The notes under the pieces are model-generated. The model made no database searches and was not told where the DNA came from. It was given only the letters and a program-made list of their open reading frames with translations. Both the position numbers and the translations under genes were made by a program. From Paracoccaceae bacterium (GTDB lineage Bacteria; Pseudomonadota; Alphaproteobacteria; Rhodobacterales; Rhodobacteraceae), in the NCBI GenBank assembly GCA_029862205.1, contig JAOTXT010000043.1, forward strand, positions 1 through 36,882: DNA of 36,882 nucleotides, given 5' to 3'. Shown here in pieces: positions 1-36,882 of the stretch (positions are counted from its first letter, which is position 1; every line of letters starts with the position of its first letter).

Positions 1-568
1 CACCGACACCGTGAAAGATCTCGGGCTCCAAGACCTCGAAGCCCAAATATCTGAACGGAAATAGTATCGGCCAAAGATGCAGTCGGGTGTCTCCTTCTCG
101 TCCGTTATGAGCGCAACTTTTTTCGCTCGCACCGGTGGTCACGCAGGCGAGCATTCTCTTTCCCGCGCATATCCCAGTGTCGTAGCGCATAGCGCTCCGG
201 TACATGTGGCCATAGACGAAAACACGATCCATCCAGCCCTTAAAGATCGCCGGTGGCCCAAACCACCAGAGCGGGAAGTGAACGACCAGCAAATCGCAGT
301 CCAGCAAACGCCGCGTTTCCAGAGTTACTTCTGGTGGCAAAGTTGCCTTCTCGGCGTTGAAACGCTGTTCGGTCTGGGCATGAAATACCTCGGCATCCTT
401 GCGGGACTTGTAATGGTGCGGCCCCTCCCGCGGATCGAAATCCATGGCGTAGAGGTCAGAAAGCGTGCTCTGCCATCCGACGGCCCCGAGTGCTCGCTGC
501 GAAATGCCCGACAAATGGGCGTTGAATGATTTCGATTCTGGGTGCGCCAGAACGATATGGGCCTTCAT
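1..568 (-). CDS. NAD(P)H:quinone oxidoreductase, flavodoxin-like fold (partial)
   Basis: The minus strand is open from an ATG at 568 to the left edge of the window, so 189 residues are visible and the C-terminus is missing. The N-terminus (MKAHIVLAHPESKSFNAHL) is the first beta strand and phosphate-binding loop of the flavodoxin-like NQO1/MdaB family. Around residues 100-115 the segment LLVVHFPLWWFGPPAIFKGW is the typical flavin-contact loop of these two-electron quinone reductases. A VYGHMY segment and a CVTTGAS loop follow at the expected places. Members are cytosolic FAD or FMN enzymes that reduce quinones or drugs with NAD(P)H. A GAGG lies about 9 nt before the ATG. The gene diverges from the MFS exporter, which could suggest a shared response to a toxic or redox-active compound, but this is inference. 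Confidence 0.85.
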   Translation of the reverse strand, partial: MKAHIVLAHPESKSFNAHLSGISQRALGAVGWQSTLSDLYAMDFDPREGPHHYKSRKDAEVFHAQTEQRFNAEKATLPPEVTLETRRLLDCDLLVVHFPLWWFGPPAIFKGWMDRVFVYGHMYRSAMRYDTGICAGKRMLACVTTGASEKSCAHNGREGDTRLHLWPILFPFRYLGFEVLEPEIFHGVG

Positions 569-781
569 TTGCGTTTGCCTCGTCGCAACATGATCTAGGA
601 CTTAATGTGCCTGCTCTGTCAGAGGGCATTTGTCAAAGCCGCCCTTTGGCACAAAGCTGACCTATGTGTGTCGGCGATCCATGTCCGCTAACGAGATCGA
701 AGCGGGCAACTTCAAACTGAGACGCTACCCAATCAGAGCCCAGCTTGACCGCGCCCATCGCGCTCCCTACTGACCCAATGG
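569..781. other. Divergent intergenic region between quinone reductase and MFS genes
   Basis: This 213-base space must hold the promoters of both divergent genes. It is visibly more AT-rich than the genes around it. I see no clean operator palindrome, no RNA gene and no convincing small ORF in it. Confidence 0.4.
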
Positions 782-1978
782 ATGCTCCCCACCCCCGCCA
801 CCACGCCGCCCCGGCTCCCCACCCTGATCCTGCTGACCGCGTTCTCGACGCTGTCGCTCAACATGTTCCTGCCCTCGCTTGGCAGCATCGCGGCGGATTT
901 CCGGGCGGATTACGCGCTGGTGAATGTCTCGATCGCGGGGTACCTGGCGGTGACTTCCATCCTGCAACTGGTGATCGGCCCGCTTTCGGACCGCTATGGG
1001 CGGCGCCCGGTAATGTTGGGGGCCATTGTTATCTTCGTTTTCGCCTCGCTGGGTTGCGTGCTGGCGCGCGACATCTGGACCTTCCTGGCCTTCCGTATGG
1101 TCCAGGGGGTGATCATCGCCGGCGCCGCGCTGTCGCCCGCGATGATCCGGGACACAGCACCCGAGCGCGAGGCTGCGAGCCTGCTCGGTTACGTTACCAT
1201 GGCGATGGCAATGGCACCGATGCTGGCGCCCATGCTGGGCGGCGCGCTGGACGAGCTCTTCGGTTGGCGCGCCAGCTTCGTTTTCTTCGTCGCCAGCGGG
1301 ATCGCTGCCTTTGGGCTCGCCTGGACCGACATGGGCGAGACCAACCGCTCGCCGTCCGAGACCTTCACCAAACAGTTCCGGGACTACCCGGCGCTTTTCG
1401 GTTCGCGGCGGTTTTGGGGGTATGCGCTGTCGATGTCCTTCTCGGTCGGCGCTTTCTACTGTTTCCTCAGCGGCGCGCCCCTGGTGGCCCAATCGGCGCT
1501 TGCGATCAAACCGGCCATGCTGGGCTTCCTGCTGGGCACGATCACCGCTGGCTTCGCGTTCGGCAGCTTCCTCTCGGGCCGATATGCGGCGCGGTTCGGG
1601 TTGACCGCGATGATGCTGGCAGGGCGCGCGGTCGCCTGTGGCGGGTTGCTGCTGGGCCTGGGGCTTTACTGGGCGGGATCGGTGAACCTGCTCTCGTTCT
1701 TCGGCACCACGATCTTCGTCGGGCTCGGCAATGGGCTGACCGTGCCCTCCAGCAATGTGGGCGCCATGTCGGTCAGGCCGCACCTGGCGGGCAGCGCCGC
1801 GGGTCTGGCGGGCGCGATGACCGTGGGCGGCGGGGCGCTTTTGACATCGTTCACCGGTTGGGCACTGACGCCGCAGAACGCGATCTGGGCGTTGCTGACG
1901 ATCATGCTGGCGTCCTCGGCCGCCGCCGGGATCGCGGCATTGTCGGTCCTCGCCATAGACCGATCGGAGGGACGCTAA
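782..1978 (+). CDS. MFS transporter, Bcr/CflA drug-resistance family
   Basis: The protein has 398 residues, the usual size for the Bcr/CflA branch of the major facilitator superfamily, and about 12 hydrophobic segments. Major-facilitator motif A is clear in the loop after helix 2 at residues 66-76 (GPLSDRYGRRP). A proline/glycine-rich antiporter-type motif C lies near residues 144-154 (MAPMLAPMLGG). Members export drugs such as bicyclomycin, chloramphenicol or sulfonamides, or small metabolites, across the inner membrane using the proton gradient. The substrate cannot be deduced here. I chose the ATG at 782; an overlapping ATG at 778 is in another frame. The stop codon overlaps tail-to-tail with the stop of the convergent DUF6064 gene through the shared tetranucleotide CTAA. 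Confidence 0.9.
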   Translation: MLPTPATTPPRLPTLILLTAFSTLSLNMFLPSLGSIAADFRADYALVNVSIAGYLAVTSILQLVIGPLSDRYGRRPVMLGAIVIFVFASLGCVLARDIWTFLAFRMVQGVIIAGAALSPAMIRDTAPEREAASLLGYVTMAMAMAPMLAPMLGGALDELFGWRASFVFFVASGIAAFGLAWTDMGETNRSPSETFTKQFRDYPALFGSRRFWGYALSMSFSVGAFYCFLSGAPLVAQSALAIKPAMLGFLLGTITAGFAFGSFLSGRYAARFGLTAMMLAGRAVACGGLLLGLGLYWAGSVNLLSFFGTTIFVGLGNGLTVPSSNVGAMSVRPHLAGSAAGLAGAMTVGGGALLTSFTGWALTPQNAIWALLTIMLASSAAAGIAALSVLAIDRSEGR

Positions 1979-2646
1979 ACGCGGGCCGGCCGCCGAAGGA
2001 GCAGCCCCCCAAGCGCCAAGGCCAAAGCGGCGATTAGAACCCAAGCCTCTGGTGCCCCGAGCGCAATCAGGGTCAGCGCGCTCACCGCGACCCAGGCCAG
2101 TGGAATGATCGACAAGGCCATAGCGGTGAGCCCATGCGGCGCCAGCGCCGCGAGGCCGAGCGTCGCCAGCGCGGTCGGATCCGGGTGAATGCCGAAGACC
2201 TCGGCCCCAGCCACCGGTCGGCCGCTCACCATCGCTACCATTGGATAGAGCGCGACCGCCGCAACGGCCAGCCCGAGATCGATGCGCCGTGCCGGCCCGG
2301 GCGCGCCGAGGCCAAGGCCCCCGCCGATTACGCCGAATACCAGCAACAACGCCGCTTGGACCATGAACGCCCACATGAACCCCTCCCCGGCCCAATTGAG
2401 CGCCGCATATTCGGTGCCGACGAAACGCCATCCGACCCAAGCCCAAACGACCGCGAGCAGGCAGGCAACGGCCCGGCCTGACCAAGGGAACGGTCGGACC
2501 GTCAAAAAGATTGCCACTGCGCCGAGGGCGAAGGCCGCAAGGTGCAGCGGCCAAACCTCGCGGCTGTAATTCTCGATCAACCGCCAATAGGCCTCGGCCG
2601 AGAAGGGCACGAAATCGGCAATCGCATAGTCGAGCCAGCCGGTCAT
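1975..2646 (-). CDS. DUF6064 family integral membrane protein
   Basis: The 223-residue protein has about seven hydrophobic segments. A conserved aqueous stretch near the middle (VFGIHPDPTALATLGL) recalls DUF6064-type membrane proteins, whose function is unknown. The N-terminal part (WRLIENYSREVWPLHLAAF) also fits that group. The start codon overlaps the stop of the upstream aldo/keto reductase by four bases (ATGA), so the two genes are translationally coupled and presumably co-expressed. It could be a membrane partner for the exported reductase, but nothing in the sequence shows a redox cofactor site. Family assignment is from memory of the conserved motif. Confidence 0.75.
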   Translation of the reverse strand: MTGWLDYAIADFVPFSAEAYWRLIENYSREVWPLHLAAFALGAVAIFLTVRPFPWSGRAVACLLAVVWAWVGWRFVGTEYAALNWAGEGFMWAFMVQAALLLVFGVIGGGLGLGAPGPARRIDLGLAVAAVALYPMVAMVSGRPVAGAEVFGIHPDPTALATLGLAALAPHGLTAMALSIIPLAWVAVSALTLIALGAPEAWVLIAALALALGGLLLRRPARV

Positions 2647-3539
2647 ATGGCCCGGTCAACGTCTCGTGCGATCCGCTCGCGCAAGGCCGCGTCAGGCATC
2701 GGCCCCAAGGCCGCCGCCTTGTTCTCCCGCACATGATCGACCCGGGTTGTCGCCGGGATCGCCACCGTCACCGCGGGATGGGCGAGAATGAATTTGATCA
2801 ATGCCTGCGCCCAAGACGTCACGCCGATCTCGGCCGCCCATCCGGGCAGGGGCGCATTGCGCAACCGCTCGGGCAAGGCACCGCGGCGGAAGGGCCGGTT
2901 GACGATGACCGCCATCCCACGGTCCCGCGCCAGCGGCAGCAGCCGCGTTTCGATCTCGCGATCAACGGCGTTGAGCGTAAGCTGCACGAAATCCAGAGGA
3001 TGGGCCTTCATGACCGCCTCGAAATCGCGATGGCGCCGGCCATGGGAGGTGGTGATGCCCACATACCGCACCAGGCCCGCCGCCTTCATCTCGGAGAGCC
3101 TCGGCAGGTGTGAGCGCCAGGCGACCAGGTTGTGGACCTGCAGCAAGTCGAACTGCTCCACCCCCCAGTTGCGGCGCGTCGCCTCGATCTGCGCGTCCCC
3201 GTCCACGGCGCGGGTCCAGACCTTGTCGGCTGAGAACAGGGCCGCCGGATAGCCGAGCCGTGCGAGGCCGTCGCCGATGACCTCCTGGGACGAACCATAC
3301 ATGGGCGAGGAGTCGATCATGCCCCCACCCTCCTCGAAGAAAGCCGCGATCACAGCGGCGCTGCGGCCGCGCAGTACCGGGTCGTTTCCGACATTGAAGG
3401 TGATCCAGCTTCCCAGGCCGATGGCGGGAATCGCTTCGCCGGTCGAGGGAATCGGGCGATGCCCATCTTCCCCCGCCCGCAGGCGGATCGGCAGTGCCAT
3501 GCCGGCCAGGCCCCCCAGGATATGCCGGCGCGTAATCAT
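2643..3539 (-). CDS. Tat-exported aldo/keto reductase
   Basis: This is a 298-residue member of the aldo/keto reductase superfamily. The catalytic tetrad is recognisable: Asp76 and Tyr81 (DSSPMYG), Lys106 (FSADKVW) and His136 (LQVHNL). The start was placed at the ATG at 3539 because the protein then begins MITRRHILGGLAGMALP, a twin-arginine signal. An upstream in-frame start would bury this signal in 52 unlikely residues. The enzyme is therefore probably exported folded to the periplasm with its nicotinamide cofactor, or the Tat-like leader is retained without export. Substrates of such Tat-tagged reductases are mostly unknown. The gene lies 41 nt after the gamma-glutamyltransferase-like gene and overlaps the DUF6064 gene by four bases, so the three may form one operon. 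Confidence 0.85.
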   Translation of the reverse strand: MITRRHILGGLAGMALPIRLRAGEDGHRPIPSTGEAIPAIGLGSWITFNVGNDPVLRGRSAAVIAAFFEEGGGMIDSSPMYGSSQEVIGDGLARLGYPAALFSADKVWTRAVDGDAQIEATRRNWGVEQFDLLQVHNLVAWRSHLPRLSEMKAAGLVRYVGITTSHGRRHRDFEAVMKAHPLDFVQLTLNAVDREIETRLLPLARDRGMAVIVNRPFRRGALPERLRNAPLPGWAAEIGVTSWAQALIKFILAHPAVTVAIPATTRVDHVRENKAAALGPMPDAALRERIARDVDRAI

Positions 3540-3580
3540 CCCAGGAATATAGACAGGCTGAACGGTTCGGCCAAACGCCG

Positions 3581-5104
3581 TTAGCGTGTGATCCCGACAC
3601 CCGCGCGGCGCGGATCGCCGGCGGCGCGCATCCCGCCCTGCCCATCGCGCATCGCCGCATGGACCCCGCCATAGAACATCGAGCGTTCGGCCCATCCCTT
3701 GGCCTGCGGGAAGGCTTCCAGGACGCCCACGCGATCCTCCTCGGCCAGATCGCTCAGCTCGAAATCGACCGCGGGCGGGTCGCCCGCCTCCACATGCAGC
3801 CGCGGCGCTTCGACCGCCTCGCTCAGCGGCATATCGAGATCGATCAGGTTGACCAGAACCTGCGCCAGCGCCGTGCGGATCCGGTTCGAGCCGCCCGAGC
3901 CCAGCATCGCCAGGCTCCCGTCGGCCCAGGCGGCCGCCATCGGGGTCATCATCGAGGAGAGCCGCTTATCCGGCGCCCAGCTGTGCCAGCCGCCGGGCAC
4001 CAGATCCGCCTCGCCCAGCATGTTATTCGGCATGATCCCGGTGCCGGGGATGATCGCGCCGTTGCCCTCGCCGTTCGACAGCGTTAGGGCGACGCCCATG
4101 CCATCGCCGTCGATGACCGAGATATGGGTGGTGCCCCGGGTCGCGGGCGCGTGGTCCCGTACCTCGCCCCGGTAGCGCGCGACGAGGTCCGGCGACAGCA
4201 GCTTCAACGCGCCACCCTCCGGATCGGCCACAAGCCCCGCCTCGACCCGCGCGCGTGTCGTGGCCTCGAAGGCATGGGCTCGCTCGGCTGCCCGGGCGCC
4301 GCTGCCCATAAGTTCCAGTGCGAAGGCGACCAGCATCCCGCCCAGCGCCGGCGGCGGATTGACCGCGATCCGCACATTGCGCCGGGTGATCTCGACGGGC
4401 TTGCGCCACTGGGGCGCATAGGCGCTGAGATCATCCCGGGTCAGGTGCCCGCCCTGCCCGGCCATTGCCAGCAGCCCGGCGGCGACCTCGCCCTCGGTGA
4501 CGAAGCGCGCGCCCTCGTGCCCGAAGACCTCCAGCACGTCAGCGAAGTCCGGGTTGCGGGAGAGCGCCCCGCCCGGCAGCGGCTTGCCGTCCTCGCCACA
4601 CATCAGCGCGCGTGACTCGGGCGTCGCCTCCAGGATCGGCGCAATGATCCGGCCAAGGCTCGCCTGGAACCCGGTGACGGTGACGCCCTCGCGCGCGGCC
4701 CGCACCGCCGGGGCGGCCAGATCGGTCAACGGCATCCTGCCGAAGCGCTCATGCGCCTCTGCCAGACCAGGCGCCAGGCCGGGGGTCGCGATGGCGCCGG
4801 CGCCGATATGAAACTCCTGGGTGGTCTCCCCGAAATCCGCCTGAATGGCGTGGAAATCGAGATCGTCCTCGCCGAGCTTGCGCTTCGGGGCCTGAACGAA
4901 ACAGTCGAGCAGCGCTGGTGCGCCTTGCGCGGGCTGGATCATCAGGAACCCGCCGCCCAAGAGCCCGGCCAGGACCGGCTCGGCCACGCAGGCCATCAGC
5001 GCGCCCGCGATCGCGGCGTCCACCGCAGTGCCGCCCGAACGCAGCACGTCCGCGCAGGCGGCGGCGGTCAGGTCATGGCCAGCGGCGACGGCGAACTTGG
5101 TCAT
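3581..5104 (-). CDS. Gamma-glutamyltransferase family protein
   Basis: The 507-residue protein has the N-terminal nucleophile hydrolase layout of gamma-glutamyltranspeptidases. The N-terminus (ASN/GHDLTAAACADVLRSGGTAVDAA type) and the GLLGGGF motif near residue 50 are typical. The self-cleavage and catalytic threonine should be Thr325 in RGTTHISVID, which matches the TTH start of the small subunit in the E. coli enzyme. A GSGGSNRIRTA motif follows. Family members hydrolyse or transfer gamma-glutamyl groups of glutathione and related compounds. Unlike E. coli GGT, there is no N-terminal signal peptide, so this form is probably cytoplasmic and may act on another amide. The 150-base space upstream separates it from the divergent VOC gene. 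Confidence 0.88.
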   Translation of the reverse strand: MTKFAVAAGHDLTAAACADVLRSGGTAVDAAIAGALMACVAEPVLAGLLGGGFLMIQPAQGAPALLDCFVQAPKRKLGEDDLDFHAIQADFGETTQEFHIGAGAIATPGLAPGLAEAHERFGRMPLTDLAAPAVRAAREGVTVTGFQASLGRIIAPILEATPESRALMCGEDGKPLPGGALSRNPDFADVLEVFGHEGARFVTEGEVAAGLLAMAGQGGHLTRDDLSAYAPQWRKPVEITRRNVRIAVNPPPALGGMLVAFALELMGSGARAAERAHAFEATTRARVEAGLVADPEGGALKLLSPDLVARYRGEVRDHAPATRGTTHISVIDGDGMGVALTLSNGEGNGAIIPGTGIMPNNMLGEADLVPGGWHSWAPDKRLSSMMTPMAAAWADGSLAMLGSGGSNRIRTALAQVLVNLIDLDMPLSEAVEAPRLHVEAGDPPAVDFELSDLAEEDRVGVLEAFPQAKGWAERSMFYGGVHAAMRDGQGGMRAAGDPRRAGVGITR

Positions 5105-5254
5105 GGGCTTCGACTAACCCGGCCATCCGATCGGTGCAATCCGGGTGCCTGGCGGTTAGGTGGTCAAATTTGTCCGCCCTACCATCGCCGCCCAGCATTG
5201 GAATCGGCGCCCAGTGCGCTAGCCTCCCAACCAGAGCCAACGACGGAGGCCCCA

Positions 5255-5716
5255 ATGACCCAGTGCAAACCCCGCCTGATCGGCATTAACCATGTGGCGC
5301 TCGAAGTGGGCGACGTGGACGAGGCGCTGGCCTTCTACGGCCAGTTCTTCGAGTTCGAGCTGCGCGGACGTCATGGCGACGAGATGGCCTTCATCGATCT
5401 CGGCGACCAGTTCATCGCGCTCAGCCGCGGCCGCCACCAGGACCCGGACCGCGACCGCCATTTCGGCCTGGTGGTGGATGACCGGGAGGGATTGCGGGCG
5501 AAGTTGGAGGCGGCGGGGGTAACGCTCACCTCGGAAAAACGCCTCGACTTCCTCGACCCCTGGGGCAACCAGATCGAGGTGGTTCCTTACGTGGACATCC
5601 AGTTCCTGAAGGATCGCGCGGTGCTGGACGCGATGGGCAAGCCGGGCCTCCTAAAGACGGAAAAGGCGAAGGGAGAGTTGCGCGAGAAGGGGGTCGAGCC
5701 GCCAGCGAATGCGTAG
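5255..5716 (+). CDS. VOC (glyoxalase/bleomycin-resistance) superfamily protein
   Basis: The 153-residue protein shows the beta-alpha-beta-beta-beta modules of the vicinal oxygen chelate fold. The first begins IGINHVALEVGDVDEALAFY, and the second has RHFGLVVDDREGLRAKLEAAG followed by DPWGNQIEVVPY. His13, the His of the RHFGLVV strand and the Glu of QIEVV sit where metal ligands lie in the superfamily. The reaction is not predictable because the family includes glyoxalases, dioxygenases and resistance proteins. An AT-free reading frame continues far upstream, but the start at 5255 is set by the ribosome-binding site GGAGG at 5244-5248. The TAG stop is inside the left end of a palindromic repeat element. 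Confidence 0.85.
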   Translation: MTQCKPRLIGINHVALEVGDVDEALAFYGQFFEFELRGRHGDEMAFIDLGDQFIALSRGRHQDPDRDRHFGLVVDDREGLRAKLEAAGVTLTSEKRLDFLDPWGNQIEVVPYVDIQFLKDRAVLDAMGKPGLLKTEKAKGELREKGVEPPANA

Positions 5717-5782
5717 GGTGGGTTTGCAACCCACCTTTCGTGCCATCTGGTCAAGGGACGGTGGGTTGAAAACCCACCCTAC
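5713..5782. repeat. Paired-palindrome intergenic element, GTAGGGTG type (copy 1)
   Basis: The element starts GTAGGGTG and ends CACCCTAC. Its left arm (5713-5735) and right arm (5760-5782) are 23 bases each and are reverse complements except at one position. Each arm is itself a small hairpin (GGTGGGTT paired with AACCCACC). The spacer is 24 bases. It fills the space between the convergent VOC and pckA genes and overlaps the VOC stop codon, so it could terminate transcription from both sides. The layout resembles REP/BIME-type non-autonomous elements. A second copy of the same type lies at 18842-18902. Confidence 0.85.
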
Positions 5783-5787
5783 CGAGA

Positions 5788-7392
5788 TCACGCCGCCGTC
5801 GGCGCCGCGGCTTTCACGTCCTCGCCCACATGCGGCTCGTATTGTTCGAAGTTCTTGACGAACATGGCGACCAGTTCGGCGGCCTGGCGGTCATAGGCCG
5901 CCGGATCGGCCCAGGTACGGCGCGGGTCGAGCAACGCCTCGTCCACGCCCGGCACCGAGACCGGCACCTGAAAGCCGAAATTCGCGTCTTCGCGGAACTC
6001 GACCCCGGCTAGCGAGCCATTCAGGGCCGCCGTCAGCAGCGCCCGGGTCGCCTTGATCGGCATCCGTGAGCCCGTTCCATAGGCCCCGCCGGTCCAGCCC
6101 GTGTTCACCAACCAGCAGGCCGCGCCGTGCTGGGCGATCTTGTCGCGCAGGAGCGCGCCATAGACCTCGGGCCTCCGCGTCATGAAAGGCGCGCCGAAGC
6201 AGGTCGAGAAGGTCGGCTGGGCCGTGTTCACCCCCTTCTCGGTCCCCGCCATCTTCGCGGTAAACCCGGTCAGGAAATGATACATCGCCTGCGCCGGCGT
6301 CAGCTTCGCAATCGGCGGCAGCACCCCGAAGGCGTCGCAGGTCAGCATGACGATGTTCTTCGGCACGCCGGCGCGCCCGGTCTCGGAGGCGTTGGCGATG
6401 TAGTGCAGCGGATAGGCGCAGCGCATGTTGGTCGTCAGGCTGTCATCCTCGAAATCCAACTCCCGCGTATGCGGGTCGTAGACCATGTTCTCGATCACGG
6501 TCGCGAACATCGAGGTGGTCTTGTAGATCTCGGGCTCGGCCTCGGGGCTTAAATTGATCGTCTTGGCGTAGCACCCGCCCTCGAAGTTGAAGATGCCCTG
6601 ATCAGTCCAGCCATGCTCGTCATCGCCCAGAAGCGTGCGCTCGGGGTCCGCGCTCAGCGTCGTCTTTCCAGTGCCCGACAGCCCGAAGAAGATCGCACTG
6701 TCCGACGGGTCGCCCTTCGTATGATTGGCCGAGCAATGCATCGGCATCACGCCCTTGGCCGGCAGCAGGAAGTTCAGGATCGAGAAGACCGACTTCTTGT
6801 TCTCGCCCGCATAGGACGTGTCGCCGATCAGCACCATGCGCCGCTCGAACGAGACCGCGATGATGGTCTCGGAGCGGCAACCGTGGCGGGCCGGGTCCGC
6901 CTTGAAGGTCGGGCAATTGACGATGGTGAATTCAGGGACAAAGCCCACCAGTTCCGCGGCCTCGGGCCGGCGCAGCATGTGGCGGATGAAAAGCCCGTGC
7001 CAAGCGAGTTCGTTGACCAGCCGCACGTTCAGCCGGTGCGCCGGATCCGCGCCCGCATAGAGGTCCTGGACGAAGTATTCACCCCCCCGCATGTGCGCGA
7101 ACATGTCCTGACGCAGGCGCTCGAAGGCGTCCGCGTCCATCGGAGTGTTGTTTTCCCACCACACATCGGACTCAACCGACGGCTCGCGGACGACGAATTT
7201 ATCCTTGGGGCTGCGGCCCGTATGTTTGCCGGTATTGCAAAGGAAGGCGCCGCCCAGACCGATCTCGCCCTCGCCCCGGCGCACCGCGGCTTGCAGCAGG
7301 CCGGCTTCGTTCAGATTGTAGTGGATCTTGCTCAGACCCACCATTCCTGCGTCTTCAACGCGCTCATTTGGGTTGAAGAGACCCGCTTCCAT
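5788..7392 (-). CDS. pckA: Phosphoenolpyruvate carboxykinase (ATP)
   Basis: The 534-residue protein matches ATP-dependent PEP carboxykinase along its length. This enzyme converts oxaloacetate and ATP to phosphoenolpyruvate, the entry step of gluconeogenesis. The substrate-binding segment [17 protein letters not shown] is at residues 54-70. The kinase-1a P-loop [11 protein letters not shown] is at 237-247, and the metal/kinase-2 segment LLGDDEHGW is at 254-262. The start at 7392 gives an N-terminus ([20 protein letters not shown]) that aligns with the usual alphaproteobacterial start; the frame remains open upstream but that part is not conserved. It diverges from chvI-chvG, a conserved arrangement in this class, and in rhizobia ChvI/ChvG influences pckA expression. 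Confidence 0.97.
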
Positions 7393-7727
7393 CCATGCAA
7401 CTCCCAAAATCGCCGATGGACGCCGCCAGCGGCATTTGCACGGCACCGTGACCGGGGAACCACAGCCGAATCCCCCTCGCGCTCCCACCTAAGTGCGCGC
7501 TGTCTATATCAACGGAACCGTTGCGTTCCAACCATGTTCCGGCCTGGAGTGACCCGCTGTCACAGTCAAAACTTCCAAAATGCGGGATTTTCGTGTCTAA
7601 TCGCCACGAAAACGCATTCATACTTTCGCCATGCAAGAATCGCATAGGCGTGTAAACGACAACAAAAGGCCGATAGGCAGAGTGACATACAAGCCGGCGT
7701 ACAGACGCCAGAAACCCGGGAGTGTTC
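7393..7727. promoter_or_regulatory. pckA-chvI divergent promoter region with two inverted repeats
   Basis: This 335-base space separates the two divergent genes and contains no convincing ORF. It holds a perfect inverted repeat TTTTCGTG-N9-CACGAAAA at 7588-7612 and a shorter one GTGAC-N5-GTCAC at 7549-7563. Their lengths and central position suggest binding sites for a dimeric regulator. Which regulator binds, and whether ChvI itself does, cannot be told from sequence. Confidence 0.5.
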
Positions 7728-8429
7728 ATGCCAAGCATCGCTCTGGTCGATGACGACCGCAATATACTTACCTCGGTCTCCATGGTCTTGGAGGCGGAAG
7801 GCTATGATGTGGACACATATACCGACGGTGCTTCGGCGCTTACCGCGCTGACCACCACGCCGCCCGATCTCGCGATCTTCGACATCAAGATGCCGCGGAT
7901 GGATGGGATGGAGCTGTTGCGCCGCCTGCGCCTGAAATCCGACATGCCGGTGATCTTCCTGACCTCGAAGGACGAGGAGATCGACGAGGTGATCGGCCTG
8001 CGCATGGGCGCGGACGACTATGTGCGCAAACCGTTCTCGCAGCGGCTGCTGGTCGAGCGCATTCGCGCCGTGCTGCGCCGCCGCGCAGCGATGGAGGATG
8101 CGAGCCTCGAGCGCCAGGAGTCGGAGAAGGTCATCCGCCGGGGCAAACTGGAGATGGACCCGATGCGCCATTCCTCGGTTTGGGAAGGCCTGCCGGTGAC
8201 GCTGACGGTGACCGAGTTCCTGATCCTGCACGCGCTGGCCCAGCGCCCCGGCTTCGTGAAAAGCCGCGATCAGCTGATGGACGCGGCCTACGATGATCAA
8301 GTCTATGTCGACGACCGTACCATCGACAGCCACATCAAGCGGATCCGCAAAAAGTTCCGCGATGTCGACAACGAATTCAATTCCATCGAAACCCTCTACG
8401 GCGTCGGCTACCGATACCGCGAAGTCTGA
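7728..8429 (+). CDS. chvI: Response regulator ChvI (OmpR/PhoB class)
   Basis: The 233-residue protein consists of a receiver domain followed by a winged-helix DNA-binding domain. The phosphoacceptor is Asp52 ([11 protein letters not shown]), with acidic residues in LVDDD and the conserved Lys in YVRKPF. The DNA-binding part ends with [12 protein letters not shown] and VGYRYRE. The N-terminal segment [19 protein letters not shown] is characteristic of ChvI. The ATG at 7728 was preferred to the GTG at 7722 because GGGAG at 7718-7722 is correctly spaced for it. ChvI with ChvG forms the envelope and acid-stress two-component system of alphaproteobacteria, important for symbiosis or host interaction and for central carbon control. 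Confidence 0.95.
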
Positions 8430-8437
8430 GGCCTCGC

Positions 8438-10213
8438 TTGGAGGGGGCGCCCATATACGACGACACGCAGGTTCGGGACCGGACCGGCGACCGGACTGGT
8501 GCGGTCGAGCCTGATCGCTCCAAAGAGCCCGGCGGCGATGACAGTTCTGGGCAGCAGGAACCGAGCAAGACCGCCCAACCGGCCGATCTGCTGCATCTCT
8601 TGCGCGAGCTCGCGCCGTTCTCGTCGCTGCAGCGGCGGATCATCTTTTTCAACCTGATTGGGCTAGCGATCCTGGTCATCGGGGTGATGTATCTAAACCA
8701 GTTCCGCTCGGGCCTGATCGAGCTCCGGGTCGAGGCCCTGCGCACCCAGGGCGAGATCATCGCGATCACGATCGCCGAGTCCTCGGCCGCTGGGCCGGGC
8801 GAGCCGGACTACGATCCGATCCGCGCCAATGTGATCCTGAACCGCTTGGCCCAGCCGACCGGCGTTCGCGCGCGGCTCTATGACCGGCAATTGCGGCTGA
8901 CCGGCGATACCCGCAACCTGGCTCCAGCTGGCGCGCCGATCGAGATCACGCCGCTCGGACCACCGGGGGCGGACCGAAAGAACCCGATCCTGAGCACACT
9001 CGAGCGGACCTATACTGATTTGATAGACATGATCCGCGACCGCCCGCCGCTCTACACAGAGGTCGCAACCGCCGGGATCAGCCGCGACCGCGAGGTACGC
9101 GAGGCCGCGCTGGGAAATATCAGCCACGCGGTCCGCGTCAACAGCGAGGGCGAGCTGATCGTCTCGGTCGCCATGCCGGTGCGCCGGTTCAAGGCCGTGT
9201 TGGGCGTGCTGGTGCTGTCGACCCAGGGTGAGGACATCAACGCGATCGTGCAGAACGAACGCATCGTCATCCTCCAGGTCTTCGTGATCGCAACCATCGT
9301 CAGCGTCGCACTTTCAGTACTGTTGGCCAATACGATCGCCAACCCGATCCGCCGTCTATCCGAAGCGGCGGATCAGCAGGGCACCAACAGTTCGCGCCCG
9401 ATCGGGCCGGACCGGGTCGAGATGCCCGATCTGACCAACCGCACCGACGAGATCGGAGACCTCTCGGCGTCTCTAATCCGAATGACCCAGGCGCTCTACC
9501 GGCGCATCGAGGCGATCGAGGCCTTCGCCGCGGATGTCGCGCACGAACTCAAGAATCCGCTAACCTCGCTCCGCTCCGCGGTCGAGACCATGGTCTTCGC
9601 CAAGACGCCCGAGCAGAAGCAACAGCTTTTGGACGTGATCGAGAAGGACGTTCAGCGCCTGGATCGACTGGTGACCGACATTTCGAACGCCTCGCGGCTG
9701 GACGCGGAATTGGTGCGCGAGCGCATGGACGCCTTCGATCTTAGCACCTTGATAAACGCCCTGGCTGAAATGATTCGCGACCAGGCGGTCGAGCGCGATG
9801 TCTCGGTCGATGTCGATCTGCCCAGCGAATCGCTCATGCCCCGCGGACTCGAGGGCCGGATCGCCCAGGTGATCACGAATCTCATGGACAACGCGCTTTC
9901 CTTCTCGCCGGATGGCAGCGCGATTTCGGTCAAGGCCGAGCGCACCGAGGACGGCAAGGTCCGGGTGTCGGTCGAGGATCAGGGGCCCGGCATCCCCGAG
10001 GACAATGTCGAGTCGATTTTCGAACGCTTCTACAGCGAGCGTCCGACCGCCGAGAGCTTCGGCAACCATTCAGGCCTTGGGCTCAGCATCTCGAAACAAA
10101 TCATCGAAGCCCATGCCGGACACATCTGGGCCGAGAACATCGAGCCGCCTGAGGATGCGCCGCGCGGGGCCGGCCCGGCCGGTGCGCGCTTCGTTCTGGA
10201 GCTGCCCGTGTGA
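8438..10213 (+). CDS. chvG: Sensor histidine kinase ChvG
   Basis: The predicted 591-residue protein has a transmembrane helix near residues 68-86, a periplasmic sensing domain to about 275, a second helix near 276-300, a HAMP linker, a HisKA domain with His369 (FAADVAHELKNPLTSL), and a HATPase domain with N box (TNLMDNALSFS), DQGPGIP and GLGLSISKQIIEAH motifs. The start is a TTG at 8438, only 8 nt after the chvI stop. There is no closer ATG before the first membrane helix, so the exact start is uncertain. The cytosolic N-terminal stretch is acidic and low in complexity. The stop overlaps the hprK start (GTGA). It phosphorylates ChvI in response to envelope conditions. Confidence 0.94.
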   Translation: MEGAPIYDDTQVRDRTGDRTGAVEPDRSKEPGGDDSSGQQEPSKTAQPADLLHLLRELAPFSSLQRRIIFFNLIGLAILVIGVMYLNQFRSGLIELRVEALRTQGEIIAITIAESSAAGPGEPDYDPIRANVILNRLAQPTGVRARLYDRQLRLTGDTRNLAPAGAPIEITPLGPPGADRKNPILSTLERTYTDLIDMIRDRPPLYTEVATAGISRDREVREAALGNISHAVRVNSEGELIVSVAMPVRRFKAVLGVLVLSTQGEDINAIVQNERIVILQVFVIATIVSVALSVLLANTIANPIRRLSEAADQQGTNSSRPIGPDRVEMPDLTNRTDEIGDLSASLIRMTQALYRRIEAIEAFAADVAHELKNPLTSLRSAVETMVFAKTPEQKQQLLDVIEKDVQRLDRLVTDISNASRLDAELVRERMDAFDLSTLINALAEMIRDQAVERDVSVDVDLPSESLMPRGLEGRIAQVITNLMDNALSFSPDGSAISVKAERTEDGKVRVSVEDQGPGIPEDNVESIFERFYSERPTAESFGNHSGLGLSISKQIIEAHAGHIWAENIEPPEDAPRGAGPAGARFVLELPV

Positions 10214-10683
10214 GCGCCAATGCCGGCGGCGGCGATCTCATCCACGCAAGCGCGGTCGCCGTCGGTGGCCAGGCCGTCCTGATCGTCGGAGCGCCAGGAT
10301 CGGGCAAGTCGATCCTCGCCGCCGAGATGATCGCACAGGGCGCCGTTCTGGTGGCCGATGATCAGGTGATCGTGAGTGCCGGTGACAGGCTGTCGGTCTC
10401 GGCGCCCGAGCGGCTCTCCGGCCTTCTTGAGATTCGCGGCTTCGGCCTGATCCGGCTGGAGGCGCTGCCCAGCGCGCCGCTCCGGCTTGTCGCCGATCTC
10501 GACGAGGCCGAGCCCGAACGGTTGCCGCCACACCGGGTCAGAGACTTGTCGGGGCATCCCTGCCGGCTCATGTTATGCAAGGGGCGGCCCCGACTTGCTG
10601 CGACGCTTGCCTGCATTCTCAAGGCACGGGACTGGCTCGATCCGGACGAACCGATCCTGCGCGATAGAGACCCGCTCGGATAG
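10210..10683 (+). CDS. hprK: HPr kinase/phosphorylase (short alphaproteobacterial form)
   Basis: The 157-residue protein corresponds only to the C-terminal catalytic domain of Gram-positive HprK, as is usual in alphaproteobacteria. The Walker A loop GAPGSGKS is at residues 27-34 and the acidic LVADDQV segment is at 48-53. It should phosphorylate a regulatory serine on HPr and reverse this by phosphorolysis, linking energy state to the PTS-like phosphorelay. The start is GTG at 10210, overlapping the chvG stop by four bases, which implies translational coupling. HPr, its likely partner, is encoded three genes downstream and keeps a serine in the right place (Ser47). Confidence 0.92.
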   Translation: MSANAGGGDLIHASAVAVGGQAVLIVGAPGSGKSILAAEMIAQGAVLVADDQVIVSAGDRLSVSAPERLSGLLEIRGFGLIRLEALPSAPLRLVADLDEAEPERLPPHRVRDLSGHPCRLMLCKGRPRLAATLACILKARDWLDPDEPILRDRDPLG

Positions 10684-10692
10684 GACGTGAGA

Positions 10693-11607
10693 ATGACCGA
10701 TCACGGCGATGACAGCCCGAAGGGTGCCGCAGCCGCGCCCTTGGTGGTCCTGGTGACCGGCCTCTCCGGCGCCGGGCGAACGACCGTGATCAACACGCTC
10801 GAAGACCTGGGCTTCGAGGCACTGGACAATTTCCCGCTTTCTCTGATCGACCGGCTCGTGCGTTCTGAAAGCGCCGAGCCGCGGCCGATCGCCATTGGCA
10901 TCGAGACGCGCACCCGCGGCTTCTCGGCCCGCGCGCTCTCGGACACGATCGACCGGCTTCGCGCGCGCAGCGGCGGCGCGGTGCTCGTCTTCCTCGATTG
11001 CAACGACGAGGTGCTGATCAGCAGGTTCAACGAGACTAGGCGGCGTCACCCCTTGGCACCCGAAGAGGATCCGGCAACCGGCATCGCGCGCGAACGGGAC
11101 ATCCTGGGCGAGGTCAGCGCCCGGGCCGACATGGTCATCGATACGAGCGCGCTGAACCCCCATGCACTGAGAGCCGAGATCACACGGCGTTTTTCCGGCC
11201 GCGGTAGCGGCGACATGGCCGTCTCGATCCAGTCATTCGCCTACAAGCGCGGCGTGCCGCACGACGCCAACCTGGTGTTGGATTGCCGCTTCCTGCGAAA
11301 TCCCTATTGGGACCCGGACCTCAGGACGCTTGACGGACGCGACCCGCGCATACAGGGTTTCGTTCGGGAAGACCCGCTCTTCGAGGCCTTCTTCGAGAAT
11401 TTGTGCGAGATGTTGCTGATGTTGCTGCCGGCCTACAAGGCGGAAGGGAAAGCGTACTTTTGTTTAGCGTTGGGGTGCACCGGCGGACGCCACCGCTCGG
11501 TGACCGTTGGCACGCTGGCCGCCGATCGCCTGCGCGGCGCCGGCTGGACCGTGGCGCTGCGTCATCGCGATATTGGCCCGGATAGCAAAAGCGGGTCCGC
11601 CGGATGA
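10693..11607 (+). CDS. rapZ: RNase adapter RapZ / YvcJ-type P-loop nucleotide-binding protein
   Basis: This is a protein of about 304 residues with the P-loop GLSGAGRTTVINTLEDLG near the N-terminus and the C-terminal signature LGCTGGRHRSV typical of RapZ/YvcJ. In E. coli RapZ directs RNase E to the GlmZ small RNA to adjust amino-sugar synthesis; the role in alphaproteobacteria is less well known. The Walker A has Thr-Thr after the Arg instead of the more common Ser-Thr. I used the ATG at 10693; a GTG at 10687 in the same frame is equally possible because neither has a strong ribosome-binding site. The stop overlaps the next start (ATGA), so it is co-translated with the EIIA gene. Confidence 0.92.
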   Translation: MTDHGDDSPKGAAAAPLVVLVTGLSGAGRTTVINTLEDLGFEALDNFPLSLIDRLVRSESAEPRPIAIGIETRTRGFSARALSDTIDRLRARSGGAVLVFLDCNDEVLISRFNETRRRHPLAPEEDPATGIARERDILGEVSARADMVIDTSALNPHALRAEITRRFSGRGSGDMAVSIQSFAYKRGVPHDANLVLDCRFLRNPYWDPDLRTLDGRDPRIQGFVREDPLFEAFFENLCEMLLMLLPAYKAEGKAYFCLALGCTGGRHRSVTVGTLAADRLRGAGWTVALRHRDIGPDSKSGSAG

Positions 11608-12020
11608 TCGGCCTGGTGGTGGTTGCCCATGGGGCCCTGGCCCAGTCGCTTCTGGCGGCAACCGAGCATGTCGTCGGCCCGCTTGAAAACGCGCATGCCG
11701 TCTCGATCGAGGCGCAGGACGACCTGCACGCGCGCCAGGCCCAGATCAACGACCTGGTCGCCAAAGCCAATACCGGCCAGGGGGTGGTCCTGGTCACCGA
11801 CATGTTTGGCGGCACGCCCTCGAACCTGGCGCTCGGCGCAATCGCCGGCAGTGATGTCGAGGTGATTTGCGGCGCCAACCTGCCGCTGTTGGTCAAGCTG
11901 GCCAAGATGCGCCGCCGGCCCCTGGCCGAAGCTGTGCGCGCGGCGCTGGAGGCGGGCCACAAATACATCGATTCGGCCAGCAACATCCTGGACCCGGTCG
12001 CCAGCCAAGAGCGGCGCTGA
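11604..12020 (+). CDS. PTS EIIA component, mannose (ManX) type
   Basis: The 138-residue protein is an EIIA of the mannose family. The N-terminus MIGLVVVAHG carries the phosphoryl-accepting His9, and DMFGGTPSNLA is the second conserved motif of the fold. No sugar permease (EIIB, EIIC or EIID) is encoded nearby, so it probably acts as a regulatory phosphoacceptor and not in sugar import. It receives phosphate from the HPr encoded 24 nt downstream. It overlaps rapZ by four bases. Confidence 0.93.
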   Translation: MIGLVVVAHGALAQSLLAATEHVVGPLENAHAVSIEAQDDLHARQAQINDLVAKANTGQGVVLVTDMFGGTPSNLALGAIAGSDVEVICGANLPLLVKLAKMRRRPLAEAVRAALEAGHKYIDSASNILDPVASQERR

Positions 12021-12044
12021 CCGCCTCTTGAGCCAATAAACCCC

Positions 12045-12317
12045 ATGCCGCTCACGAAAACGCTGACGATCTGCAATACCAAGGGCCTGCATGCCCGGGC
12101 CTCGGCTCAGTTCGTCGAAACGGTGGAACGCTTCGACGCTTCGGCCACCGTGCGGCGCGACGGTCAATCGGTCGCGGGCGATTCGATCATGGGCCTTCTG
12201 ATGCTCGCCGCCGCCAATGGCTCCCAGATCGAGGTCTCGACTAATGGGAATGAGGCCGAAGCGCTGATGCAGGCGCTGGAATCACTCATCACAGATGGGT
12301 TCGGCGAGGAGAGCTAG
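12045..12317 (+). CDS. ptsH: Phosphocarrier protein HPr
   Basis: The 90-residue protein has the HPr fold with the histidine phosphorylation site His16 in NTKGLHARASA and the regulatory serine Ser47 in AGDSIMGLLMLAA. It carries phosphate between EI (PtsP or PtsI, not in this window) and EIIA, and Ser47 is the expected target of the HprK encoded upstream. The stop codon shares the tetranucleotide CTAG with the stop of the convergent tag gene, so the two genes overlap by four bases. Confidence 0.94.
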   Translation: MPLTKTLTICNTKGLHARASAQFVETVERFDASATVRRDGQSVAGDSIMGLLMLAAANGSQIEVSTNGNEAEALMQALESLITDGFGEES

Positions 12318-12907
12318 GCCGCTGGGAACCGCATCCGCGCCGCTTCGTCGGCGCATTCCGTGTGCTGCGGACAACCGACCAAGTGATCGTTCACGATGCC
12401 GACCGCCTGCGCGAAGGCATAGACGATGGTGGCGCCGCAGAACCGGAACCCCGCGGCGCGTAGCGCCTTGGACATCTCCTTCGACATCTCCGTCTCGGCC
12501 GGCACCTGACCCGTTTCCTGCCAGGAATTTTGCTGCGGCTTTAAATCGACAAAGGACCAGAGGAACCGGTCGAAGCCTTGATCGGCCTCGATTTCCAACC
12601 AGGCCCGGGCATTGCCGATCGTCGCCTCGATCTTACCGCGGTGGCGCACGATGCCTGGATCGGCCAGCGCGTCCGCAATCTCGGCCTCGCCCCATCGGGC
12701 GATCTTCTCCGGATCGAAACCCTCGAACCGGGCTCGAAAGGCATCCCGCTTTTTCAGGATGGTGATCCAGCTCAGGCCGGCCTGGAACCCGTCCAGGATC
12801 AGCTTCTCGAACAGCGCCCGGCTATCGGTCTCGGGCCGGCCCCATTCTGTGTCGTGATAGTCAACATAGATCGGTTCCGTGCCGCACCAGGTGCATCGCT
12901 CCGCCAT
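12314..12907 (-). CDS. tag: DNA-3-methyladenine glycosylase I
   Basis: The 197-residue protein is a full-length Tag. It starts with the RCTWCGTEPIYVDYHDTEWG signature, and the zinc-binding residues are visible as Cys5 and His18 near the N-terminus and the His and Cys of NDHLVGCPQHTEC near the C-terminus. The substrate-pocket region FEKLILDGFQAGLSWITIL is well kept. Tag removes 3-methyladenine from alkylated DNA in base excision repair. In E. coli this enzyme is constitutive, but here a LexA-type box lies 36-50 bases upstream of the start, so SOS control is possible. It diverges from the EAL-domain gene. Confidence 0.95.
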   Translation of the reverse strand: MAERCTWCGTEPIYVDYHDTEWGRPETDSRALFEKLILDGFQAGLSWITILKKRDAFRARFEGFDPEKIARWGEAEIADALADPGIVRHRGKIEATIGNARAWLEIEADQGFDRFLWSFVDLKPQQNSWQETGQVPAETEMSKEMSKALRAAGFRFCGATIVYAFAQAVGIVNDHLVGCPQHTECADEAARMRFPAA

Positions 12908-12919
12908 CTTAGTCCCCGG

Positions 12920-12934
12920 TTAAGACAATTTTAA
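12920..12934. promoter_or_regulatory. Candidate CtrA binding site
   Basis: TTAA-N7-TTAA fits the full CtrA consensus exactly (TTAA at 12920-12923 and 12931-12934). It lies 79-93 bases upstream of the EAL-domain gene and 13-27 bases upstream of tag. CtrA of Rhodobacterales controls motility, c-di-GMP turnover and gene-transfer functions, so the EAL gene is the more likely target. Chance occurrence in this AT-rich strip is possible. Confidence 0.5.
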
Positions 12935-12942
12935 TCAAACTA

Positions 12943-12957
12943 GAACATTCACAGAAC
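12943..12957 (-). promoter_or_regulatory. Candidate LexA (SOS) box
   Basis: On the minus strand the sequence reads GTTC-N7-GTTC, the direct-repeat LexA box known from Rhodobacter and other alphaproteobacteria, with no mismatch. It is 36-50 bases upstream of the tag start codon, in a position suitable for repression of this repair gene. It could also act on the divergent EAL gene 55 bases away. Confidence 0.6.
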
Positions 12958-13012
12958 ATTAATCCAGATAAATCCACTATGTGACGGTCGATCCGGACCC
13001 TGGGGGCGTATT

Positions 13013-14320
13013 ATGAGCGATCAGAGGACGTTCCTCAGCAGCCACCGGCGATTTCGGCCGCGTCCGAAGCCCGTGGCGCTCGCCTTGTTGGGAATCGACA
13101 ATTTGACGGCGATCGAGGATTTGTTCGGCGCGCCGATCGGCGAAGAGATCCTGACTGCGGTTCAAACCCGGCTCGAATCCATGTTGCCCCAGGGCGCCCG
13201 GTTGTGGCGTGCCGGGTACCGCCGACTAGGCATCGCGATCCCCGGTCTCGACCGGGTCGGCATCTCGGCGCTGGTGGCGCAGGTGCAGGCGGCGATCGCG
13301 CACCAGGCGATCACGACCTCGGAAGGACCGGTGGCGGTGACACTCGCCGCCGGTTGTGTTGTCCGGGGTGAGGGCGGCGCGAACCGCGCGGACAGCGCTG
13401 CCAATCCAGGCGATCAGAGCGAGACCGCCTGCGAAACCGCAGCACGCCACGCGCTGAACGAAGCCATGGGCCAAGGGGTCGGCTGCATCCGATTCGCCGA
13501 GGAGACAGGCGCCGCCGCGCGCCGCCGCGCCGAGATCGTCGATGCGGCGCAAATCGCCATGGGCGCAATCCGCAACGGCGACCTGATCCTGGCCTACCAG
13601 CCGGTGGTCTCGGCCCAGGGACACCACCGGGCGGCGTTTCACGAGTGCCTGGTCAGAGTACGCCCCAGTTCGGGCGAGCGCGCGGGCGAGTTGATCGCCG
13701 CCGGCGAGTTCATGCCGGCGATGGAGCGGCTGGGCCTGGCGACGCTGATCGACCGCCAGGTCCTGGTCTTGGCACTCGAGGCGCTGGCGCACCAACCCGG
13801 GCTGCGCATGTCGGTCAACATCTTCCCGCAGACAATGCAGGACGCCCAATGGATGATCCTGTTCAGCGAGGGCACCAGCCGCGACCCGACGCTGGCCGAG
13901 CGGCTGATCATCGAGGTGACCGAAACCGCCGCGATGCTCGAGCCCGCGCGCACGCTGGAATTCATGGACCGGCTGCGCCGGCAGGGCTGCGCTTTCGCGC
14001 TCGACGATTTCGGCATGGGCCATACCTCGTTCGGCAGCTTGCGCGACTTCCGCTTCGACATCATCAAGATCGACGGCAGCTTCATCACCGATGTGACGGC
14101 AAATCTGGACAGCCGGTTCTTCGTCTCGAAACTGGTCGAGATCGGGGCCCATTTCGACATGATGACGGTGGCCGAATTCGTCCAAGGCCCGGCCGAGGCC
14201 CGGATCCTGCGCGGCCTGGGCGTCGAATATTTCCAGGGCTTCTATTTTGGCTCACCCAGCCTGGTGCTGGATCCGGGTCTGAAGCCCGAGGGCGCGATCA
14301 TGGGCGCCCGGTCGCGCTGA
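13013..14320 (+). CDS. c-di-GMP phosphodiesterase, EAL domain with degenerate GGDEF
   Basis: The 435-residue protein has an N-terminal region (about 20-165) that resembles a GGDEF fold but has AGYRRLGI where the active loop should be, so it cannot make c-di-GMP. The C-terminal EAL domain (about 175-415) keeps the catalytic set: Glu211 in ECLVR (an EAL variant), Asn269, Glu301, Asp331-Asp332 (LDDFGMG), Lys352 (KIDGSF), Glu388 (AEFVQ) and Gln408 (YFQGFYF). It should therefore hydrolyse c-di-GMP to pGpG. There is no membrane segment or sensory domain. The upstream region holds a CtrA-type and a LexA-type site, suggesting cell-cycle and damage control of second-messenger levels. Confidence 0.9.
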   Translation: MSDQRTFLSSHRRFRPRPKPVALALLGIDNLTAIEDLFGAPIGEEILTAVQTRLESMLPQGARLWRAGYRRLGIAIPGLDRVGISALVAQVQAAIAHQAITTSEGPVAVTLAAGCVVRGEGGANRADSAANPGDQSETACETAARHALNEAMGQGVGCIRFAEETGAAARRRAEIVDAAQIAMGAIRNGDLILAYQPVVSAQGHHRAAFHECLVRVRPSSGERAGELIAAGEFMPAMERLGLATLIDRQVLVLALEALAHQPGLRMSVNIFPQTMQDAQWMILFSEGTSRDPTLAERLIIEVTETAAMLEPARTLEFMDRLRRQGCAFALDDFGMGHTSFGSLRDFRFDIIKIDGSFITDVTANLDSRFFVSKLVEIGAHFDMMTVAEFVQGPAEARILRGLGVEYFQGFYFGSPSLVLDPGLKPEGAIMGARSR

Positions 14321-14329
14321 CGGGGCTGC

Positions 14330-15712
14330 TCACCTGGTCGATGGCGGGATGTTCTGGTTCATGTGAAAGACATTCGCTGGATCGTATCGGTCTTTCAGCG
14401 ATTGGAGACGCGCAAAGTTCTCGCCGTAGGCTTGCTTGACCCGCGCCAGCATTTCGTCATCGCCCATGTAGTTGCTGTAGGCAGCCGGCGCGGCGTGGGG
14501 CCGGAGCAAATCGTAGGTTTCCCGGGCCCAGGCCACGTTCTGCTCGGTCTCCGAGGCGTCGCGCCACTGGGCGAGGATCAAGACGCTGAACCCCGCCGAC
14601 CGGAGCGGGAAGGCGGTGTCCGTGGCCGCCCGGCGCAAGGCCGCACCGTGCGGGCGCTCGACGATCAGCTTGCTCATCGGCGAGGGGCAGCAGGCGAACT
14701 GCTCGGTGAGGATGCCGATCACCTCGTCGCTCAGCGAGGTGACGAAGCACGATTTCCAATAGTTCAGCGCCAGTTTCGGGAAGCCCGGGTCCAAGAGCCG
14801 GTTCAGGTCGCAATAGGAAATCGGCCCAAGCCGATCGATGACCGGTTCGGCGATCCCGCGGACCGCGCCAATGGCGTGCTCGGCGCGGCCCGCGGCTCCG
14901 CAATGACTGACCAACATGGCGGCAAGCTTTTGGCCGGAGCCATCCGGCGCATGGGTAAGACTGCACACGGCGGTCAGTTCGTCATACGGATCCTTGGCAA
15001 GGTCGCGCAGGAAATGAAGCGACCTCGCCGTGTCCTCGAAGGAAAACGCGACTAGCCCGCCATAAACCGTGGGGCCGACCGGATGCAGCGCGAACTCGAA
15101 ACTGGTGGCAATGCCGAAATTGCCGCCGCCGCCACGCAGTCCCCAGAAGAGCTCGGCGTTCTCGTCTTCGGACGCGGTAAGTACCGCGCCCTCCGCCGTG
15201 ACCAGCTCGACAGATGTAACGTTGTCGACGGTATAGCCGTGCTTGCCCATGAGATAGCCGAACCCGCCGCCCAGCGTCAGACCGGCAACCCCTGTGCTCG
15301 ACACCGCGCCGCCCGTCGTCGCGAGCCCGTGCAACTGCGTCGCGCGGTTGAACTCGCCCCAGCAGACGCCTGCCTGGGCCCGCACCCGGCGGGCTTTCGA
15401 ATCGACCCAGATGCCCTTCATCGGGCTGAGATCGATCACTATCCCGCCATCGCAAACCGCGCGCCCGGCAACATTGTGCCCGCCGCCGTGCACCGCGATG
15501 TCGAGGCCATGATTGCGTCCGAAGGCGAGCGCGTCCACGACATCCGGCGTCCCCTGACATCGGGCGATGACCGCCGGCACACGGTCGATCAGGCCGTTAT
15601 GGACCCGGCGTGCGGTTTCAAACCCCGCCTCGCCCGGCAACAACACTTCACCGGACATTGTGGCCCTGAGAGCAGCAATACTGTCATCGCCAATCCGCGC
15701 GTCGAGGGACAT
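14330..15712 (-). CDS. FAD-linked oxidase, berberine-bridge-enzyme type
   Basis: The 460-residue protein has an N-terminal FAD_binding_4 domain of the VAO/PCMH type and a C-terminal BBE domain ending NVFHMNQNIPPS. The FAD-contact motif VHGGGHNVAG near residue 80 contains the histidine usually bound covalently to FAD, and TLGGGFGYLMGKHGYTVDNV follows as the second cofactor loop. Relatives oxidise sugars, alkaloids or other alcohols with oxygen; the substrate here is not predictable. The ATG at 15712 was chosen because GGAG lies 7 bases upstream; the open frame reaches further but without a site. The LysR gene is divergent from it and probably regulates it. Confidence 0.88.
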   Translation of the reverse strand: MSLDARIGDDSIAALRATMSGEVLLPGEAGFETARRVHNGLIDRVPAVIARCQGTPDVVDALAFGRNHGLDIAVHGGGHNVAGRAVCDGGIVIDLSPMKGIWVDSKARRVRAQAGVCWGEFNRATQLHGLATTGGAVSSTGVAGLTLGGGFGYLMGKHGYTVDNVTSVELVTAEGAVLTASEDENAELFWGLRGGGGNFGIATSFEFALHPVGPTVYGGLVAFSFEDTARSLHFLRDLAKDPYDELTAVCSLTHAPDGSGQKLAAMLVSHCGAAGRAEHAIGAVRGIAEPVIDRLGPISYCDLNRLLDPGFPKLALNYWKSCFVTSLSDEVIGILTEQFACCPSPMSKLIVERPHGAALRRAATDTAFPLRSAGFSVLILAQWRDASETEQNVAWARETYDLLRPHAAPAAYSNYMGDDEMLARVKQAYGENFARLQSLKDRYDPANVFHMNQNIPPSTR

Positions 15713-15763
15713 GAGGCACTCCGTGAGAAAGGGACCTGATCCGACGCAGGTTAATGGCAATTT

Positions 15764-15784
15764 TTTTGCATGACGATTGCGAAA
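15764..15784. promoter_or_regulatory. Possible LysR operator in the divergent promoter
   Basis: The space between the divergent FAD oxidase and LysR genes is 98 bases. It contains an imperfect dyad (TTTTGCA facing TTGCGAAA) with the T-N11-A spacing that LysR-type regulators use. The match is weak, and the site is proposed mainly because of its position. Confidence 0.3.
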
Positions 15785-15810
15785 GCCGCATAGTCAAAAT
15801 ACAAATATGC

Positions 15811-16707
15811 ATGAAGGCCTCCTGGGACGACCACCGTTTTTTCCTGGCGATTGCGCGGGCCGGCTCGCTGACCGGTGCCGCCAAGGCCTTATCGGTCAGC
15901 CAACCCACCGTGTCTCGGCGCCTCGATGCGATGGAAACCCGGATTGGAACCCGGCTTTTTCATCGCACCCGCAAGGGCTACGAGATGACCCCCAGCGGGG
16001 CCGAGCTTTTTGAAACCGTGGTCCGCGTCGAGGAAGAACTTGCCGAAGCCGGGCGTATCGTCTTCGACCGCGACAGGGACCTGTCGGGCAGCCTGCGCGT
16101 CACCAGCACCGAGATCTTCGTCAATGGCTATCTGGGTCAGCACATTTGGGCCTTCCTGCGCACGCATACCGATATCGAGATTCAGCTCATCTGCACGCAA
16201 TCGACCCTCAGCCTCAGCCGGGGCGAGGCGGACATCGCCATCCGCTTCACCGAAACCCCGCCCGACACCTTGGTCGGCCGGCGCCTGGCCACAGTCGCCT
16301 ATGGCATCTATTCGGCGTCAGATAACTCGGGCGACCGATTCATCCCTGCCGAAAGGGCGGACTGGGAATGGATCGGAATGCACAACGAGACCCACAACCG
16401 GATGCTCTATGGCACTTTCTCGCCCAGAACCCGGCTCAAGCACCGGGTCGACAACATGGCGGCAATGCATGCGATGGTACGGGCTGGCCTCGGGGTCTCG
16501 ATCCTGCCCTGCTACACCGCCGACCGGGATCCCGGACTGCGGCGGCTAAACCCCGAACCGCTGCTCGATCCGAAATTCGACATGTGGGTACTCTATCACC
16601 CGGATGTCCGGCGCACCCATCGCCTGCGCGTCTTCGCCGAGTTCATTGCCGATCGGATCGGCGGGGATGTGGATCTGTTTGAAGGTCGGCGCCCACGCGA
16701 AGGATAG
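15811..16707 (+). CDS. LysR-family transcriptional regulator
   Basis: The 298-residue protein has the LysR winged helix-turn-helix at residues 6-65 (FLAIARAGSLTGAAKALSV, then QPTVSRRLDAMETRIGTRLF) and an effector-binding domain in the rest. The start at 15811 gives a normal family N-terminus (MKASWDDHRFFLAIARAG); an upstream in-frame ATG at 15754 would lie inside the divergent promoter. LysR proteins usually control the neighbouring divergent gene, here the FAD-linked oxidase. The ligand is unknown. The gene converges on phaR with 41 nt between stops. Confidence 0.9.
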   Translation: MKASWDDHRFFLAIARAGSLTGAAKALSVSQPTVSRRLDAMETRIGTRLFHRTRKGYEMTPSGAELFETVVRVEEELAEAGRIVFDRDRDLSGSLRVTSTEIFVNGYLGQHIWAFLRTHTDIEIQLICTQSTLSLSRGEADIAIRFTETPPDTLVGRRLATVAYGIYSASDNSGDRFIPAERADWEWIGMHNETHNRMLYGTFSPRTRLKHRVDNMAAMHAMVRAGLGVSILPCYTADRDPGLRRLNPEPLLDPKFDMWVLYHPDVRRTHRLRVFAEFIADRIGGDVDLFEGRRPREG

Positions 16708-16748
16708 CGGACCTGACGACAGTGGTCAGCGCACAACCGCGCCCGCCA

Positions 16749-17384
16749 TTACCCCTTGCCCCGCGTCAGCTTTTCCAACTGCGCCTGCATCTCTGCCAAT
16801 TGGCGCTGGAGCTGGTCCAAATCCTCGCTGAGGTCCGGCGCGTCCTCTGCCGGGGTCTCGCGCTTGGCTGAATCCTCGGCATGCGTGGCGCGTCCAGCCG
16901 CTGAGGCGCCGAACGGCGAGAACATGCGCATGGCCTGCTCGAACCACTCCATGTTGCTGCGCGCCATGGCTTCGAAATTGGCCATGGCCTGGCCGCCGCC
17001 GAAGGCTTTCCGCATCCGCTCCTGGTTCTGGGAAAAGGTTTCCATCGAGGCTTCCAGATAGCTCGGCACCACTCCTTGCAGCGCATCGCCATAGAGGCTG
17101 ATGATCTGGCGCAGGAAATTCGTCGGCAGCATCGACTGCCCCTTGGCCTCTTCCTCGAAGATGATCTGGGTCAGCACCGACCGAGTGATGTCCTCTCCGG
17201 TCTTCGCGTCATAGACAGCGAAGTCCTCGCCCGCTCGCACCATCTTCGACAGGTCGTCAAGCGTCACGTAGCTGCTCTTCGCCGTGTTGTAGAGACGGCG
17301 ATTCGCATATTTCTTGATGACGATCTTTTCGGCCTTGCCCTTGGCGCCACTCGCGCCCTTGGTCTCGCTCTTTCCCGCGGCCAC
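16749..17384 (-). CDS. phaR: Polyhydroxyalkanoate synthesis repressor PhaR
   Basis: The 211-residue protein has the PHB/PHA accumulation regulator domain with the unmistakable segment IVIKKYANRRLYNTAKSSYV near residues 20-40, followed by a second conserved block (LTQIIFEEEAKGQSMLP) and a predicted coiled coil near the C-terminus (DLDQLQRQLAEMQAQLEKL). PhaR binds both DNA and PHA granules and represses phasin and its own gene until granules titrate it away. The start is a GTG at 17384 preceded by GGGAGGG at 17391-17397; the frame continues upstream without a comparable site. It is divergent from phaA-phaB, the monomer supply genes. No phaC synthase or phasin gene is in the window. Confidence 0.93.
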   Translation of the reverse strand: MAAGKSETKGASGAKGKAEKIVIKKYANRRLYNTAKSSYVTLDDLSKMVRAGEDFAVYDAKTGEDITRSVLTQIIFEEEAKGQSMLPTNFLRQIISLYGDALQGVVPSYLEASMETFSQNQERMRKAFGGGQAMANFEAMARSNMEWFEQAMRMFSPFGASAAGRATHAEDSAKRETPAEDAPDLSEDLDQLQRQLAEMQAQLEKLTRGKG

Positions 17385-17660
17385 GGCAAACCCTCCCAGG
17401 ACTCTCCAGTGACGCCACTTTTCGTGCCCTGCTCGCCCTGGGGCTTTGCCTGGGGCACCCGACGTCCTGATATTGCGCCTGCGAAAGGCTCGCGGCAAGG
17501 CTCTTTTTTGCGGTGCACTGCGGGCGACCTGATCAGGCAGCAATAACGCCACCGCTCGCCCCGGCACTCAAAAAGAATTGTGCAGCGCAACAATTGTCGC
17601 ATTGCGCCCGCCTCGTGCTCATGCGAAAAGGCGGAAATCATTCAAAGGGAGAGAACCCCC
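17385..17660. promoter_or_regulatory. phaR-phaA divergent promoter with TGC-rich motifs
   Basis: This 276-base space between the divergent genes carries TGC/GCA-rich stretches at about 17508-17525 and 17577-17606. PhaR of Paracoccus binds TGC-rich sites, so these are candidate autoregulatory operators. I see no small gene in the space. Confidence 0.4.
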
Positions 17661-18836
17661 ATGACCAATATCGTCATTGCCTCGGCCGCGCGCACCGCCG
17701 TCGGCAGCTTCAACGGTTCCTTCGCCAACACCCCTGCCCACGAGCTGGGTGCCGCCACGATCGAAGCGGCTCTTGCCCGCGCCGGCGTCGAAGCAGCGGA
17801 TGTTTCGGAGACGATCCTGGGCCAGGTCCTGACCGCGGGCCAGGGCCAGAACCCGGCCCGCCAGGCGCATATCAATGCCGGCCTGCCGGTCGAGAGCGCC
17901 GCCTGGGGCATCAACCAGGTCTGCGGCTCGGGCCTGCGCGCCGTGGCCATCGGCGCCCAGCACGTTCAGTTGGGTGACGCAGATATCGTCGTCGCCGGCG
18001 GCCAGGAGAGCATGAGCCTCAGCCCCCATGTGGCCCATCTGCGCGCGGGCCAGAAGATGGGCGACCTGAAATTCATCGATTCGATGATCAAGGACGGCCT
18101 CTGGGACGCCTTCAACGGCTATCACATGGGCACCACCGCCGAGAATGTCGCCAAGCAGTGGCAGTTGGGCCGCGACGAGCAGGACGCTTTCGCGCTCGCC
18201 AGCCAGAACAAGGCCGAGGCGGCGCAGAAAGCCGGCGAGTTCGCCGACGAGATCGCGCCCTTCACGGTCAAGACCCGCAAGGGCGACATTGTCGTCGACC
18301 AGGATGAATACGTCCGCCATGGCGCTACCATCGAAAACATGCAGAAACTGCGCCCGGCCTTCGACAAGGAAGGCACGGTGACCGCGGCCAACGCCAGCGG
18401 CATCAATGACGGCGCCGCGGTCACGGTGCTGATGTCGGCGGACGAGGCCGAGCGCCGGGGCATCGAGCCCTTGGCCCGGATCGTCAGCTATGCGACCGCC
18501 GGGGTCGACCCCACCATCATGGGCACTGGCCCGATCCCGGCCAGCCGCCGCGCCCTCGAGAAGGCCGGCTGGAAGGTCGAGGACCTGGACCTGGTCGAGG
18601 CCAACGAGGCCTTCGCCGCCCAGGCCTGCGCGGTCAACAAGGATATGGGCTGGAACCCCGAGATCGTGAACGTCAATGGCGGCGCGATTGCGATTGGCCA
18701 CCCGATCGGCGCTTCTGGCTGCCGGATCCTCAATACACTCCTCTTCGAGATGAAGCGGCGCGACGCCAAGAAGGGGCTGGCCACGCTCTGCATCGGCGGC
18801 GGCATGGGTGTCGCCATGTGCGTGGCGCGCAATTGA
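17661..18836 (+). CDS. phaA: Acetyl-CoA acetyltransferase (beta-ketothiolase)
   Basis: The 391-residue protein is a biosynthetic thiolase that condenses two acetyl-CoA to acetoacetyl-CoA, the first step of polyhydroxybutyrate synthesis. The nucleophilic cysteine is in [12 protein letters not shown] (near residue 90), and the C-terminal motifs [17 protein letters not shown] and CIGGGMGVA carry the second histidine and cysteine. The ATG at 17661 follows AGGGAGAG at 17645-17652; the frame is open upstream but without conservation. The phaB gene follows in the same direction after 84 bases, most of which is a palindromic repeat. Confidence 0.96.
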
Positions 18837-18841
18837 CAGAT

Positions 18842-18902
18842 GTAGGGTGCGTGCTTGCACGCACCATCGTTTGAACCCGGTGCGTGCAAGCACGCACCCT
18901 AC
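18842..18902. repeat. Paired-palindrome intergenic element, GTAGGGTG type (copy 2)
   Basis: The element begins GTAGGGTG and ends CACCCTAC like the copy at 5713-5782, but its arms are filled with alternating GTGC-rich sequence. The left arm (18842-18865) and the right arm (18879-18902) are 24 bases each and are perfect reverse complements. Each arm folds on itself (GGTGCGTGC with GCACGCACC). The spacer is 13 bases. It occupies most of the phaA-phaB gap, so it is transcribed and could shape the phaAB mRNA. Confidence 0.9.
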
Positions 18903-18920
18903 GGATACGGAGAGGATAAT

Positions 18921-19646
18921 ATGGGACGCGTTGCACTGGTCACGGGCGGGTCGCGCGGCATCGGCGCCGCCATTTCCAAGGCTCTGCAGGCGGCGGGCTA
19001 CACTGTCGCCGCGAACTATGCGGGCAATGACGAGGCGGCGGGCGCCTTCAAGGCCGAGACCGGGATTCCGGTCTACAAATGGTCGGTCGCCGATTACGAC
19101 GCCTGCGCCGAGGGTATCGCAAAGGTCGAGGCAGATCTGGGACCCGTCGAGATCCTGGTCAACAATGCCGGCATCACCCGGGACGGCATGTTCCACCGCA
19201 TGACCCGCGAGCAGTGGAACGAGGTGATCTCGACCAATCTGAATGGCGTTTTCAACATGACCCACCCGATCTGGCCGGGGATGCGCGAGCGCAAGTTCGG
19301 CCGCGTCATCAACATCTCGTCGGTCAACGGCCAGAAGGGCCAGGCGGGCCAGACCAACTACTCGGCCGCCAAGGCGGGTGATATCGGGTTTACCCGGGCG
19401 CTCGCGCAGGAAGGCGCACGCGCCGGCATCACTGTCAACGCGATCTGCCCTGGCTATATCGGCACCGAGATGGTCCGCGCGATTGACGAAAAGGTCTTGA
19501 ACGAGCGCATCATCCCGCAGATTCCGGTCGGGCGGCTGGGTGAGCCGGATGAGATCGCGCGTTGCGCCGTGTTCCTGGCCTCGGACGATGCGGGCTTCCT
19601 GACCGGCTCGACAATCTCGCCCAATGGTGGCCAGTTCTTCAGCTGA
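18921..19646 (+). CDS. phaB: Acetoacetyl-CoA reductase
   Basis: The 241-residue protein is a short-chain dehydrogenase that reduces acetoacetyl-CoA with NADPH to (R)-3-hydroxybutyryl-CoA, the monomer for polyhydroxybutyrate. The nucleotide loop TGGSRGIG is at residues 8-15, the NNAG motif and the catalytic Ser (SSVNGQKGQ), Tyr (TNYSAAKAG) and Lys are present. The C-terminus ends GGQFFS, close to the family's GGLHM type ending. The ATG at 18921 has GGAGAGG at 18909-18915. It forms an operon with phaA. The stop is followed by a palindromic element that probably ends transcription from both phaB and phoB. Confidence 0.95.
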   Translation: MGRVALVTGGSRGIGAAISKALQAAGYTVAANYAGNDEAAGAFKAETGIPVYKWSVADYDACAEGIAKVEADLGPVEILVNNAGITRDGMFHRMTREQWNEVISTNLNGVFNMTHPIWPGMRERKFGRVINISSVNGQKGQAGQTNYSAAKAGDIGFTRALAQEGARAGITVNAICPGYIGTEMVRAIDEKVLNERIIPQIPVGRLGEPDEIARCAVFLASDDAGFLTGSTISPNGGQFFS

Positions 19647-19660
19647 CCGGCCGCCTGCCG

Positions 19661-19731
19661 ATGTCCCGGGCTTGACCCGGGACCTCGCGGTGTTCGATGA
19701 CCATCGAGGCCCCGGCTCAAGGCCGGGGCAT
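19661..19731. repeat. Paired-palindrome element, CCCGGG/CTTGA type; likely bidirectional terminator
   Basis: Two 25-base hairpins at 19661-19685 and 19707-19731 are arranged in inverted orientation; the second is the reverse complement of the first at 21 of 25 positions. Each is a GC-rich stem around a short CTTGA- or CTCAA-containing loop. Hairpin sequences of this kind are frequent in alphaproteobacterial genomes, as far as I recall. It lies between the convergent phaB and phoB stop codons and could terminate both transcripts. Confidence 0.85.
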
Positions 19732-19740
19732 TGAACTGGG

Positions 19741-20436
19741 CTAGCTCGTATAAGTCTCGTCCAGCGCGTAGCCAGCCGCGCGCACGGTGCGGATTGGGTC
19801 GCGGTCGCCGCGCCGGTTCAGCGCCTTGCGCAGCCGTCCCACATGCACATCGACCGTGCGCGCCTCCACATAGACGTCGCGGCCCCAGACCTTGTCGAGG
19901 AGCTGTTCGCGGCTGAAGACGCGCCCCGGCCGCTGCAGCAGGCAATCGAGCAGCCGGAACTCGGTCGGTCCCAGATGCACCTCGCGCTCGCCCCGGCGCA
20001 CGCGCTTGACCTCGCGGTCGAGCGAGATGTCGCCGAAGCTTGCCACATCGCCCGCCAGGGCCGGCCGTGTGCGCCGAAGCACCGCCTTGATGCGGGCGGA
20101 AAGCTCGGCCATCGACAGCGGCTTGGTCATGTAGTCGTCGGCGCCAGTATTGAGGCCGCGCACGCGGTCTTCCTCCTCGCCGCGGGCGGTGATCATGATC
20201 ACCGGCACGTCGCGGGTCTCGGGCCGGGCGCGGATTCGCCGGCAGATTTCCAACCCCGAGACGCCGGGCAGCATCCAATCGAGCAACACAAGGTCCGGCA
20301 CATCCTCGTCCAGCGCCAATTGCGTCTCGTCCCCATCGCCGCAGACGCGGACCGCATAGCCCTCGTGGCTCAGATTGTATTCCAGCAGCGCCGACAGCGC
20401 CGCCTCGTCCTCGGCGACAAGAATTCGTGCCGTCAT
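19741..20436 (-). CDS. phoB: Phosphate regulon response regulator PhoB
   Basis: The 231-residue protein has a receiver domain with phosphoacceptor Asp53 (LLDWMLPGVSG), acidic residues in LVAEDE and Lys in MTKPLS, and a winged-helix domain with the PhoB recognition segment VEARTVDVHVGRLRKAL. It activates genes with Pho boxes when phosphate is low. The ATG at 20436 follows GAGGGA and lies 10 bases after the phoU stop. It is the last gene of the phoR-pstSCAB-phoU-phoB block. Confidence 0.95.
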   Translation of the reverse strand: MTARILVAEDEAALSALLEYNLSHEGYAVRVCGDGDETQLALDEDVPDLVLLDWMLPGVSGLEICRRIRARPETRDVPVIMITARGEEEDRVRGLNTGADDYMTKPLSMAELSARIKAVLRRTRPALAGDVASFGDISLDREVKRVRRGEREVHLGPTEFRLLDCLLQRPGRVFSREQLLDKVWGRDVYVEARTVDVHVGRLRKALNRRGDRDPIRTVRAAGYALDETYTS

Positions 20437-20446
20437 ACCTGGTCCC

Positions 20447-21145
20447 TCAACCGATCTCGTGGCCTGCCGGCTCGCCTTTCGGACGGTCTTCCACAAGTGG
20501 CTGACCCGTCTCGACATAGTGGATCATCTCGGCCACATTGGTGGCGTGATCACCGATCCGCTCGAGGTTCTTGGCGATGAACAGAAGCTGCGAGCCGACC
20601 GAGATCGTGCGTGGATCCTCCATCATGTAGGTCACCACCTCGCGGAAAAGCGAGTTATAGGCCTCGTCCACATCGACGTCCCGGCGCCAGACCGCGATCG
20701 CGCCCTCCACGTCCGAGCGCCCCCAGGCGTCGAGCACCGCGGTCAGCTGATCGAGCGCCTGGCGCCCCATGCGCACGATCGAATTGGTGACGCCGGCGGG
20801 GGGGGTACTGGCAAGCTGCATGCCCCGGCGCGCCGTGCTTTTCGACAGATCGCCCACCCGCTCGAGCGTCGAGGCCAATTTCAACGTCGAGATCACCAGC
20901 CGCAGGTCCTGCGCCAGGGGCTGGCGCTGGACGATCAGATGGGTCGCCATCTCCTCGACCTCCAGCTCCAGCGCATCCATCCGCTTGTCGAGCTCGATGA
21001 TCGATTGCGCCAGATCGGTATTGCGCGACTGCAGGCTGCTGAGCGCGCCCGAAAGCATCTCCTCGGCCAGCCCGCCCATCTGAGAAATCTTCGCGCGGAC
21101 CGCGGCAATGTCCTCGTCGAAGGAAGTGACAATATGCTCGCCCAT
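20447..21145 (-). CDS. phoU: Phosphate signalling protein PhoU
   Basis: The 232-residue protein contains the two three-helix-bundle PhoU repeats, each with the metal-binding ERxGD motif: TLERVGDLSKS in the first half and NLERIGDHATNVAEM in the second. PhoU sits between the Pst transporter and PhoR and shuts down the Pho response when phosphate is sufficient. The gene follows pstB with 17 bases between them and precedes phoB. Confidence 0.96.
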   Translation of the reverse strand: MGEHIVTSFDEDIAAVRAKISQMGGLAEEMLSGALSSLQSRNTDLAQSIIELDKRMDALELEVEEMATHLIVQRQPLAQDLRLVISTLKLASTLERVGDLSKSTARRGMQLASTPPAGVTNSIVRMGRQALDQLTAVLDAWGRSDVEGAIAVWRRDVDVDEAYNSLFREVVTYMMEDPRTISVGSQLLFIAKNLERIGDHATNVAEMIHYVETGQPLVEDRPKGEPAGHEIG

Positions 21146-21162
21146 GGTTCTCGCTCCTCAAC

Positions 21163-21972
21163 TCAGCCGAAGCGCCCGGTGATGTAGTCCTGCGTCCGCT
21201 TGTCTTCCGGGTTGGTGAACATGGCGGTCGTCTCGCCGTATTCCACCATGTCGCCCAGATGGAAGAACGCCGTCTTCTGGCTGACCCGGGCGGCCTGTTG
21301 CATTGAATGGGTGACGATCACGATCGCGAAGTTCTGGCGCAATTCGTCGATCAGTTCCTCGATCCGCGCCGTCGCGATTGGGTCCAGCGCCGAGCACGGT
21401 TCGTCCATCAGCAGCACCTCCGGCGCGGTCGCGATGGCTCTCGCGATGCAGAGCCGCTGCTGCTGGCCGCCGGAGAGGCCCGTGCCCGGTTGGTCGAGCC
21501 GGTCCTTGGCCTCCTCCCAAAGCGAAGCGCCCCTCAGCGAGGCCTCGACGATGTTGTCGAGCTCGGCCTTGTTCGCGGCCAACCCGTGGATGCGCGGGCC
21601 GTAGGCTACGTTGTCATAGACCGATTTCGGGAACGGATTCGGCTTTTGGAACACCATGCCCACGCGGGCGCGCAGCAACGCCGGATCGACCGAACGGTGA
21701 TAGATATCCTCGCCGTCCAAAAGGATGTCGCCGGTGACCCGGCAAATATCGATTGTGTCGTTCATCCGGTTTAGGCAGCGCAGGAAAGTCGATTTGCCAC
21801 AGCCCGAGGGACCGATAAACGCGGTCACGGTCTTGTCCAGGATGTCGATATCCACGTTCTTGATCGCGTGATTGTCGGCATAGTAGACATCCACGCCGCG
21901 CGCTGTCGCCTTGACCGGTTGGGTCTGCACCACGGGCTCCCGGATTGTGATCTGGTCCATCGCTTGATCCAT
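21163..21972 (-). CDS. pstB: Phosphate ABC transporter ATP-binding protein PstB
   Basis: The protein (269 residues from ATG 21972) has the Walker A loop GPSGCGKST at residues 54-62, the Q-loop [11 protein letters not shown], the ABC signature LSGGQQQR, Walker [13 protein letters not shown] and the switch histidine in VTHSMQQA. These are the exact PstB variants of the ABC ATPase motifs. It drives phosphate import through PstC and PstA and relays phosphate state to PhoU and PhoR. Start choice is uncertain: a TTG at 21993, the ATG at 21972 and an ATG at 21960 are all in frame and none has a strong site. Confidence 0.95.
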
Positions 21973-21999
21973 CCTAACTGCCGACACCGCCAAATTCAG

Positions 22000-23286
22000 C
22001 TACCAATGCCGCTCGAAGCGCTTTCTGAGATAGATCGCCAGACCGTTCATCACGATCAGGAAGGCGAGCAGCACACAGATTGCCGCCGAGGTGCGTGAGA
22101 CGAAGCCGCGCTCCGGGCTGTCGGCCCAAATAAAGATTTGCGTCGGCAGGGCCGTCGCCGGATCCATGACGCTGTCGGGCGCCTGAGTGATGAAGGCGTT
22201 CATGCCGATCAGCAATAGCGGCGCGGTCTCGCCCAGCGCCCGCGCCAGCCCGATGATCGTGCCGGTCAGGATGCCGGGGATCGCCAGGGGCAGCACATGG
22301 CCGGTCACCACCTGATGGCGCGAGGCGCCGAGCCCCAACGCGGCATCCCGGATCGACGGCGGCACCGCCTGCACTGCGATGCGGGTGGCGATGATGATCG
22401 TCGGCAGCGTCATCAGCGACAGGGTCATGCCACCGAGCAGCGGTGCCGAGCGCGGCAGCCCGAACCAGCCGATGAAGGCGACCAGCGCCAGAAGTCCGAA
22501 CACCACCGAGGGCACTGCGGCCAGATTATTGATGTTAACCTCGATAAGGTCCGTGAACCGGTTCTTCGGCGCAAACTCCTCCAGATAAATCCCCGCGGCG
22601 ATCCCCACAGGAAACGAGATCAGGAAACAGACCAAAAGCGCGTAGAACGAGCCCCAAAGCGCGCCGGACAGACCCGCAAGTTCCGGGAACCGGCTATCTG
22701 CGTTGGCGATCAGGGCCAAGTTCAGGGGTTTCGAGATCAGCCCCTTGTCCGCCAGCGCGTCGAAATTGGCAATCTCGGCGTCCTTCAGCCGTCGGTTCTC
22801 CTCGGGCGTCTGCGGATCGATCAGCCCCTTCGCCAACTGGTCGTAGGGGTCGGAAACAGGAACCCTCAGCGAAACGGTGGAGCCGATCAAATCTGGATTG
22901 TCGATGACGTAGTCGCGCAGCTCGTATTGCGCGCCGTTGCTGATCATCCCGGCAAGCGCGCGCTTCTCGCGCCGATTGGTGATATCGGGGAAGTGCGCAT
23001 AGATCGCATCCCGCACGATGGTTCGGAATTTCCCTTTGCCCGGATCGTCTGCTGGCACTTTTTCGGCCAAAATCTCGAAATCGAGCGTGACGTGCGTCTG
23101 GGTGAAGGCCGGCAGACCCGAGACGAGCAGCGACGCAAGCAGGATCACCAGCGTCAGACAGGCTGCCCCCAGCGCCCCCAGCCCCGCCCAGCATAGCCAA
23201 TTGTCCTTGCCGTTGCGCCGCTTGAGCCGCACGGCGAGCGCCGGGTCTTTCCAATCGATATTCGGCAGGTTCGGTATATCGGTCAT
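22000..23286 (-). CDS. pstA: Phosphate ABC transporter permease PstA
   Basis: This permease of about 428 residues has one N-terminal membrane helix (near 35-60), a soluble insertion of about 140 residues likely facing the periplasm, and a C-terminal BPD_transp_1 region with five or six helices. The EAA-type loop (SIRDAALGLGASRHQVVTGH) that contacts PstB is clear. It is much longer than E. coli PstA because of the insertion, a pattern seen in alphaproteobacteria. The ATG at 23286 was chosen; a TTG at 23298 overlapping the pstC stop is the alternative. Confidence 0.93.
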   Translation of the reverse strand: MTDIPNLPNIDWKDPALAVRLKRRNGKDNWLCWAGLGALGAACLTLVILLASLLVSGLPAFTQTHVTLDFEILAEKVPADDPGKGKFRTIVRDAIYAHFPDITNRREKRALAGMISNGAQYELRDYVIDNPDLIGSTVSLRVPVSDPYDQLAKGLIDPQTPEENRRLKDAEIANFDALADKGLISKPLNLALIANADSRFPELAGLSGALWGSFYALLVCFLISFPVGIAAGIYLEEFAPKNRFTDLIEVNINNLAAVPSVVFGLLALVAFIGWFGLPRSAPLLGGMTLSLMTLPTIIIATRIAVQAVPPSIRDAALGLGASRHQVVTGHVLPLAIPGILTGTIIGLARALGETAPLLLIGMNAFITQAPDSVMDPATALPTQIFIWADSPERGFVSRTSAAICVLLAFLIVMNGLAIYLRKRFERHW

Positions 23287-23294
23287 CGGGCCGC

Positions 23295-24671
23295 TCAATC
23301 GTAGGCTTCGCGGTATTTGCGCACGATCGTGAGCGCCAGCACATTCAACATCAGTGTCACGATGAATAGCATCAGCCCCAGCGCGAAAGCCGCGAGGGTT
23401 TTCGGATTGTCGAACTCGGTATCACCGATCAGCAGGGTTACGATCTGCACCGTTACCGTCGTGACCGAGTCGAGCGGATTGACCGTCATCTTGGCGATCA
23501 GCCCCGCCGCCATTACCACGATCATGGTCTCGCCGATCGCCCGGCTGACCGCCAGCAGGATGCCGCCCGAGATGCCCGGGATCGCCGCCGGGAACATCAC
23601 CTTCATCACCGTCTCGCCCCGGGTCGCGCCCAGTGCAAGCGAGCCGTCGCGCAGGCTGCGCGGCACCGCGTTCAGCGCATCGTCGGTGAAGGACGAGATG
23701 AACGGGATCAGCATGATCCCCATCACGCCGCCCGCAGCCAGGGCAGTGTTGGGCGCGATGTCGATGCCAAGCGACGCGCCCGCCGAGCGGAGCGCCGGCG
23801 CCACCACCAGGATCGCGAAGAAGCCGTAGACGACCGTTGGCACGCCCGCCAGAAGCTCGAGCAAGGGCTTGGCGACCGCGCGCAAGGTGGGGCTGGCGAA
23901 CTCGTTCAGGTAGATGGCACTGAAGATTCCGATAGGCACCGCTACGACCAGCGCCACTACGGTGATCACCAAGGTGCCGAGCAAGACCGGGAGCCAGCCG
24001 AAGGCGCCGCTGGCCGCGACCTGATCCTCGCGGATCGGGATCTGAGGCTCCCAATTCAGGCCGAAAAGAAACTCGCTGATCGGCACCCGGTCGAAGAACC
24101 TGAGCGATTCATAGACCAGTGACAATATGATCCCCAGCGTGGTCACGATGGCGACCAGCGCGCAGAAGATCATGAAGCCGCTCACGACCTTCTCGACCGC
24201 CTGGCGCGCGCGGAAGGCCGCGGAAATCTTGCGCCGGGCCAGGAACATGCCCAGCCCAAGGATCGCAACGACGCAAACCGAAAGCGCCATCCAGGCAGTG
24301 GTGCGCAGGTTGTTCAGGCTCTCGGCGGCGGCCATCATGAAGGGTTTCGGCTCGCCAAAGACATTGCCCTGCGCGGCTGACCGGATCTCGGCCATCAGCA
24401 GCGATTTCTGCCCCTCGTCCATGCCGGCAAGCTCGGCCTCGGACAGCCCGCCGGCGACGATCGCCTCGATCACCGACTCCTGGAACAAAAGCCAAAGCAG
24501 CACAAAAATGAACGCCGGCAGACCGGTCAGGCAGATCGCGTAGACACCATGAAAGCCCGCCAGCGAGTGCAGTTTTTCGCCGGAAGCGGTCAGCCGGCGG
24601 GCCGAATAATAGTTAAAGAGATAGCCGAGGGCCGATGCGATCAGGATCACCAGCAAGAGATATCCCAGCAT
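23295..24671 (-). CDS. pstC: Phosphate ABC transporter permease PstC
   Basis: The 458-residue permease carries extra N-terminal helices (near 1-20 and 40-65) and a soluble stretch before the classical BPD_transp_1 domain in the second half (about 220-450). The ATPase-contact loop reads SLRDGSLALGATRGETVMKV. With PstA it forms the inner-membrane channel for phosphate. The start is the ATG at 24671. A strong hairpin separates it from pstS, and the stop meets the pstA start region. Confidence 0.94.
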   Translation of the reverse strand: MLGYLLLVILIASALGYLFNYYSARRLTASGEKLHSLAGFHGVYAICLTGLPAFIFVLLWLLFQESVIEAIVAGGLSEAELAGMDEGQKSLLMAEIRSAAQGNVFGEPKPFMMAAAESLNNLRTTAWMALSVCVVAILGLGMFLARRKISAAFRARQAVEKVVSGFMIFCALVAIVTTLGIILSLVYESLRFFDRVPISEFLFGLNWEPQIPIREDQVAASGAFGWLPVLLGTLVITVVALVVAVPIGIFSAIYLNEFASPTLRAVAKPLLELLAGVPTVVYGFFAILVVAPALRSAGASLGIDIAPNTALAAGGVMGIMLIPFISSFTDDALNAVPRSLRDGSLALGATRGETVMKVMFPAAIPGISGGILLAVSRAIGETMIVVMAAGLIAKMTVNPLDSVTTVTVQIVTLLIGDTEFDNPKTLAAFALGLMLFIVTLMLNVLALTIVRKYREAYD

Positions 24672-24695
24672 CTAACAGCCCCTCGCTTCAGACGC

Positions 24696-24723
24696 GGGGC
24701 GGCCAGCGCAAGCTGGCCGCCCC
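24696..24723 (-). terminator. Strong intergenic hairpin between pstS and pstC
   Basis: A perfect 12-base-pair GC-rich stem with a four-base loop lies in the 68-base pstS-pstC gap. No run of U follows it in the direction of transcription, so it is not a standard intrinsic terminator. It more likely stabilises the 3' end of a pstS message or causes partial termination, giving more binding protein than permease, as is known for other binding-protein operons. Confidence 0.7.
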
Positions 24724-24739
24724 ATAATTATCGCAGACC

Positions 24740-25795
24740 TCAGAGGAGCGGCGCCATCTTTGTCGCCTTCAGCGTGGTCTCCTGGACCTCGCCGCGCTTC
24801 TCGTCCGAGAGCGGCGTCAGGCCGCGCTCGACCAGATAGCCGTCCTCGCCCATCGCCTCGTCCGAGACATACTCCTCCAGAAACTCGTCCAGGCCGGGGA
24901 TCACGCCACGATGGGCATTCTTCACATAGATGAAGACCGGCCGGGCCACACCATAGGAGAAGTCGGCGATGGTCTCGGGGCTCGGCTCGACGCCGTCGAT
25001 CGAGATACCCATCAGCTTGTCCTCGTTCTCGTAGAGGAACGAGTAGCCGAAGATGCCGAGCGCGTTCGGATCGGCGCTCAGGCGCTGAACGATGAGATTG
25101 TCGTTCTCGCCCGCCTCGACGAAGAGGCCGTCCTGGCGCATCCGCGAGCAGTTCTCCTTGACCCAGGACTTGAACGCCTTCTTGTCCATTTCGTCCTTCT
25201 TCACCTTCACGAAGTCCAGACGCTTGCAGCCGTCATGCATGACCAGTTCGACGAAGGCGTCGCGCGTGCCCGAGGTCGGCGGCGGGCCATATGCCAGGAT
25301 CTTGATCTCCGGCAGTGACGCATCGATGTCCGACCACATCTGGTACGGGTTGTCGATCCAGGCGCCATCGACTGGAACCTGCGCGGCCAGGCCAAGATAG
25401 ATTTGTGCTTCAGTCAGCGCCCAGTCCTGGCCGGTATCGCGCGAGACCGCCAGCGACAACCCGTCATAGCCCAACAGCACTTCGGTGACGTTGGTTACGC
25501 CATTCTTCGCGCACAACTTGTACTCCGACGACTTCATCGAACGCGAGGCTCCCGTGATGTCCGGGAAGGCTTCGCCAATGCCCTGGCAAAAGATCTTCAT
25601 ACCGCCACCGGTGCCGGTGGACTCAACGACCGGCGACGGAGATCCGGTCCTGTTCGCAAACTCCTCGGCAACCGCCTGAGTGTAGGGGAAGACAGTCGAC
25701 GACCCGACGATGCGGATCTGGTCGCGCGCCGCCGCCTCGCCGGCGAATGCCACGGCGGCAACGGCAGCGGCAGCCAAGCCTTTGAAGATGGTCAT
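24740..25795 (-). CDS. pstS: Phosphate-binding protein PstS
   Basis: The 351-residue protein starts with a signal peptide (positively charged MTIFK, hydrophobic alanine-rich core, AAARDQ cleavage zone around residue 23). The mature part carries the phosphate-contact loops VGSSTVFPYTQAVAEEF and STGTGGGMKIF and the later SGTRDAFVELVM of the PBP-like domain. It delivers phosphate in the periplasm to PstCAB. It is the first gene after the Pho-box region and the first of the pst operon, so it should be the most strongly phosphate-controlled gene here. Confidence 0.96.
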   Translation of the reverse strand: MTIFKGLAAAAVAAVAFAGEAAARDQIRIVGSSTVFPYTQAVAEEFANRTGSPSPVVESTGTGGGMKIFCQGIGEAFPDITGASRSMKSSEYKLCAKNGVTNVTEVLLGYDGLSLAVSRDTGQDWALTEAQIYLGLAAQVPVDGAWIDNPYQMWSDIDASLPEIKILAYGPPPTSGTRDAFVELVMHDGCKRLDFVKVKKDEMDKKAFKSWVKENCSRMRQDGLFVEAGENDNLIVQRLSADPNALGIFGYSFLYENEDKLMGISIDGVEPSPETIADFSYGVARPVFIYVKNAHRGVIPGLDEFLEEYVSDEAMGEDGYLVERGLTPLSDEKRGEVQETTLKATKMAPLL

Positions 25796-25899
25796 CCAGT
25801 ATTCTCCCGTTCGCTTACTCGTTTCGGCTGAACGGTGTGCGCTCCAGACCGGAAACCGCCGTCCGCTAGCACAACCTACGGCTCCGCAAAGACGTGCAT

Positions 25900-25928
25900 A
25901 TGTCGCTTTGGCTACAGTTTTGTGACGG
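25900..25928 (-). promoter_or_regulatory. Pho box array upstream of pstS
   Basis: On the minus strand two heptamers CCGTCAC and CTGTAGC are separated by AAAA, giving the 11-base periodicity of a Pho box; a third, weaker heptamer GCGACAT follows after CAAA. They lie 105-133 bases upstream of the pstS start, followed by a TATGCA that could be a -10 element. PhoB, encoded at the end of the operon, would bind here and activate pstS. Confidence 0.75.
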
Positions 25929-25994
25929 GTTAACTGGCTGTTTAACTACATTAAATTTTCACCCCTCCTAATGGAAATAAGAGTGGCACAGCCT

Positions 25995-27272
25995 TCAGGG
26001 CTCGGCCGAATCCTCCGCGCGGGGCAGCCAAGCGGTGAACTGGGTGCCTTCTCCGGGGCTCGAGTGAATTGCCAGATCCCCTCGGTGCCGGCTGAGGATA
26101 TGCTTGACGATCGAGAGGCCAAGCCCCGTCCCGCCGGGCCCGGCATCTCCCGGCTTCCCGGAGCGCGACTGCGATACCTGGTAGAACCGCTCGGTCAAGC
26201 GTTGCAGATGCTCGCGGGCGACCCCTTGCCCCTTGTCGGCGACGCAAATCCCGGTCATTCGGCGCCGCCCGGGCTCGGGCTTGGCCAGCGTGATGCGCAC
26301 CTCGCCGCCGTCACCGCCATACTTGATCGCGTTGTCGATCAGATTGGTAAAAAGCTGGCTCAACTCGTCCCTGTCGCCCGTCAGATCCAGACCCTCGCGG
26401 GGAACCTCCAGCTTGATTTCGACCTCCGCCTGCTCGGCCAGGGGCGCCATCGCGGCAACGGTCTCGTGCACGATCGCACCGAGGTTCACCATCTCGGACG
26501 GGCGCACATGCTCGTTCATCTCGATCCGGTTGAGCGAGATCAGGTCATCGATCAGCCGCGCCATCCGATCGGCCTGGGCGGCCATGATCGGCAGGAACCG
26601 CTCTTGCGCGCCGGAATCGCCCGCTGCCGGGCCGCGCAAGGTCTCGATGAAACCGGCGATCGAGGCTAACGGCGTGCGCAATTCATGCGAGGCATTGGCA
26701 ACGAAGTCGCGCCGCATCTGCTCGACCCGGGCTGCCCGCGTGTGATCTTCCAGAAGAATCATCACCGACGGCCGGCCACGGCCCGGCCCTTCGTCGAAGC
26801 GGCGTAGATGCGCCACCAGGTCGCGCCGCTCGCGGGCGCGCATCAGGGTGAAATCGACGCTGGCCGAGGCCCCGCCCCCCTGCACATTATCAATCGCCTC
26901 ACCCAGCGGACGCGCCCGGATCACCGTCGAAAGCGGCGTCTCGGCAACCACATCGCCGAAGATGCCCCGGGCCGCTTCGTTCATCAGCAGGATGCGGCTG
27001 CTCCGGTCGATCAGGATCACCGGCAGCGGCAGCCCCAGAACCAGGGCGGGTACGCCGCCGGGTTCGCTGTGGCTGCGCCCGTCCACACGCCCGGCTCCGT
27101 CCGTGCCCATCGGCACACCGCCCAGCGCGGTCGCCACGCCCAGATAGACCGCAATGCCCAAAACCGTGGAGATCACCACGCCCAACGCGCCGCCAACAGG
27201 AATTGCCAGCGCGATGATTACTGCCGCCAGCACTCCGGCCGCGACACTGATCAGATTCCGGTTCCGAGTCAT
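25995..27272 (-). CDS. phoR: Phosphate regulon sensor histidine kinase PhoR
   Basis: The protein of about 425 residues has two adjacent membrane helices at its N-terminus (near 8-27 and 30-50), a PAS-like domain (about 80-180, beginning LPLPVILIDRSSRILLMNEAA type sequence), a HisKA domain with His196 (ANASHELRTPLASI) and a HATPase domain with NLIDNAIKYGG and GTGLGLSIVKHILSRH. The short periplasmic part and PAS domain are the PhoR arrangement. It phosphorylates PhoB under phosphate limitation. I used the ATG at 27272; a GTG at 27299 in the same frame is possible. It precedes pstS by 199 bases, with the Pho box in between. Confidence 0.93.
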   Translation of the reverse strand: MTRNRNLISVAAGVLAAVIIALAIPVGGALGVVISTVLGIAVYLGVATALGGVPMGTDGAGRVDGRSHSEPGGVPALVLGLPLPVILIDRSSRILLMNEAARGIFGDVVAETPLSTVIRARPLGEAIDNVQGGGASASVDFTLMRARERRDLVAHLRRFDEGPGRGRPSVMILLEDHTRAARVEQMRRDFVANASHELRTPLASIAGFIETLRGPAAGDSGAQERFLPIMAAQADRMARLIDDLISLNRIEMNEHVRPSEMVNLGAIVHETVAAMAPLAEQAEVEIKLEVPREGLDLTGDRDELSQLFTNLIDNAIKYGGDGGEVRITLAKPEPGRRRMTGICVADKGQGVAREHLQRLTERFYQVSQSRSGKPGDAGPGGTGLGLSIVKHILSRHRGDLAIHSSPGEGTQFTAWLPRAEDSAEP

Positions 27273-27315
27273 TGGCGCCCGCTTATCACGTGCCGTCACG
27301 CCGGGAGAAGGCTTT

Positions 27316-27360
27316 GAGCAAAACCGGATCAGACTGATTCAGTCTGAAACGGTTTTGGTC
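27316..27360. repeat. Imperfect 45-base palindrome between phoR and the DddP-like gene
   Basis: The two 21-base arms around ATT are reverse complements with three mismatches, built from AAAACCG and TCAGACTG segments. The inner TCAGACTG and CAGTCTGA arms are perfect. It touches the stop codon of the DddP-like gene and sits about 44 bases before the phoR start. It resembles a dispersed alphaproteobacterial palindrome and could terminate the upstream operon. I cannot confirm its copy number here. Confidence 0.7.
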
Positions 27361-28589
27361 TAGCCCAGCAATGCCTCGTCCAACGGGTAGTCGGACAGAA
27401 CCTCGCACCCGGTCTCGGTGATCAGCACCTGCTGTTCCAGCTTGACCCCGTCGCGCTCGCCGACCGCGCCCATATAGCTCTCGACGCAGATCACCATGCC
27501 CGGCGCGAGCACGCCGTCATAGGGCGTCGGGCCCCGGAAGCGCGGGTTCACACGGGGGAATTCGTCGCACATGCCGACCCCGTGGACGATGCAGGGATAG
27601 GCCTGTTGTTGGAACTCCTCCGGCACCTCGAAGGCTTGGGCCTGGATCTCGCCCAGCGTCATGCCGGGACGCATCAGGCCCATATTGTGCTCGACCTCGT
27701 CCAGCGCCAGCCGGTAGAGCTCGCGCTGCCGCCCGCTTGGCAGGCCCGGACCGCAGAAGAAGGTGCGCGAGATGTCGGCGAAATAGCCCATCGGTCCGAT
27801 CATGTCGGTGTCGAAGGCCACCAGGTCACCCGCCTCGACCCGGCGCGGCGAGGCCTCCTGCAGCCACGGATTGGTGCGCGGGCCCGAGGCCAGCATCCGC
27901 CCATCGTGCCAATCCCCGTCATTGGCCAGATTGGTGTAGTTCAGAAGGCCCCAGAGCTGCAGTTCGCTGACCCCAGGGCGCAGCGCCTCGCGCATCTTGT
28001 CCATTCCCAGCGCGGCCACCGCGCAAGCCCAGCGAATGCAGGCGATCTCGTCCTCGGACTTGATCACCCGCGCCATCTCGGAAATCGCCACCCCGTCGGT
28101 CACCTCGATGCCCCGCTGCAACAGTGCCTGGGTGATCGAGGGGTTCACGTATTCGACCGCGACCCGGCGGTTGTCCGAGCCGACTTCGGAAAGGAAGCCG
28201 ACCACGTCATCGGCGAAGAGCCGCGCCGCTTCGGCGAGATCCGGACCGCCATCGAAGACGCTGATCGCGCGGCCTGGGCGCGCCTCGATGCCGGTCCCGG
28301 GCGCGATATAAGAGCCATAGGCGGCGATCGGGCCGTCGACAGGCAGAAACAAATACGTCGAGGGGATGTGGGACTGGAAGAGCGCATAGGAGCGATAATC
28401 GATCGCGTAACGCAGGCTGATCGGGTTGACCAGGACGCACATCGCCACGCCGGCCTTGCGCATCTCGGCCTTCAGCCGCCCGATCCGCCAGGCATATAGC
28501 CGGTCGCGGTCGATCTGGGGCATCGGGCGATGGCGGGAAAGCTCGCTCCACTCGGCGTCCATGACCATCTGATCCGGGCCGATGCTCAT
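27360..28589 (-). CDS. DddP-like M24 (creatinase/pita-bread) metalloenzyme
   Basis: The 409-residue protein has an N-terminal creatinase domain and a C-terminal pita-bread domain. It resembles the DMSP lyase DddP over its whole length, including the N-terminal IGPDQ, the LASGPRTNPW motif and the end VLSDYPLDEALLG. The metal ligands of DddP are kept: Asp260, Asp262, Asp272, His336, Glu370, Glu385. So are the Tyr331 and Asp342 equivalents of active-site residues. DddP splits dimethylsulfoniopropionate to dimethylsulfide and acrylate. The specificity loop differs from canonical DddP, so it could be a divergent DddP or a related onium-compound enzyme. An ordinary Xaa-Pro peptidase is less likely. 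It follows the Rieske oxygenase by 10 bases. Confidence 0.75.
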   Translation of the reverse strand: MSIGPDQMVMDAEWSELSRHRPMPQIDRDRLYAWRIGRLKAEMRKAGVAMCVLVNPISLRYAIDYRSYALFQSHIPSTYLFLPVDGPIAAYGSYIAPGTGIEARPGRAISVFDGGPDLAEAARLFADDVVGFLSEVGSDNRRVAVEYVNPSITQALLQRGIEVTDGVAISEMARVIKSEDEIACIRWACAVAALGMDKMREALRPGVSELQLWGLLNYTNLANDGDWHDGRMLASGPRTNPWLQEASPRRVEAGDLVAFDTDMIGPMGYFADISRTFFCGPGLPSGRQRELYRLALDEVEHNMGLMRPGMTLGEIQAQAFEVPEEFQQQAYPCIVHGVGMCDEFPRVNPRFRGPTPYDGVLAPGMVICVESYMGAVGERDGVKLEQQVLITETGCEVLSDYPLDEALLG

Positions 28590-28599
28590 GGTTCCGCGC

Positions 28600-29781
28600 T
28601 CATGGGGCCAGGATCGCCTCAACGATCTTGGCCGAAAGCTGGTGCGCCGGCACCTCCCAGGCCGGTGACATGACCGAGCCCTGGAAGCCGATCGAGCGGC
28701 GGCCCTGCTGCAGGCGTTCCAAGAGCTGCACATCCTCCAGGTTCAGATCGTGCCACATGGCGATCAGGTCCTCGCGGCCCTTGGCATAGCGTTCGGCCTC
28801 GGCGGCCTCGTCGCCGACAACGAAGAAGTGCAATTCCTCCTCGGTCTCGTCCGGCGCCGTCGGATGGATCGACATCACCACGAACTGGTCCGCATAGACC
28901 TCGGCCAGGAAGTTCGGCATGACCGCGAACCACATGCCGCGCCGCGCGTCCTCGTCCGAGAGGCCGGGATAGTGAGGCAGGCCGTCGCCCCTGCCTTCGC
29001 TCAGGCCTGGCGCCACGTAGTCGTTGTAGAAGACATGCTCCAACCACTCGCCCGACCAGCGCACATGCATGGGCGCGTGTTCGACCAGGCGGGGATGGGC
29101 GGCGAAGACGTGATAGCCCTCCATGTAATTTTCCAGCACCAGCTTCCAGTTCGCCTTGATCCGGTAGGCGCGCTTGCCGATCCACCGGATCTGCGCGAAG
29201 TCGAAGGCCGAGGTCCGGCGCAGCATCGGCGCCAGCCAATCGTCAAGCGCGGGCGCGGCACCGGAGATGTCGACGAAGACGCAGCCGTTCCAGACCTCGC
29301 AGCGCACCGGGGCCAGGTCGAGGCCGGGGGCGCCATCGTCGAACCGCTCGACCTTGCCGGGGCCGTGGAAATGCGGCCGCGAGCGCAACTTGCCGTCCAG
29401 CCGGTAAGCCCAGGCGTGGTAGGGGCAGGTCAGCGTCTTCGCGACGCACTCCTCTTGCACCAGCATCGTCCCTCGATGCCGGCAATGGTTGTGGAAGGCG
29501 CGAATCGTGCCCTCGGTGTCGCGCACTGCGATGACCGGCGTCCCGCCAACCTCGATCGGCTTGACCCCACCTGGCGTCAGCTCGGCCGCCGCGCAGGCAA
29601 AGACCCAATTGCGGCGGAATAACCGCGCCTGCTCCAGCGCCAGCCAGTCCGCCGACCAATAGGCGGCGTTCGGCAAGCCGCCGGGCTCCTCGATCGGGCG
29701 GGTGATCTGGACCAGCCCGTCCTCGCCCAGGATTGCGCGCACCTGGCGCGCGATTTCGGTCTCGGCGGCGATCCCGTCCAT
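28600..29781 (-). CDS. Rieske non-haem iron oxygenase, alpha subunit (quaternary-amine type)
   Basis: The 393-residue protein has a Rieske [2Fe-2S] site with Cys100-x-His102 and Cys119-x2-His122, and a mononuclear iron site with His224, His229 and Asp350. The residue that bridges the two sites is Glu221 in ENYMEGYHVF; most ring-hydroxylating oxygenases have Asp here, while the carnitine, glycine-betaine and related quaternary-ammonium oxygenases have Glu. An oxidative demethylation or C-N cleavage of an onium compound is therefore the best guess. The ATG at 29781 follows GGGGAGAG. No reductase partner is encoded nearby. It is the first gene of an operon with the DddP-like gene. Confidence 0.88.
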   Translation of the reverse strand: MDGIAAETEIARQVRAILGEDGLVQITRPIEEPGGLPNAAYWSADWLALEQARLFRRNWVFACAAAELTPGGVKPIEVGGTPVIAVRDTEGTIRAFHNHCRHRGTMLVQEECVAKTLTCPYHAWAYRLDGKLRSRPHFHGPGKVERFDDGAPGLDLAPVRCEVWNGCVFVDISGAAPALDDWLAPMLRRTSAFDFAQIRWIGKRAYRIKANWKLVLENYMEGYHVFAAHPRLVEHAPMHVRWSGEWLEHVFYNDYVAPGLSEGRGDGLPHYPGLSDEDARRGMWFAVMPNFLAEVYADQFVVMSIHPTAPDETEEELHFFVVGDEAAEAERYAKGREDLIAMWHDLNLEDVQLLERLQQGRRSIGFQGSVMSPAWEVPAHQLSAKIVEAILAP

Positions 29782-29959
29782 GCGGACTCTCCCCGACTCA
29801 GCCGGATTTCTTCGAGCTTGACCCATCGCGCGAGGATTTCCAGCGGATTTTGCCGTTGCGCGCCGTCCCGCGTTGATGCTGGACTGTGGTCCGTGTGGAT
29901 CGCCCTGGCCTGCCGCGCGCGACGCTGGACGCGACCGAATAGCCGAGTAGGAGACAAGC

Positions 29960-30589
29960 ATGTCCGAAGAGAGCAAGGTTGGCCATTCCTACCTCGCCCG
30001 CACGCCCCAGGAACAACAGGCAGCCTACGATGATTGGGCGGCTACTTATGAGCGCGACCTCTGCGCCATGGGCTACCGAATTCCGGCCATGGCGGCGGCG
30101 GTCTTCACCCGGCACGTGGCGCCGGATGCGGCGCCGATCCTGGATGCGGGCTGCGGCGGCGGCATCCAGGCCGAGCCCCTGGTGGCCATGGGCTACGGCC
30201 CCTTCACCGGGATCGACCTCTCCGAGGGAATGCTGGCCATCGCCCGGGCCAAGGGGATATATGCCGAGCTTCGCCAGATGGCGCTCGGCGGGCGGCTCGA
30301 CTTTCCGGACCACGCCTTCGCCGCCGTCCTCTCCTGCGGCACGATTACGCCGGGCCACGCCCCGCCCGAGAGCTTCGACGACCTGATCCGGGTCACCCGC
30401 CCCGGCGGTCGCCTGATCTTCTCGCTGCGAGACGACGCCGCCCAAGACCCGGCCTACCCGGCTGCGCTGGAGCGCCTGACCCAGGCCGGCGCCTGGCGCC
30501 CGGTCTTCGCCACCGAGCCCCTCCAGTCCATGCCCTATGGCGAGCCGGAGGTGTTTCACCGCATTCATGTGTACGAGCGAGCGGGGTGA
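29960..30589 (+). CDS. Class I SAM-dependent methyltransferase
   Basis: The 209-residue protein has the Rossmann methyltransferase core: motif I ILDAGCGGG at residues 60-68, the acidic GIDLSEGMLAIAR segment at 84-96, and a later VTRPGGRLIFSLRDD motif. The N-terminal YDDWAATYERDL and overall length resemble METTL27-like methyltransferases; the substrate is unknown. The ATG at 29960 follows AGGAG. It is divergent from the Rieske oxygenase with 178 bases between starts, so it may share regulation, but there is no direct evidence that the products work together. Confidence 0.85.
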   Translation: MSEESKVGHSYLARTPQEQQAAYDDWAATYERDLCAMGYRIPAMAAAVFTRHVAPDAAPILDAGCGGGIQAEPLVAMGYGPFTGIDLSEGMLAIARAKGIYAELRQMALGGRLDFPDHAFAAVLSCGTITPGHAPPESFDDLIRVTRPGGRLIFSLRDDAAQDPAYPAALERLTQAGAWRPVFATEPLQSMPYGEPEVFHRIHVYERAG

Positions 30590-30859
30590 GCGGGTTGGGA
30601 TAACCGGTCGGCGTACGGCAATTGCCGGCTGTGCGGACGAAGCGGACATTCACGCTGCCCGCTAAGAAGGTCAGCTACTGACCCAATCCGGGCTCTAAGC
30701 ATCAATCATGTTCGGCAATACAGAGAGCTTTGAGCCGTTAATTGCAAAGGGGCGTGACGGGCTTGATGGACCACAGGCCGCTCACGCACTAAGAATTTGG
30801 GCGGGTTGAATGCCGCGACACTCTGGGCGCGGCGACGGATAAGCGGAGGCTGGCCGATC
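30590..30859. other. Lower-GC intergenic region before the molybdenum hydroxylase gene
   Basis: This space of 270 bases is visibly richer in A and T than the genes to its left and holds no convincing ORF or RNA gene. A short motif AGCGGACATTCA near 30650 has a related copy (AGCGGACGTTAA) after the hydroxylase gene near 33323. No promoter elements could be assigned with confidence. Confidence 0.35.
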
Positions 30860-33148
30860 ATGAGCACAACAGACGCGACTGGGACGTCCCCGGGTGATTT
30901 CAAATATATTGGTACCCGTGCACCGCGACCCGATGGATTCGAGAAAGTTACGGGGCGAGCGCGCTTTGGAAACGACATTAACCTACCGGGAATGCTACGA
31001 GGCCTCGTTTTGCGCAGCCCGCATGCCCACGCCCTGGTGAAATCCATTGACACGTCGAAGGCCCTTGCGCTGCCGGGGGTCAAGGCCGTCGTGACACGGG
31101 ATGATTTTGCCGACCAGCCTTCGGAAATTGTTCCAGCGGGAGAATTGGTGGTCAACTACCGCGACGTGGTGCGCAACATCATGGCCCGCGAGAAGGTGCT
31201 CTATGATGGCCACCCGGTCGCTGCGGTGGCCGCGACCAGCCTCTCGATCGCAAGGAAGGCGCTCAAGCTGATCGAGGTGGATTACGAAGTTCTGCCCCAT
31301 GTCATCGAGCCAATGGCAGCGGCGGCCCCCGACGCGCCTTTGCTGCACGACTTCATCTTCACCGAAGGAGTTGAGCCGAAGCCGGACAAACCGTCCAACG
31401 TCGCTAAGCGGGTTGCGGTAACGCGTGGTGATGTGGACGCCGGGTTCGCAGCGGCCGACGTCATCATCGAGCGCGAGTACGACACCAAACCGGTGCATCA
31501 GGGTTACATTGAACCGCAGGCCTGCACAGCCAACTACGTCCGCGGCGGGCAAAGCGAGGTTTGGACCACGACCCAAGGGCACTATCTGAAGCGGGCCTTT
31601 ACTGCACGGCTCTGCGGGATGGAGACCGGAGACCTAAAAGTGACGCCGACCGAGATTGGTGGCGGCTTTGGTGGCAAGAACAACGTCTATCTGGAGCCGG
31701 TGGCCCTGGAGCTGTCGCGCAAGAGCGGCAGGCCGGTGAAGATGGCGATGAGCCGGGGCGACGTGATGCGCGCCACCGGCCCGACCTCGGGTGCGCACAT
31801 GCGGGTCAAGATCGGCGCGAAGTCGGACGGAACAATCACCGCTGGCGAAGCCGAGATGTGGTATCAGGCCGGGGCATTCCCGGGCTCGCCTGTCGGCCCG
31901 GCCTCAATGACCACCTTCGCCTGTTATGATTTGGAGAACGTCAACGCCGTCGCCTACGACGTGGTCAGTAACCGCCCGAAGGTTGCCGCCTATCGCGCGC
32001 CTGGCGCTCAGATCATCAGCTACGGCGTCGAAAGCACGATCGATTTGGTGGCGCGTGAGATCGGCATGGATCCGATTGATTTTCGCCTGAGAAATGCTGC
32101 CAAGGAGGGCACACAAGCCGCATATGGCCCAACCTTCGGCCCGGTTGGGCTCGTTGAATGCCTGGAAGCGCTCCGAAGCCACCCGAACTACAGGGCTGAA
32201 CTCAAGCCGAACCAGGGCCGCGGCATTTCGGTGGGCTTCTGGTTCAATATCGGCGGCGACACCTGCGTGACCATGAATGTCAACGAGGATGGCTCGCTCG
32301 GGCTGATGATCGGCAATCCTGATATCGGCGGATCGCGCGCCTCGATGGTTCTGATGGCTGCCGAGGCACTGGGCGTCGACCCGGAGACCGTCAAGCCCAC
32401 GGTCGGTGATACCAATGCGCTGGGCTTCAATTTCCTAACTGCGGGCAGCCGAACGACCTTTGCAGTCGGCAAGGCAACCCACGATGCTTCACTGAAGGTG
32501 ATCGAGGAGTTGAAGCGCCGCGCCGCGGAAACCTGGAGCATCCCAGTCGAAGCTGTAGATTGGAAGGACGGTCATGCCCGCCCCGCCGGACCTAACGCTG
32601 GCGATTTTGAGCCGCTCTCGATCGCGGAGATTGCAAAGAATGCCAGCAAGACCGGCGGGTCCATTTCCGGACATGTGGAAGAAAATGTGAAGGGCGCCGG
32701 TCCAAGTTTCGCGGCGGAGATGATCGATCTCGAGGTCGATCCGGAAACCGGCAAAACCACGATCCTGCGTTGTACCGTCGCCCAGGACGCCGGCAAGGCA
32801 ATTCACCCCTCCTATGTAGAAGGCCAGTACCAAGGCGCGGTGGCACAAGGCATCGGGTGGGCATTGAACGAAGAATACATCTACGACGACAATGGGAGGC
32901 TGGATAACCCAACATTCCTCGACTACCGCATTCCTGTCGCCTCGGATCTTCCTATGATCGACGCGGTGATCGTCGAGGTTCCTAACCCGAACCACCCGTA
33001 CGGCGTCCGCGGAATTGGCGAGACCTCGATCGTGCCAGTCAAAGCCGCTGTCGCGAATGCGATCGCTGATGCTATCGGCGTACGACTGACCGATTTGCCG
33101 ATGTCACCGCCGAAAGTGTTAAAGGCGATTGAGCAAGGCGTCTGTTAG
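30860..33148 (+). CDS. Xanthine dehydrogenase family molybdopterin-binding subunit (orphan)
   Basis: The 762-residue protein is the large subunit of a molybdenum hydroxylase, a family that hydroxylates purines, aldehydes, nicotinate or aromatic acids with water as the oxygen source. Family features are visible: the N-terminal DGFEKVTGRARFGNDI, the cofactor-binding GGGFGGKN and YRAPGA motifs, and the catalytic glutamate near residue 721 in GVRGIGETSIVP. The ATG at 30860 has GGAGG at 30845-30849. The partner FeS and FAD subunits and the maturation genes are not in the window, which is unusual. The gene and its flanks look lower in GC than neighbours, suggesting separate origin or transfer. Confidence 0.9.
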   Translation: MSTTDATGTSPGDFKYIGTRAPRPDGFEKVTGRARFGNDINLPGMLRGLVLRSPHAHALVKSIDTSKALALPGVKAVVTRDDFADQPSEIVPAGELVVNYRDVVRNIMAREKVLYDGHPVAAVAATSLSIARKALKLIEVDYEVLPHVIEPMAAAAPDAPLLHDFIFTEGVEPKPDKPSNVAKRVAVTRGDVDAGFAAADVIIEREYDTKPVHQGYIEPQACTANYVRGGQSEVWTTTQGHYLKRAFTARLCGMETGDLKVTPTEIGGGFGGKNNVYLEPVALELSRKSGRPVKMAMSRGDVMRATGPTSGAHMRVKIGAKSDGTITAGEAEMWYQAGAFPGSPVGPASMTTFACYDLENVNAVAYDVVSNRPKVAAYRAPGAQIISYGVESTIDLVAREIGMDPIDFRLRNAAKEGTQAAYGPTFGPVGLVECLEALRSHPNYRAELKPNQGRGISVGFWFNIGGDTCVTMNVNEDGSLGLMIGNPDIGGSRASMVLMAAEALGVDPETVKPTVGDTNALGFNFLTAGSRTTFAVGKATHDASLKVIEELKRRAAETWSIPVEAVDWKDGHARPAGPNAGDFEPLSIAEIAKNASKTGGSISGHVEENVKGAGPSFAAEMIDLEVDPETGKTTILRCTVAQDAGKAIHPSYVEGQYQGAVAQGIGWALNEEYIYDDNGRLDNPTFLDYRIPVASDLPMIDAVIVEVPNPNHPYGVRGIGETSIVPVKAAVANAIADAIGVRLTDLPMSPPKVLKAIEQGVC

Positions 33149-33488
33149 AACCCGCCCAAATCACTCGGCGCGTACGGTTGCGCAATAAGCTGGCTGAACG
33201 CAAACCCTAGACGCGTTTTCACGCGTATTAAACACACCATTCCAAACCGGGCGCGATCATACAGCGACACGATATGCTCGACAGCGAAGTGGGAGGGCGC
33301 GGATATCGCCCTCATGGCACAGAGCGGACGTTAAACGAAGCTGTCCCCGACGTCCGCAACGGGGCTCGGAGCGGCCATCCATAGGCGGTGCGATCCCCAT
33401 TTGCACTCAATTAGCTGATCTGCGCGCAGCGCGCGAAACCGGCCCATAGCCCATTGCGCTAGGACACGCACCAGCGCGCGCTATCCGT

Positions 33489-33508
33489 GAACAATTGGTA
33501 AATTGTTC
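33489..33508. repeat. Perfect 8+4+8 inverted repeat
   Basis: Arms GAACAATT and AATTGTTC surround GGTA. The length suits a repressor operator, yet no start codon of an adjacent gene lies just downstream, so it could be a leftover from a lost gene. Confidence 0.6.
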
Positions 33509-33543
33509 AAATTTCTCACTGATATTCAATCGCTTAAGCAATG

Positions 33544-33557
33544 TCTCACATGTGAGA
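33544..33557. repeat. Perfect 14-base palindrome
   Basis: TCTCACATGTGAGA is its own reverse complement and lies 36 bases after the inverted repeat at 33489-33508. Its function is unknown. Confidence 0.55.
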
Positions 33558-33644
33558 GCCCATCCCTTCTCACACCTCACCACCCTCCATGGCCGCCCCG
33601 CCCGGCCCTCACCGCCGAACGCCGCCCGCGACGTCGACCCTCCG

Positions 33645-34679
33645 TCACCGACCATCCACCCGCCCCCTCGGCTGATATCCCGCCAGGGCCGCGATACGCT
33701 CGCGGATGCTAAGATGGATGATCTCGCCGTCTCCCCGCCCGGTGACCCTGGGTTGGCGCAGCAGGTAGAACTTCGCGGCCCCGCGCCGTGGCCCGACCGA
33801 GGGCGCGGCGCTATCCTCCGGGAACTGCGCCCGCCAATCCTCAGGCAACGCCAAGCCCAGATCGGCCGCGCGGCGCAGCATCCAGTTCAGCGACAGATTG
33901 GCAAAGGGCCGCGCCGCCGCGTTGCGGCGAATGTCCCCGCCCACATCGCCGTGGACGCCCGGGAACCAGGCCTGTTCCAGCCTGCCCTCCCAATGGTGCG
34001 ACCGCCTCCACAGAATCGGCGCGAAGGCGCTGCGATCCTCGTCGATCGCCAGGGCGTGGTAGCCGTGCCGGATATGCCCGCCCAACGCATGATCGTGGAA
34101 ATCGGTCGCCATCGGCGCCAGCCGCGACAGACCGGGATAGGGCAGGCCCAGGGCGCGCACCGTGTCCCAGACCCCCAGCATCTCGATCTGTGCTTCGCCG
34201 TGGCACCGCTCCTCGGCGAAGGCGAGGCAGCGGCGGCGCTGCCGCTCGCCGTCCTGGCGCTCGTAGAACCGGAAGGCGCGGCGGATATTGCGTTCGGTCG
34301 CCATCTCCTGGCGCAGCAACCCGACCGAGCCGATCATCCCGGCCAGCGAGCGCACCGCATAGGCGCCACGGGAATAGCCGAACAGATAAATCCGGTCGCC
34401 CGTCTGGTAGCGGCTGGCCAGGAACCGGTAGCCCTGGATGATCGACAGGTTGATGCCGTTGCCGGTTGCTGCGTTGAACCAGCGCCGCCAGCCGTTTCCC
34501 TGAACGCCTGGGTCATAGTCGAAATGCTGGACGCGCGACCGGCCGACCTGCTCGAGAAGCCGCAGCACCTGGCCCGCATTTGTCTCGCAGCCGGGCTTGA
34601 GCGTCGACAGGGTGCCGTCCGAGATAAAGACCAGGTTCCGGGGGGCGCCCGTCAAGCCCGCGCTCCGGATACCCGGCAC
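33645..34679 (-). CDS. DUF2235 alpha/beta-hydrolase-like protein, N-terminus possibly frameshifted
   Basis: From GTG 34679 the protein has 344 residues and the pattern of DUF2235 (Tle1-like) hydrolases. It has FISDGTLSTL near residues 18-27, the nucleophile elbow GYSRG at 101-105 (FGYSRGAYAVRSLAGM) and the later VHGDVGGD at 242-249 with the acid or histidine region. Some DUF2235 proteins are phospholipases used as secretion effectors; many free-standing ones have no known role, and no secretion genes are present here. No good ribosome-binding site precedes the GTG. A better start, the ATG at 34750 (MQPLKIRAVRNLGAAV), is in another frame and would join this one if a single base were missing, so the gene may have a frameshift. 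Confidence 0.8.
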   Translation of the reverse strand: MPGIRSAGLTGAPRNLVFISDGTLSTLKPGCETNAGQVLRLLEQVGRSRVQHFDYDPGVQGNGWRRWFNAATGNGINLSIIQGYRFLASRYQTGDRIYLFGYSRGAYAVRSLAGMIGSVGLLRQEMATERNIRRAFRFYERQDGERQRRRCLAFAEERCHGEAQIEMLGVWDTVRALGLPYPGLSRLAPMATDFHDHALGGHIRHGYHALAIDEDRSAFAPILWRRSHHWEGRLEQAWFPGVHGDVGGDIRRNAAARPFANLSLNWMLRRAADLGLALPEDWRAQFPEDSAAPSVGPRRGAAKFYLLRQPRVTGRGDGEIIHLSIRERIAALAGYQPRGRVDGR

Positions 34680-34786
34680 GGGCAATTTCGGCCCGTTTTC
34701 GCCACGGCTGCGCCCAGGTTCCGGACGGCACGAATTTTCAACGGCTGCATAGGGGTTTCCCAGCTGAAGATGCGCCGAAAGCTTAA

Positions 34787-34807
34787 TTGACCCCGTCTTG
34801 GGGTCAA
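34787..34807. promoter_or_regulatory. Inverted repeat in the DUF2235 / 648-residue gene divergent region
   Basis: TTGACCCC and GGGGTCAA surround a five-base spacer in the space between the two divergent genes. This could be an operator for either gene. There is no other evidence for its role. Confidence 0.4.
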
Positions 34808-34914
34808 CGGTCCCGCTTGCCTCATCATAGAGTTTCGGACATAAAAGCAAGATCGTGTTTTCATTATGGAAATCGCCGCAACGGAAAGCGGCGTGACAGT
34901 GGGAGCCCCATCGC

Positions 34915-36861
34915 GTGCTCAAAGACGACCGAATGATGTCGATGCTGACCGTCGTGGTGATCCTGATCGCAATCGGGACCTTGGTCCAGCGCATGGATGT
35001 CTTCGAGAAATATTTCGGCGGTGAAACCCAGCGCTTTGCCCATGTCGCGGACGAAGTGATCGTGCGGGCAAACGTGCTGAGCGACATCGACGTGCTGGCG
35101 AATGACCAAGGGATCGAGGAGGGTGATGCGGACCGCCTGCTGATCATCGCCCAGCCCGATTGCGGGCGCGTTTTTGCCGAGGAGGGCCTTGCGCACTACA
35201 TGCCCGCCGACCGATGCGTGGGCGTCCAAACTTTCTACTACGCGGTCAACGGGCGCGGCAATCAACCGGGCGAGGTCAGGGTTACCGTGCGGCTTGGCGA
35301 GGTGACGGAAAGCATGGTGGAGAATGCCCAGCGCGACACGCCCGCGCCGCAGCCCCAGGCGCCCAGCACCGAAGTGCAGGCCGCGGCCGACGCCACGACC
35401 GCTCCGGCCGCGCCCACGGCCCCTCAGGGCAGCTTGACGACGAGCGGCGCCGTCGCTCAGGCGCCCGCGGTGCCAAAGCCGGAAGCGCCGACGATTACCG
35501 AACTGCCGGCGAGCGCACGCGGCGCCTCGTTGGGCGGTTCGGGCTCCGGCGCCGGCATCGCGCGTGAAAGCGCGGGCGCCGCTCCGCGTGTCGTCGATAC
35601 GACCGACGCCCTCGCGGGCGAACAGGTCTCGGCGGCGACACCCGAGGTCGCCCTGACACGCACGCCGGATTCCACCGCCGCTCCGGACGCCGCCGCCGAT
35701 CCGCAAGGATCTGCCGAAGGCGTTGCGGCGGGCGCCAGTGAACTCGGCCCGGACCAAGAGTCCGCGCCGGATCCGCAAGCGTCCGTGCCGGCCGAGATCG
35801 CTGCCGCCACGCCCGAGAGCGGCGCGGGCGAAGCGGCCGCAGGTCAGGATCAAGCGTCCGGGACGGCCGCGGTCACGCCGATCGAGGAGACACAAGACAG
35901 CCCCGCAACGATCCGGCGCGCCGAGCCCCAGGAACTCGCCGATGCTGCCGCCACCGAACCCGGAAGCGAAGCCCCCGACGAGGCAGTCGCGGTCCTACGT
36001 GAAAGCGAAGCGGCGAACCTCGCTCCGAACGTCACCCGGGTCGACACAACGCCGCCGCCGGAACTGAAAGACCCGGATGCGGCGAGCGCGCCCGCTCCGC
36101 AAGAGGAAACATCCGGGACCCAGGTCGCCGCCCGCCCGCCGTCGGCAGAACCGTGCACCGTGCCCGCGTCGCTCACCCTCGACGTGCGCGCCGCGGCGAT
36201 CACATATGCAATCATCGAGTCTCCCTGCCATGCGGGCACGGTGGCCGAACTTGGCTACGAGGGTCTGCGCTTCGCGATCCCGATCGACGGGGCCGGCACC
36301 GGCACCATCGCGGCGCCCGGATTCCAAAATGCCAGCGACGCGACCATTCGATTTGCCGACGACGCCCGGCTGAACTTCAGCATCGCTTTCAATGACACCG
36401 AGAAAATGGACCGTGTCGCGGTCGCGACCGAGGCCGCCACCGAGCTTCAGCTCCATGCCTTCGAATTTGGCGCCGCGCCAGGCGGCCCGGACCATGTGGG
36501 GCCCGCCAATCCACGGCGCCACGACGATGTTCGCCGCAGCGGCGGCGGCTACCTGCTGGAATACGCGCCGGTTGATGGCACCGGCCAATCGGTCGAGATC
36601 TACACGTTCTGGCACCGCCGGCGCGGCGGCGAGGGCATCGTGCGGCTGGATTTGGGTCTTGGCCGGGATAGCGGCCCTGCCGCGGGATGCGGTGGCGGCG
36701 GCGCGGGAGGCACGCCCGATTACGTCGTGCTGCGGACGCAGAAGGGTAAGTTACTGCGCCCGCGTCTAGGCCTTCTGGCACCGATCGACTGCGCGGCGCT
36801 CGCCGCCAGCGGCGGATTCGTGCCCGATGCGATTGATGACATCGTGGTGCGAAAGCGATAG
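34915..36861 (+). CDS. Membrane-anchored protein with cadherin-like segment and Ala/Pro-rich linker, unknown function
   Basis: I do not recognise this 648-residue protein as a named family. It begins with one membrane helix (about residues 10-24). A small domain at about 40-130 has the look of a cadherin/Ig-like repeat (NVLSDIDVLANDQG, then FYYAVNGRGN) with Cys83 and Cys101 placed for a disulfide. Residues 140-410 form a low-complexity linker rich in Ala, Pro, Glu and Thr. A folded C-terminal part (about 415-648) has several cysteines and beta-rich character. The arrangement suggests an inner-membrane protein that spans the periplasm, or a cell-surface protein. The start is a GTG at 34915 with GGGAG at 34901-34905. 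It is divergent from the DUF2235 gene. Confidence 0.75.
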   Translation: MLKDDRMMSMLTVVVILIAIGTLVQRMDVFEKYFGGETQRFAHVADEVIVRANVLSDIDVLANDQGIEEGDADRLLIIAQPDCGRVFAEEGLAHYMPADRCVGVQTFYYAVNGRGNQPGEVRVTVRLGEVTESMVENAQRDTPAPQPQAPSTEVQAAADATTAPAAPTAPQGSLTTSGAVAQAPAVPKPEAPTITELPASARGASLGGSGSGAGIARESAGAAPRVVDTTDALAGEQVSAATPEVALTRTPDSTAAPDAAADPQGSAEGVAAGASELGPDQESAPDPQASVPAEIAAATPESGAGEAAAGQDQASGTAAVTPIEETQDSPATIRRAEPQELADAAATEPGSEAPDEAVAVLRESEAANLAPNVTRVDTTPPPELKDPDAASAPAPQEETSGTQVAARPPSAEPCTVPASLTLDVRAAAITYAIIESPCHAGTVAELGYEGLRFAIPIDGAGTGTIAAPGFQNASDATIRFADDARLNFSIAFNDTEKMDRVAVATEAATELQLHAFEFGAAPGGPDHVGPANPRRHDDVRRSGGGYLLEYAPVDGTGQSVEIYTFWHRRRGGEGIVRLDLGLGRDSGPAAGCGGGGAGGTPDYVVLRTQKGKLLRPRLGLLAPIDCAALAASGGFVPDAIDDIVVRKR

Positions 36862-36882
36862 GTCTTTGCTTGGATGACGGCC

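Follow-up and report, generated by a model that had tools for sequence, protein, structure and literature searches.

Gene organization of the locus

The stretch of DNA analyzed here, 36,882 nucleotides from a Paracoccaceae bacterium (hereafter the window), carried two genes on its reverse strand: one for a Rieske non-haem iron oxygenase of the alpha-subunit type (29781..28600, 393 aa) and, downstream of it, one for an M24 protein (28589..27360, 409 aa) belonging to a sister clade of DddP. A gap of 10 bases (28590-28599) lay between the stop codon of the Rieske gene and the start codon of the M24 gene, in agreement with the spacing and arrangement given in the first-pass annotation. The Rieske protein contained the Pfam domains Rieske and Ring_hydroxyl_A, and the M24 protein contained Peptidase_M24. 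The best-matching NCBIfam families were GbcA for the former (151 bits) and DddP for the latter (283.4 bits against the equivalog model NF043017); since the cut-offs of these models are 670 and 600 bits, respectively, neither protein qualifies by curated score as a member of its family.

The M24 stop codon was directly followed by an imperfect 37-base palindrome (27320..27356, assigned to neither strand) that was predicted to form a strong hairpin (fold of 27295-27375, z-score -4.3). This palindrome was a dispersed repeat, present at nine places in the genome with at most three mismatches and at four of them with none. The hairpin may mark the end of the transcript; a consensus scan detected no promoter, and the hairpin was not among its terminators. 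Divergent from the pair, on the forward strand, was a gene for a class I SAM methyltransferase (29960..30589), identified by Pfam and by a PDB match in which METTL27 was the nearest solved structure. Relatives of this methyltransferase with 57-67% identity occurred in three other loci (L052, L059, and L060), which had themselves been fetched by the M24 gene, and the methyltransferase is possibly a gene associated with the pair. Farther along were a molybdopterin-binding large subunit of the xanthine dehydrogenase/aldehyde oxidase family (30797-33148), next to which we noticed no gene for an iron-sulfur or FAD subunit, and an open reading frame with a Pfam match to a T6SS Tle1-like phospholipase catalytic domain (33645-35147).

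The block consisting of the methyltransferase, Rieske, and M24 genes adjoined phoR-pst-phoU-phoB. In a genome of the same genus (G338), this regulon was found with 53-78% identity (47% for phoR), and the block was absent from the 20 kb examined beside phoR. Elsewhere in G338 there was no close copy, the best M24 match having 43% identity and no Rieske gene being found at E 1e-75. Because G338 has the regulon and not the block, the block appears to be accessory. A functional link of the pair to the phosphate regulon is unlikely, as the hairpin lies between M24 and phoR and G338 has phoR-pst without these genes on the stretch examined.

The M24 protein has a DddP-type metal site and a different pocket

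Asp260, Asp262, Asp272, Tyr331, His336, Asp342, Glu370, and Glu385 were all located in the translation of the M24 gene at the positions given in the first-pass annotation. In the alignment with DddP, with residue numbers taken from parts of PMC4108388, Asp260, Asp262, Asp272, and Tyr331 faced Asp295, Asp297, Asp307, and Tyr366, and His336, Asp342, Glu370, and Glu385 faced His371, Asp377, Glu406, and Glu421. Ordinary M24 peptidases have five of the same six metal ligands, according to passages of PMC5395565 and PMC4108388. PMC5395565, a review, further states that the sulfur of DMSP is bound by a Trp and a Tyr in DddP, and that the two catalytic His of the peptidases are replaced in DddP by Asp and Phe.

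A scan of genome contigs yielded 311 M24 relatives, of which the best 80 (60-70% identity) were taken as core loci; according to their record titles, these spanned Alphaproteobacteria, Gammaproteobacteria, and Acidimicrobiales. We constructed a tree of 117 rows comprising 48 core proteins (thinned from 83), 31 DddP-like proteins, 25 DddPs, and 13 DoeA, c15, and peptidase rows, by a quick method without bootstrap and with a midpoint root and long peptidase branches. The core proteins formed one clade (SH-aLRT 100) that was separate from the set containing DddP, and the window protein was placed on the DddP side of the tree rather than with the peptidase and DoeA rows. The "para" labels in this tree were assigned by rank, and the rows bearing them were scattered in several places, including inside the DddP set. 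The grouping with ordinary peptidases, which the annotation had named as a refuting outcome, was thus not observed.

The six metal ligands, Tyr331, and Asp342 were kept in all 83 core members, and these eight residues together with Trp242 were common to the 83 core and 25 DddP rows, one DddP row being gapped at positions 370 and 385. At position 71 the core had Phe in 78, Tyr in three, and Trp in two of the 83 members, whereas Trp was present in 25/25 DddP rows. We take the sulfur-binding Trp of DddP to be Trp95, a number that fits the alignment and places it opposite Phe71 of the window protein. Tyr79 and His228 were invariant in the core (83/83 each), where all 25 DddP rows had Ala and Ile, respectively, and Tyr218 was found in 83/83 core members and in 0/25 DddP rows. 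As in DddP, the two catalytic His of the M24 peptidases (prolidase and aminopeptidase P) had no counterpart in the window protein, which has Leu at position 243 and Asp at position 342. Position 243 was His in three of the four peptidase rows and Leu in 67/83 core members; the peptidase rows were too poorly aligned at position 342 to be counted, and outside the rows quoted here the DoeA and peptidase columns of this comparison were poorly aligned.

The AlphaFold model of the M24 protein (pLDDT 91.8) was closest to four DddP structures (RlDddP, 4RZY, 4S00, and 4S01; RdDddP, 4B28) with TM scores of 0.89-0.90 among the top 50 matches listed, in which prolidases reached at most 0.74, creatinase at most 0.70, and the ectoine hydrolase DoeA/EutD 0.66-0.69. 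Sequence identity to DddP in the structural alignment was 33%. The kept and replaced residues, together with the fold being closest to DddP, indicated that the M24 site is DddP-like machinery with an altered onium pocket. The description of the protein as DddP-like therefore stands with respect to the complete site and the placement in the tree, but it is not DddP proper: its score of 283 bits is far below 600 bits, it lies in a separate clade, and Phe71 replaces the sulfur-binding Trp. We likewise rejected an ordinary peptidase, because the protein clades on the DddP side and has Leu243 and Asp342 at the two peptidase His positions, and DoeA, because the score against the DoeA model was 29.8 bits, where the cut-off is 613, and the branch was distant.

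The genome of the window contained nine matches to the DddP model, the top three scoring 631 bits, 396 bits, and 285 bits (the window copy). The 631-bit match, a piece truncated by a contig end, exceeded the cut-off. It lay at G000:C158:3-1157, and a match to the C-terminal part lay at another contig end (G000:C66:53395-53532); the two probably represent a single gene divided by the assembly.

The Rieske protein forms a clade of its own

By alignment, C100, H102, C119, and H122 were assigned as ligands of the Rieske cluster, H224, H229, and D350 as ligands of the mononuclear iron, and Glu221 as the bridging residue. The bridging Glu, which had been correctly located in the first-pass annotation, was present in 15/15 rows of the Rieske clade. 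Its use there as a class marker, however, failed: the six nearest outgroup Rieske proteins had three Asp and three Glu at this position, most other aligned rows had Glu, and we rejected Glu221 as proof of membership of the Group V class. Some Group V members, among them CntA and Stc2, have a Cys-X-X-Cys pair beside the iron site, as described in part of PMC10952381. This pair was absent from the window protein, which has Gly222 and Val225, and from its clade as well.

In a tree of 56 rows, the orthologues formed their own clade of 15 rows (support 100/100), two of which came from the same locus, and this clade lay outside YeaW and eight GbcA-like rows. HcaE was the sole aromatic row, Stc2 was not among the rows, and the GbcA-like rows were all below the GbcA cut-off (best 499 bits). 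The protein scored higher against the GbcA model than against the aromatic dioxygenase models. Its predicted structure was moderately confident (pLDDT 80.4, with residues 103-113 below 50), and a fold search placed CntA and the stachydrine demethylase Stc2 at ranks 1-15 by E-value; the TM scores (0.66-0.74 for CntA and Stc2, up to 0.70 for terephthalate and other aromatic oxygenases) differed by a small margin. The protein resembles CntA/YeaW and Stc2 also in the bridging Glu and the His-His-Asp site, and no beta-subunit gene was found among the annotated neighbours of the Rieske gene, but identity in the structural alignments was 20-24%. It is therefore neither CntA proper, as it has no Cys pair and belongs to a clade outside YeaW, nor GbcA proper, as 151 bits fall short of 670 and its branch is apart from the GbcA-like rows. 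The kinship with carnitine and betaine oxygenases rather than aromatic-ring oxygenases was supported by the model scores and the fold ranks and weakened by the separate clade and the small TM margin.

Recurrence of the gene pair

Rieske and M24 genes occurred together in 13 distinct loci, that is, in the window and 12 others. Orthologous Rieske genes (52-69% identity) were found in 11 of the 80 M24 loci, to which the window and G200 were added; L011, L063, and L134, whose Rieske rows were identical, represent one locus and were counted once; G109 and L063 are likewise a single locus. In eight of the 13 loci the two genes were no more than 100 bases apart on one strand. The order was Rieske-M24 in most loci and M24-Rieske in L066, which is one of these eight, and in L067, in which the Rieske match was only partial. 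Two enolase-type genes lay between Rieske and M24 in L056, roughly 5 kb separated the pair in L052, and the genes were on opposed strands in L050. There was no orthologous Rieske gene on the stretch examined in 69/80 M24 loci, which counts against the onium-pathway reading; many of the core contigs are short, so the absence of a neighbour from these loci is weak evidence.

In a survey of 394 genomes of the family, in which scoring was limited to four candidates per genome, a close M24 orthologue (at least 65% identity) was present in three genomes and the Rieske gene (E 1e-75) in five, with three genomes shared; when the window is left out and relatedness among genomes is ignored, the hypergeometric p is about 8e-5. 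In the other two of these five genomes, which lack the close M24 orthologue, the Rieske gene adjoined a DAO+GcvT flavoprotein gene and an XRE-cupin regulator gene with no M24 gene beside it, which counts against the onium-pathway reading. A survey of 385 genomes of the class found M24 (E 1e-120) in six and Rieske (E 1e-90) in seven, with four shared; outside the window the identities were 51-64% for M24 and 40-46% for Rieske, and the two genes were non-adjacent, lying either on separate contigs or over 100 kb from each other, which also counts against it. The conservation of the pair was accordingly borne out by the 12 other loci and qualified by the occurrence of both genes apart. The pair in the window is more than a chance arrangement, given the 283-bit DddP-model score and the adjacent orthologous pairs in other genomes.

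Gene neighbourhoods of the Rieske and M24 clades

Among the 15 Rieske-clade loci, 13 of which were gathered via the M24 gene, a DAO+GcvT demethylase resembling dimethylglycine dehydrogenase was present in 11 and an XRE-cupin regulator in nine; enolase-type genes were present in five, an AcuI-like reductase in five, the methyltransferase in three, and MttB in one. M24 core loci were compared with 20 true-DddP loci, a control drawn from one family with a mean length of 19.0 kb, against 14.9 kb for the core loci from many taxa. Any Rieske gene was found in 21/80 core loci and 0/20 DddP loci (p=0.006), and enolase-type genes and AcuI-like reductases were each found in 19/80 and 0/20 (p=0.011 in both cases). 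Aldolase was present in 12/80 and 0/20 (p=0.12). The differences for DAO+GcvT (27/80 and 3/20, p=0.17) and MttB (9/80 and 0/20, p=0.2) were not significant, and the methyltransferase family was not enriched (8/80 and 1/20, p=0.68); these three results count against a methylated-amine function. We left out the count of second M24 genes (35/80 and 0/20), for which the model can match the core M24 itself.

In two Mesorhizobium plasmids, genes for betaine-type ABC transport and MttB lay no more than 9 kb from the M24 orthologue, and there was no orthologous Rieske gene on the stretch examined. Other M24 loci had aldolase, TauD, sulfotransferase, APS kinase, or second, DoeA-like M24 types nearby, the DoeA-like second M24 gene (cluster c15) occurring in 8/84 clustered neighbourhoods. 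Because the neighbourhoods were so varied, a single substrate class may not fit all M24 loci. Several arrangements were observed besides: in L074, L082, L092, L096, and L116 the M24 relatives directly preceded an APS-kinase gene, and in L082 and L096 a sulfotransferase also lay within this cluster. In L073 and L054, the M24 clade was near a different Rieske protein, which has the Cys pair and branches with the GbcA-like rows. In L042 (CP081100.1), a 44% M24 paralogue followed genes annotated as a fatty acid desaturase and a non-heme iron oxygenase ferredoxin subunit, which seems to be a further pairing with an oxygenase.

The genome of the window showed no full-length protein closely orthologous to the partner demethylase (best match 46%), which counts against the onium-pathway reading; a piece of 100 amino acids with 52% identity to the demethylase was found at a contig end. 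Next to the pair in the window we saw no gene for an amine transporter, and this too counts against that reading. Taken together, the neighbourhoods fit quaternary amines generally and no single compound, and their common thread would be the catabolism of methylated amines with several alternative ways of removing the first methyl group.

Discussion

With moderate confidence, we favour the reading that the operon encodes two enzymes of a pathway that degrades a positively charged, N-methylated (onium) carboxylic acid distinct from DMSP, by Rieske oxidation and a DddP-like lyase. The Rieske enzyme would be an alpha-only oxygenase with a reductase supplied from elsewhere, and would most likely either hydroxylate an N-methyl group, which would be released as formaldehyde, or, like CntA, hydroxylate the neighbouring carbon. 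In many relatives, the flavoprotein resembling dimethylglycine dehydrogenase may remove the next methyl group. The M24 protein would most likely act as a two-metal lyase whose metals hold the carboxylate; Asp342 would abstract the alpha proton, Tyr331 would help to position the substrate, and a beta leaving group would depart, as in the proposal for DddP. Although the annotation had placed oxidation before cleavage, nothing in our analysis orders the two steps. Of the sulfonium and quaternary ammonium compounds it had considered, the latter have some support in the neighbours, which favour N-methylated amines, and no positive evidence was found for the former. An N-onium acid is likely as the substrate and DMSP is unlikely.

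Three other explanations were weighed against an oxygenase and lyase acting on such an acid. Within the same methylated-amine pathway, the M24 protein might instead hydrolyse a C-N bond, as ectoine hydrolase and creatinase do, with the Rieske enzyme demethylating its substrate or its product. Hydrolysis of C-N bonds is typical of M24 peptidases, as noted in a passage of PMC5395565, and DoeA-like M24 genes do occur in some of the neighbourhoods (8/84, cluster c15); yet Asp342 and Tyr331 in 83/83 core members, Leu at position 243 in 67/83, and a TM score of 0.90 to DddP versus 0.69 to DoeA and 0.70 to creatinase make a hydrolase a rather unlikely alternative. A role of the M24 protein as a further DMSP lyase, with the Rieske enzyme acting elsewhere in DMSP or sulfonium metabolism, is highly improbable. 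DddP is its nearest characterised relative, and it retains the metal site as well as the proposed base, but the protein scores 283 against 600 bits in a separate clade, Trp is replaced by Phe in 78/83 members, Tyr79 and His228 stand where DddP has Ala and Ile, the genome already has an over-cut-off DddP, and the Rieske-clade neighbours point to N-methyl groups.

The remaining explanation assigns the two genes to separate pathways and attributes their proximity to chance or to hitch-hiking in a mobile catabolic island. In its favour, each gene occurs without the other, and G338 lacks the block next to phoR. Against this stand the 13 loci with both gene orders and, in L056, with enolase-type genes in between, the non-random co-occurrence in two surveys, and the presence of unrelated Rieske types near the same M24 clade (e.g., L073 and L054), and we regard it as improbable.

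A search of open-access literature, by titles and the starts of abstracts, found no description of a Rieske/M24 pair. As a tentative and broader proposal, the M24 clade could be an undescribed, DddP-sister family of onium lyases that catalyzes C-N beta-elimination on N-methylated zwitterions across Alphaproteobacteria, Gammaproteobacteria, and Acidimicrobiales, and that has been coupled repeatedly to different enzymes removing the first methyl group (at least two kinds of Rieske oxygenase, and MttB) in a hybrid oxidation-elimination route for quaternary amines. The pathway idea of the first-pass annotation is well worth following; what can be said more firmly is that a clade sister to DddP, with an altered pocket, recurs alongside Rieske oxygenases of the type that acts on quaternary amines. 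This large clade has the same catalytic site as DddP and an altered substrate pocket, and it lies beside amine oxygenases and demethylases. Its site, pocket, and neighbours suggest that the DddP scaffold also serves nitrogen osmolytes, and similarity-based surveys of DddP may count enzymes that do not act on DMSP.
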